A DNA stretch of 49,690 bases, from assembly GCA_913058255.1 (NCBI GenBank), contig CAJXQU010000016.1:1-49690 (forward strand). Direction: 5' to 3'. Under the pieces are notes generated by a model. It was given only the letters and a program-made list of their open reading frames with translations. It was not told where the DNA came from and did no database searches. This document shows, piece after piece, positions 1 through 49,690 of the stretch (within the stretch, counting starts at the first letter, position 1; the number at the start of each line of letters is the position of its first letter). The translations under genes and the position numbers were made by a program. This DNA is from an uncultured Pseudomonadota bacterium. Lineage in GTDB: Bacteria; Pseudomonadota; Gammaproteobacteria; CAJXQU01.

Positions 1-48
1 TTACACTATTCACGAGTGAGTCGGATCTTGAAGGCAAATAACAAGACC

Positions 49-80
49 TGACCCTTTTTTCGCGTGACCCTTTTTTCGCG
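49..80. repeat. Two tandem copies of a 16-bp sequence
   Basis: The unit TGACCCTTTTTTCGCG occurs twice without a gap (49-64 and 65-80). Just upstream is AAGACCTGACCC, which on the other strand reads GGGTCAGGTCTTG. This resembles the REP-like sequences that flank RAYT (Y1 REP-associated) transposases in gammaproteobacteria, but that comparison is from memory and no transposase frame is visible here. The first 158 bases otherwise hold no gene. Confidence 0.6.
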
Positions 81-167
81 TAAGTTAAAAACATTAACCT
101 CCCATTTAACCCCTTTCCTATATTATCCACGTTTAATGTCTGTAATTCGTTTTTATAGGTGCAAACC

Positions 168-1019
168 ATGCGTAGTGACCCACGGTATTATCAAATCGCT
201 ATCTTAAGTTTTCTATTAGCTTATGGCTTGTTTGTTTTGGACTTTGAGGTGCGAGCGGCTACCGCTGCGGTCATTCTTTTTACGGCGCAGCTTACTCAGT
301 TTGGTTTTACGCGGGCTTTAAAGCTGCCTAAGTTTGATCCGCGCAGTGCGCTGATCTCTAGCTTGTCTTTGTGTTTGTTATTACGAACCGAAACACTTTT
401 GATCGCAGCACTTGCAGCGTTCATTGCTATTGCGAGTAAATTTGTTATTCGTTGGAAAAACAAACATATTTTTAATCCGACTAATTTTTCTCTGGTGGTT
501 TTGATCGTATGTTTCGATTCGGCTTGGGTGTCTTCTGGGCAGTGGGGCCGTGAGCTTTTTTTTCTTTTGTCTATCGCTTGTTTGGGTATGGTTGTGATCA
601 ACCGTTCGCGTCGTTCTGATATAACGCTGGCCTTTTTATTCTTTTACGCGACCTTGTTATTTGGTCGGGCGTTGTGGTTAGGTGATCCGCTGACTATTCC
701 AGTACATCAATTACAAAGTGGAGCCTTGTTGATTTTTGCCTTTTTTATGATTTCAGATCCAATGACGACACCGAACTCTCGTTCTGGAAGAATCCTTTTT
801 TCTGCACTGGTGTCATTCGGTGCAGGCTTTGTTCAGTTTGTGCTTTATCAACCGAATGGCTTGCTTTATTCATTAGTCGCTTGCTGTTTAATAACCCCTT
901 TCATCGATCGTTTTTTACCCGATGAAAAATTCCAATGGCGTGCACCGAGTCCCAGTCCACGCTCTTTACCTATTCATAATCAAGGAGTTCATTATGAAAA
1001 AAATAATATCGCTACTTAG
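168..1019 (+). CDS. RnfD/NqrB-like integral membrane protein
   Basis: The 283-residue protein is almost entirely hydrophobic, with about nine to ten predicted membrane spans. It resembles subunit D of Rnf/Nqr electron transport complexes: the stretches HIFNPTNFSLVV, GQWG and FFMISDPMTTPNS match conserved positions of that family. I do not see the S/T-G-A-T motif to which RnfD binds FMN covalently, and no other rnf genes are near. I chose ATG 168 because AGGTG at 157-161 lies at normal spacing; a GTG at 159 would overlap that site. The 3' end overlaps the following DUF2330 gene by 26 bases, so the two are probably one operon. Stand-alone RnfD homologues next to DUF2330 are a recurring pair whose function is not known to me. 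Confidence 0.75.
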   Translation: MRSDPRYYQIAILSFLLAYGLFVLDFEVRAATAAVILFTAQLTQFGFTRALKLPKFDPRSALISSLSLCLLLRTETLLIAALAAFIAIASKFVIRWKNKHIFNPTNFSLVVLIVCFDSAWVSSGQWGRELFFLLSIACLGMVVINRSRRSDITLAFLFFYATLLFGRALWLGDPLTIPVHQLQSGALLIFAFFMISDPMTTPNSRSGRILFSALVSFGAGFVQFVLYQPNGLLYSLVACCLITPFIDRFLPDEKFQWRAPSPSPRSLPIHNQGVHYEKNNIAT

Positions 1020-2361
1020 TCTTGCCAGTTTAGTTCTTCTGCCGGCGGTCAGTCATGCTTTTTGCGGATTTTATGTTGCGAAGGCCGATAGTAAGTTATT
1101 CAACGAGGCTTCACAGGTTGCGATGGTGCGTGATGGTGACAGAACCGTGTTGACCATGAGCAATGATTTTAAAGGCGATGTTTCTGACTTTGCGATGGTC
1201 ATTCCTGTTCCTTCCTTGTTAGAGCGCGAGCAAATTCATGTGACAGAGAATGCGATTCTTGATCATCTTGATGCTTATTCTGCACCACGCTTGGTGGAAT
1301 ATTTTGATGAAGATCCTTGTATGGTTTTGCGTAGAATGGAAGTAATGGAAATGTCCGCTTCGCCTATGGCTGATGCTGAGTTTAAAAGTAAAGCTAAGAA
1401 TCTTGGTGTCACCATCGAGGCTTCATATACAGTCGGTGAATATGACATTCTGATCTTGTCAGCCAAACAAAGTGATGGATTGGTAACTTGGCTAAAACAA
1501 AATGATTATAAGCTCCCTAAAGGTGCGGAGCCTGTGGTGAATAGTTATTTAAAACAGGGCATGAAATTTTTTGTTGCGAAGGTAAATTTAAAAGAACAGG
1601 CGAAGTTGGGGTTTGCGAATTTACGCCCGCTACAAGTGGCATTTGAAAGTCCTAAATTTATGCTTCCACTCCGATTGGGCATGTTGAATGCTGATGGTGC
1701 TCAGGAGCTTTATGTTTATACGCTAACGAAAAAAGGTCGTGTTGAAACCACTAATTATCGTACGGTTAAAATGCCGACAGGAATTGAGCTTCCGCCTTAT
1801 ATAAAAGATGACTTTGGAAACTTTTATATGGACATGTTTCGGAGCCAGGTTAAAAAAGAAAATAATCGTGCGGTCTTTCTTGAGTATGCTTGGGATATGA
1901 ACTGGTGTGACCCTTGTGCAGCGGATCCGCTATCCGATAAAGAGCTTAAAGAGCTGGGTGTTTTTTGGTTAAACAATAACCAGCCTACGACATCTAAACC
2001 TACGCAGGGACGTGTTATGCCGCAGGCTAAAGATGTGTTTATCACGCGCTTGCATGTGCGCTATGACAAGGCAAATTTTCCAGAAGATTTAGTCTTTCAA
2101 CAAACCGGGGATAGAGAAAACTTTCAAGGTCGTTACGTGATCCGCCACCCTTGGAACGGCGAGGAGAAATGCCCTCAGGCAAAAGAATATCTAACAAGCG
2201 CATTGCCGAAACGTCAGCAACAAGAGATCAAAAATCTAGCTCATCTTACAGAGTGGGACATTAATGATATTCGTAAAGAGATCCCTGGACTGAAACCCGT
2301 TGAACCGGTTAATCCTGAAGTTGCAACACCTTGGTGGAAAAAGCTTTGGGCTGAGGACTAA
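994..2361 (+). CDS. DUF2330 family exported protein
   Basis: This 455-residue protein starts at ATG 994, preceded by AAGGAG at 982-987; an upstream in-frame start at 922 lacks such a site. Residues 1-22 form a Sec signal peptide (MKKIISLLSLASLVLLPAVSHA), so the mature protein begins at a Phe-Cys-Gly typical of DUF2330. The following segment FAMVIPVPSL and the paired Cys in NWCDPCAADPLS are also characteristic. It should act in the periplasm or be membrane associated. The gene overlaps the RnfD-like gene by 26 bases. The biochemical role of DUF2330 is not established; assignment to the family is confident, function is not. Confidence 0.8.
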   Translation: MKKIISLLSLASLVLLPAVSHAFCGFYVAKADSKLFNEASQVAMVRDGDRTVLTMSNDFKGDVSDFAMVIPVPSLLEREQIHVTENAILDHLDAYSAPRLVEYFDEDPCMVLRRMEVMEMSASPMADAEFKSKAKNLGVTIEASYTVGEYDILILSAKQSDGLVTWLKQNDYKLPKGAEPVVNSYLKQGMKFFVAKVNLKEQAKLGFANLRPLQVAFESPKFMLPLRLGMLNADGAQELYVYTLTKKGRVETTNYRTVKMPTGIELPPYIKDDFGNFYMDMFRSQVKKENNRAVFLEYAWDMNWCDPCAADPLSDKELKELGVFWLNNNQPTTSKPTQGRVMPQAKDVFITRLHVRYDKANFPEDLVFQQTGDRENFQGRYVIRHPWNGEEKCPQAKEYLTSALPKRQQQEIKNLAHLTEWDINDIRKEIPGLKPVEPVNPEVATPWWKKLWAED

Positions 2362-2376
2362 TTTTATATCCATACA

Positions 2377-2410
2377 AGCTTGCAATAAGCCGACGTGTTT
2401 ATTGCAAGCT
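2377..2410 (+). terminator. Hairpin after the DUF2330 gene
   Basis: A perfect 12-bp inverted repeat (AGCTTGCAATAA at 2377-2388, TTATTGCAAGCT at 2399-2410) encloses a 10-base loop, 16 bases after the stop codon. It is not followed by a strong T-run, so termination may be weak or the hairpin may protect the mRNA 3' end. Confidence 0.55.
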
Positions 2411-2592
2411 GCTTATCGTATTTAACCTACCCTCTATAGTTTCCTCGCTAACCTCTCACGACTAAAAAAGCTGTTTGAGTAATATCATTGACTTTAAAAT
2501 ACTAAAGATTTCTTGTGAAATGCCGCTATGGAGGAAAAATATAGTCGAATATAATATTCGATAAAAAGCCTTACGGGTATGGTAATTTTCAC

Positions 2593-4680
2593 ATGAAAAA
2601 ATGGTTAAGCTCGATCAGTAATAAAATGTTCTTGGGCTATGCAGCAATTTTAACAACAACCTTGATAACATCTTTTCCATTGATCAGCACTAATAATGAG
2701 GTTGAAAATAAAGTTAGAACATTTGTTCAACAGACACTACCTAAGCTTGGAACTATTCGTAGTATTTCTAGTGACCTAAAGCAACTTGAACTTAATGCCT
2801 ACTCATTATACGGATATACCATGTCCAGCAGTGAATATAACGCACAGTCGACAATGAAAACGGAGGCTATTCGTCGTGAGCTAGAACAAATTTCGAGCGA
2901 CAATACGATTCTGAATCAGTATTTTAATACGTTCGCGATACATCTAGCAGACATTCATAAAACGATGACCTTAAAGCCTGTAAATTGGGACGTCGCTCGA
3001 AAGCATCTTGTCGACTTGTCTACTACATCAGATGCTATGCTCAAACAAATTGACCATTTAACCGAAACATTAGCGATTTCTGCACAAAAAAACTCAGATA
3101 GTATTATCAATAAAATGTCGATTGCGGCAAATCTTTTATTCATTCTAGTCGCGATTATCTTCGCAGTTGCCATAACAGCGTATATATTCTCATGCAAAAA
3201 AATTGCGAGGCCAATCAAAGAACTATCATTAGCTGCTAGCCGTATTGCTAAAGGTGATTTTAAAACAGGAATAATCATCAATAGTACTGATGAAATTGGT
3301 CAGCTCGCAGAAACCTTCAATCACATGCAAGTGGGTATTACTAAACGCGAAGAACGGATACTAAAGCATGCACACTATGATTATTTAACAGGATTCGCAA
3401 ACTCCGTTTTGATGACTGATCGAGTCACATCTGCGATCAGTCAAACCAATCGGGTGTATTCAAAATTCTCGCTAATTTTACTCAATTTGAAGTACTTTGA
3501 AGACATAAACAATGCCTTCGGGCATGCGCATGGTGATGCTGTAATAAAAGAGGTTGCAAAACGAATTCTGAATCACGTTCGAGATTCAGACTCTATTGCT
3601 CGAATCAATAGTGATAAGTTTCTCATTTTATTAGAAGACTCAAATGACGTCTCTGCCGCTCACTATACTTCCGCTTTAATTAAGCGACTATCTGAATCAA
3701 TCGAGATAGATGCTACCTCTATCACTTTATCTGTCTGCTCTGGTATCGTCTCATACCCAGGAAATGGGAGTGATGCAGTTGATCTGTTAAGACAAGCCCA
3801 TCTCGCAATGGATCAAGCTAAACAAAGCTTCTCTGAAGTAGCTGTCTTTGACAGTAGTAGTGATCACTGTCACATAAGACAACTATCAATCATCCGAGAT
3901 CTCCGTAAAGCGGTAGAGTCAGAGCAGCTGATACTGCACTATCAGCCAAAAGTTGATGCTAAGAATAATAAGCTGTTCGGTGTCGAAGCTTTAATCAGAT
4001 GGGTTCATCCTGAGCTTGGTTTTATGCCTCCAGATGAGTTTATCCCCATTGCAGAACGCTCAGGAAATATCAGCCTAATAACTTACTGGGTGCTAAAAAA
4101 GGCTATTAAACAATGTAGAAGTTGGAATGGCCAAAATATAAAAATAAAGATGAGTGTCAACTTATCAGCTATCGACTTACTAGATAAAGCACTCCCAGAA
4201 TACATTCTGAGCCTGCTCAACGAACACCAAGTCCACCCCTCTCAATTGGTGTTGGAGATCACAGAAAGTACCGTATTACGAGACACTGATTTAGCCCTGC
4301 AACTACTCAATGAGCTAAAAGATGCCGGAATAAACTTGTCCATTGATGATTATGGTACTGACTTTTCCTCATTGGCTAAACTACGTGAGTTACCCGTGCA
4401 TGAGTTGAAAATTGATAAATCATTCGTCATGAACATGCTTGATAACGAAAACGATACCGTCATCGTAAAATCAACGATTGATCTAGGACATAACATGGGT
4501 CTTAGGGTTACAGCTGAGGGAGTAGAAGATCAAGCAACGTTAACCCTTTTAAATGAGCTGGGCTGTGATGAAATTCAAGGCTATTACATTAGCAAACCTT
4601 TATCGACATCTGACTTTTCCATTTGGGTAAATAGTTATAATCAAGAACCGCGGGATCAGGAAGCTGTATCACCTTCCTAA
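2593..4680 (+). CDS. Membrane sensor with HAMP, degenerate GGDEF and intact EAL domain
   Basis: The 695-residue protein has two membrane spans (about 11-33 and 183-203) around a helical periplasmic sensor of four-helix-bundle type, then a HAMP linker (about 203-255), a GGDEF-like domain (about 262-420) and an EAL domain (about 430-685). The GGDEF signature is replaced by NSDKF (339-343), so diguanylate cyclase activity is unlikely. The EAL domain keeps its key sites: EAL at 465-467, SVNLSA, ITES, IDDYGTDFSSL, KIDKSF and AEGVE. I therefore expect a cyclic-di-GMP phosphodiesterase, with the degenerate domain possibly binding GTP as a regulatory input. It stands alone, convergent with msrA, and its ligand is unknown. 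Confidence 0.9.
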   Translation: MKKWLSSISNKMFLGYAAILTTTLITSFPLISTNNEVENKVRTFVQQTLPKLGTIRSISSDLKQLELNAYSLYGYTMSSSEYNAQSTMKTEAIRRELEQISSDNTILNQYFNTFAIHLADIHKTMTLKPVNWDVARKHLVDLSTTSDAMLKQIDHLTETLAISAQKNSDSIINKMSIAANLLFILVAIIFAVAITAYIFSCKKIARPIKELSLAASRIAKGDFKTGIIINSTDEIGQLAETFNHMQVGITKREERILKHAHYDYLTGFANSVLMTDRVTSAISQTNRVYSKFSLILLNLKYFEDINNAFGHAHGDAVIKEVAKRILNHVRDSDSIARINSDKFLILLEDSNDVSAAHYTSALIKRLSESIEIDATSITLSVCSGIVSYPGNGSDAVDLLRQAHLAMDQAKQSFSEVAVFDSSSDHCHIRQLSIIRDLRKAVESEQLILHYQPKVDAKNNKLFGVEALIRWVHPELGFMPPDEFIPIAERSGNISLITYWVLKKAIKQCRSWNGQNIKIKMSVNLSAIDLLDKALPEYILSLLNEHQVHPSQLVLEITESTVLRDTDLALQLLNELKDAGINLSIDDYGTDFSSLAKLRELPVHELKIDKSFVMNMLDNENDTVIVKSTIDLGHNMGLRVTAEGVEDQATLTLLNELGCDEIQGYYISKPLSTSDFSIWVNSYNQEPRDQEAVSPS

Positions 4681-4688
4681 AAAACATC

Positions 4689-5312
4689 TCACTCGACGTA
4701 ACTCACACCCAAACCTGCAAGTCCACAATATCCATTTGGGTTTTTAGCCAGATATTGTTGATGTTCTGGCTCAGCATAATAAAACTCCGGAGCACTACCG
4801 ACTTCCGTTGTAATCATGCCTTTACCTGCCACAGTCAACCTTTGCTGGAAATGCTTTAAGGAATTAATAGCTAACTCAGATTGTTCATCATTATAAGCAT
4901 AAATCGCTGATCGATATTGCGTTCCAACATCATTCCCTTGTTGCATTCCTTGAGTGGGATCATGTGATTCCCAGAATATTTTTAGTAGCCGCTCATAACT
5001 AATCAGTTTTGGCTCAAACACCAGATAAACAACTTCTGTATGCCCTGTCATTCCTGTACAAAGCTCCTCATAAGTAGGATTGAGCGTGAACCCTCCTGCA
5101 TACCCTACAGCAGTAGAATAAATGCCCGTTAGTTCCCAGAATTTACGCTCGACACCCCAAAAACAGCCTAAACCAAACATAGCTTGTTCAAACTTATCTG
5201 GTAAAGGAACTGCTAACTCATGCCCATTGACAAAATGAGTATCGGGAACGGGCATCTTTTCTTGTCTACCGGGAAGTGCTTGTTCAGGATCGGGCATTTC
5301 AGTTTTTTTCAT
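4689..5312 (-). CDS. msrA: Peptide-methionine (S)-S-oxide reductase MsrA
   Basis: MsrA reduces methionine-S-sulfoxide in damaged proteins and free amino acid, using thioredoxin for recycling, in the cytoplasm. The 207-residue protein has the catalytic motif GCFWGVE with Cys50, the segment EVVYLVFEP and a C-terminal resolving Cys196 in [13 protein letters not shown]. An N-terminal extension of about 40 residues (ending HELAVPLPD) matches the long E. coli-type MsrA. The gene is monocistronic, convergent with the EAL protein with only 8 bases between the two stops. Confidence 0.95.
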
Positions 5313-5409
5313 AATTTACACTTTAGCTAATAAACTGCGTTGATATTTTTTAGTTTTTACTATAACTTTAATAGCAAATATATTGTTTAATAAGGAATTT
5401 TTAGTATAA

Positions 5410-6453
5410 ATGCGTCATATTTTTGTCATCCTTCTATTTCTCGTTTCAGCTAGGGTTAGCGCAGAGGATGTAGATTCCGAGAACAGTTCTTGGACATTCA
5501 GCCTTCAGTTCGAAAACGATCTATTTGGAGACACTGATCAGAACTATACCAATGGTATCAAATTAAGTCTTGTTTCCTCCGATTTAACCGAGTTCAGAGA
5601 TACTGATAGATTTCGGCCTTGGACCGTCTGGTGGGCCAATAACTTACCTTTTGTGAATGATGAGATCGGTAATGATAATTTGCAGCGTAATATTAACTTT
5701 TCCCTTGGTCAGAAAATTTTTACTCCTCAGAACATCCAAGAAACCGATCTTATTTCAACCGATCGACCGTATGGTGGCTGGTTATATTTCGGTACGGGCT
5801 TCCACACAAAAACGAAAAAAAGGCTTGACTCATTAGAGCTTCAAATCGGCATAGTGGGGCCTTACTCATTGGCTGAAGATACACAGAACTTTGTCCATAA
5901 AGTGCGTGATATTTTGACTGCAAAAGGTTGGGATAATCAATTAGATAATGAGCCAGCCTTTGCTGTTATTTACGAACAAAAACGTCGCTTTCGTCCAAAA
6001 AACTTCCATGAACGCTGGGGGTATGACGTGATTGCTCATGCCGGTGGAGCCATTGGAACCGTTTACACCTATGGTAATTTAGGCGCTGAAGCACGTATTG
6101 GTTGGAATATTCCGGCAGACTTCGGCACCTCGTTGATCCGCCCTGGTGGCGATACCAATGCCCCTATCGACAGTAGTGATCCGCGCTTATCTAAGCGCCA
6201 AAATTTTAGTGTTCATGCATTTGCTGCTGTCACAGGTCGGCTTGTCTTACGTGATATTTTCTTAGATGGAAATACTTTTTCCGATAGTCATAATGTTGAA
6301 AAAAACTATCTCGTAGGTGATCTTATTCTTGGCGCAAGTGCGATATATGAAGGTATTAAGGTTTCATATGCTCAGGTCTTTAGAACTCGTGAATTCGCTG
6401 AGCAAAAGGACAGTCATAACTTCGGCTCAATCAGTATTTCATTCACGTTCTGA
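5410..6453 (+). CDS. LpxR-like outer membrane lipid A deacylase (DUF2219)
   Basis: LpxR enzymes are outer membrane beta-barrels that remove the 3'-acyloxyacyl group of lipid A. The 347-residue protein has a signal peptide (about residues 1-18, ending VSA), then the family hallmark FSLQFENDLFGDTDQNYTNG and further on GPYSLAEDTQNFVHK, whose His corresponds to the catalytic His of Salmonella LpxR. The last residue is Phe (ISISFTF), as expected for an OMP recognised by the BAM machinery. The stop overlaps the start of the next gene by one base (TGATG), so translation is probably coupled. Substrate specificity cannot be read from sequence. Confidence 0.85.
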   Translation: MRHIFVILLFLVSARVSAEDVDSENSSWTFSLQFENDLFGDTDQNYTNGIKLSLVSSDLTEFRDTDRFRPWTVWWANNLPFVNDEIGNDNLQRNINFSLGQKIFTPQNIQETDLISTDRPYGGWLYFGTGFHTKTKKRLDSLELQIGIVGPYSLAEDTQNFVHKVRDILTAKGWDNQLDNEPAFAVIYEQKRRFRPKNFHERWGYDVIAHAGGAIGTVYTYGNLGAEARIGWNIPADFGTSLIRPGGDTNAPIDSSDPRLSKRQNFSVHAFAAVTGRLVLRDIFLDGNTFSDSHNVEKNYLVGDLILGASAIYEGIKVSYAQVFRTREFAEQKDSHNFGSISISFTF

Positions 6454-6974
6454 TGATAAACTTGAAGCGACTAACACTCATAGTTCTTGCGATAAGCATC
6501 TTCTCAGGTTGCTCTAGCGCTCCAACAAGGAATGCGCCTATCATAGATGGTAGAACGGACTCTGGCCAAGCCACTTCAAACACAACTATTCCTAGCCTGC
6601 GCAGTGGTAAAGGGGCTGAAATCTTCAATATCGCTCAGAGTTACCTTGGTGTACCTTATCGATATGGTGGGCAAGACCCTTCAGGGTTTGATTGCAGTGG
6701 ACTCGTACAATTTGCACATTTAAACGCAGGCATAAACGTACCACGAACAGCCGCCGCTCAATATAGTGCCGCCCAGTCAGTCTCTCATTCAGAACTTAAA
6801 CCTGGCGACGTTATCTTCTTTCGCTTAAGCTGGCGCAAGATTTCCCATGTGGGTATTTATGCGGGACAAGGGCGATTTATCCATGCCCCTACCTCTGGAA
6901 AAAGCGTTTCATTTTCGGATTTAAATTCACCTTACTGGCAAAAGCGTATGGTGAAAGCCGGTCGTTTTTACTAA
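6453..6974 (+). CDS. NlpC/P60 family cell-wall peptidase, probable lipoprotein
   Basis: This 173-residue protein starts with a hydrophobic signal ending IFSGC, with Cys20 the likely lipidated residue. The NlpC/P60 domain (about 55-173) keeps the catalytic Cys81 in GFDCSGLVQF, His132 in ISHVGIYAG and His144 in FIHAPTSG. Such enzymes cut gamma-D-Glu-diaminopimelate or related bonds in peptidoglycan stem peptides. It is translationally coupled to the upstream LpxR-like gene, so two envelope hydrolases, one acting on lipid A and one on peptidoglycan, appear to be co-expressed. Its 3' end overlaps the convergent DUF3149 gene by 4 bases. Confidence 0.92.
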   Translation: MINLKRLTLIVLAISIFSGCSSAPTRNAPIIDGRTDSGQATSNTTIPSLRSGKGAEIFNIAQSYLGVPYRYGGQDPSGFDCSGLVQFAHLNAGINVPRTAAAQYSAAQSVSHSELKPGDVIFFRLSWRKISHVGIYAGQGRFIHAPTSGKSVSFSDLNSPYWQKRMVKAGRFY

Positions 6975-7153
6975 AGCTTACTGTCTAAGTCGATTTCAGT
7001 ATATTTAGTTCCAACTTTACCTTGAGGCTTTTCAGCCGACTTCACGATATACATCCGAATAATAAAAATAAATACCCCCAATGTTGCGAAGAGTACAATC
7101 ATCGACAAAAGACCAATAGGGTTCCCAAAAAGAAGATTCATCCACAATTCCAT
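6971..7153 (-). CDS. Small membrane protein of the DUF3149 family
   Basis: The 60-residue protein has a single membrane span (about 14-36) with the family sequence LLFGNPIGLLSMIVLF and a charged C-terminal tail. I chose ATG 7153, which has GGTG at 6-base spacing; a GTG 9 bases upstream coincides with that site. A perfect FNR/Anr palindrome lies 64 bases upstream (7217-7230) with a -10-like TAGATT at 7194-7189, so low-oxygen induction is plausible. DUF3149 proteins have no established function. Confidence 0.75.
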   Translation of the reverse strand: MELWMNLLFGNPIGLLSMIVLFATLGVFIFIIRMYIVKSAEKPQGKVGTKYTEIDLDSKL

Positions 7154-7216
7154 TACTATCACCTCTATTTATAAGTGCTTACTAATAGAATCTATGCCTT
7201 AAATGAAATGGAACTA

Positions 7217-7230
7217 TTGATCTAGATCAA
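7217..7230. promoter_or_regulatory. FNR/Anr box
   Basis: TTGATCTAGATCAA is a perfect palindrome and a perfect match to the FNR/Anr consensus TTGAT-N4-ATCAA. Leftward, a class II position (box at -41.5) puts TAGATT (7194-7189) at -10 for the DUF3149 gene. Rightward, TGTAAT at 7255-7260 is 2 bases off the ideal position for the endonuclease gene, which starts 107 bases further on. I favour the leftward target. Confidence 0.75.
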
Positions 7231-7366
7231 GCTTCCTTTGATCAAATTAGGCCTTGTAATTTGATCACCATCGAGCACAATCATGAGTTATTCTTATTTT
7301 TATAAACATTTATTAAGGTCAACCATTATTTTCGGCCAAACTAGCCCCACTTTTAAGGAGCTCATA

Positions 7367-7987
7367 ATGATATATAGAACCGTATTTTTTACTTGCTTGT
7401 TTTTACTCTCTTCTGGCTGCAATGCCGAACGACCTATTGAGAACTATTATGAGGCAAAAAAACTGTTTTGGTCTGAAGTCTATCCACACGGAGGCAAAAC
7501 ACTTTACTGCGGACAAAATTTTGGATCTCGCCACCCTAGAAATATCAATGTCGAACATGTTCTTCCTATGGGTTGGGTCATGCGTGAACTAAAGTGTGGC
7601 GACCGAAAGACTTGCCGTCGAAACAGCACGCGGTTTAATTTGATCGAAGCCGATCTACACAATCTTTATCCTGCTAATGAAAAAATCAATCGTGACCGTA
7701 GTAGCTACGCATTTGGGATTGTTAAGGGTGAAAAACGAAGATATGGCAAATGTGACTTTGAGCTTGATCGAAAATCACATCGTGCAGAACCTAGAGAAAG
7801 AGTCCGTGGAGATATTGCTCGTGCAGTTTTATACATGAGCGATAAACATGGTATTGAGTTATTTAAACGTCAAAAAAATCTAATGTTAGATTGGCATAAA
7901 GCCGATCCTTCTGATGCCGAAGAGAAACGTCGAAATAATATTATTCAGATCATTCAAGGAACCCGAAACCCTTATATCGACGAATAA
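7367..7987 (+). CDS. Endonuclease I family secreted nuclease
   Basis: EndA/NucM-type enzymes are periplasmic or secreted, non-specific, metal-dependent DNases. ATG 7367 is preceded by AAGGAG (7355-7360), whereas an in-frame start at 7283 is not. The 206-residue protein has a hydrophobic leader ending LLSSGC, so it may be a lipoprotein, though the residue at -3 is Ser rather than Leu. The catalytic region NVEHVLPMGW contains the essential His64, and ADLHNLYPANEKIN followed by RSSYAFG is the second conserved block. It could serve in DNA scavenging. It is flanked by an FNR box but there is no proof that it is under that control. Confidence 0.88.
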   Translation: MIYRTVFFTCLFLLSSGCNAERPIENYYEAKKLFWSEVYPHGGKTLYCGQNFGSRHPRNINVEHVLPMGWVMRELKCGDRKTCRRNSTRFNLIEADLHNLYPANEKINRDRSSYAFGIVKGEKRRYGKCDFELDRKSHRAEPRERVRGDIARAVLYMSDKHGIELFKRQKNLMLDWHKADPSDAEEKRRNNIIQIIQGTRNPYIDE

Positions 7988-8003
7988 ATATTGCTCTCTC
8001 AAA

Positions 8004-8039
8004 TTTACGGCTCTGTTCAAAACATATCAGAGTCGTAAA
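8004..8039. terminator. Bidirectional terminator between the endonuclease and tupA-like genes
   Basis: The arms TTTACGGCTCTG (8004-8015) and CAGAGTCGTAAA (8028-8039) form a 12-bp stem with one G-U pair and a 12-base loop. A-rich and T-rich flanks on both sides fit a shared terminator of two convergent genes. Confidence 0.7.
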
Positions 8040-8062
8040 ACCTAAATGAAAAACTGCAAAAA

Positions 8063-8911
8063 CTAATTTGCCATTTTTTCGATTAAAGCATCTGGGTGAA
8101 ACAACAACTCGCTTTTAATCTTGAAATTTTTAATGATGCCCTGACCTTTTTCACCCGTTATAAATTTTATATAGTCCATGGCTAGTTTATATTTGACGTG
8201 GGCATGTCGTTTAGGGTTTACAGCGATCACGTGGTAAGGGTTAAACAAAACCTCATCACCTTCACTAACAATGACAAGATCTAACTTATCTTGATACGCC
8301 AACCAGCTACCTCGATCGGTTAATGTGTAAGCCTGCTTATCATTAGCGATTTTTAGCACCGCCCCCATACCTTGCCCAACAGCTAGATACCATCCGCCGG
8401 CTGGTTCAATACCGGCCATTTTCCATATTAACTTTTCTTTTTTGTGGGTTCCAGAATCATCACCTCGAGATATATAAGTTGATCTTGAAGAGGCAATTTT
8501 TTTCATGACATCCGTTACGCGAACGACTGATGCAATATCCGCAGGATCAGCCTTAGGGCCAAGCACAACAAAATCATTATGCATCACAGGCTGTCGATCA
8601 ATACCATAACCTGCATCTACAAACCTCTTTTCAGCATCCGGTGCATGAACTAAAATAATATCAACATCACCATTTTCTGCGAGTCGAATGGCTTTACCCG
8701 TTCCGACAGCAATAACATCTATTTTTGTATTATATTTTTCCTCAAACACTGGATTTAATACTGCTAATAAACCAGAGTTCTCTGTACTCGTTGTGGTCGC
8801 AAGGCGTAAGTGTTCTGCAGCCCATGAGTTTGAAATGCCAAACGTCAGTGCTGTGATTACTAATAAATAATGTGCTTGTTTAAATAGATTTTTTTTCAAG
8901 AACCTTTTCAT
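8063..8911 (-). CDS. tupA: TupA-like tungstate-binding periplasmic protein
   Basis: The 282-residue protein has a signal peptide (ending SNSWA near residue 31) and then LATTTSTENSGLL, VGTGKAIRLAENGDVD, LVHAPDAEKRFVDAGYG and NDFVVLGP, which are the conserved blocks of TupA, the solute-binding protein of tungstate ABC importers. The TTTSTENSG segment supplies oxyanion ligands. It follows the porin gene by 14 bases on the same strand, so the pair should be one transcript. TupB and TupC (permease and ATPase) are not in this window, which is unusual. Binding of a different oxyanion such as molybdate cannot be excluded. Confidence 0.82.
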   Translation of the reverse strand: MKRFLKKNLFKQAHYLLVITALTFGISNSWAAEHLRLATTTSTENSGLLAVLNPVFEEKYNTKIDVIAVGTGKAIRLAENGDVDIILVHAPDAEKRFVDAGYGIDRQPVMHNDFVVLGPKADPADIASVVRVTDVMKKIASSRSTYISRGDDSGTHKKEKLIWKMAGIEPAGGWYLAVGQGMGAVLKIANDKQAYTLTDRGSWLAYQDKLDLVIVSEGDEVLFNPYHVIAVNPKRHAHVKYKLAMDYIKFITGEKGQGIIKNFKIKSELLFHPDALIEKMAN

Positions 8912-8925
8912 GTTACTTCTCTTTA

Positions 8926-10275
8926 TTAAAACTCGACTTGAGCGCGTAAACTAAACACACTAGGTTCATCGCCAGCATTAGGTCCACCATCGACATCTAA
9001 GACTCTTACATAGTTAGCCATGAATTTCAGATTCGAATTTGGGTACCAGTTTAAACCGATCGCAATGTTATCTTCTTCACCACCATTAATATCTTGATCC
9101 GTTAAGTTTAAACGACTAAACCGTGTGGCAATCTGCCATGCACCAACACCGCCTTTACCCAAAATTCCTTTGGGTGCGATCTTACCTAGAGCACCTTTCT
9201 TCGGATTGTAGTTAATACTTTCACCCGTTAAGAACCATGATCCTTCGATATAATAACCTTCGAAACCGACATCAGAATTGCCCGCAATTACTCGATCAAC
9301 ATCCACACGTGAGTATTCGCCCTGCACTGCAAATGGCCCTTGCATCCAAAGCGCTTCAACATTAAATCTTTGCAAAGAATCTGCATCAAAATTACCCGTG
9401 TCGATCAAACGTACATTGGTAATATGAGACTCTGGTCTTTCTCGAAATCGTAAGGTCTGTTTATCATCAAGGTTGCGATAAGAATAGCCTGCACCGAAAT
9501 GCAACGCCTGTTGATTTTTCACAAAAATAGGTACGTAAGTCACGCGGCCTGTAAGCGCATAACTCTGATCATTCTCGCCTGCCGTTGTATCGATACCTTG
9601 TGCAAATAAACCAACATTGATTGTCCAGTTGCTACCCGTCGCTCCATAACCTAAACCGATGCTACGTCCAGGTGTTAAAAGATGAGGGAGTCCACGCTCC
9701 ATGAATGTCATATACTTTGAGCTGGTCATGTTTTGCAAGCTATAAGGTTCTTTAAAATTCCCAACTTTGATGCTACTTGATGGCAGCCCTGAATATTGAA
9801 TATAAGCATCATTGATCCCAGCTTTACCCGTTCCAGTGAAGTCGTATTGCAGTTTATAATTCCAAACCTTCCATAAGCTACCTTGCGCGAATAAACGAGC
9901 TCGACGCATTTCTGATCCACTGCCTAATGCCGCGATGTCATCATCGTAAACCGCACCGTCAACCATTATTCGCCCACCAATGCGCATTTTAAATTCATCA
10001 TCCGGTGAGGCAATTTCCAATTTACCTTTTGTGGCGATTTTTACTTGTGCAGTCTCTACACTCATTTGAGCGGGTGCTTTCTCTATGGCCTTAGCAGCCT
10101 TTTCTTCTTCAACCAGCTGGACAATTGCCTTGTATTTTATATCTGACAAAGTACCGTCTTCATGTAGAACTTTTAGTAATTCAATCAATGCAGAATCGGC
10201 AGCCTGAACATCTGCCATTGCCATCAGCATTGGTAAACCTGTAATTATCGCAGTACACATTAGTGTTTTTTTCAT
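8926..10275 (-). CDS. Phosphate-selective porin O/P family outer membrane protein
   Basis: The 449-residue protein has a signal peptide (MKKTLMCTAIITGLPMLMAM..., cleaved near VQA-A), a short helical N-terminal segment rich in Glu and Lys (about 30-60) and a barrel of about 16 strands ending in VEF, the C-terminal Phe of BAM substrates. FKMRIGGRIMVDGAVYDDD and RRARLFAQGSLWKVWNYKLQYDF are typical of the OprO/OprP (Porin_O_P) family. ATG 10275 was chosen because the signal peptide begins there; an ATG 21 bases upstream adds MFSERCN. Co-transcription with a tungstate-type binding protein suggests that this porin admits an oxyanion, an inference from context. Confidence 0.85.
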   Translation of the reverse strand: MKKTLMCTAIITGLPMLMAMADVQAADSALIELLKVLHEDGTLSDIKYKAIVQLVEEEKAAKAIEKAPAQMSVETAQVKIATKGKLEIASPDDEFKMRIGGRIMVDGAVYDDDIAALGSGSEMRRARLFAQGSLWKVWNYKLQYDFTGTGKAGINDAYIQYSGLPSSSIKVGNFKEPYSLQNMTSSKYMTFMERGLPHLLTPGRSIGLGYGATGSNWTINVGLFAQGIDTTAGENDQSYALTGRVTYVPIFVKNQQALHFGAGYSYRNLDDKQTLRFRERPESHITNVRLIDTGNFDADSLQRFNVEALWMQGPFAVQGEYSRVDVDRVIAGNSDVGFEGYYIEGSWFLTGESINYNPKKGALGKIAPKGILGKGGVGAWQIATRFSRLNLTDQDINGGEEDNIAIGLNWYPNSNLKFMANYVRVLDVDGGPNAGDEPSVFSLRAQVEF

Positions 10276-10496
10276 ATTGCATCGCTCTGAAAACATGCTT
10301 TATAGTGCATATGTTATTGATTTAATTTGTATGAAATTGAGTATACCGTGGTCTCGTTTACAGAGTAAGTATGTAACATTATGCCTAGATATTCTCTAAA
10401 TTAATGACTCTCTGCGAACGAGTATTTCGGTCATGTGATTGTAGTGTTCAAACATAGATTCCACGCTATGCTACTATTTTAGATACGTAATCAGAC

Positions 10497-12134
10497 ATGT
10501 CTAAAATTATGAATAAGAACTCCCTGAAAAATCTCACTTTCAATAATCGTTTTTATAACGAACTTACCGCAGACCCCATTACTGAAAACTATCCTCGCCA
10601 AGTGAAAGGGGCATTCTATTCCAAAGTGAAACCTACGCCGGTAAAGGCTCCACAACTTGTCAGTTACTCAAAAGAAGTTGCTACTCTGCTAGACCTAGAT
10701 GAAGAAACTTGTCGATCAGATCAATTTTCACAAATTTTTACTGGTAATGATTCGTTAAAAGGTATGCAGTCCTACGCGCAATGTTATGGAGGCTTTCAAT
10801 TCGGTAACTGGGCAGGACAGTTGGGTGATGGGCGAGCGATCAATCTCGGAGAGGTTCTAAACTCTGCTGGAGAACATTGGACTTTACAATTAAAAGGTGC
10901 GGGCATAACACCCTATTCACGTACTGCCGATGGTTTAGCGGTGCTGCGATCTTCGGTTAGAGAATACCTGTGTAGTGAGGCGATGTTTCACTTGGGCGTT
11001 CCTACTACGCGTGCGCTAAGTCTTACTCTCACTGGAGAAGATGTCGTCCGCGATATGTTTTACGATGGTAGGCCACAAGCAGAATTGGGGGCCGTCGTCT
11101 GTCGTGTTGCGCCTTCCTTCACTCGGTTTGGGAATTTTCAGATTTTTGCTGCTCGCGGAGAACTCGAGCAGCTCAAACAACTAACCGATTTCACCATCAA
11201 AAATGACTTTCCACACCTCGGTGAACCTAACAAAGAAACCTATATAAAGTGGTTTGAAGAAGTTTGTATTCGAACCGCTGAAATGATCGTTCACTGGCAA
11301 CGTGTAGGTTTTGTGCATGGCGTGATGAACACCGATAATATGTCCATTCTTGGTCTAACCATCGATTATGGGCCATACGGCTGGCTTGAAGACTTCAATG
11401 CGGACTGGACTCCAAACACCACCGATGCCATCAATAAACGCTATAGATATGGTCATCAACCACAGATCGGACATTGGAATTTAGGGCAACTGGCGAATGC
11501 GATTTATCCTTTGATTGAAGATGTTGAACCTCTACAACAAGCTTTGAAATTATATGAAAAATGCTTTGATCAAGGCTGGCACGCAATGATGACTAAAAAA
11601 TTAGGACTCGATGAATATAAACCTCAATCAGATAATAATCTTTTTAGTGAGCTATTTCAGATCTTGAGTCTTGTCGAAACTGACATGACTATCTTCTTCC
11701 GTAAACTTGTTGATATTGATTGTTCTGATCTTGAAAACAACACATTCACAAATGAGGATCTAATCAAACCTTTTCTCGATGCTTACTACCAAGAAGACAT
11801 TCTCAACGAGCCCGATCAAGTTATGCAGGGTTTTATAAAGAGAATTGCTGACTGGATTCGATCTTATCGAAATAGAATCTGTCAGAATACGACTAAAAAA
11901 AGTGTTCGCCGTGCAACGATGAATGCAACCAATCCAAAGTATGTATTTAGAAACTATCTGGCGCAGCTTGCTATCGATAAAGCGGATCAAGGAGATTTTT
12001 CTATGGTGAACGATTTACTCGAGCTCTTCCGTCATCCCTATGATGAACAAATTGATAAAGAGCAGTACGCAGCAAAACGCCCTGAATGGGCAAGGCAGCG
12101 GGCTGGTTGTTCTATGTTATCTTGTAGTTCTTAG
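10497..12134 (+). CDS. selO: SelO (YdiU) protein AMPylase
   Basis: SelO is a pseudokinase-fold enzyme that transfers AMP from ATP to hydroxyl side chains of proteins and is linked to redox stress. The 545-residue protein contains GGFQFGNWAGQLGDGRAINLGE-type sequence at about 98-119, QLKGAGITPYSR, the HGVMNTDNMS loop (Asp280 as catalytic base) and IDYGP with the metal-binding Asp290. The C-terminus ends GCSMLSCSS; animal SelO has selenocysteine near this position and bacteria have Cys. No clear ribosome site precedes ATG 10497; ATG 10509 is an alternative. The MFS gene follows after 38 bases and may be co-transcribed. Confidence 0.95.
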   Translation: MSKIMNKNSLKNLTFNNRFYNELTADPITENYPRQVKGAFYSKVKPTPVKAPQLVSYSKEVATLLDLDEETCRSDQFSQIFTGNDSLKGMQSYAQCYGGFQFGNWAGQLGDGRAINLGEVLNSAGEHWTLQLKGAGITPYSRTADGLAVLRSSVREYLCSEAMFHLGVPTTRALSLTLTGEDVVRDMFYDGRPQAELGAVVCRVAPSFTRFGNFQIFAARGELEQLKQLTDFTIKNDFPHLGEPNKETYIKWFEEVCIRTAEMIVHWQRVGFVHGVMNTDNMSILGLTIDYGPYGWLEDFNADWTPNTTDAINKRYRYGHQPQIGHWNLGQLANAIYPLIEDVEPLQQALKLYEKCFDQGWHAMMTKKLGLDEYKPQSDNNLFSELFQILSLVETDMTIFFRKLVDIDCSDLENNTFTNEDLIKPFLDAYYQEDILNEPDQVMQGFIKRIADWIRSYRNRICQNTTKKSVRRATMNATNPKYVFRNYLAQLAIDKADQGDFSMVNDLLELFRHPYDEQIDKEQYAAKRPEWARQRAGCSMLSCSS

Positions 12135-12172
12135 TCTGTATTTACTCAAGTCTTGATAGAGAAGTTAAAATT

Positions 12173-13342
12173 GTGTCGCAACAGACTAGTCGCTTAAAAG
12201 TTCTTATTTCTGGGATCTGTAGCCTCATCCTAACCGTTGGTATCGCGCGCTTTGCATACACTCCCATGCTCGTAGTGATGCAGAGTGAAACATGGTTAGA
12301 TGACGTCAGCGGCGGTTGGTTAGCCACCTATAATTACATCGGCTATTTTTTAGGAGCACTCTTAGCGACCACTATCAGTGATCTCAAATTAAAAGATACC
12401 ATCTACAGAATTGGTTTGATCCTCGCTGTTATCACGACTGCAGCAATGGCTTTTACAGAGAATATGCTGTTGTGGTCTGTATTAAGATTTTTCGCAGGAC
12501 TCGGCAGCGCTGCTGGGTTATTAATTGGCTCAGGCTTACTTTTAAACTGGCTAATGCGCCACAATCATCGCAGCGAGTTAGGTATACACTTTAGTGGTCT
12601 GGGTTTGGGCATCGCAATTTCTACACTGATACTTCACCTACTCGAAAACAATTTCAACTGGAGTGAGCAATGGTTCGTCCTCTCAATACTAGGCTTGATG
12701 TTGTTTATACCGGCTTGGTTTTGGTTGCCCAGACCAGAGCAAGTGAGTCTTAAAACAACAGACAAGCAGCTCGTAGACTCTCCACCCTCCAAACAGTTTT
12801 TATACCTAATGCTTGCTGCTTATTTTTGTGCCGGTGTAGGTTATGTTGTAAGTGCGACCTTTATTGTCGCAATCGTAGAACGGCAACCTTCCCTACAAGG
12901 TCAAGGCTGGCTAGCATTTTTCATTGTTGGTCTAGCAGCAACTCCAGCCTGTATTATTTGGGATAGACTCGCACGAAAAATAGGCACAATGAACTCCTTA
13001 TTCATCGCATACTGTTTGTTAACAGTCAGTATAATTTGGCCGTTATTTCAAGAGAGCCTTTTCTCAGTTTTATTCTGTGCAGGCTTATATGGTGCAACGA
13101 TGATAGGAATTGTTAGCTTAGTACTGACAATGGCCGGTCGCTTTTATCCGACTAAACCAGCAAAACTAATGGGGAAGCTCACTTTGAGTTATGGGCTGGC
13201 TCAAATTGGAGCTCCTGCCATATCCGGAATGATCGCCCAATCAACAGGCAGCTATAATTATGCTCTTATCATGGCAACACTGATTATGGTTGTTGGAACA
13301 ATCATTATTTATTATCTGAGGAGCTTTCCGGAGCAGATTTAG
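12173..13342 (+). CDS. YbfB/YjiJ family MFS transporter
   Basis: This 389-residue protein has about 12 membrane spans and the family motif VGIARFAYTPML near the N-terminus, as in the MFS_4 (YbfB/YjiJ) group of inner membrane transporters. The start is a GTG at 12173 with GAGAAG upstream; there is no better ATG. It lies 38 bases after selO on the same strand. The substrate is unknown; the family is usually annotated as drug or sugar efflux without direct proof. Confidence 0.85.
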   Translation: MSQQTSRLKVLISGICSLILTVGIARFAYTPMLVVMQSETWLDDVSGGWLATYNYIGYFLGALLATTISDLKLKDTIYRIGLILAVITTAAMAFTENMLLWSVLRFFAGLGSAAGLLIGSGLLLNWLMRHNHRSELGIHFSGLGLGIAISTLILHLLENNFNWSEQWFVLSILGLMLFIPAWFWLPRPEQVSLKTTDKQLVDSPPSKQFLYLMLAAYFCAGVGYVVSATFIVAIVERQPSLQGQGWLAFFIVGLAATPACIIWDRLARKIGTMNSLFIAYCLLTVSIIWPLFQESLFSVLFCAGLYGATMIGIVSLVLTMAGRFYPTKPAKLMGKLTLSYGLAQIGAPAISGMIAQSTGSYNYALIMATLIMVVGTIIIYYLRSFPEQI

Positions 13343-13363
13343 CCAATGGAAAACGAACGATGA

Positions 13364-13390
13364 CTGAAAGAAGGATTTCAGCCACCGCTT
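13364..13390 (+). terminator. Terminator after the MFS gene
   Basis: CTGAAA (13364-13369) and TTTCAG (13376-13381) enclose a 6-base loop and can extend past one mismatch by two pairs; CTTTTTG follows shortly. The hairpin lies between two convergent genes and is short, so strength is uncertain. Confidence 0.45.
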
Positions 13391-13398
13391 TTTGTTAT

Positions 13399-13932
13399 CT
13401 AGCCTTCTTCTTGTGCTCGCTTGTAAGAGCTCATGATTTCTTCACGTGCTGTAGCAGCATCTTTCCAACCATCAACCTTAACCCACTTACCTTCTTCTAA
13501 ATCTTTGTAATGTTCAAAGAAATGAGTGATTTGATTTAAGAGCATCTCAGGAAAATCATCAGGATTTTTTATATCCTTATACATGCTTGATAGCTTATCA
13601 ACTGGAACAGCAAGAATTTTTGCATCTTCACCTGCTTCATCAGTCATAGCGAGCATGCCAACGGGACGGCATCGAACAACCGAACCCGTGATAATGGGAA
13701 CGCCTGTCACGACGAGCACGTCAGCTGGATCGCCATCATCAGAAAGCGTATCTGGAATATAACCGTAGTTACATGGGTAGTGCATTGCAGTGTTCATAAA
13801 GCGGTCAACAAACATTGCGCCAGTGTCTTTATCCACTTCATATTTGATTGGATCACCACGTAAAGGGATCTCAATTACTACATTAAAATCATCAGGGAGT
13901 TGCTTCCCCGCAGGAACTTGTTTTAGAGCCAT
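13399..13932 (-). CDS. ppa: Soluble inorganic pyrophosphatase (family I)
   Basis: Ppa hydrolyses pyrophosphate to two phosphates in the cytoplasm and thereby pulls reactions that release it. The 177 residues are the normal length for a bacterial family I enzyme. The metal-binding signature [11 protein letters not shown] is present, followed by [23 protein letters not shown] and the C-terminal [14 protein letters not shown]. It lies downstream of an aldehyde dehydrogenase and acetyl-CoA synthetase on the same strand, separated by a hairpin. The location fits removal of pyrophosphate from Acs, but Ppa is essential and need not be dedicated to that. Confidence 0.96.
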
Positions 13933-14078
13933 TTTATTACCTCGGTTTCAAGGATAGTTGTTATAGAAGTGGTATTTCAAATCTAATATTTATAATACTA
14001 GATTCTTAAATATAGGATTTGCTCGAAGTGTGTCACCAGGAACTAATGTGACGAACAGTTTTTCAAAGCTAAACAATA

Positions 14079-14124
14079 CAGACCACGGCCTCAGTATTAT
14101 ACTTGGAATGCCGTGGTCTGTTTT
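14079..14124. terminator. Strong hairpin between the ALDH and ppa genes
   Basis: A perfect 11-bp stem (CAGACCACGGC at 14079-14089, GCCGTGGTCTG at 14110-14120) with a 20-base loop lies 57 bases after the ALDH stop. TTTT follows on the plus strand and TATTGTTT on the minus strand. I read it as the terminator of the acs-ALDH side, which would separate ppa from that unit. Confidence 0.6.
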
Positions 14125-14177
14125 GCTACTTTAGTCTTAAGAATAAGTTGTTTACCTATTCCAAAGTTTCATCAGCT

Positions 14178-15677
14178 TTAGAAGAAGCCTAATGGGTTGA
14201 TGTCGTAACTGATCAACATATTTTTAGTTTGCTGATAATGATCAAGCATCATCTTGTGAGTTTCACGGCCAACACCTGATTTTTTGTAACCACCGAATGC
14301 TGCATGAGCAGGATACAGGTGATAACAGTTCATCCATACACGACCCGCTTGGATCCCACGTCCCATGCGGTATGCACGATTAGTGTCACGAGTCCAAAGG
14401 CCTGCACCCAAACCAAACTCAGTATCATTAGCGATTTCTAATGCTTCAGCTTCGTCTTTAAACGTTGTTACAGAAACGAATGGTCCAAAAATTTCTTCTT
14501 GGAAGATGCGCATCTTGTTATCGCCTTTCATCACTGTAGGCTGGATATAGAAACCATCACCAAGATCGCCTTCCAATATTTCAGCGCCACCACCGGTTAC
14601 AAGCTCAGCACCTTCAGCTTTACCAATTTCCATATAGCTTAAGATTTTCTCATACTGCTCTTGAGAAGCCTGAGCACCAACCATTGTGTCAGTATCTAGA
14701 GGATTACCACGTTTGATCTGCTTGATTCGCTCAACAACTTTCTCAATGAATGCATCATAGATAGATTCCTGAACCAACAAACGAGAAGGGCAAGTACAAA
14801 CTTCACCCTGATTAAAGAATGCAAGTACGGCACCTTCTACACACTTGCTAACGAATTCGTCTTCTTGCTCCATCACATCCGCAAAATAAATGTTTGGTGA
14901 TTTACCACCAAGCTCTACTGTCGACGGGATAATATTCTCTGCAGCACACTTCATTATGTGAGAGCCAACAGGCGTTGATCCTGTGAAAGCAATCTTCGCA
15001 ATACGCTTACTTGTTGCTAATGCTTGACCAGCCTCAGCACCAAAACCATTAACGATGTTGATTGTGCCTGGTGGCAGCAACTCACCGATAACTTCCATCA
15101 AAATTAAGATAGATGCAGGTGTTTGCTCTGCAGGTTTCATAACGACACAGTTACCTGCAACTAATGCGGGTGCTAACTTCCAACAAGCCATCAATAATGG
15201 GAAATTCCATGGAATGATTTGGCCAACAACACCGAGGGGTTCATGGAAATGATAAGCCACTGTGTTCTCATCAATTTCACTCAAAGAACCTTCTTGAGCA
15301 CGCGCACAACCAGCGAAATAACGGAAATGATCTGCACATAAAGGTACGTCAGCGGCTAGTGTTTCTCGCACCGCTTTACCATTATCCCAAGTTTCAGCAA
15401 TTGCTAATCTTTCTAGGTTTGCCTCAATAGCATCAGCCATTTTTAGCAAGATGTTTGCACGAGCGGCTATTGCAATTTTACCCCATGCATCTTTCGCTTC
15501 ATCTGCTGCGTCAATTGCTAAATTTATATCTTCCTCTGTTGATCGAGGAATTTTACAGAAGACCTGTCCATCAACGGGGCTTTTATTATCGAAATATTCA
15601 CCTTTAACTGGCGCGACCCATTTACCACCAATATAATTTTCATATTGGCCTTTAAACTCAGGTTTATCGTAAATCAT
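14178..15677 (-). CDS. NAD-dependent aldehyde dehydrogenase (AcoD/ExaC type)
   Basis: The enzyme should oxidise acetaldehyde or similar short aldehydes to the acid. Over its 499 residues it has the ALDH blocks [17 protein letters not shown], the dinucleotide-binding FTGSTPVGS (about 231-239), the general base Glu255 in VELGGKSP, the nucleophile Cys294 in [11 protein letters not shown] and EEIFGPF. The N-terminus, [20 protein letters not shown], is that of the ExaC/AcoD/AldB group rather than betaine aldehyde dehydrogenases. It follows acs on the same strand after 121 bases. A weak sigma-54-like match precedes it (see rejected items). The aldehyde source, probably ethanol or acetoin oxidation, is not encoded in the window. 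Confidence 0.92.
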
Positions 15678-15798
15678 ACAACCTCCTTTAGGTTTGTATT
15701 AGCCAATGTTCGGCTTGTAATGACTGGCTCTAAAATGGCCACTTACTTTTAATTTAATAACCATGTTCTGAGCATCAAAACATGACTAGCTGTTTTAT

Positions 15799-17736
15799 TT
15801 ATTTCTGAACCAATCTATTTTCGATCAAGTTATCGACAACGGCAGGATCCGCTAATGTCGAAGTATCACCCAGAGTATCAATCTCATTAGAAGCTACTTT
15901 TCTCAGAATTCGCCGCATTATCTTACCTGATCGGGTTTTCGGTAAGCCTCGAGCCCATTGAATGAAATCTGGAGAAGCAATGGGACCAATCTCTTTCCTT
16001 ACATGCTTAACTAGCTCAGCCTTGAGTTCATCCGATGATTCTTCATTTGCCATCAAGGTAACGTAAGCATAGATCCCTTGCCCTTTAATCTCATGTGGGA
16101 AGCCAACGACTGCAGCTTCAGCTACCGTTGGATGCAAGACCAATGCGCTTTCGATCTCAGCAGTACCCATTCGGTGGCCCGATATATTAATAACATCATC
16201 AATACGGCCAGTGATCCAGTAATAACCATCAGCATCACGACGTGCCCCATCCCCAGTCAAGTAATATCCCGGGTACATAGACAAATAGGTTTCGAAGAAA
16301 CGTTTATGATCGCCATAAATAGTGCGCATCATTCCCGGCCAAGCACGTTTAATAACGAGTATTCCCTCACCTTCTCCTTCGATCTCTTCACCTTTGTCAT
16401 CCAACAAAGCGGGTTCGACACCGAAGAAAGGCTTGCTTGCCGACCCCGGTTTTAATGGTGTAGCGCCAGGCAGAGGTGTAATCAAATGACCTCCGGTTTC
16501 AGTCTGCCACCAAGTATCAACAATCGGGCAACGCTCATCACCAACGACTGTGTGATACCAACTCCAAGCTTCTGGGTTGATCGGCTCGCCGACTGAACCC
16601 AAGATCCGCAAGGTTGACCGAGAAGATCGAGTAACATACTCATCGCCTTGCGCCATCAATGCACGAATCGCTGTTGGAGCCGTGTAAAAGATATTAACCT
16701 TATGCTTATCGACAATATCCCAACAACGACCAGCATCTGGATACGTCGGAACACCTTCGAATACTAATGACGTAGCACCATTACAAAGTGGGCCATAAAC
16801 AATGTAGCTGTGACCAGTCACCCAACCAACATCTGCTGTACACCAGTAAACTTCACCTTCACGATAATCGAAAGCTAGTTTATGGGTCATCGCAGAATAA
16901 ACAAGGTAACCGCCAGTTGTGTGTTGAACACCTTTGGGTTTACCTGTTGAACCTGATGTGTAGAGAATAAACAATGGATCTTCTGCATCCATTTCCTCTG
17001 GCTCACAGTCAGCAGATGCATTCGCACAGGCTTCATGCCACCAAACATCAAGGTCATCATTCCAAACGGTATCTGAACCCGTTCTTTTCACAACAAAAAC
17101 AGTCTCCACCGAAGGACAGTTCACTACAGCGACATCAACATTCTCTTTCAATGGAACTTCACGGCCACCACGGAGTGCCTGATTAGCGGTGATGATCGCT
17201 TTACACTCTGCACCTTGCACACGATCTTTTAACGCATCAGATGAAAAACCACCAAAAACAACTGAGTGAATAGCACCAATTCTTGTACAAGCTAACATTG
17301 CAACAACAGCTTCTGAAATCATTGGTAAGTAAATCGCTACACGATCACCTTTTCCAATGCCTCGAGCCTTCATCGCATTAGCAAAACGGCATACTTTTTC
17401 GTGCAATTGTCGATAAGTGATCTCAGAAGATTCATCCGGAGAATCACCTTCCCAAATAATGGCGACTTGATCGCCTCGTGTTTCAAGATGTCTATCTAGG
17501 CAGTTGTAACTTACATTTAACTTGCCACCTTCAAACCAGCGGATATCACCATTTTTGAAATCGTTTGTTTGAACCTTGAACCAGGGTTTTGACCATGTTA
17601 CATATTCCGTCGCTTGCTGCGCCCAGAAGTTATCCGAATCTTCCGTGGAAGTTTTATACATTGATTCGTACTGCTCCGCATTGATATGTGCATCAATCAA
17701 CGAAGCAGGAACTGGGTAAATATTTTTAGCTGTCAT
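15799..17736 (-). CDS. acs: Acetyl-CoA synthetase (first copy)
   Basis: Acs forms acetyl-CoA from acetate, ATP and CoA via acetyl-AMP, releasing pyrophosphate. The 645-residue protein shows the adenylation P-loop [37 protein letters not shown] with the hinge Asp, and [15 protein letters not shown], whose Lys is the site normally acetylated for control. It has a good ribosome site (GAGGAA). A sigma-54 promoter match and an upstream inverted repeat lie between it and the AcoR-like regulator gene, and the ALDH follows. This links it to aldehyde-to-acetate-to-acetyl-CoA flux. It is a paralogue of the copy at 33182-35110. Confidence 0.96.
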
Positions 17737-17840
17737 TATTCTTAATTCCTCATGTCATACAAAAATAAGGAGATCTGCCTTAACCAGCCTCTCCCGATGT
17801 TCTTAATGAAAAACAGAACCGAGGTTTACTAAGTAGTTAT

Positions 17841-17856
17841 AGCAGAGACTATGCCA
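17841..17856 (-). promoter_or_regulatory. Sigma-54 (-24/-12) promoter candidate of acs
   Basis: On the minus strand the sequence TGGCAT-AGTCT-CTGCT matches TGGCAY-N5-TTGCW with one mismatch, and the invariant GG and GC are at the correct 10-base separation. The start site would be near 17829, giving a leader of about 93 bases before acs. The neighbouring gene encodes a sigma-54 activator. Confidence 0.6.
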
Positions 17857-17966
17857 GATAGGGTGTTGAAAAAAAATGCAGGATGATTCTCGATTTATTA
17901 CAGATAGTTACACTCGGCTTTTACTGATAGTCCGACGCTGCTTAAAATCGTAGAAAGTCATCCCTA

Positions 17967-17983
17967 TGTTGCATTTTGCAACA
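17967..17983. promoter_or_regulatory. Candidate activator binding site upstream of acs
   Basis: TGTTGCA-TTT-TGCAACA is a perfect 7-bp inverted repeat with a 3-base centre, about 110 bases upstream of the -24 element. That is a usual distance for the enhancer of a sigma-54 activator with a Fis-type helix-turn-helix, such as the AcoR-like protein encoded next door. Assignment to this regulator is inference. Confidence 0.5.
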
Positions 17984-18027
17984 AGTAGGTCTATTTGCTA
18001 CACAGAATTTGTGTGTATGATTATCAC

Positions 18028-20040
18028 TTACTTTTTAAGCCTTCGGTATAACGTTGATCGGGCAATTCCAAGTTTCTTCGCAGCTTGAGAAACATTCCCT
18101 TTTGACTCTCGAAGCGTTTGCTCGATTAAGTCGTTACCTAAATACTTTAAGCTTTCATTCTGTTCATAAACAAAGCTTATTGCCTGTAAAAAGTGATCAG
18201 GAATATCCTCTATTGTAACATTTGAGCCTTCTACCGTTAGTGCCCATCGGTGGCATAAATTGTACAGTTCACGTAAATTCCCTGGCCAGCTATATTCCAT
18301 CAAAACCTTTTCGACTGCGGCTGACAACCTCAATGGTTCTCGTCCTATAGATTGACAGGCTTCTTCCGTTATAAACTCAGTCAAAAGCGTAATGTCTTGC
18401 TCTCGATCACGCAACGCAGGCAAATCAATTTCTAAAACAGAAACACGATGATACAAATCCAGCCGAAACTCTCCCGCTTCAGTAAGTTCTCGAAGGTTTT
18501 GTCCAGATGCCGTGATAATCCGACAATCAACGGGATTGGCCTGATAGTTACCTATCCGTGTAACTGCATTCTCTTCTATAACTCGTAATAATTTCACCTG
18601 AACATATACGGGCATTGAGTCAATCTCATCAAGAAAGATCGTTCCCCCATTAGCAGCTTCAAATTTCCCCGGCATCCCATGACGTTTTGCACCCGTAAAT
18701 GCTCCGCCCTCATAACCGAACAGTTCACTTTCAACCAAATCTGCAGGCAATGCACCACAGTTTATCGCAATAAAAGGTCCCGAAGATTGATCAGAAGCTG
18801 AGTGTATAGCTTGGGCAACAAGTTCTTTTCCTGTTCCCGTTTCACCTTGTAATAAGACGGGATTTTTAAGCTTATCGCGTGAGGCCGCCTTAGCCAAACG
18901 AATTGCTTTTTGTAAAAAAACTGAGTTTCCTTTGATGTCCTCAAAGGTAAAATACTTCTTCTCCTCACAAGTCGAGATCGTTTTTTGTTGTTTTTGACGT
19001 CTTTCTGTTAAGACCAAAACCCATGCAGAATCTCGGTTTGTTGTTTGTATTGGTTCGATCCGACACTGCAACTCTATCTGCTCATTTGCAGAAAAAATGA
19101 AGTCATTGAAACCTTCGGTTATCGACAGTGCTGGTTGAAGGTTTTTCCACAGTTGAGGGAGCTTTTTTGCCAATATTTTTTTTGTTGAACTTCTAATATC
19201 AAGGCTCAACATTTGTGAAGCACGGAGGTTTAGATCAAGAAAATCACCATCCGAATGCAATAATAACAATCCTTCATGTGGCCATTGGCGCTCGAGGTTA
19301 TCTAGCAATGCTTGTCGCTGCTCACGAATCTTAAAATGCTGGATCTCGAGTACTTGCTCTATAGATCGAGCAATAGATATCGTTAAAGCTAAACTCTCAT
19401 TCTTTACAAAACGAGCGGGTCCAGTTATATCAACAACACCAATAATACTTTCCTTGCCTGGCGCTCGGATCGGCGCTCCATAGCAAACCCAAGATTGCCA
19501 CCCTTGGCAATAGTGTTCTGGGCCAAGAACCAGCTCTGGTCGACCAAGAGACAATACGGTTCCAATACCATTGGGACCAACTTTTTCCTCGGACCAACAT
19601 GCGCCGGGCATAAAATTAATTCGCTCTAGTTGCCTTTGTGTTTCAACTTGCCCGACGCTATGCAGCATTTGCCCTTGCTTGTCGGCAAGTACCAGCACAT
19701 GGTCACTATCGGATAAAAGGTCTGAGTAGTTATCCAATATATCAACACCACAACGACCCAGCTCATGATTCTGCATGTATTCTTTTAAACGCTCGAAACT
19801 TAGCGCGGTAGGTGCGCTCATTGCCTCAGGGTCAAGTCCAATTTCTCGGCAATGCTCCCAGCTGTTTGCTATAACAGGACGGGGCTTATCACCCGAAAAC
19901 TGACCATTTTGAATAAAGGATTCCCAAGCAACGGTAGTTTCAGCAGTTAATTTTCTGGGATCAACCGGAATAAGAGTTTCTTGTGAGGAAGGTAATGAAG
20001 CCATGCGCATTCGCCTTATTGGGTCATTTCTATTCATCAT
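18028..20040 (-). CDS. Sigma-54-dependent activator of the AcoR type
   Basis: The 670-residue protein has an N-terminal GAF-like sensory region (about 70-230), a PAS-like linker (about 250-345), an AAA+ domain (about 360-590) and a Fis-type helix-turn-helix at the end ([19 protein letters not shown]). The AAA+ part has the Walker A GETGTGKE, the sigma-54 contact loop GAFTGA and a Walker B ending FLDEID. The order and the N-terminal segment fit AcoR, which activates acetoin or related C2/C4 catabolic genes. It lies immediately upstream of acs and the ALDH, and a -24/-12 promoter precedes acs, so these are the likely targets. The effector (acetoin, acetaldehyde, ethanol) is unknown. ATG 20037 is an equivalent start. 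Confidence 0.88.
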
Positions 20041-20194
20041 AGCTGAAAAGCTAATATTCGCAAACAGAAGCCTTAAAACTCCATATTCAGCTTTTGTTCA
20101 GACAAAGAACCTTATCCTCATGCTAAATATTTTCTGCACGTAAGCAACGGCATACCGGTAAATAAAAACTTAAGATTTAACTTCGACTCTTCAG

Positions 20195-20249
20195 CCCTTA
20201 TCTGGGGGGATAGCGTAGCCTAAGGGAGGATACGCTATTTCCCCATTTT
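20195..20249. terminator. Hairpin with alternative pairing after the PPK2 gene
   Basis: TAGCGTA (20211-20217) pairs with TACGCTA (20231-20237), and GGGG (20206-20209) with CCCC (20241-20244). An overlapping, mutually exclusive pairing joins CCCTTA (20195-20200) to TAAGGG (20221-20226). The plus-strand side ends in ATTTTTT, but the only adjacent gene end is that of the PPK2 gene on the minus strand. The stem ends 5 bases past that stop. Confidence 0.45.
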
Positions 20250-21119
20250 TTATTCATTGTTTAATTGCCGTCTCATTTCACCAAACTGCATTTTTTCTTT
20301 TTCACTAACGGTCGGATAGTCGATCTCTAAAGACTGAAGAGTTTCAGTAATAATCTTCGCCACTTGAACACGCATCCACTTTTTATTATCCGCTGGAATA
20401 GCATGCCACGGCGCCCAAGGTTTAGACGTTTTGTTCAATAAGTCCTCATACGATTCCATATACCGATCCCAATGACCACGTTCTTTAATGTCTGAGATGG
20501 AGAATTTCCAATTCTTCTCTGGATTATCAAGTCGAGAAAGAAAACGCTTTTTTTGCTCATCTTTTGATACGTTTAACCAAAATTTTAGTACTACCGTCCC
20601 ATTCCTCGCCAAATGTTTCTCATGATCACAGATCGACTCAAACCGTTCTTCCCAAATTGAGTCCGGATCAAAACATTCGGGTAATTTTTGGCTTTCGAGA
20701 TATTCAGGATGAACTCTGACGACTAACACTTCTTCGTAGTAACTACGATTAAAAATCCCAATTCGCCCACGTTCAGGTAGTCGTGTGGCTGAACGCCATA
20801 AAAAATCATGATCTAATTCCTGTGAACTCGGTTGCTTAAATGAATAGACTTGGCAACCAGCGGGATTAATGCCACTCATCACAGCTCTGATCGTGCCATC
20901 TTTTCCGGCTGCATCCATGGCTTGAAAGATCAACAATAAAGAGTGTTTATCATGTGCATACAGCTTTCTCTGCAGTTCTCCCATTGTCTTAGAATAGCCT
21001 GCTAAGGTTTTTTTTAATTTATCAGAATCAAACTTGCCTTTAGGTAGCGTGTTTGCCCCCGCTATCTTGAAAGATTGGTCGAATGGAACTGAAAATTCAT
21101 TGGCTTCAGGAATAAACAT
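20250..21119 (-). CDS. Polyphosphate kinase 2 family protein
   Basis: PPK2 enzymes phosphorylate nucleoside mono- or diphosphates with polyphosphate. The 289 residues include the Walker A MDAAGKDGTIRAVMSG, the block CQVYSFKQPSSQELDHDFLW, LPERGRIGIFNRSYYEEVL and a lid region rich in basic residues; this combination is that of single-domain PPK2. I chose ATG 21119 with AGAGAG upstream; a TTG 21 bases earlier would put that site inside the gene. It may supply ATP from polyphosphate, which would be of use beside ATP-consuming Acs, but no operon link is visible. Sub-class (ADP or AMP acceptor) cannot be fixed from sequence by eye. Confidence 0.92.
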   Translation of the reverse strand: MFIPEANEFSVPFDQSFKIAGANTLPKGKFDSDKLKKTLAGYSKTMGELQRKLYAHDKHSLLLIFQAMDAAGKDGTIRAVMSGINPAGCQVYSFKQPSSQELDHDFLWRSATRLPERGRIGIFNRSYYEEVLVVRVHPEYLESQKLPECFDPDSIWEERFESICDHEKHLARNGTVVLKFWLNVSKDEQKKRFLSRLDNPEKNWKFSISDIKERGHWDRYMESYEDLLNKTSKPWAPWHAIPADNKKWMRVQVAKIITETLQSLEIDYPTVSEKEKMQFGEMRRQLNNE

Positions 21120-21202
21120 AAATAAGTGCTCTCTTCTCAATTAACATGTTATCGTTGGATTCTATCCCATTTACTCAGGATCTGTAGCAAGAAACTGAAC
21201 GT

Positions 21203-22123
21203 ATGAAAAAAGTAGCATCAGAATATAAAGCATTTTTAGAATCTGCAAACATGTTTATTGCCGCCCGAAAACAAAGCGGTATCGAAATTACACCCGAGCT
21301 TGCTCGTGTTGGGATAAATGCCTTTAAACAGTTTTCTTTACCGAATGTCGATGTGAAAAACATTCTCGATTCAAATATCAACTATTCCGATAGAAACGTT
21401 CCTGTACGCATTTATGATCCCGCCCCAGATCAAACAAAACCAATCATCATATTTATACATGGCGGTGGCCACATGTGTGGCAATATTGATGCTTACGATC
21501 CCATTGGACGACGCCTTGCTGATACAAGTAAACATCTTGTCATCACTATCGACTATAGCCTGTCACCCGAGTTTCGTTATCCACAGGGTCTAAATGATTG
21601 TCAGGCGATGCTCGATCAACTTGATACTCTGATCCAAAACTTCAAGGTAGACATGCATAGCATTTCATTGGCAGGTGATAGTGCCGGTGGTGCCTTGGCC
21701 ACTACTCTTGCTTTAAATAATGAAGCAATAAACTTTTCAAAACTGATTCTAATCTATCCAAGTTTGGACTACACCTTTAGCACAAGTTCCTATGAAACAT
21801 TTTCTTCAGGATATTTATTAGAGACTGAAAGAGTCAGCTGGTACTTTGATAACTATTTTGAATCAAATGCTGATCGTAAAAATGCCAGCCCACTATTTTC
21901 ATCCAAGCTAAGTCGCTTGCCAGAAACTTTAATTCTTGCGGCTGAACTCGACCCTCTCGTCGATGAAGGCAAGTTATTCCATGACAATTTAATTTCTGCG
22001 AATGTAAAAACTGACTACCATGAGGGCAAAGGTTTGATTCATTGTTATTTAAATCTTGAGGTTTTAAATCCAACAATAATCGAACACACTTATCAAACTA
22101 TCGCAGAGTTTCTCAACAAATAG
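21203..22123 (+). CDS. Alpha/beta hydrolase of the HSL esterase family
   Basis: The 306-residue protein has the oxyanion motif HGGG (86-89), the nucleophile Ser160 in GDSAGG, the acid Asp250 in AAELDPLVDEG and His280 in GLIHCYLNL. This is the catalytic set of hormone-sensitive-lipase-like (family IV) carboxylesterases acting on short acyl esters. There is no signal peptide, so it should be cytoplasmic. It is divergent from the PPK2 gene, 83 bases away, and alone on its strand. Physiological substrate unknown. Confidence 0.92.
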   Translation: MKKVASEYKAFLESANMFIAARKQSGIEITPELARVGINAFKQFSLPNVDVKNILDSNINYSDRNVPVRIYDPAPDQTKPIIIFIHGGGHMCGNIDAYDPIGRRLADTSKHLVITIDYSLSPEFRYPQGLNDCQAMLDQLDTLIQNFKVDMHSISLAGDSAGGALATTLALNNEAINFSKLILIYPSLDYTFSTSSYETFSSGYLLETERVSWYFDNYFESNADRKNASPLFSSKLSRLPETLILAAELDPLVDEGKLFHDNLISANVKTDYHEGKGLIHCYLNLEVLNPTIIEHTYQTIAEFLNK

Positions 22124-22328
22124 ACCATGACCATTACAAATCGTATCCATGCTCGATAAACACAATTTAGTCTTCACAAATATCACCTCATGGGCTAATT
22201 TCGCAAAAGACATCATTGTGCAAATACATTTTCAAACAAGGATCTCTTAATCACTTAATAAGTGGATGCTTGAATATTCTAAATCACAGATATTTATCTT
22301 AAAAAGTAAAAAAATATCAGTGTAAATC

Positions 22329-22793
22329 TCAATATTCTAAGCTTTCTAAAATCCGCCATTGATCTGTTTCTATTTCGACATACCACTGGCCTATTACTAA
22401 TGTTGGTAACTCGCCTGAATAAATATTTTCATTACCCAACGTTAGACTAACTTCCTTATCAAAACCTTTGCGTGTTTTATTCAAAAAACTCGCTTTAATT
22501 TCTTTCGGATAAATAAATTGAGGATTGGCGGTCAGCATTATTTTCAACTTTTTAGCTTCTTCGTCAAAGTTGACCATTGCTGATAAGTTTAGTTCTTTAG
22601 CTGCATTTTCAAGTTTCAAGATGCGGTTAATAACGAGCCCATCTTTATAGTAATGCTCGGACACCAGCCCATCATCAGAGATTACGGCAAGGTAGATCGT
22701 ATAGACCCCAGCCACAACCGCCGTCAATGGCAAACCAATCATCAACCAAACATAAGGACTTGAGTACCAAGATACAGGTTCATTTTTCATCAT
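22329..22793 (-). CDS. ccoH: CcoH/FixH family cbb3 oxidase assembly protein
   Basis: The 154-residue protein has one N-terminal membrane span (about 15-37) and a periplasmic FixH domain; DDGLVSEHYYKDGLVIN is the family signature. CcoH stabilises the nascent cbb3 oxidase. Its start overlaps the ccoG stop by 4 bases (ATGA), so translation is coupled. It is the last gene of the leftward cco block and is followed by about 200 bases without a gene before the convergent esterase. Confidence 0.92.
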   Translation of the reverse strand: MMKNEPVSWYSSPYVWLMIGLPLTAVVAGVYTIYLAVISDDGLVSEHYYKDGLVINRILKLENAAKELNLSAMVNFDEEAKKLKIMLTANPQFIYPKEIKASFLNKTRKGFDKEVSLTLGNENIYSGELPTLVIGQWYVEIETDQWRILESLEY

Positions 22794-24199
22794 TGTCTTG
22801 GCCCCAAAAATCGTGTTTCACCTTCAATCATTAGTCCATCTTTATCCGTCGACTGAAAATGAAAAAATACCGGTGTGCTTCTTTGTTTTAGATCGGCTTC
22901 ATCTATCTGTAACCTGACAGGTAGATCTAAAATCTCTCCACCTTGTGCTACAATTTTTTCCTGCTCTAATTCCATGTTTAATCCTTCAAGACCATCGACT
23001 GTCAGCAAAAATTCGTGTGCTTCTTCGTCCATGTTAACCAATTTAATAGTATAAACATTTTCGATCAAACCTTCGTTTGTTTCTCTAAAGATAGCATTTC
23101 TATCACGCAAAATATCTAGATGGAGCGGAACCCGCGCAGCCATTAAATAGATGAAGGTGAGAACTAAGCCGAGCATGATGAGTCCATACACGGCGATCCT
23201 TGGACGAAATAGTTTAGTTGGCTTTCCATCAACATTATTTTGAGTTGTATATTTAATCAGTCCTTTGTCATAGTTCATTTTTTCCATGACATCGTCACAC
23301 ACGTCGATACAAGCAGAGCAGCCTATACATTCGTATTGTAAACCTTCACGAATATCAATACCTGTCGGGCACACTTGTACACATAAATGACAATCAATAC
23401 ACGAACCCAAACCTTCAGCTTTATAATCAGAATCCTTTTTACGACCACCTCTTGGATCACCACGCTTTTCATCGTAAGCCACAATCAAAGTATCGTTATC
23501 AAACATAGTGCTTTGGAAGCGTGCATATGGGCACATATACATACACACCTGCTCACGCATCCAGCCGGCATTTCCGTAAGTCGCAAGTCCGTAAAAGAAA
23601 ATCCAAAAAACTTCCCAAGCCCCTAACTCAAATATAAAAAGATTATGAGCCAGATCATTTAATGGTGTGAAATAAGATACGAAGATAAAGCCTGTAAAAG
23701 CAGAAAAAATTATCCATCCCGCATGTTTCGTGAATTTTATACGAAACTTTTTTGCCGACATCGGAGCTTTATCCAGTTTCATTTGCTTATTGCGATCGCC
23801 TTCAACCCAGCGTTCAATCCAAATAAAAACTTCTGTCCAAACTGTTTGAGGACAAGCATATCCACACCACAAACGTCCAGCTAATGTGGTAAAAAAGAAT
23901 AAGGCCATTCCAGCAATGATTAATAGAAAAGCGAGAAATATAAAGTCTTGCGGCCAGAGTGTTAGACCAAAAATATGAAATTTCCGTGCTGGAAGATCGA
24001 GCAGTACAGCCTGTCGACCATCCCATTGCAACCAGGGTAATCCGTAGAATAGACCGAGTAATGCAAAGACTGCCCAGATCCGCAAGGTAGCAAACCTTCC
24101 CTTAGCTTCCTTCGAGTAAATTTTCTGATGCCCTACATTAGATGCAAGTGACTCTTCGTCTTTTAATTTCTGATCAACTTTTACTTTTAAATGGCTCAT
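22790..24199 (-). CDS. ccoG: CcoG cytochrome oxidase accessory protein
   Basis: CcoG (RdxA/FixG) is a membrane iron-sulfur protein that reduces Cu(II) to Cu(I) during cbb3 assembly. The 469-residue protein has about five membrane spans, the CGYACPQTVW motif, and two ferredoxin-type clusters in CIDCHLCVQVCP and CIGCSACIDVCD. An immunoglobulin-like C-terminal domain (about 350-469) faces the periplasm. It follows the 84-residue membrane protein gene after 28 bases and overlaps ccoH. Confidence 0.95.
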   Translation of the reverse strand: MSHLKVKVDQKLKDEESLASNVGHQKIYSKEAKGRFATLRIWAVFALLGLFYGLPWLQWDGRQAVLLDLPARKFHIFGLTLWPQDFIFLAFLLIIAGMALFFFTTLAGRLWCGYACPQTVWTEVFIWIERWVEGDRNKQMKLDKAPMSAKKFRIKFTKHAGWIIFSAFTGFIFVSYFTPLNDLAHNLFIFELGAWEVFWIFFYGLATYGNAGWMREQVCMYMCPYARFQSTMFDNDTLIVAYDEKRGDPRGGRKKDSDYKAEGLGSCIDCHLCVQVCPTGIDIREGLQYECIGCSACIDVCDDVMEKMNYDKGLIKYTTQNNVDGKPTKLFRPRIAVYGLIMLGLVLTFIYLMAARVPLHLDILRDRNAIFRETNEGLIENVYTIKLVNMDEEAHEFLLTVDGLEGLNMELEQEKIVAQGGEILDLPVRLQIDEADLKQRSTPVFFHFQSTDKDGLMIEGETRFLGPRQ

Positions 24200-24227
24200 G
24201 AATCTCTCTTAACTTACATACCAAAAG

Positions 24228-24482
24228 CTACTTTCCTCGCAAGAAATAGCTTGTTAATAAACTTGATGCTGCTGTTAATAACCAAAAAAGTAAAAAACCG
24301 ACAGTATAGACTCCCATACGGCTCATTACGGGAAAAGTCACACAACCTCTCAATGCTTCAGGATCTATTACGGAGAAAAATACCCCTGTAGCAATACCTG
24401 CCATAACAAAAGATAACCACAATATAATGATGATTTTTTGCACGTGAGAAAGATCGTTTTTATTATTTTTAAGCTCTGACAT
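24228..24482 (-). CDS. Unrecognised two-span membrane protein of the cco locus
   Basis: I do not recognise this 84-residue protein. It has two predicted membrane spans (about 16-38 and 58-80), a basic C-terminus (YFLRGK) and a single Cys in the loop ALRGCVTFPVM. ATG 24482 was chosen because AGGTG lies 6 bases upstream; a GTG 9 bases earlier overlaps this site. It sits between ccoP and ccoG, where cbb3 assembly factors are expected, and probably starts its own transcript (TATAAT at 24518-24513). A part in insertion or maturation of the oxidase is only suggested by position. Confidence 0.7.
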   Translation of the reverse strand: MSELKNNKNDLSHVQKIIIILWLSFVMAGIATGVFFSVIDPEALRGCVTFPVMSRMGVYTVGFLLFWLLTAASSLLTSYFLRGK

Positions 24483-24512
24483 ATCTAACACCTATTGGTT
24501 GACCCATTACTG

Positions 24513-24539
24513 ATTATAAATGAATAATCAAATGATCAA
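24513..24539 (-). promoter_or_regulatory. Sigma-70 promoter candidate before the 84-residue gene
   Basis: On the minus strand TTGATC (24539-24534) is followed after 15 bases by a perfect TATAAT (24518-24513). The spacer is shorter than the usual 17. It lies in the 149-base gap between ccoP and the 84-residue gene, so ccoG and ccoH could be expressed independently of ccoNOQP. Confidence 0.4.
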
Positions 24540-24631
24540 ATATGAAATATTAAATATTAACAAAACCTAATATAAATAAAGAAGTAGTCCAGCCTGAGCG
24601 AGAGTCTATCCCACCCAGATCTGAACGAGTA

Positions 24632-25540
24632 TTACTTTTCAGTATCTAACGATAAGCTATACACATAAGCGGCTAATAAGTGAACTTTTGCTTCACCTAA
24701 GAACTCACCATGTGGAGGCATTACCCCTTGCCGACCAGCACTAATTGTTTCCATGATGCGTTTGTTAGAACCACCATGTAACCAGACTTTATCCGTCAAG
24801 TTAGGAGCGCCCAGCACTTGCATGCCTTGAGCATTGGCACCATGACAAGCAGCACAGGTCGTCGCATAGACTTCTTTACCCTTTGCTGCAACCAATGCGT
24901 CAATATCTCTACCACTTAAAAACTCAATATAGGCCGTAACATTAAAGACACCCTCATTACCGATGATGTCGCCCCAAGCAGGCATCATTCCAGAACGACC
25001 AGACATAATTGATGTCTTGATAGTCTTAGGATCTCCACCGTATAGCCAGTCATTATCTGTCAAGTTTGGATAGCCTCTTGCTCCACGCGCATCCGAACCG
25101 TGGCACTGTATGCAATAGCTTGAGAAAAGCCGTTTTCCCATTTCTCGTGCTTCAGGATCAGCCGCGACTACTTTTAGATCCTGTTCAAGATAGCGGTTAA
25201 ACAAGGGGCCATACGTTTCTTCAGCCGTTGCGACTTCACGATCATACTGATTCGCTTGGCTCCAACCTAGTAACCCCTGAAAATTACCTAGCCCGGGGTA
25301 AAGTGCAAGATAAATCGTTCCAAACACCAACGTGATGTAAAACATCATCAACCACCAACGTGGCATTGGGTTATTCATTTCTTGCAGATTTTCATCCCAA
25401 ATATGGCCTGTTGTTTTAACCTCACCTTTAAACTGTCCTTTTTTGGCTTGGGTTAAAACAATAAACCAACAAAATATAATACTCAGAACGGTTATGATTA
25501 TGACAAACCAGCTCCAAAAATCACTGACAAAATCAGCCAT
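24632..25540 (-). CDS. ccoP: cbb3 oxidase subunit III, dihaem cytochrome c
   Basis: CcoP takes electrons from soluble cytochrome c and passes them to CcoO. The 302-residue protein has two N-terminal membrane spans (about 11-31 and 64-84, as in the longer CcoP form) and two cytochrome c domains with CIQCH (143-147) and CAACH (229-233). The start codon overlaps the end of ccoQ by 8 bases, with AAGGAG inside the ccoQ end, so the two are coupled. Confidence 0.97.
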   Translation of the reverse strand: MADFVSDFWSWFVIIITVLSIIFCWFIVLTQAKKGQFKGEVKTTGHIWDENLQEMNNPMPRWWLMMFYITLVFGTIYLALYPGLGNFQGLLGWSQANQYDREVATAEETYGPLFNRYLEQDLKVVAADPEAREMGKRLFSSYCIQCHGSDARGARGYPNLTDNDWLYGGDPKTIKTSIMSGRSGMMPAWGDIIGNEGVFNVTAYIEFLSGRDIDALVAAKGKEVYATTCAACHGANAQGMQVLGAPNLTDKVWLHGGSNKRIMETISAGRQGVMPPHGEFLGEAKVHLLAAYVYSLSLDTEK

Positions 25541-25718
25541 TAGAATTCTCCTTATTACTTGTGGTTATCACCACATCTTCATCATCTTCAAGTGGGATCC
25601 GCGCAGCTTCTTCAAACTCCGCTTTATTTGAGTCGCTCCAAGCCCAAATAATGATCCCTACGAAAACAACAAACACAAAGACGGTCCAAAAAGATTGAAA
25701 TGCGTGTAAAAATTCCAT
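25533..25718 (-). CDS. ccoQ: cbb3 oxidase subunit IV
   Basis: CcoQ is a single-span subunit that stabilises the complex. The 61-residue protein has one membrane span (about 9-29: SFWTVFVFVVFVGIIIWAW) and an acidic tail. I chose ATG 25718 with GGTG at 6-base spacing, 5 bases after the ccoO stop; a GTG at 25727 overlapping that stop is the alternative. Confidence 0.92.
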   Translation of the reverse strand: MEFLHAFQSFWTVFVFVVFVGIIIWAWSDSNKAEFEEAARIPLEDDEDVVITTSNKENSNG

Positions 25719-25723
25719 TCCGA

Positions 25724-26338
25724 TCACCGACGCATTTTCACAGCGGTACCCAACTCTTGTAGGTACGCTATTAAGGCATCCATCTCAGTTTTACCTTCAA
25801 GTTCAGCTGGAGAATTTGCAATCTGTTCATCCGTATAAGGTGAACCTAACGTTCGCATTACTTCCATTTTCTTCTGAATAATAGAAGCATCCGCAGGAGC
25901 ATCCGCTAGCCAAGGGTAGCCAGGCATAACCGATTCTTTAACAAGCGCTCTAGGATCCATCAAATGTTCACGATGCCACTCATCACTATATCGGCCACCA
26001 ACACGGTGAAGATCCGGGCCCGTTCGTTTTGAACCCCACTGGAAAGGACGGTCATATACAAACTCTCCCGCCAATGAATAGTGTCCATAACGCTCCGTTT
26101 CGGCTCTGAAAGGTCTAATCATCTGTGAATGACAGAGATAACACCCTTCACGAACATAAACATCACGCCCGGTTAAACGCAGTGCAGAATAAGGTTCTAA
26201 GCCTTCTACTGGCTGTGTTGTTGAGTGCATAAAGAACAATGGAACGATTTGTACCAAACCACCAATGCTGATGGTAAGCACTATCAATATGATCATCAGT
26301 CCTATATTGGTTTCTATTTTTTCATGTGTAAAAGCCAT
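25724..26338 (-). CDS. ccoO: cbb3 oxidase subunit II, monohaem cytochrome c
   Basis: The 204-residue protein has one N-terminal anchor (about 12-34) and a periplasmic cytochrome c domain with CYLCH at 66-70 followed by SQMIRPF, the conserved CcoO haem site. A distal Met ligand is available in VMPGYPWL. It follows ccoN after 17 bases with a strong ribosome site. Confidence 0.97.
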
Positions 26339-26355
26339 TTCAGTTCTCCTTCTTC

Positions 26356-27777
26356 TTAATGTTCCATGGCCGGTTCAGGAATTCGCGCCACAGCAGGCGT
26401 TGCTCCCTTAACTGTTTTCCAAACGTTAAATGCCATGATCAACATTCCGATTAGGAATAACAGACCACCTAATGTTCTGATGATATAGAACGGATGCATT
26501 GCTTCCACAGTTTGAATGAAGCTATAAGTCAATGTGCCATCGCTATTAATCGCACGCCACATAAGACCTTGCATAATTCCAGACACCCACATAGAAGCGA
26601 TATAAAGAAGAACGCCGATCGTTGCAACCCAAAAGTGAACTTCAATTAATTGTTTACTATAAATTTCACGATTAAATAAGCGAGGGATCAAGTAATACAA
26701 ACTACCGATGGTTACCATGGCAACCCAACCTAACGCACCTGAATGTACGTGTCCTATTGTCCAGTCCGTATAATGTGAAAGTGCATTAACCGTCTTGATG
26801 GCCATCATCGGCCCTTCAAAAGTCGACATCCCATAGAATGAAACCGCAATGATCAGAAATCTAAGAATAGGATCCGTTCTCAATTTGTCCCAAGCGCCTG
26901 ATAAGGTCATCATTCCGTTGATCATGCCACCCCAGGAAGGTGCTAATAAAATCAAAGACATCACCATGCCTAAAGACTGGGTCCAATCTGGTAATGCTGT
27001 GTAGTGAAGATGATGCGGCCCAGCCCAAATGTATGTGAAAATCAACGCCCAAAAATGGACGATAGATAGACGATAGGAATAAACAGGACGTTCTGCTTGC
27101 TTAGGAATGAAGTAATACATCATGCCCAAGAAGCCAGCCGTTAGGAAGAAACCTACCGCATTGTGCGCGTACCACCATTGGATCATCGCATCTTGAACAC
27201 CAGCGTAAGCAGAGTAAGATTTCGTCATCGAAACTGGGATCGCCGCGCTATTCACAATATGCAGCATCGCGACAGTGATAATAAATGCGCCCAGAAACCA
27301 ATTAGCTACGTAAATGTGCTTAATACGCCTTTTCATGATCGTGCCGAAAAAAACAATCGCGTAACATATCCAAACAACAGCAATCAATATATCAATAGGC
27401 CATTCTAACTCGGCGTACTCCTTCGAGCTTGTTATGCCTAGAGGCAAAGTAATGGCTGCTAGCACAATAACTGTCTGCCATCCCCAAAAAGTGAATGCAG
27501 CCAATTTGTCACAGAATAAACGCGCGTGACATGTCCGTTGGACAATATAATAAGACGTCGCAAATAAAGCTGAGCCACCAAATGCAAATACCACTGCATT
27601 CGTGTGCAATGGTCTCAATCGACTAAACGTTAGATAAGGTATATCAAAATTAAGTACTGGCCACGCTAGCTGTGCAGCGATTATCACACCAACAAGCATT
27701 CCAACAATGCCCCAAACAATAGTCATTATGGCAAATTGCCGCACGACCTTATAATTATATGTTTCTTCAGTAGCCAT
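26356..27777 (-). CDS. ccoN: cbb3 oxidase catalytic subunit I
   Basis: CcoN carries haem b, the haem b3-CuB site and the proton channel of this high-affinity oxidase used at low oxygen. The 473-residue, 12-span protein contains [16 protein letters not shown] with a haem ligand His, [13 protein letters not shown] with the CuB/Tyr cross-link region, and [13 protein letters not shown]. It opens the ccoNOQP operon. The 250 bases upstream show only a TTGAT half-site (27862-27866), not a full FNR box. Confidence 0.97.
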
Positions 27778-28029
27778 TTAGGCCCCCCTGGATAAAGTAT
27801 TGTTCTCACTCAGCACTTAATACTGGCACACAGTCATTATAGTTAAAAACAAACGCTATATTTGATATTGAGAAGTCACTCTTAGCTTCCTCTCAATAGA
27901 TTATTGCGATACTGTTTCTTACTATCTGTGTGAAAATCTTGTTTCAAATCTTCGGGCAATAACGGCCCAATCTTGTTCCGACTTCAACTCTCTCTGTTAA
28001 TCACCCAAGCACTGTATTCCACACCAAAA

Positions 28030-28752
28030 CTAGAAACGCCGACCGATACCAATCCCGTAAACAACCGGGTTAATCTCAACATCAACATTAACATCACCAA
28101 CGGCTGTATTTCGGAACTCTGCACGCGTATCCATATCAATATATTTAACATCAATATTCGCAAACCAGCCGCTATTTCCTAGGTCAAAATCAGCACCGAC
28201 TTGAGCAGCCCAGCCTAAAGAGGGCCGCATCTTAACAGTTGAACCATCAACCGCAAGAGGGCCCGTTACATCTTCGCCGTAGAAAATTGTATAGTTCAAA
28301 CCAACACCAACATACGGACGAAAATTAGACTCTGGTATAAAATGGTATTGAAATGTCAATGTTGGCGGTAGTGCCCACGCATCAATCACGTCACGACCAC
28401 CTGTTCCTGTTGGAGGAAGACCGTTCAAAGCACCTATCAGAGCTGAACCCTGCGGACTTACATCATGTTGCGATGTCCCTAAGATCAACTCAATACCCCA
28501 GTTTGGAGACAGCATGTAAGTAATATCCAGTTCAGGAACTGTACTGCTACCTACACCGACGGAACTTTCTGCCACAGAACCACCCAGCGCAGGAACATCA
28601 ACTTGTGTGCTGTTATCATTAGGACTTACATTGATCCCTCTAACACGAACGATCCAATCACCAGCTTCCGTGCCTGTAGCTTGAGCAGCAAAACTTGTTG
28701 CGCCTGAGGCGAGCAATAAACCAATAACGAAACTTTTGTTTATCGGTTTCAT
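28030..28752 (-). CDS. ompW: OmpW family outer membrane protein
   Basis: OmpW forms an 8-stranded barrel with a hydrophobic channel. The 240-residue protein has a signal peptide (ending ATG-TEAG region near residue 26), GDWIVRVRGINVSPND as the first strand, and ends in GIGRRF with C-terminal Phe. PELDITYMLSPNWGIELI and FRPYVGVGLNYT are family blocks. ompW is under FNR control in several gammaproteobacteria, and here a perfect FNR box lies 133 bases upstream with GATAAT (28863-28858) near the class II -10 position. Confidence 0.92.
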   Translation of the reverse strand: MKPINKSFVIGLLLASGATSFAAQATGTEAGDWIVRVRGINVSPNDNSTQVDVPALGGSVAESSVGVGSSTVPELDITYMLSPNWGIELILGTSQHDVSPQGSALIGALNGLPPTGTGGRDVIDAWALPPTLTFQYHFIPESNFRPYVGVGLNYTIFYGEDVTGPLAVDGSTVKMRPSLGWAAQVGADFDLGNSGWFANIDVKYIDMDTRAEFRNTAVGDVNVDVEINPVVYGIGIGRRF

Positions 28753-28884
28753 TTTTTAACTCCCATTTTTAAACTATCGATATTTAATACCCTCAAACAA
28801 AACCTCGCTTACCATGATAAATTTGATAACTAAGATCAGCTTTTGATTTTTTTATGTATTATCGATGACAGAAAAAATCATATG

Positions 28885-28898
28885 TTGATCTAGATCAA
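28885..28898. promoter_or_regulatory. FNR/Anr box in the ompW-ccoI divergent region
   Basis: TTGATCTAGATCAA is a perfect consensus palindrome, identical to the box at 7217. Leftward, GATAAT (28863-28858) sits one base from the ideal class II -10 of ompW. Rightward, the box is about 62 bases before the ccoI start, with no good -10 visible. It may serve both genes. Confidence 0.8.
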
Positions 28899-28960
28899 AT
28901 GTTGCTTCATTGCAGTCACTGAATAGGTTGTTGGTCTTACGATCTGGCACAATAACGGCC

Positions 28961-31393
28961 ATGGATGATGAAAAATGTTTCCACTGCGGGCTTTCTGTCG
29001 CTTCTGGTTTGAGCTTGTCAGTATTGATCAATAAACAGCTGCAACCCATGTGCTGTGCTGGCTGTCAAACTGTGGCTCAAACTATTGTTGATTCTGGCTT
29101 AGAAAGTTACTACCAACATAGAACCGCCTCCGCAGCTAAGGCCGAAGAAGCACTGCCCGATTTTCTACAACAACTCTCTATCTACGATGAGCCCGAATTA
29201 CAGAAAAGCTTTGTCACTGACGTCGACGAGCATCAACATGAAGCAGCGCTCATCTTAGAGGGCATCACCTGCCCCGCTTGCGTCTGGATGAACGAGCAGC
29301 ATTTAAAAACCTTACCGGGCATGATCGAAGTTCAAGCAAATTTTTCCACCCGACGCCTACAGGTTCGTTGGGATGACAATCAAGCTAAGCTCAGTGACAT
29401 TCTCAAAGCGATTTATGCGATCGGTTACAGAGCCCATCCATATGATCCGGAACAGCATCAGACGATCATTAATAATGAAAAGAAGCTACTTCTAAAACGT
29501 CTAGGCATCGCAGGTGTGTTAGGTATGCAGGTGATGATGCTGGCTATTGCGCTTTATACCGGTGACTTTGCGCAGTCAGAAGAAAAGTACCAACATTTTT
29601 TCTATTGGATCAGCTTCCTACTCACTCTACCTGTGGTTGTTTTTTCCGCTAGAGCATTCTTCGATCCTGCATTGCGCGATCTAAAACAACACAAATTGGG
29701 TATGGATGTGCCCGTCTCTATTGGTATATTGATCGCCTTTTTTGCCAGCCTGAAAACAACCATCATGGGCTCCGGCGAGATCTACTATGACTCAGTTGTC
29801 ATGTTCACATTCTTCTTATTGCTCGCTCGTTATCTAGAATTGATCGCACGAAAACGAGCGACTGAAACACTCGAAGATCTCATCCACCTCACTCCAGCCA
29901 CAGCCTTACGCTTGAAAGATCAAACTGAAGAGCTTATCCCAGTAGCAAGATTAGATATTGGTGACCGTGTGTTAGTTAAACCTGGTGAAACGATTCCTGC
30001 TGATGGTCATATTGTCATGGGTTGCTCCAGTGTAGATGAGTCTTTGCTTAGTGGAGAGAGTCTGCCATTAACGCGACGCAAAGGTGATGCTGTGATTGGT
30101 GGCAGTATTAATATCGAAAGTCCATTACAAGTTATCATCGATGCCATTGGCCAAGATAGCCTATTATCTCGAATAACCAGCTTGATGGAACGGACGCAGA
30201 TGGAGAAGCCAAGCATCACAAAGCTCGCTGATCGTGCCGCTGCTTATTTCGTTCCTACGATTCTGATCTTAGCCAGTCTCGTCGGGTTTTACTGGTGGAT
30301 AAATGGTGATCCTCATTGGTTTGAAATTATCTTATCTATGCTGGTCGTCACCTGTCCCTGCGCACTATCCCTAGCAACGCCAGCAGCAATGACCGTCGCC
30401 ACCGACACCTTCATGAAGCTTGGCATTTTAGTGACTCGCGGTCATGCCATAGAAACCCTATCGCGTGCGGATCATTTTATCTTTGATAAAACAGGAACAT
30501 TAACAGAAGGAAAGTTAGCACTAACTCACGTTGAAACATTTACCGATCAAGATCAACAACAATGTCTTAACATTGCTTGTGCTTTAGAGGTTCACTCAGA
30601 ACACCCTATAGCAAAATCTATTCTCACTTATTCTACAAAAAACACAACGATCACTGAAATTCACAATGTCATCAACACACCAGGCTCTGGCTTAACGGCT
30701 AATATCGATGGGCAAGAATACTGTATCGGCAATATTGCTCACATAAACCAACATTCGCACGCAACACTGTCCACCGATCAGCTTCTTGAGTATCAACAAC
30801 AAGGTGCTTCATTAATCTTACTGGCTGATCAGAAACAACTACTCGCCATTTTTGTTTTACAAGACAGACTACGAGCGGGTGCAGATAAAACTATTGCTGA
30901 ATTGCAAAATAAAAATAAGAAAGTCTCGCTACTTTCTGGAGACTCTGCTGTCGCCGTTAATTCCATTGCCCAGCAACTGAACATCAGCCATTTTCAGTCC
31001 GGCTTAAAACCCGACGACAAATTAGAACAGTTGAAAAAACAGCAACAAAATGGAGACGTTCTCGCCATGATCGGTGATGGAGTGAATGATGCCCCGGTGC
31101 TAGCTGGCGCTCAGGTTTCTTTCGCCATGGGTTCTGGTGCTCAAATTGCGCGCTCCAATGCTGATCTAGTGTTACTAAAAAATCAATTGCCTATTATCAT
31201 AAAAGCGATTGACGTCGCGGAAAAAACTGTCAGGATTATCAAACAAAATATGCTGTGGGCAGTGGCTTATAATCTGTTGGCATTACCCTTCGCTGCTCTA
31301 GGGTTTCTAGAACCTTGGATGGCCGCTATCGGCATGTCGCTTAGTTCTTTGCTGGTTGTCTCGAATGCTCTAAGAATCAAGAAGACTACGTAA
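28961..31393 (+). CDS. ccoI: Copper-translocating P-type ATPase for cbb3 assembly
   Basis: CcoI/FixI exports Cu to the periplasm for insertion into the cbb3 active site. The 810-residue protein has an N-terminal Cys-rich segment (CFHCG at 6-10 and CCAGC at 31-35), an HMA domain with CPAC at 104-107, about eight membrane spans with the CPC motif at 465-467, the phosphorylated Asp509 in DKTGTL, and GDGVNDAPVL. I chose ATG 28961; an in-frame TTG at 28910 lies only 12 bases from the FNR box and is unlikely. ccoS follows after one base. Confidence 0.95.
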   Translation: MDDEKCFHCGLSVASGLSLSVLINKQLQPMCCAGCQTVAQTIVDSGLESYYQHRTASAAKAEEALPDFLQQLSIYDEPELQKSFVTDVDEHQHEAALILEGITCPACVWMNEQHLKTLPGMIEVQANFSTRRLQVRWDDNQAKLSDILKAIYAIGYRAHPYDPEQHQTIINNEKKLLLKRLGIAGVLGMQVMMLAIALYTGDFAQSEEKYQHFFYWISFLLTLPVVVFSARAFFDPALRDLKQHKLGMDVPVSIGILIAFFASLKTTIMGSGEIYYDSVVMFTFFLLLARYLELIARKRATETLEDLIHLTPATALRLKDQTEELIPVARLDIGDRVLVKPGETIPADGHIVMGCSSVDESLLSGESLPLTRRKGDAVIGGSINIESPLQVIIDAIGQDSLLSRITSLMERTQMEKPSITKLADRAAAYFVPTILILASLVGFYWWINGDPHWFEIILSMLVVTCPCALSLATPAAMTVATDTFMKLGILVTRGHAIETLSRADHFIFDKTGTLTEGKLALTHVETFTDQDQQQCLNIACALEVHSEHPIAKSILTYSTKNTTITEIHNVINTPGSGLTANIDGQEYCIGNIAHINQHSHATLSTDQLLEYQQQGASLILLADQKQLLAIFVLQDRLRAGADKTIAELQNKNKKVSLLSGDSAVAVNSIAQQLNISHFQSGLKPDDKLEQLKKQQQNGDVLAMIGDGVNDAPVLAGAQVSFAMGSGAQIARSNADLVLLKNQLPIIIKAIDVAEKTVRIIKQNMLWAVAYNLLALPFAALGFLEPWMAAIGMSLSSLLVVSNALRIKKTT

Positions 31394-31394
31394 T

Positions 31395-31574
31395 ATGGAA
31401 GTAATTTATCTACTAATCCCACTCTCTCTGGTCTTGATCGGAGCGATCATCTGGGCGTTATTTTGGGCAATTAAATCCGGCCAGTTCGATGATATGGAAG
31501 GCCCGGCCCATCGGATATTGATGGATGATGATAAGCCGAAAATTGATGAAAAGAGCGAAGAATCAGAACCCTAG
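31395..31574 (+). CDS. ccoS: CcoS, small cbb3 maturation protein
   Basis: The 59-residue protein starts at ATG 31395, two bases after the ccoI stop. It has one N-terminal membrane span (about 3-26, LIPLSLVLIGAIIWALFWAI) and the family segment KSGQFDDMEGPAHRILMDDD. CcoS is required for cofactor insertion into cbb3 oxidase. The acidic tail is longer than the core family. The convergent TauE-like gene ends one base away. Confidence 0.95.
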   Translation: MEVIYLLIPLSLVLIGAIIWALFWAIKSGQFDDMEGPAHRILMDDDKPKIDEKSEESEP

Positions 31575-31575
31575 T

Positions 31576-32385
31576 TTATCCACCACGCTTCATGCCCTTC
31601 CCCACCAGATGATGATCATGATGCATTTCTTGCGTATTGTTCATTTTGGTTCCCGCCTCTGTAGTTGAATTATGATTCATGTCATGCCCCATATGTGCAG
31701 AATGATCCATCGGCACCATGAGCGTCTTCGCGGCCAAACCGATCATGAGCACACCAAACAGCTGCCTAACTCGTGGTTTTCGTAACCACTGACTGAGGCC
31801 ACCAGTGATCAAACCCGCTCCCACCACCGCGGGTAATGTCCCTAAACCAAAAGCCAGCATGCCCATTCCACCATTGCTGGCGCTTCCGCCAAGCGCTGCT
31901 AGCAATAAGGCTGAATAGACTAATCCACAAGGGATCCAACCCCAGACCAATCCAAAACCCAACGATTGCCACGGTTTTTTTACAGGTAGAAATCGCTGCC
32001 CTAATGGCTGGATTCGCTTCCAAAACTTTGCCCCTAGCTTGTCCAAACGAGAAAAGTAAGGAAACCAGCCGGCCACATAAAGCCCTACCGCAAAAATCAT
32101 AATAGCCGACATATAACGGGTAATATCATGCGCTTTTCCCATGCCGATAGAGCCAACCAAAGTAGCCCCAATCATACCAACCAAAATGCCTGCAAATGAG
32201 TAGCTGATTAAGCGACCTAGATTATAAGCAGCAATATATACAATCAGCTGAAGCTTGTTCTCGCGGATCTTCTTTTCCAATCCAAACGTTAAAGCCCCGA
32301 TCACTCCACCGCACATTCCGATACAGTGGAAAGAGCTGAATAGTCCGAGGATGAAAAGTGCCAACAGAGAAAATTCATTATCCAT
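31576..32385 (-). CDS. TauE/SafE-like (DsbD_2) membrane protein with metal-binding tail
   Basis: This 269-residue protein has six to seven membrane spans and the motif FHCIGMCGGVIGAL near the N-terminus (Cys21, Cys25), as in the sulfite exporter/UreH-like family that accompanies cbb3 gene clusters. Residues 224-269 form a soluble tail with eight His and six Met (for example HSAHMGHDMNH and MHHDHH), which looks like a copper or nickel binding segment. Location beside ccoI and ccoS suggests copper handling for the oxidase. An FNR-type box lies 75 bases upstream. The exact transported species is unknown. Confidence 0.85.
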   Translation of the reverse strand: MDNEFSLLALFILGLFSSFHCIGMCGGVIGALTFGLEKKIRENKLQLIVYIAAYNLGRLISYSFAGILVGMIGATLVGSIGMGKAHDITRYMSAIMIFAVGLYVAGWFPYFSRLDKLGAKFWKRIQPLGQRFLPVKKPWQSLGFGLVWGWIPCGLVYSALLLAALGGSASNGGMGMLAFGLGTLPAVVGAGLITGGLSQWLRKPRVRQLFGVLMIGLAAKTLMVPMDHSAHMGHDMNHNSTTEAGTKMNNTQEMHHDHHLVGKGMKRGG

Positions 32386-32459
32386 AGAACCAGACTATGT
32401 CGGAGCAGATCGCTTTTCGCAAGCTGTTTTATCGGCCTCCCATAGAAACTAATTCAAAA

Positions 32460-32473
32460 TTGATCTAGATCAT
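32460..32473. promoter_or_regulatory. FNR/Anr box upstream of a putative small RNA
   Basis: TTGATCTAGATCAT matches the FNR consensus at 9 of 10 specified bases. Rightward, TCAAAT (32496-32501) sits exactly where a class II -10 should be, giving a start near 32508. Leftward, toward the TauE-like gene, the equivalent position reads GGCCGA and is poor. The rightward transcript is therefore the better candidate, though both may be served. Confidence 0.7.
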
Positions 32474-32507
32474 TCTCCAACGCCTTAAAACGTGCTCAAA
32501 TTAAACT

Positions 32508-32645
32508 GCTCTCTCACAAGAGTGGCCCATTCATTACTAACGATCAGCGTTTACAATACTCTGTGTATTTCACGCCTTTTGATCACATCGCTACGGAGAA
32601 GTTTCTTCCTTATCCCCTCGGAAAATCCGTAGCGATGATTTTTTT
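32508..32645 (+). ncRNA. Candidate FNR-activated small RNA (about 138 nt)
   Basis: No ATG-initiated frame of useful length exists in this interval, yet it has a promoter-like start and a strong terminator. Predicted helices by eye are CTCT/AGAG (32511-32522), a compound hairpin of GATCA, GCGT and AATAC pairing with GTATT, ACGC and TGATC (32542-32584), and the terminator stem (32586-32637), which starts one base later. The terminator loop holds CTTCCTTATCCCCTC, a C-rich stretch complementary to ribosome binding sites of the GGGGAUAAGGAAG kind. I do not recognise the family. Transcription is inferred from sequence alone. Confidence 0.55.
32586..32645 (+). terminator. Strong intrinsic terminator without an upstream gene
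   Basis: A perfect 11-bp stem (CATCGCTACGG at 32586-32596, CCGTAGCGATG at 32627-32637) is followed by A and seven T. No protein gene on the plus strand ends near it; the nearest is the convergent ccoS stop more than 1 kb upstream. It therefore defines the 3' end of an orphan transcript. Confidence 0.8.
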
Positions 32646-33048
32646 CTTCATTTCGATCCAATAAATAAACTTTTATAAAACAGTTAAATACCTCTCCAGT
32701 ATTGCTAATCACACCTACTTAAAAAAGGAATGCTTAACATCGTATCTCATCCTTATTTTCATGACTGATTAATACTACAGGAATAGGGTAAGTTCTTGAG
32801 TATAAAGATCGCCATGCAGCTTGGTCATCATTAGAATAATATCAATAAACTACTACACTATTTGTAAGGAAATAACTCTTGCTGCATAACTATGCTCTAT
32901 GTCTGAGACAAGCATGAAACGGCGGCTATAAAATATAAAAACTAATTTATTCTTAGAACTATATAGAAGATGTAATAAGGGAGAAAAGCTAAACTTTAGT
33001 TGATATTTTTGTAGGAAATTTAAGACAAGTACTCACTAACATTCTAAC
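32646..33048. other. AT-rich intergenic stretch without a recognisable gene
   Basis: The gap between the TauE-like gene and acs (32386-33181) holds the FNR box and putative small RNA, then about 400 AT-rich bases in which I see no convincing frame, ribosome site or repeat. It may contain untranslated promoter debris. Confidence 0.6.
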
Positions 33049-33080
33049 TAATCTACGGGATTGTGGCATCCCGTAGATTA
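33049..33080 (-). terminator. Hairpin downstream of the second acs gene
   Basis: TAATCTACGGGAT (33049-33061) and ATCCCGTAGATTA (33068-33080) form a perfect 13-bp stem with a 6-base loop, 101 bases past the acs stop on the minus strand. There is no T-run after it on that strand, so it may stabilise the 3' end more than terminate. Confidence 0.5.
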
Positions 33081-33181
33081 AACTCTAACTGATCCATGCA
33101 CCTCCCACTTTAGTAACCAGGCATAGGCAGGTCACTTTCTTCAATACCTGCTTGAGATCCTTAAGACCTTAGAGATGCGTT

Positions 33182-35110
33182 TTATCGACTCTGTATCAAA
33201 TCCTCAACAACAGAGGGATCTGCCAAGGTACTGGTGTCTCCTAAACTATTAAAGTCGTTTTCTGCTACTTTTCTTAAAATACGACGCATGATCTTACCTG
33301 ATCGTGTTTTCGGTAAGCCTGGCGCCCAGTGAATGATATCCGGTGTTGCCACAGGGCCAATTTCTTTTCGCACATGCTTGATCAGCTCAGCTTTCAACTC
33401 ATCGGTATATTCCCGCCCCGCCATCAAGGTAACGTAGGCATAAATACCCTGCCCTTTTATTTCGTGAGGATATCCAACCACCGCAGACTCGGCGACGGCA
33501 CTGTGTAAAACCAATGCACTCTCGACTTCAGCGGTACCCATTCTATGTCCAGATACGTTGATAACATCATCAACTCGACCTGTAATCCAATAGTAACCAT
33601 CTTTATCACGCCGACAGCCGTCACCCGTAAAATAATAACCTGGATACATTGAGAAATAAGCCTCGTGAAAACGTTCAGGGTCATTGTAAATGCCACGCAT
33701 TTGTCCCGGCCATGAACGTGGAATCGCTAAATTACCGGATGCTTCTCCTTCAAGAACATGACCTTCATCATTCAGCAACACTGGTTCAATTCCAAAAAAT
33801 GGTTTACTCGCCGAACCTGGCTTCGCAGCCGTTGCGCCCGGTAAAGGAACGATCATGACGCCACCCGTTTCAGTCTGCCACCAGGTATCAACAATCGGGC
33901 AGTTGCTTTTACCAACTTTATGGTAGTACCACTCCCAAGCTTCAGGGTTGATCGGCTCACCGACCGATCCTAATATGCGTAAACTGGAACGATCCGTTGT
34001 TTCCAAAAACTGATCACCCGCCCCCATCAATGCTCGAAGTGCTGTTGGTGCCGTATAAAAAATATTGACTTGATGCTTATCGACAACTTGCCAGAAACGA
34101 CTTGCATCAGGATAACTAGGCACACCTTCAAACACTAATGTTGTCGCCCCGTTGGCTAATGGCCCATACAGCAAATAGGTATGTCCAGTGATCCAGCCAA
34201 CATCCGCCGTACACCAAAAAGTTTCACCTTCCTGATAATCAAAAACGTATTTGAACGTCAGTGCTGCATAGAGTAGATAACCTCCCGTTGTGTGCATGAC
34301 GCCTTTTGGCGTGCCTGTTGAACCTGATGTATAAAGAATAAAGAGTGGATCTTCTGCCTCCATCACTTCTGGTTCACACGTAGTTGCTTGCTGATCAACA
34401 ACATCGCTATACCAAACATCACGATCATCATTCCAGGCAACATCACCGCCGGTAACTTTGCAGACTACGATCTTTTCGATCGATGGTGTTTCTTTACATG
34501 CCTCATCGACATTGGTCTTTAATGGAATTGGTTTTTTACCACGTAATCCTTGATCGGCAGTAATAACAACTTTACATTCTGAATCATTAATCCGACCACG
34601 AAGTGCTTCCGGTGAAAAACCACCGAATACAACAGAGTGAATGGCACCGATACGACTACACGCTAACATCGCGTATGTGGCTTCAGGGATCATTGGCATA
34701 TAAAGACAAACACGATCACCTTTCTTGACGCCTACCGAACGCAGATAATTGGATAGCTGACAAACGCGATCATGCAATTGTTGAAATGTAATATTTTCAC
34801 TTTTCTCTGGGTTGTCACCTTCCCAAACAATCGCAATTTGATCGGCTTTTGTAGCTAGGTGTCGATCGATACAATTATACGAAACATTTAGCTGAGCGCC
34901 TTCAAACCAACGGATGTCAGCCTTGAGATAATCAACAGCTTGAACCGTATCCCACTTTTTATACCAGTCCAGCATTTCATCCGCTTGTTCAGCCCAAAAT
35001 GTATCAGGGTCATCTATCGACTGTTGATACATTTTCAAATAGCGCTGCTCATCTATATGTGCTGTTGCTGCAGTTCCTTTTTTTACTGGGTAAAGAGTAG
35101 TTTCTGACAT
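33182..35110 (-). CDS. acs: Acetyl-CoA synthetase (second copy)
   Basis: This 642-residue paralogue of the protein at 15799-17736 is colinear along its full length. It has [37 protein letters not shown] and [15 protein letters not shown] with the regulatory Lys, so it should be active. It lies in a leftward group with an ActP-like symporter, so it probably handles acetate taken up from outside, while the other copy is tied to aldehyde oxidation. The 34-base gap to the upstream gene suggests co-transcription with it. Confidence 0.95.
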
Positions 35111-35144
35111 AGTTAATTATCTCAAATGTTATTTTTATAATTTT

Positions 35145-35663
35145 TTATTTGTCTTTTCTAAAGTTCTTATTAAAAGATGTTTTATAATCGCTAAACGTCA
35201 TTCTTGTCTCAGCATAATACCGTACCCCATTTACTGACATTGCAATAATAAGTTTTGTGTCAGGGTTCGGTTTATTGGGAAGTGTTATTGACCAGTCGAG
35301 ATACTTATCATTGCTAGCATGCATCGAGCTAGGGTTCACTGCTTCAACCACACTCTCAGCCTGAGTGGAGCTTGCAGAAAAACCAACCTTAACTCCCTCA
35401 ATAGGATGGCTGCTGATCAACTTCAAAATGTGTTCTTGTGATTGTTTTTCGACAATTAATTTCACTTTAAATGATTCATTAACCAAATCACATTCGCCAC
35501 TGGTGTACCGGCAGTTTGATTTTGCGTGCAATGGGTAGCTGTTACCTTTAATGGCTGTATGAGGTCGCTCTTTAACAACTTGGTCAACCATGTAGTAACT
35601 AATGACGGCTAAAATAGGTGCGACGATCATTGCGATAATGACGTGCTTATTTTTAAAAAACAT
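35145..35663 (-). CDS. Unrecognised membrane-anchored periplasmic protein
   Basis: I do not recognise this 172-residue protein. It has one N-terminal membrane span (about 8-28), followed by a beta-rich domain outside the membrane, with a Cys pair in SNCRYTSGECDL that could form a disulfide. The overall form (anchor plus immunoglobulin-like domain) recalls FixH-like proteins but the signature is missing. It lies between the ActP-like symporter (58-base gap) and acs (34-base gap) on the same strand, which suggests a role in acetate uptake or an accessory to the symporter; this is inference from position. Confidence 0.65.
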   Translation of the reverse strand: MFFKNKHVIIAMIVAPILAVISYYMVDQVVKERPHTAIKGNSYPLHAKSNCRYTSGECDLVNESFKVKLIVEKQSQEHILKLISSHPIEGVKVGFSASSTQAESVVEAVNPSSMHASNDKYLDWSITLPNKPNPDTKLIIAMSVNGVRYYAETRMTFSDYKTSFNKNFRKDK

Positions 35664-35721
35664 CGTTTAATCCCTAAGCTAAGGTTTCTCTAAAAAAACC
35701 GATTAAACGGGTTCTTAGATC

Positions 35722-37455
35722 TTAATGTTCTGATGCCGTTGCTGCTGCACCAGGCGATCGTATAAAGTCAACAAACTCCAGCACTTCTTTGGGCGGTGGT
35801 GGAGTCACTTTACAAACAATGAGTGCAACGATTAGGTTAACAAGAGCACCTACGGCACCAAATGCATTTGGCTCAATTCCCATAAACCAATTAGGACTCA
35901 TATCGCCAAGATACTCTGTTCCTTTCACAAACATGATCCCTTTATGTTGGAAGACATAAAACAGGGTGACACCGATACCAGAAAGCATACCTGCAACAGC
36001 ACCCGCAGTATTCATACGCTTATAGAAAATACCTAACATTAACGCAGGAAATAATGATGATGCCGCTAAACCAAAAGCTAGCGCAACAGTGCCAGCAGCA
36101 AAGTCTGGTGGGTTAAATCCAAGATAACCGGCGAGTCCAATGGTGGCAGCCATCGCTATTCTAGAAGCATTCAACTCTTTCCGTTCAGATATATTAGGGG
36201 TGAAAATACCCTTCATCAAATCATGAGAAATGGCTGATGCTATCGCTAACAACAACCCGGCAGCGGTTGATAGTGCAGCGGCTAAACCACCTGCCGCAAC
36301 TAATGCGATAACCCAATTAGGTAATTGGGCTATTTCTGGGTTTGCTAACACCAAAATATCATTATCAATTTTAACCATTTCATTGGTGTCTTTGTTAGCA
36401 CTGTACTGAATTTTTCCATCACTATTTTTATCTTCAAATTCCAAAAGACCGGTTACTTCCCAGTTTTTAAACCACTGAGGTCTTTCGTCATAAACAAGAT
36501 GCTCACCTGGAGCTGGCTCGAGTGTATTCATTAGATTTAATCGTGCCATGCCGGCAACCGCTGGCGCCGTTGTATAAAGTATAGCGATAAAGATTAAAGC
36601 CCAACCCGCAGAACGTCGTGCATCCTTAACGGTTGGGACAGTGAAAAAACGCATGATCACATGAGGCAAGCCCGCTGTACCAATCATCAATGACAAGGTA
36701 TACATAAACATATTTAATGTGGTGCCTCTCGTTGAAGTGGTGTATTCAGAGAAACCTAGCTCAGTAACAACTTGATCAAGTTTATCGAGCAAGTATGTTC
36801 CATCAGCAAGTGTGCCACCCAAGCCTAGTTGAGGAATTGGATTACCGGTCAAGTTCATAGAGATAAATATGGCTGGGATTGTGTATGCAAAGATTAAAAC
36901 AACATACTGAGCAATTTGCGTGTAAGTGATCCCTTTCATTCCACCTAAAACAGCGTAGATGAAAACGATGACCATACCGGCAGTCAGCCCTATTTCATAC
37001 GAGGTTTCTAAGAAACGACTGAAAGCAACACCGATGCCTTTCATTTGCCCGATAACATAAGTGATCGATGCAATGATCAAACAAACAACCGCGACAATTC
37101 TAGCGGTTTTTGAATAATAACGATCACCAATAAACTCAGGTACCGTAAATTTCCCACCTTTCCTTAGGTAAGGCGCAAGCAGCATTGCTAACAACACATA
37201 GCCTCCCGTCCAACCTAAGAGGAATACAGAACCGCCGTAGCCTTGATAAGAAAAGCCGATCAAACCCGCCATTGATATAAATGATGCAGCAGACATCCAG
37301 TCTGCACCCGTCGCCATACCATTGGCTATCGGGTGAATGCCGCCACCGGCAACATAGAACTCTTTCGTTGAACCTGCTCTTGCCCATACCGCAATACCGA
37401 TATATAAAGCAAAAGTAAACCCAACAACAATATAAGTTAACGTTTGTAACTCCAT
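35722..37455 (-). CDS. ActP-like sodium/solute symporter (VC_2705 type)
   Basis: The 577-residue protein has 13 or more membrane spans of the SSS family, with GATGADWMSAASFISMAG-like and GGMKGITYTQIAQY-type segments typical of ActP acetate permeases. Beyond the ActP core it has a long hydrophilic loop (about 315-365) with an EF-hand-like stretch FEDKNSDGKIQYS (340-352). Its gene overlaps the DUF4212 gene by one base, the usual pair for this subfamily. With acs downstream, acetate or a related short acid is the likely substrate. Confidence 0.9.
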   Translation of the reverse strand: MELQTLTYIVVGFTFALYIGIAVWARAGSTKEFYVAGGGIHPIANGMATGADWMSAASFISMAGLIGFSYQGYGGSVFLLGWTGGYVLLAMLLAPYLRKGGKFTVPEFIGDRYYSKTARIVAVVCLIIASITYVIGQMKGIGVAFSRFLETSYEIGLTAGMVIVFIYAVLGGMKGITYTQIAQYVVLIFAYTIPAIFISMNLTGNPIPQLGLGGTLADGTYLLDKLDQVVTELGFSEYTTSTRGTTLNMFMYTLSLMIGTAGLPHVIMRFFTVPTVKDARRSAGWALIFIAILYTTAPAVAGMARLNLMNTLEPAPGEHLVYDERPQWFKNWEVTGLLEFEDKNSDGKIQYSANKDTNEMVKIDNDILVLANPEIAQLPNWVIALVAAGGLAAALSTAAGLLLAIASAISHDLMKGIFTPNISERKELNASRIAMAATIGLAGYLGFNPPDFAAGTVALAFGLAASSLFPALMLGIFYKRMNTAGAVAGMLSGIGVTLFYVFQHKGIMFVKGTEYLGDMSPNWFMGIEPNAFGAVGALVNLIVALIVCKVTPPPPKEVLEFVDFIRSPGAAATASEH

Positions 37456-37712
37456 TACTTGTCACCTTCTGATTCAAACCGATCGTCAAGGTCACTCATC
37501 TTTTTCGTATAAATAAAGATAAGCACAACAAATAAATAAATTGAACCCTGTTGAGCAATCCAGAAGCCTAGCTTGTACCCTCCTAGGTGAATTAAGTTAA
37601 GGACATCGACAAAGACAATTCCGCCAAGAAATGGAACGACAAACCACACAGCGAGTAGTTTTAATATGAGACTTACATTAGCATTCCAGTAAGCTTCTTC
37701 ATTTTCGTTCAT
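37455..37712 (-). CDS. DUF4212 small subunit of the symporter
   Basis: The 85-residue protein has two membrane spans (about 13-35 and 50-72) and the family features YWNANVSLILKLLAVWFVVPF and GYKLGFWIAQQGSIYLFVVLIF. DUF4212 proteins are encoded directly before VC_2705-type symporters and are thought to act with them. It is first in the operon, with a good ribosome site (AAGGAGAA), and shares its last base with the symporter start. Confidence 0.92.
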   Translation of the reverse strand: MNENEEAYWNANVSLILKLLAVWFVVPFLGGIVFVDVLNLIHLGGYKLGFWIAQQGSIYLFVVLIFIYTKKMSDLDDRFESEGDK

Positions 37713-37987
37713 GATATTCTCCTTTTGGATTTATTATTTTAGGACTTATCAATCTATACTTAATATTGCACTGATGAGCATATCCGACTTATTAGTATAA
37801 AAACATAAAGATAAATGATTGATCTATAGAAATACCATGAGAGAAGGACGTTTAGAAGAGTAAAGTGATGTTATCAATACTTATTTTTGAAAAAATTGCA
37901 TTCGAATACATAGTCAAATCAGTCCCGCAGGTATAAAAATAGCGAACAAACCCAGTTTATTGGGTCAACAATATTTGAGCAAAAACA

Positions 37988-38374
37988 ATGATCAGATTTA
38001 AACTAAAATATGCCTTGACCGCCACGGCTCTTTTCCTACTCCTCGCATTCATTGCTATCTATGTACACGATCAATTCGTCCGGCCTTTCTTGGGGGATGT
38101 TTTAGTCGTTGTCTTTCTTTATTATTTTCTGCAATCTTGGCTTGATATCTCGCCCATAAAATTAACCCTAGGCGTTCTGTTATTCGCTTATAGTATTGAA
38201 ATTTCTCAGTACTTTAATATCGTTGAAATACTCGGACTACAAGATATAAACGTTGCTGTCATTATCATTGGATCAACATTCGATGTGATGGATTTAGTCG
38301 CATACACATTGGGAGCACTGTTCATTATTTTTGCCCTAGTCCCTAAACAAACCAACATTTCTTCTATGCATTAA
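37988..38374 (+). CDS. DUF2809 family membrane protein
   Basis: The 128-residue protein has four membrane spans. The sequence GDVLVVVFLYYFLQSW, the central SIEISQYF and FDVMDLVAYTLGALF are the conserved DUF2809 features. Function is unknown. It is on the plus strand 61 bases before the small Cys protein of the copper block, so read-through is possible. Confidence 0.88.
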   Translation: MIRFKLKYALTATALFLLLAFIAIYVHDQFVRPFLGDVLVVVFLYYFLQSWLDISPIKLTLGVLLFAYSIEISQYFNIVEILGLQDINVAVIIIGSTFDVMDLVAYTLGALFIIFALVPKQTNISSMH

Positions 38375-38435
38375 AAGAAATTTAACCTATTGTTAGCACA
38401 AAGAAACTCATTGTTCAGAAAATAGTCACAACAAT

Positions 38436-38834
38436 ATGCAGTATAATCATCATCGCAAAATAATCGTTGGAAAGGGACTGATCGCCACCTTATTATTTAC
38501 TTGGCTTTCGATCTACTGTCAGCATTGTTTAGCATTCGCCGAACAAACACAGCCTGAAATATCTCATGCGCATTGCGTTGATCAGGCTCAGCAGCAGACA
38601 CCTAAATATATAGATACCGAATCACTCTGTATCAGTGACTGCTCCAATTATCCTGCCATTCAGGACACCCATAAGCTTCAAAAAAATGAGCTTAAAACCT
38701 GTGATCAATATACCCTAGTCGCAATTAACGATTTTACCTATCGTCAGAAGAACACCATAACTTCCTTCCGAGAATTCCCACCCGATCAATCATTATTCCT
38801 TCCTGTTAAGCGGTACACCATCCAGCTGAAATAA
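38436..38834 (+). CDS. CutF-like small exported protein, putative nascent-chain copper sensor
   Basis: The 132-residue protein has a basic start and a signal sequence (about 8-35, cleaved at AFA-E). The mature part has HAHC (44-47), the CXXXC motif C65-ISD-C69 and a further Cys89, which could bind copper, and a proline-containing C-terminus with FPPDQSLFLPVKR (114-126). In Rhodobacter capsulatus the exported protein CutF has a Cys motif and a stalling-like C-terminus and controls translation of the downstream multicopper oxidase gene through an mRNA stem-loop. Here a stem that buries the next ribosome site starts 3 bases after this stop. No clear ribosome site precedes ATG 38436. The family link is inference from architecture. 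Confidence 0.65.
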   Translation: MQYNHHRKIIVGKGLIATLLFTWLSIYCQHCLAFAEQTQPEISHAHCVDQAQQQTPKYIDTESLCISDCSNYPAIQDTHKLQKNELKTCDQYTLVAINDFTYRQKNTITSFREFPPDQSLFLPVKRYTIQLK

Positions 38835-38837
38835 ACG

Positions 38838-38874
38838 CTTCCTCCTCTCTTTTATTCATTTTTTTAGGAGGAAG
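38838..38874 (+). promoter_or_regulatory. Stem-loop sequestering the tolC ribosome binding site
   Basis: CTTCCTCCT (38838-38846) is perfectly complementary to AGGAGGAAG (38866-38874), which contains the ribosome site AGGAGG of the next gene (ATG 38877). The loop is 19 bases, mostly T. A ribosome at the stop codon of the upstream gene (38832-38834) would cover the left arm and open the stem. This predicts translational coupling between the CutF-like gene and tolC. Confidence 0.8.
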
Positions 38875-38876
38875 TT

Positions 38877-40310
38877 ATGTCCAAAATACACTCAGTACTA
38901 TTACTCGCAACATCTGTCAGCTTTATTACTGGCTGTGCTCAGATCCAACCAAAGGCTGGGTTTGAGCAAGTCGAACAAATGATTTCAAATCGTCTCAATC
39001 AACAGATCCGCTGGGTTCAAAACAGCGAAGAAGATTTAGCGGTTCAAGAACAAATTAAACAATTATTAAGCAAGGATTTATCAGCAGATTCAGCTGTTCA
39101 GATCGCCCTACTTAACAATAAGAATCTACAGGCACGTTATGAAAGTTTGGGGATCGCTCAAACTGAAGTTGTGCGTGCCGGCTTATTAAAGAATCCGATA
39201 TTTTCATTTTCAGCTAAATTCCCAAATGAACCACCATCATCTGCCAGTTTGGAATTTGATTTGATCGGAGATTTTCTCAATCTACTCATGCTTCCTGCAC
39301 GTAAAAAGTTTGCCGCGCAGCAGTTTGAACAAGTACAGTTAGAGCTTGCCGATCAGGTATTAAGATTCGCTACGAAGGTAAAAAAACATTACTTCCGTCT
39401 GCAATTTTCACAGCAATCTGTCGCTGTTCTCCATGAGATCGTCAGTGTTTATGAAGTCTCTTTTGACTTAGCAAAAGAATTCTATACCGCAGGGAATATC
39501 GATGAACTGCAACTGCTACGGGAACAGGCCTTATACGAAACCACACGATTACAATTAGCCCAGAATACGTTGACGGTTTCTGCAGAAAAAGAAACTCTCG
39601 CTCAATTATTAGGACTTAACAATACTCAACTTTGGAGTATTCCCTCATCATTAAAAGCCGTTCCGAGTGTCCAGCCTGATCTCAACAATCTAGCTCAACT
39701 CGCCATCGAGCAACGGCTTGATCTAGCCGCAGCAGGAAAGCAAGTTGAAACGTTTGCATCGAAACTTGGAACCACCAGAAACTGGCGCTTGCTGGCTGAT
39801 GCGGAGTTCGGTATCACTGGCGAGCGTGAACGTGATGGAGCTGGCTCTATTGGCCCAGCGTTGTCTTTAGCGATTCCGATCTTTGATCAGGGCCAAACCG
39901 AGATCGCTGAGGCTAATGCTTATTTACGAAAAAGTGAACACACGCTGTCGGCTCTCGTCCTGGAGGTTCAATCCGAAATCCGTTTAGCTCAACAAAAAAT
40001 GTTAGCTTCTCAGATGATGGCTCAGCGTTATCAGAGCACTATTATCCCTTTGCAAGAGAAGATCGTCCGGCTCAGCCTACAACAATATAACTACATGCTG
40101 CTAGGCGCCTTTGACCTTTTAACCAGCCGTCAAAACGAAATGAGAGTCTATCAAGATTATATCCATGCCGTGCGTGATTACTGGATCGCTAGAGCTGATC
40201 TGGAGCAGGCTGTCGGTGGCAACCTACGTTTCGAAGGAACCGGTATGCCCCAAAAACTACCCGAAAAAATATCAAACGACCAACCTATGCAACAACATGG
40301 AGGGCACTAA
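38877..40310 (+). CDS. TolC family outer membrane efflux lipoprotein
   Basis: The 477-residue protein has a lipoprotein signal ending SFITGC (Cys20) and the repeated OEP helices of the TolC/CusC family (about 70-250 and 265-455); QIALLNNKNLQARYESLGIAQTEV and IPIFDQGQTEIAEANAYL are typical. It would form the outer membrane duct of an efflux or copper export system. Its ribosome site is locked in a hairpin. The multicopper oxidase gene follows after 2 bases. No inner membrane pump or adaptor is encoded beside it. Confidence 0.9.
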   Translation: MSKIHSVLLLATSVSFITGCAQIQPKAGFEQVEQMISNRLNQQIRWVQNSEEDLAVQEQIKQLLSKDLSADSAVQIALLNNKNLQARYESLGIAQTEVVRAGLLKNPIFSFSAKFPNEPPSSASLEFDLIGDFLNLLMLPARKKFAAQQFEQVQLELADQVLRFATKVKKHYFRLQFSQQSVAVLHEIVSVYEVSFDLAKEFYTAGNIDELQLLREQALYETTRLQLAQNTLTVSAEKETLAQLLGLNNTQLWSIPSSLKAVPSVQPDLNNLAQLAIEQRLDLAAAGKQVETFASKLGTTRNWRLLADAEFGITGERERDGAGSIGPALSLAIPIFDQGQTEIAEANAYLRKSEHTLSALVLEVQSEIRLAQQKMLASQMMAQRYQSTIIPLQEKIVRLSLQQYNYMLLGAFDLLTSRQNEMRVYQDYIHAVRDYWIARADLEQAVGGNLRFEGTGMPQKLPEKISNDQPMQQHGGH

Positions 40311-40312
40311 TC

Positions 40313-41551
40313 ATGTTAAACCGACGCCACTTTTTATCCACGACTTTGCTAGCTGGATTGACAACCCTTTTCACCAATACAAAAGCTGCTGCCGATCAAT
40401 CTAAGAAAATATTCTCCAGCAACTCACCCCCTAAACCCGTTATTGTTTCAAATGGTCGTAAGCTTCCTTGGGAAATAGTCAATGGTGCTAAACAGTTTCA
40501 TCTGATCGCTGAAGAGTGTGAGCAAGAGTTTGCTCCGGGTATGAAGGTTAAATGTTGGGGCTACAACGGCAGCACCCCCGGACCAATCATCGAAGCAACC
40601 GAGGGTGATCGCGTCAGAATACTCCTTACTAATAATCTCAAAGAGCACACAACTGTTCACTGGCATGGCATTTTTTTACCCAATGGAATGGATGGTGTCG
40701 GCGGCTTAACCCAACCATCGATCAAGCCCGGCGAAACCTATGCCTATGAATTCACTTTACGTCAACATGGAACCTTTATGTACCATCCTCATGCAGACGA
40801 GATGGTGCAAATGGCTGTCGGTATGATGGGCATGTTTATTATTCATCCCAAAGAGCAGGTCACTAACGTTGATCGCGATTTTGCCATCATGCTACATGAG
40901 TGGGCGATCCATCCTGGCACCTATCGACCCGATCCCGCCGTGATGCTCGACTTTAATATCTTCACCATGAACGGCAAGGTGTTTCCCGCCATTGAACCCA
41001 TGGTGGTTAAAACCGGCGAGCGCGTTCGGTTACGGCTAGGAAACTTGAGCATGGATCAGCACCCTATGCATCTACACGGTTTTGCTTTTAAAGTCACAGC
41101 CACGGATGGAGGACAAATCCCCGCAGCTGGCCAATGGCCGCAAACTACCGTCCCCGTACCTGTCGGTAGCACTCGTGATGTTGAATTTATTGCCGATGAA
41201 CCTGGTGATTGGGTGTTTCATTGCCACAAGTCTCATCACACTATGAATGCAATGGGGCATGATATTCCCAACACACTCGGCGTTGATCAGTCCGAAGTCA
41301 GTCAACGCATCCAATCATTATTACCCGGCTACATGGCAATGGGAGAAGACGGCATGGCCGAACACGCGATGCATGGCAAACATATGACAGGCCCAGAAAA
41401 TACTCTGCCGATGATGATGGGTGATGGTCCTTTTGGGCCGATCGAAATGGGTGGCATGTTTACCGTGATCAAGGTTCGTGATCAGCTCAGTAATTATGAT
41501 GATCCTGGCTGGTACGAACATCCGAAGGGAACTCTACCGAAAAAATGGTAG
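40313..41551 (+). CDS. Tat-exported multicopper oxidase
   Basis: The 412-residue protein has a twin-arginine signal (NRRHFLST) and all four copper blocks: HWHG (116-119), HPHAD (158-162), HPMHLHGF (250-257) and HCHKSHHTM (303-311). It is thus a complete laccase-type oxidase of CopA/CutO kind that oxidises Cu(I) or phenolic substrates in the periplasm. The C-terminal part (about 330-395) is rich in Met and His (AMGEDGMAEHAMHGKHM), fitting copper binding. It is translated after the TolC gene at 2-base distance and probably shares the control by the upstream stem-loop. Confidence 0.93.
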   Translation: MLNRRHFLSTTLLAGLTTLFTNTKAAADQSKKIFSSNSPPKPVIVSNGRKLPWEIVNGAKQFHLIAEECEQEFAPGMKVKCWGYNGSTPGPIIEATEGDRVRILLTNNLKEHTTVHWHGIFLPNGMDGVGGLTQPSIKPGETYAYEFTLRQHGTFMYHPHADEMVQMAVGMMGMFIIHPKEQVTNVDRDFAIMLHEWAIHPGTYRPDPAVMLDFNIFTMNGKVFPAIEPMVVKTGERVRLRLGNLSMDQHPMHLHGFAFKVTATDGGQIPAAGQWPQTTVPVPVGSTRDVEFIADEPGDWVFHCHKSHHTMNAMGHDIPNTLGVDQSEVSQRIQSLLPGYMAMGEDGMAEHAMHGKHMTGPENTLPMMMGDGPFGPIEMGGMFTVIKVRDQLSNYDDPGWYEHPKGTLPKKW

Positions 41552-41574
41552 TGTCTCCCGTAACTAACGAAAAA

Positions 41575-41604
41575 GTTTATGCCTAGCTCTCAATGGGCAT
41601 AAAC
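41575..41604 (+). terminator. Hairpin after the multicopper oxidase gene
   Basis: GTTTATGCC (41575-41583) pairs with GGCATAAAC (41596-41604) over 9 bp with a 12-base loop, 23 bases past the stop. There is no T-run, so it may be a weak terminator or a 3'-protecting hairpin. Confidence 0.5.
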
Positions 41605-41686
41605 CTACCTTAAGTTAATCTTGAATGAGACTATTTCTAAACATCAAGATAAGATAGGATTTATCTAAAACTCATGAGAAACACCA

Positions 41687-41941
41687 ATGGAACTTGCTCT
41701 CAATATCTGTGGTTGGATTGGCTCCATCATGGTTGTCACTGGATTTTTTCTTGTTTCAAATGGAAAAATTGAAGCACAAACTTATGGTTTTCAAGTTCTA
41801 AACCTAATCGCTGCAATCTTCGTTGGAATCAATGCCTACTATTATGGGGCACTCCCTTCTGTCGGAATTAATACTGTTTGGTTCTTGATCGCCATCTCAG
41901 CCATCATCAGAATACAACTAAAAAATAAAAAGGGTTCATAA
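41687..41941 (+). CDS. CBU_0592-like small membrane protein
   Basis: The 84-residue protein has three membrane spans and the sequence NICGWIGSIMVVTGFFLVSNGKI, followed by QVLNLIAAIFVGINAYYYGALPS. This matches the widespread CBU_0592 family of small bacterial membrane proteins, of unknown function. The ABC exporter frame begins one base past its stop, so both are likely co-translated. Confidence 0.75.
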   Translation: MELALNICGWIGSIMVVTGFFLVSNGKIEAQTYGFQVLNLIAAIFVGINAYYYGALPSVGINTVWFLIAISAIIRIQLKNKKGS

Positions 41942-41942
41942 C

Positions 41943-43727
41943 ATTAAGCAAACCCAAACCTACACATGGAATTATATTCTCGACATTGCTTGCGAGCATA
42001 AACGTGAATTGATCATCGCGAACCTTCTTGCCCTGCTGGCCGCTGCTGCTAGCGTACCACTACCGTTGCTAATGCCATTGCTCATTGATCAAGTCTTGCT
42101 CGAACAACCCGGCAAACTCACAGAGATGATCGATAACTGCTTTCCAACAAGCCTACATGGGCCAAGCTTGTATATCATTACGGTGTTGATCGTTTCGTTA
42201 TTTTTACGCAGTTTTTCTGTACTGATGGGCGTGTTACAATCTCGTCGATTCTCTCTTGTCGCAAAAGATGTGGTCTATCGCATCCGTAAACAAATGCTGG
42301 GTCGATTATCACGAATCGCCATGTCGGAATATGAAACGCTCGGTAGCGGCACCGTAACCTCCCATTTTGTCACCGATCTCAATGTGATCGATGATTTTAT
42401 CGGTACATCTTTAGCCAAGTTTTTAATCGCCATTCTTTCATTGATAGGCATGACCTTCATCCTTTTATGGATGAATTGGAAGCTCGCACTCTTTATTTTG
42501 CTATTAAATCCATTAGTGATCTACTTCACGACGCGGCTCGGTAAAAAGGTCAAACTACTTAAACAAAAAGAAAACTCAGCCTTCGAGATATTTCAACAAT
42601 CACTCACAGAAACACTCGATGGCATTCAGCAGATCAGATCGATCAATCGAGAAAAACATTATCTAGCACGGGTTGCAGAAACCGCACTCGACATTCGCAA
42701 CCATGCTGCTGCATTCTCTTGGAAAAGTGATGCTGCCAGCCGCGCATCATTTATGATTTTTCTATTTGGTTTTGATCTCTTTCGTGCGATCAGCATGCTT
42801 ATGGTGGTCTACTCCGATCTCACCATTGGTCAAATGCTCGCCGTCTTCGGTTATCTCTGGTTTATGATGGGGCCCGTACAAGAAATTCTCAGCATTCAAT
42901 ACTCATGGTTCGCTGCGAAAGCAGCCTTGGTTAGAGTCAACCAACTTGTCTCACTAAAAGACGAACCACAATATCCTCACCTAAAAAATCCCTTCACTGA
43001 AAAACATACTGTCGGTCTGGAAGTAAAAAACATCAATTTTTCTTATGCTGAAGATAAGGTTCTTAATAACGTCAGCCTCAAGATAAAGGCCGGTGAAAAG
43101 GTCGCCTTAGTCGGGGCATCTGGTGGTGGAAAATCAACATTGGTGCAAGTCATTCTTGGCCTTTATACACCAGATTCAGGTGAAATTTTTTTTGACGATG
43201 CAGCCACTTCAGAAATTGGTCTCGACATCGTTCGTAGTCATGTCGCAACCGTGTTACAACACCCGGCTCTGTTTAATGACACGGTTAGAATGAACCTAAC
43301 ACTTGGTCGTGAGCTACAAGACGATCAACTCTGGAAGGCCTTGGAAGTCGCGCAATTATATCGCACCGTGACAGATATGCCCGATGGCTTAGATACCCTT
43401 GTTGGTCGACAAGGTGTACGTCTTTCTGGAGGTCAACGTCAGCGGCTTGCCATCGCACGAATGATTTTGGGTGATCCTCAAGTCGTGATCTTAGACGAAG
43501 CAACATCGGCCTTAGATGCCAATACCGAAGCTAAGCTTCACGAAGCCCTAAAAGAATTTTTACACGATCGGACAACGCTAATCATTGCTCATCGACTCTC
43601 AGCCGTTAAACAAGCTGATCGTGCTTACGTGTTTGATGATGGTCATATCATTGAAGAAGGCAGGCACGATGAACTGATCAAAAATGAGGGTCTCTACTCT
43701 AAACTCTATGGAAAATTGCAGCATTGA
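41943..43727 (+). CDS. ABC exporter, fused membrane and ATPase domains
   Basis: The protein has a six-span exporter domain and a C-terminal ATPase with Walker A GASGGGKST (about 391-399), the Q-loop VLQHP, signature LSGGQ (about 494-498), Walker B VVILDEATSALD and the H-loop IAHRLS. It is a half-transporter that should dimerise. No ATG precedes the first span. The frame is open from 41922, and the elbow helix (KQTQTYTWNYILDIACEHKREL) is encoded upstream of the first standard start, TTG 42009. I therefore propose ATT 41943, with AAAGGG 8 bases upstream, giving 594 residues; TTG 42009 gives 572. There is no C39 peptidase domain. Cargo unknown. Confidence 0.88.
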   Translation: MKQTQTYTWNYILDIACEHKRELIIANLLALLAAAASVPLPLLMPLLIDQVLLEQPGKLTEMIDNCFPTSLHGPSLYIITVLIVSLFLRSFSVLMGVLQSRRFSLVAKDVVYRIRKQMLGRLSRIAMSEYETLGSGTVTSHFVTDLNVIDDFIGTSLAKFLIAILSLIGMTFILLWMNWKLALFILLLNPLVIYFTTRLGKKVKLLKQKENSAFEIFQQSLTETLDGIQQIRSINREKHYLARVAETALDIRNHAAAFSWKSDAASRASFMIFLFGFDLFRAISMLMVVYSDLTIGQMLAVFGYLWFMMGPVQEILSIQYSWFAAKAALVRVNQLVSLKDEPQYPHLKNPFTEKHTVGLEVKNINFSYAEDKVLNNVSLKIKAGEKVALVGASGGGKSTLVQVILGLYTPDSGEIFFDDAATSEIGLDIVRSHVATVLQHPALFNDTVRMNLTLGRELQDDQLWKALEVAQLYRTVTDMPDGLDTLVGRQGVRLSGGQRQRLAIARMILGDPQVVILDEATSALDANTEAKLHEALKEFLHDRTTLIIAHRLSAVKQADRAYVFDDGHIIEEGRHDELIKNEGLYSKLYGKLQH

Positions 43728-43741
43728 TCAGTCCCCGTATA

Positions 43742-43948
43742 ATGAGCAATATGAGATCGCGAAGCATACTGCTACTTTTACTGATCGGAACAAATGCTCT
43801 GAGTCTGATCACAGAAAAAAATGCTTTCTCGAATCCCCTATATAATTTGGAATATAACCCTGCCAGCGATCCGACGGTGAATGGAATTAATCCACTGCTT
43901 TATACAGCACAAACCGATCGAAAAATTCTCATAGAAATCGATGACTGA
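43742..43948 (+). CDS. Small secreted protein of the exporter operon
   Basis: I do not recognise this protein. From ATG 43742 it has 68 residues: a hydrophobic signal (ILLLLLIGTNALSL, followed by ITEKNAFS as a possible cleavage region) and a mature part of about 38 residues with recurring Asn-Pro (NPLYNLEYNP, INPLLY) and an acidic end. A TTG at 43724 that overlaps the exporter stop as TTGA, with GGAAAA upstream, is an alternative start that adds MISPRI. ATG 43751 is a third option. It overlaps the next small gene by 8 bases. Confidence 0.6.
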   Translation: MSNMRSRSILLLLLIGTNALSLITEKNAFSNPLYNLEYNPASDPTVNGINPLLYTAQTDRKILIEIDD

Positions 43949-44087
43949 CGACTATCCACATATTGACATGACCGAGACAAAAAGCTACCTCCAGTTGTCA
44001 GGAAACCTATCGCCACTATTAAAACATAAGAAATTCTCAGAGGATCTATTCCTTGAATTTTTTGACCACTGGAAAGAATCAGTTTGA
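43941..44087 (+). CDS. 48-residue hypothetical protein
   Basis: An ATG at 43941 overlaps the stop of the preceding gene and opens a frame of 48 codons that ends at TGA 44085-44087. The TTG start of the following large gene overlaps this stop (TTGA). The protein is soluble, begins MTDDYPHIDMTETKSYLQ and ends in an amphipathic helix-like stretch LFLEFFDHWKESV. I find no family. The tight overlaps on both sides argue that it is really translated. Confidence 0.55.
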   Translation: MTDDYPHIDMTETKSYLQLSGNLSPLLKHKKFSEDLFLEFFDHWKESV

Positions 44088-46165
44088 CCTCAATCTACAA
44101 ACCCAATCACAAATACTTTTTCTTATTCTGGTTAAGCCTAATATTCATCGCCGCCACGACCACTCGCGTTTTAATATTCAATGAATTTATAACAGACAAC
44201 CCTTTTTCAAAAGCTTTCTTTTCCGACGACTGGGTCTACTGGGTCATGGCAGGATCTAAAGCCGCTGGACATTGGTTCGAAACAACTCCCTTTTTATCTG
44301 CGCCACTATTCCCCTATCTGCTTGGTTTAATTCGTTGGGCGGGAGGAAGCTTAGAAACCGTTTTTATTATTCAACTATGGTTAGGTTTGGCTTCAATATT
44401 ATTAATAGCCTTAGGCTGCAAAAAAAGATTTGGAGAAACAACCGCACTAGTTGCAGTGGGATTATTTGCCTTTTGTGAAGAGCCTACCATGGCCTTCACA
44501 AAAGTTATGGCCGATTCGACACAACTATTTCTAGTCAGTCTTGTCTGGTTTTTGTGGGCTCGTTTATCCGATCAAGAAACGCATTCATTAAGACAAGTGT
44601 TTATTACCGGAATGTTCATTGGTCTCTTAATTTTAGCCTGGCCTCCTTCCCAATTATTGTTAATCGGTTATGCCTTCTGGCTTTTTTTCAATACAAAATT
44701 TTCAACTAAAAAAAGGCTTCTCAATAGCGCCGTTGGTTTATTAGCAGGTTTATTGATCATCAGCCCAGCAACCATCCATAACTATCAAGCTGATAGTGAG
44801 TTTATTCTAGTCAGCGCCAATGCGGGCATTAATCTTTTACAGGGCAACAACAAAAATTCTCGCGGGATCATCACACCGATCAACGGCATAAGAACCGATC
44901 GCCAGCATATGTATGAGGACGCTGAACGCATCTATGCACAATCTAAAGGCTTGAAGGATGGTAAGGTTGATAGTTGGAAAAATATGGATGCTTTTTATAA
45001 GAATCAGGCACTAGACTTCATGTTTGAGCAGCCCGAAAAAAGCATTCCTTTACTCGCCAAAAAGTTCTACTGGTTTCTCAGTTCACAAGACTATGACAAC
45101 ATTTCAGTATTATCTTTAGAACAAGATCATGGGCTCTATCAATGGGCTAAAAGTGTTCCCATTGAGTTACCTTGGCTGATGGGACTAGCGCTATTAGGCT
45201 TGATTGTTTTCAGTAAAAACTTGCATCGTTATACACCAGAAATACTGATCGTGTTAGTAACTATTTTTGCTTGCGTCATGTTTCATTATTCAGCACGTTA
45301 TCGCTTACCGGCGGCACCTATTCTTTGTATTCTAGCCGCAGTTGGGATTCGTCATTGGCGCGACATCTCATTGAACAATAGTTCAAAACTCCTTATCTCT
45401 CTACTACCTGTCGCCTTCATTCTTTTCAATCAATCAACGGGGTTCTCCAACGTTGAATTTATGCGAAAAGACACCGCCACAAAAATTTCACACGCTTATA
45501 TTGAGGCGGGAGATCGATATGCTCGATCTGCTAACTACAACACAGCTAAAAAACATTACCAACTTGCCATTAAAACTGACCCCGTTTATGAAACGCCCTA
45601 CTTACGACTCGCTGCCTTAGGCCTGATATCCAATCAACCAACATTAACTCATAGATGGGTAAAAGAAGCACAATCTAACAAAAAAGCAAAACTCCCAGCT
45701 CTTAAGTTGCTGTTTAATTCTCAACTTAAAAATAAAGATTATTACGCCGCAACTCAGTCACTAAAAGATATTATTAACTTAGCTCCTTCTGATCAAATAA
45801 TTAGGCAAAAACTGATCGGGTTATTGACAACCAGTCCGGATAAAAAAAGTCGTGATATAAAAACAGCGACGGAGTTAGCACGAGAATTTTCAACATCGGC
45901 CAATGGGACAGAAAGGATCGATGCACTCGTCGCCTTAGCTTCAGTTCAGCTCTCTTCTGGGAAGAAATCATCTGCGAGCCATTCAATAAAGAAAGCGCTC
46001 AAAATGGCTCAACGGAAAGGACTAGATGAGCGTATGAATACACTCTTAACATTGCAAAAAGATATCGAAACAAAAGACAGTTTTGAATTTAATGTGAAGC
46101 CTTTCAAATTCAATAACCCATGGGATCTGGCTAGACCACATCCCATGGACTTGCTTGAACTATAA
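44084..46165 (+). CDS. GT39-like membrane glycosyltransferase with C-terminal TPR repeats
   Basis: The 693-residue protein begins at TTG 44084 with GGAAAG 7 bases upstream, overlapping the stop of the 48-residue gene by 4 bases. About 10 membrane spans occupy residues 15-445 and include FFSDDWVYW (46-53), in the place of the acidic first-loop motif of GT-C (PMT/ArnT-like) transferases. From about 465 to 650 there are helical repeats of TPR type (for example YARSANYNTAKKHYQLAIKTDP). It could transfer a lipid-linked sugar to a protein or lipid outside the membrane. Gene order links it to the exporter and two small proteins; whether it modifies them is speculation. Confidence 0.75.
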   Translation: MTSIYKPNHKYFFLFWLSLIFIAATTTRVLIFNEFITDNPFSKAFFSDDWVYWVMAGSKAAGHWFETTPFLSAPLFPYLLGLIRWAGGSLETVFIIQLWLGLASILLIALGCKKRFGETTALVAVGLFAFCEEPTMAFTKVMADSTQLFLVSLVWFLWARLSDQETHSLRQVFITGMFIGLLILAWPPSQLLLIGYAFWLFFNTKFSTKKRLLNSAVGLLAGLLIISPATIHNYQADSEFILVSANAGINLLQGNNKNSRGIITPINGIRTDRQHMYEDAERIYAQSKGLKDGKVDSWKNMDAFYKNQALDFMFEQPEKSIPLLAKKFYWFLSSQDYDNISVLSLEQDHGLYQWAKSVPIELPWLMGLALLGLIVFSKNLHRYTPEILIVLVTIFACVMFHYSARYRLPAAPILCILAAVGIRHWRDISLNNSSKLLISLLPVAFILFNQSTGFSNVEFMRKDTATKISHAYIEAGDRYARSANYNTAKKHYQLAIKTDPVYETPYLRLAALGLISNQPTLTHRWVKEAQSNKKAKLPALKLLFNSQLKNKDYYAATQSLKDIINLAPSDQIIRQKLIGLLTTSPDKKSRDIKTATELAREFSTSANGTERIDALVALASVQLSSGKKSSASHSIKKALKMAQRKGLDERMNTLLTLQKDIETKDSFEFNVKPFKFNNPWDLARPHPMDLLEL

Positions 46166-46191
46166 GTTGAAAGCTACAGTCAAAAATAAAA

Positions 46192-49529
<3,338 letters not shown>

Positions 49530-49649
49530 TTATTTTCTCCTACGTATGGAGGGATAGAATGTGATTATTCAATTGTAGACTATCAGAAAAATTTAGCGCA
49601 TGGATTAGTTCTAATCAAATATTTTTCCATACCATTTAAAGACGGCAAT

Positions 49650-49673
49650 CCCCCCCCCCCCCCAAAAAAAAAA
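49650..49673. other. Homopolymer run at the window end
   Basis: Fourteen C (49650-49663) are followed directly by ten A (49664-49673) and then GGCGTTGAAAGAAAAAA. Such C and A runs are uncommon in this genome and occur at the very end of the sequence, so an assembly or sequencing artefact is likely. The remaining upstream region of fadB (49530-49649) shows nothing else I can name. Confidence 0.6.
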
Positions 49674-49690
49674 GGCGTTGAAAGAAAAAA

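Follow-up and report, generated by a model that had tools for sequence, protein, structure and literature searches.

We describe here a predicted small RNA gene at the cbb3 oxidase locus of an uncultured gammaproteobacterium, the product of which is most likely a lineage-restricted, FNR-activated, trans-acting small RNA. On comparison of three genomes we consider it very likely that this RNA gene is real and confined to its lineage; its activation by FNR is likely, and a target of some kind in trans is probable. The mRNA of ompW, a neighbouring gene with an FNR box of its own, is put forward tentatively as that target.

The small RNA gene and its neighbourhood

The window, meaning the whole stretch of DNA that was analysed (49,690 nucleotides), is one entire contig of a 2.78 Mb genome assembly, and the relatives compared with it are gammaproteobacterial MAGs. 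A viral-contig pattern scan returned 0 matches. The small RNA unit lies on the plus strand between safE and acs (32460-32646), about 4 kb from ompW within the same cbb3 locus. The features are as follows.

22329-27777: cbb3 oxidase genes (COX1, FixO, FixP, FixG and FixH type proteins)
28030-28752, minus: ompW-family outer membrane protein gene, proposed target (Pfam OmpW, E 3.8e-50)
28761-28782, minus: proposed target site over the ompW Shine-Dalgarno, -30 to -9 (predicted pairing)
28885-28898: perfect FNR box between ompW and ccoI
28910-31393, plus: ccoI-type ATPase gene
31576-32385, minus: safE, divergent from the small RNA (Pfam DsbD_2, E 1.1e-51), adjoining it in 3/3 genomes
32460-32473, plus: FNR box TTGATCTAGATCAT, one mismatch to TTGATNNNNATCAA
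32493-32501, plus: extended -10, TGnTCAAAT
32508-32646, plus: small RNA of about 139 nt (138 and 142 nt in the relatives), from predicted start, terminator and fold in 3/3 genomes
32508-32526, plus: 5' hairpin (fold; consensus helix)
32525-32545, plus: seed segment with CCCAUU, largely single-stranded by unpaired probabilities, predicted to pair with the ompW leader in 3/3 genomes
32542-32584, plus: middle hairpin with a GAUC...GAUC frame, diverged in sequence (folds per genome)
32586-32646, plus: terminator with the near-invariant stem CATCGCTACGG/CCGTAGCGATG, a C-rich loop and seven T
33182-35110, minus: acs, on the far side of the small RNA

Structure and conservation of the RNA

The unit occupies the same place, divergent from safE and beside ccoI, in all three genomes of the order that were examined (G000, G001 and G002). 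Counted across these three, the invariant columns are 29 of 78 in the leader on the safE side, 13 of 14 in the FNR box, 3 of 19 in the spacer, 7 of 9 in the extended -10, 1 of 6 from the -10 to the start, 15 of 20 in the 5' hairpin (32508-32527), 6 of 14 in the single-stranded segment that follows, 6 of 44 in the middle, 11 of 11 and 10 of 11 in the terminator arms, 14 of 30 in the terminator loop and 0 of 21 downstream. This pattern is the trace expected of a promoter plus an RNA gene.

Folded as a whole, the RNA is predicted to form three consecutive helices at -38.3 kcal/mol (z = -4.9), and none of 200 shuffled sequences was as stable. Seven T (32639-32645) stand directly 3' of the terminator stem. 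The three helices and the strong seven-T terminator proposed in the initial annotation are thereby confirmed. Conservation of the helices, which that annotation had named as a check, holds for the 5' hairpin and the terminator stem; the middle hairpin has diverged in sequence and kept its GAUC...GAUC frame, and when folded for each genome separately it reaches z values of only -2.9, -1.2 and -1.8. Two-sided changes occur in 4 of the 26 consensus pairs, a thin covariation due to the availability of only three genomes. Titration of CsrA was considered and rejected, as the GGA of the relatives' 5' hairpin is missing from the window RNA. One feature is unexplained by a small RNA model: the terminator arms (32586-32596 and 32627-32637) are almost identical letter for letter in three species in which the middle of the RNA has diverged, and pairing alone requires no fixed sequence.

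The RNA appears to be restricted to this order. A DNA search recovered the terminator part in both of the two other genomes of the same genus and in 0 of 53 other genomes of the class. A covariance model built from the three sequences, a check that had also been suggested, matches 3/3 genomes of the order, which are the model's own sources. The same three were the only matches among 369 genomes of the class, and the window's own genome was the only match among 398 of the phylum, so that this model found no relative of the RNA in the other 366 genomes of the class or the other 397 of the phylum; since searches of more than 40 genomes used stricter filters, distant relatives could escape detection in these large sets. 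In the nearest SafE outgroups (L011-L015, 43-46% identity) there was neither a credible model match nor, upstream of safE, an FNR box of the form searched for, and the best E value at the other 73 loci of the SafE scan, searched with the covariance model only, was 0.42. Two records of that scan, L009 and L010, were taken as the G002 and G001 contigs and were not counted as further species. Against Rfam, the window and both relatives' loci gave 0 matches at the gathering score and no credible match at a relaxed threshold.

Candidate targets of the RNA

The small RNA is likely to act in trans, and the best cross-species support for a predicted target comes from the CCCAUU segment, not from the terminator loop. 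CCCAUU had been named as a seed candidate beforehand. In a seed-only test the segment was set against leaders from about -35 to -4, using background gene starts (407 in G000, 382 in G001 and 282 in G002) that were called by a simple script and drawn from an estimated 14%, 15% and 12% of the three genomes, plus the home loci. By predicted pairing the segment is able to mask the Shine-Dalgarno of ompW in each of the three genomes, and ompW ranks 16/407, 4/382 and 7/282 by energy. Scored by the product of rank fractions, ompW comes first among the 22 ortholog triples (P = 0.017), with the next about twentyfold behind, and in each species further RNA bases outside the core are predicted to pair with the ompW leader of the same species (P = 0.014, 0.075 and 0.226 when the leader is shuffled above the core; Fisher 0.011); these P values are partly post hoc because ompW was spotted in the ranking first and tested afterwards, and with an assumed 1,500 triples genome-wide about 1.2 equally good ones would be expected by chance. 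Once the cost of opening the site is added, ompW comes no higher than 63/407, 87/382 and 41/282, a scoring under which individual predictions are noisy and the ranks of orthologs uncorrelated. The G002 RNA also pairs better with the two other ompW leaders than with G002's own. Weighing these results, we hold ompW to be a possible target, with some doubt.

Other routes to a target were also tried. Searching G001 and G002 with exact 9-mer seeds gave no more matches than the reversed control, and no target at a start codon was common to the two genomes. Matches to the stem arm (ATCGCTACRG) for which the locus was retrieved lie mostly inside coding sequence; one such match, at sdhD/sdhA, occurs in two genomes but not in G000, where it has been lost, and a conserved protein end accounts for it. 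The stem-arm matches do not account for the near-invariance of the terminator stem. Duplex prediction with the whole RNA was of no use for target finding owing to its long helices.

The region between ompW and ccoI carries an FNR box in all three genomes. Toward ompW, the class II place reads GATAAT or AATAAT in G001 and G002, with the hexamer one base off in G000; toward ccoI it reads GAATAG, GGATAG and AGATTT. With a box in front of each, FNR would activate ompW as well as the RNA, which suggests an incoherent feed-forward loop if the RNA targets ompW.

The most serious alternative holds that the C-rich terminator loop is an active anti-Shine-Dalgarno element repressing aerobic genes such as sdhC, and that the ompW match arose by chance. 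This is close to the initial annotation, which had described such a loop, proposed repression of aerobic genes and suggested predicting targets of the loop against ribosome sites. The loop is real sequence and is partly kept (14 of 30 columns), and many of the most favourable predictions by energy place it on Shine-Dalgarno sites. It is predicted to pair with sdhC in G000 (-9.1, rank 13/407) and G002 (-5.8, rank 62/282), and to pair strongly at the Shine-Dalgarno of two orthologous beta-barrel-like protein genes (L296 at 1184 in G000 and L241 at 585 in G001), which rank 2/407 and 11 in G001. However, Shine-Dalgarno sites are G-rich and any C-rich loop therefore scores well. Tested with the loop alone, the 22 ortholog triples give a permutation P of 0.26 with no orthologous target standing out, genome pairs give P values of 0.16, 0.03 and 0.68, and the beta-barrel pair gives 0.15. 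Moreover, sdhC in G001 has no loop pairing, its best value being -2.5 through another segment, so that the proposed repression of this aerobic gene finds predicted pairing in two genomes and fails in the third. We consider it unlikely that the loop is the acting element.

The putative FNR promoter

Whichever segment pairs, the likely activation of the small RNA by FNR draws on its promoter. The -10 (TCAAAT, 32496-32501) has a TG upstream (32493-32494), and by sequence the box is centred at -41.5 relative to the predicted start at 32508, the class II distance, in all three genomes. The FNR-type box and the -10 exactly at that distance had both been reported initially, and both are upheld by the comparison, 13 of the 14 box positions being shared. 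Within the window alone, two sites combine a box with the exact spacing against an average of 0.65 in 20 shuffles, and ten boxes with at most one mismatch occur against 4.45 expected, which is not clearly beyond chance; it is the conservation in 3/3 genomes that raises the site above chance. A simple promoter and terminator scan of the window did not list the small RNA site, because it required a -35 hexamer and limited loops to 8 bases, below the loop length of this terminator. A perfect FNR box (TTGATCTAGATCAA) is also present at 7217-7230, just before a plus-strand endonuclease-like frame at 7283; on the minus strand, the class II place of this box holds a weak -10 (TAGATT).

All three genomes encode Hfq and FNR-type proteins with the CxxCx5C motif, which we take to be the mark of an oxygen-sensing FNR-type protein. 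The FNR-box pattern TTGATNNRGATCAW gives 20, 26 and 27 rows in the three genomes, palindromic sites being counted twice, versus 2, 0 and 0 for the reversed control. Thus the earlier claim of an FNR-activated small RNA is well supported, owing to the footprint-like conservation of promoter and RNA in 3/3 genomes, the FNR-type regulators, Hfq and the genome-wide excess of boxes.

Given the divergent arrangement, the box might instead serve safE, with the RNA being an FNR-independent transcript or a by-product of a divergent promoter. Indeed, safE is part of the cbb3 locus, and the box lies 78.5 to 85.5 bases before its start codon, a distance from which an upstream FNR site can act. This distance varies across the three genomes, whereas that on the RNA side is constant at 41.5, which ties the box to the RNA and not to safE; in addition, the -10 is conserved where class II activation needs it and the spacer has diverged. 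An FNR box belonging to safE is improbable.

Less probable still is a transcript that encodes a short peptide or serves as the leader of a gene further downstream. The window RNA is overlapped by two frames with GTG starts, 36 and 33 aa long, so that the original description of about 138 bases devoid of a protein frame stands only as regards a conserved one, and trpB follows on the same strand in the relatives. However, no reading frame is common to the three genomes: starts inside the RNA yield no more than 11 aa (G002) or 16 aa (G001), besides a 43-aa frame starting in the G001 terminator, for which reason a coding RNA was rejected. The gene that comes next in the window, acs, is on the opposite strand, and yet the RNA is kept with its terminator.

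Proposed mechanism and relation to known systems

We propose that when oxygen is low the FNR class II promoter would give rise to a small RNA of about 140 nt that stops at a terminator of its own and probably works with the aid of Hfq. The single-stranded CCCAUU segment behind the first hairpin would then pair in trans with the ribosome-binding region of ompW mRNA and lower OmpW synthesis. As ompW has its own FNR promoter by prediction, FNR would both start ompW and limit it through the RNA. Such an incoherent feed-forward loop might confine OmpW to a pulse or to intermediate oxygen. We infer that the RNA is transcribed, depends on FNR, binds Hfq, targets ompW and represses it. The complete scenario, in which the lineage-specific RNA and ompW are both started by FNR, OmpW is confined to intermediate oxygen, and RNA and leader have changed together in three species, is conceivable but rather doubtful.

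To our knowledge, few lineages have so far yielded small RNAs switched by FNR. FnrS belongs among the Rfam families, and AniS of Neisseria is an FNR-induced small RNA. By its description AniS would share FNR induction with the present RNA, which has no Rfam match. A published account lists FnrS, NarS and PcrZ as described FNR-switched small RNAs, and states that FnrS of Escherichia coli and other enterics is transcribed in an FNR-dependent manner and represses mRNAs in the absence of oxygen (PMC8139620). Both FnrS and the RNA here are small RNAs with FNR-type control, predicted in our case, but the latter lacks an Rfam match and lies at another locus. PcrZ of Rhodobacter sphaeroides is set apart by its description, being alphaproteobacterial and targeting photosynthesis genes, although an incoherent feed-forward loop of its type may exist here, where FNR boxes are found by sequence upstream of ompW and of the RNA in 3/3 genomes. 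A literature search covering titles and abstract beginnings brought up no small RNA described at this locus or in this lineage. Most likely, then, the RNA joins the known class of FNR-activated, trans-acting small RNAs and is itself new. A family of this kind that Rfam lacks and that occurs in a single small uncultured order would suggest repeated origins of such regulators.

For E. coli, one report states that ompW reaches maximal expression under microaerobic conditions and that FNR both activates and represses it through two DNA sites (PMC4886647). Both arms are thus FNR sites on DNA in E. coli, whereas in the present lineage a small RNA would form the negative one. If this proves true, the RNA would be the counterpart of a two-sided FNR control that E. 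coli achieves by two DNA sites, and if the link to ompW holds, two lineages would have reached such control of OmpW by different means.

Sequence beyond the terminator

Synteny ends directly behind the small RNA (window 32650-33181), where acs follows on the minus strand in the window and trpB takes its place in both relatives. The A+T content of 32650-33048 is 70%. In G002 (L002, 1325-1480), a short lipoprotein-like frame of 51 aa with MSGC is oriented toward the small RNA and stops shortly before the terminator. The window contains two acetyl-CoA synthetase-like genes (15799-17736 and 33182-35110), the first of which has an aldehyde dehydrogenase-like gene and, at 18028-20040, a sigma-54 activator in its vicinity.

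Follow-up and report, generated by a model that had tools for sequence, protein, structure and literature searches.

Gene organisation of the locus

The window, a stretch of 49,690 nucleotides from an uncultured gammaproteobacterium, carries a small gene for a cysteine-containing protein with a predicted export signal, followed by a TolC-family gene and a multicopper oxidase gene (Table 1). A previous reading of the sequence alone (the sequence-only reading) had described a small exported protein with CxxxC at residues 65-69 and an oxidase gene 2 nt after tolC, and all of these coordinates are confirmed. The export signal is recognised by eye: the N-terminus is basic, there is a hydrophobic stretch, and residues 33-36 or so resemble a signal-peptidase site (A-F-A/E). 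The mature part has cysteines at positions 47, 65, 69 and 89, the first of which (38574-38576) aligns with the first cysteine of the CVD...CxxxC pattern of an alphaproteobacterial clade described below, and C65xxxC69 aligns with the CxxxC of the leader L059. The same reading placed FPPDQ at the C-terminus: the motif is present, at residues 114-118 of 132, but 16 residues lie C-terminal of its PP and it is not the extreme end of the protein. The stop codon occupies 38832-38834 and is followed by ACG and then by the first arm of a hairpin. Pfam and NCBIfam searches with the leader protein returned no match.

A gene for a DUF2809 (PF10990) membrane protein lies on the same strand at 37988-38374, 61 nt upstream of the leader gene, and no clear promoter was seen between the two. 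Promoter and terminator scans gave fewer matches than in shuffled sequences, and a scan for a T-run terminator after the oxidase gene found none. Elsewhere in the genome there is a distant multicopper-oxidase-like match of 31% identity (L033, G000:C4:146888-147256). Two genomes of the same genus both lack the leader and this tolC.

Table 1. Features of the leader-tolC-oxidase locus, in window coordinates.
Feature	Position	Strand	Basis
Leader (uORF) gene, 132 aa, exported Cys protein, probable divergent CutF-like member	38436..38834	+	ORF and profile of relatives
Sec signal peptide (predicted), residues 1-35	38436..38540	+	By eye: basic start, hydrophobic core, AFA site
C65xxxC69, putative metal site	38628..38642	+	Alignments
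P115-P116 of FPPDQ	38778..38783	+	PP invariant in leader alignment, distance to end variable
C-terminal tail DQSLFLPVKRYTIQLK-stop, degenerate SxLYLTTQRxRx-stop with three extra residues	38784..38834	+	Alignment with relatives
Stem 5' arm (anti-Shine-Dalgarno), CTTCCTCCT, 3 nt after leader stop	38838..38846	+	Hairpin search, folding, covariation
Stem 3' arm, AGGAGGAAG, holding tolC Shine-Dalgarno AGGAGG (38866-38871), 5 nt before ATG	38866..38874	+	Hairpin search, folding
TolC-family outer-membrane efflux lipoprotein (OEP, PF02321, 1e-26; lipobox-like ITGC20)	38877..40310	+	Pfam
Multicopper oxidase (Cu-oxidase_3, 1e-43), N-terminal RR (Tat-like) signal, 2 nt after tolC	40313..41551	+	Pfam/NCBIfam
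Inverted repeat GTTTATGCC/GGCATAAAC after oxidase gene, possible operon end	41575..41604	+	Hairpin search

A hairpin over the tolC Shine-Dalgarno sequence

The two arms pair perfectly over 9 bp and enclose a 19-nt loop. Only two non-palindromic perfect 9-bp hairpins occur in the surrounding 8 kb, the second being located after the oxidase gene. The 48-nt element folds at -14.0 kcal/mol, compared with -4.8 +/- 1.9 kcal/mol for 200 dinucleotide shuffles, none of which folds as well (z = -4.8), and in the junction ensemble AGGAGG is paired to 98%. The perfect stem that had been reported 3 nt after the stop, hiding the Shine-Dalgarno (SD) sequence of tolC, is thus confirmed in position and is far more stable than its shuffles. 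An Rfam search returned nothing beyond one chance match below the cut-off.

Remote relatives of the leader

A direct homologue search with the window protein, covering 185 relatives, species-representative contigs and plasmids, gave no match; since no close homologue occurs in the collections searched, the evidence for conservation comes via remote relatives. Pairs of TolC and oxidase genes are present in many other genomes, very often with a small exported cysteine protein ending in RPPxx upstream. The TolC sequences, once aligned, proved too varied to allow a pattern scan. The entry point was the L059 leader, on an alphaproteobacterial contig (2633-3019), which stands beside a similar tolC-oxidase pair and resembles the window leader in its CVD...CxxxC pattern and in its kind of tail (DPPGSRLYLTTQRLRI-stop vs FPPDQSLFLPVKRYTIQLK-stop). 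Searches from it led to an alphaproteobacterial clade (L134-L141, the alpha clade) and to all the other relatives. These are a second clade, whose leaders carry RAPP or RGPP and end in the LTTQRFRV manner (L144, L153-L158), a clade in the taxonomic class of the window itself (L147/L160, L161, L165, L166), a single further leader (L022) and a clade from another class of the same phylum, found by the leader protein alone (L168-L181). Weak matches devoid of the tail were dropped (L142, L143, L145, L148-L152), and L162, which has the tail and no SD stem at the expected place, was excluded from the pairing test described below. A profile of the relatives, built without the window, recovers the window ORF among 5474 ORFs, with E 5.9e-4 from 19 leaders and 7.5e-5 from 31.

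The next gene encodes an outer-membrane efflux protein by Pfam in L139, L140, L144, L153, L155, L158 and L022, and resembles one by sequence in L154, L156 and the L168-L181 clade. It is not an efflux gene in L157, L160, L161, L165 and L166. The L160/L161/L165/L166 clade has one mature cysteine, so that the metal and the ligand set may differ there; these leaders precede short or cytochrome c genes (cytochrome c in L165), near a MerR-type regulator gene, and in L160 the next start opens a frame of only eight codons, perhaps a decayed gene or another leader.

Covariation of the stem with the Shine-Dalgarno sequence

For 20 junctions with a related leader, pairing was computed between the 25 nt that follow the leader stop and the 25 nt that precede the next start, own or swapped. 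Own pairs reach a mean of -13.9 kcal/mol and swapped pairs -8.2 kcal/mol, and none of 200,000 permutations attains the observed sum (p ~5e-6, the floor of the test). The floor is also reached without the window, and in a 13-sequence subset in which near-duplicates were thinned. The control region 26-50 nt after the stop gives no difference between own and swapped pairs, and unrelated junctions, a small set of 22, give a weak and non-significant one (-10.2 vs -9.4, p 0.12). Among the related junctions L166 fails, and pairing is weak in L155, L158 and L160.

The stems differ in sequence from one relative to another, with CCTTGTTTTAACA/TGTTAAAACAAGG (13 bp) in L157, ATCTGTCTTCT/AGAAGACAGAT (11 bp) in L156 and CTCTCTGC/GCAGAGAG in L139. 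In the alpha-clade alignment five pairs carry changes in both partners, and the proportion of paired cells falls from 86% to 59% or less when the partner is shifted by 1-3 columns. The L168-L181 clade, recovered with the leader protein alone, serves as an independent test: all 13 of its junctions are able to form a stem that begins 1-6 nt past the leader stop. Here cognate pairs reach -16.1 and swapped pairs -14.3 (p 0.002), the strength of the latter being explained by the close-knit nature of this clade. At the level of sequence, an SD-burying stem directly after the leader gene is therefore conserved in the relatives, with covariation. The search for homologues and for compensatory changes in the intergenic stem, which had been put forward as a check, has given related leaders, pairing with their own SD over the 20 junctions taken as a set, and double-sided changes.

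Further pairing is seen within some of these junctions. In the alpha clade (L135-L141; columns 17-35 of alignment A5) the SD stem directly encloses another covarying hairpin, CACGG...CGTG. The junctions of L168-L178, L180 and L181 likewise appear to keep, in addition to the SD stem, a loop hairpin of the ATACCGCGATTCG...CGGGGTGCAT type, and they look like a compact conserved RNA element.

The tail of the leader and the reach of the ribosome

Two kinds of tail can be distinguished. In most RPP tails the prolines are no more than about six codons from the stop, and TQR tails extend for 13-24 residues after PP. A sliding 12-nt scan finds the SD complement at +3..+15 from the first stop base in the TQR-tail class (-4.7 kcal/mol, p 2e-4, the floor) and at -6..+6 in 24 RPP-tail junctions (-1.9 kcal/mol, p 2e-4), so that the position of the arm shifts with the type of tail; no competing SD partner was seen inside the leader coding region in the TQR class. 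The tail common to the relatives, PP...LYLTTQRxRx-stop, abuts the stop codon. T-6, R-4 and R-2 are identical in 31 of 31 relatives, figures which are inflated by the use of tail patterns to select part of the set, and PP is invariant in a 16-row leader alignment. The window tail keeps PP, the SLFL...KR part and I, lacks T and the second R (T-6 = V, R-2 = T) and has QLK added. The TQR-tail class is delimited here by a profile match, a tail of the form LxxTxRxRx ending at the stop and an SD stem that begins 1-6 nt behind it. With a profile match to the class (E 7.5e-5), an SD stem and a degenerate tail, the window leader is best regarded as a divergent member whose exact pause site is uncertain. 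If the pause were set by the RxRI element in the window, it would fall three codons short of the stop, which counts against the tail model.

Counted from the first base of its P-site codon, a ribosome is taken to extend 15-16 nt to its leading edge. When P115 occupies the P site, that edge would be at about 38793, some 44 nt short of the arm; when the stop codon is in the A site, it would be at about 38844, with the greater part of the 5' arm covered. The opening pause is hence expected at the very end of the leader. FPPDQ, which had been proposed as the opening stall, is poorly suited to this role, and the stop-abutting tail conserved in the relatives is a better fit to the position of the hairpin. 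In L144 and L153-L158, RAPP or RGPP, a known arrest motif, lies 20-24 residues before a TQRFR-type end, which suggests, as far as sequence can tell, two pause sites in one leader.

The arm is also well placed for plain translational coupling, in which ribosomes terminating on the upstream gene would open the stem with neither metal sensing nor regulated arrest: a ribosome terminating there could reach the beginning of the stem, and the computed results include no sign of metal dependence. We nonetheless consider this explanation unlikely. The leader is an exported cysteine protein before copper genes, and its relatives keep the PP, the cysteines and a stop-abutting tail; coupling alone would not conserve a protein tail.

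A probable CutF-like translational switch

We propose, with a probability of roughly 0.7, that the 132-residue gene encodes a CutF-like regulatory leader peptide that acts in cis on the tolC-multicopper oxidase operon, and that ribosome dwell near its stop opens the stem. Very probably, the hairpin junction works as a genuine translation switch and represents a CutF variant with an unusual tail. A CutF-like translational switch is the best reading because the stem is conserved and covaries and because the profile of the relatives recovers the window ORF. It is well supported by the anatomy of the locus; copper sensing we infer from the analogy with CutF. The CutF logic proposed in the sequence-only reading can thus be retained, except for FPPDQ as the opener and for the novelty of a tolC-first arrangement.

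By analogy with CutF, the leader would be exported co-translationally, and copper, probably Cu+, bound to its cysteines would alter how long the ribosome dwells there before leaving the leader, perhaps, as in CutF, by prolonging its stay. A ribosome dwelling at the final one or two codons, the stop codon being in its A site, would cover about 7-8 nt of the 5' arm. This would free the SD and turn on tolC, and the oxidase would follow through the 2-nt junction. It can be hypothesised that the dwell is set by the C-terminal tail at the stop (LYLTTQRxRx-stop in relatives, LFLPVKRYTIQLK-stop here) and not by FPPDQ alone. The conserved PP upstream may represent a second pause, perhaps one released by metal as in CruR (PMC9426467, PMC12992588), or may be part of the contact of the nascent chain in the tunnel.

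Comparison with known leader systems

In the arrest peptides SecM, VemP, MifM and TnaC (discussed in PMC9973294), a ribosome stalled on a leader likewise alters the structure or accessibility of the downstream mRNA; they sense export or tryptophan rather than metal, and their sequences are unrelated.

The closest parallel is CutF of Rhodobacter capsulatus (cutFOG; PMC9973294, PMC8456105), which is also a small exported CxxxC protein with conserved prolines near the C-terminus, in an operon with a multicopper oxidase and with the SD of the next gene buried in a stem-loop. With 132 residues and a 42-nt gap, the window leader lies within the size and spacing rules of the CutF-like set (<150 aa, same-strand next gene within 1000 nt). 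For CutF, the Cys motif, C-terminus and signal peptide are needed only when the stem is present, and arrest by its C-terminus was not demonstrated in isolation (PMC9973294). CutF as described there ends in PEPEGPPPRL, with prolines two residues from the end, whereas the PP of the window is 16 residues from the end; CutF also controls the oxidase directly, while the window has tolC first and a tail resembling the LYLTTQRxRx-stop class. A TolC-family gene in first place had been thought to be a new arrangement. This view does not hold, since the CutF survey gives outer-membrane efflux proteins (PF02321) as the commonest next-door neighbours (PMC9973294) and the present searches turned up many leader-tolC-oxidase loci.

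CruR of Bordetella pertussis (DUF2946, PF11162; PMC9426467) is similarly a cysteine-containing nascent leader before a copper operon, with PP near its end. It differs in having CxxC, a RAPP arrest relieved by copper, Rho-dependent termination, a 162-nt gap and repression by copper (PMC9426467). A mechanism of this kind, in which copper relieves arrest at PP and affects the operon through Rho-dependent termination or, with the reverse sign, lets ribosomes reach the stop and open the stem, gains some credit from the invariance of PP and from the several leaders in which RAPP or RGPP, the motif that stalls CruR in vitro (PMC12992588), is followed by 20-24 residues. We judge it improbable, about a one-in-ten chance, for the conservation of the SD stem suggests that initiation is what is controlled, cruR has a much longer gap (PMC9426467) than the 42 nt seen here, and the window leader, with CxxxC and REFPP in place of CxxC and RAPP, has FPP and gives no Pfam match to DUF2946 (PF11162) at E 10. 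That the small protein instead works in trans, as a copper chaperone or sensor in the periplasm, with the hairpin as an mRNA-stability or processing element, is very improbable even though CutF was first taken for a chaperone (PMC8456105), given that the stem includes the SD and tracks it by covariation and that CutF acts in cis only (PMC9973294).

Leader genes before copper or metal efflux genes also include the CopL family (NCBIfam NF033807) and CzcI (NF045614). The RPP-class leader L062 passes the CopL cut-off, whereas the window protein and the TQR-tail leaders tested match neither family; for the window leader, NF033807 in particular gave no match.

A candidate class of metal-sensing leaders

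The element that may be new is the class of TQR-tail leaders, which partly escapes the published PP filter, though one of the 29 clusters of PMC9973294 may contain this tail. The filter, as described there, keeps proteins with PP within 15 residues of the end (PMC9973294), so that the window leader and the L168-L181 clade would be filtered out. A text search of the literature for the tail strings found no relevant paper.

At somewhat less than even odds, we tentatively suggest that these leaders constitute a separate and widespread metal-sensing class, mostly before outer-membrane efflux genes and present in at least three proteobacterial groups. The pause would be set by LYLTTQRxRx-stop at the stop codon and not by a C-terminal proline motif, and the PP 13-24 residues upstream would be a second element. 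The published PP-within-15 filter would miss much of this class, and the window leader would be a divergent member. The tail may represent a new arrest motif, and the post-transcriptional control of the metal-efflux operons concerned may have escaped notice. Experiments on CutF-like control have so far come from one species, and the covariation reported here provides independent comparative evidence that SD-burying stems tied to the stop codon are a general part of such control.

In the RPP-tail leaders L007, L052, L062 (CopL-like), L076 and L128, the stop-codon region itself (TCCTGA, TTCCTAA) pairs with the next SD, the stop codon being located within or beside the anti-SD arm.
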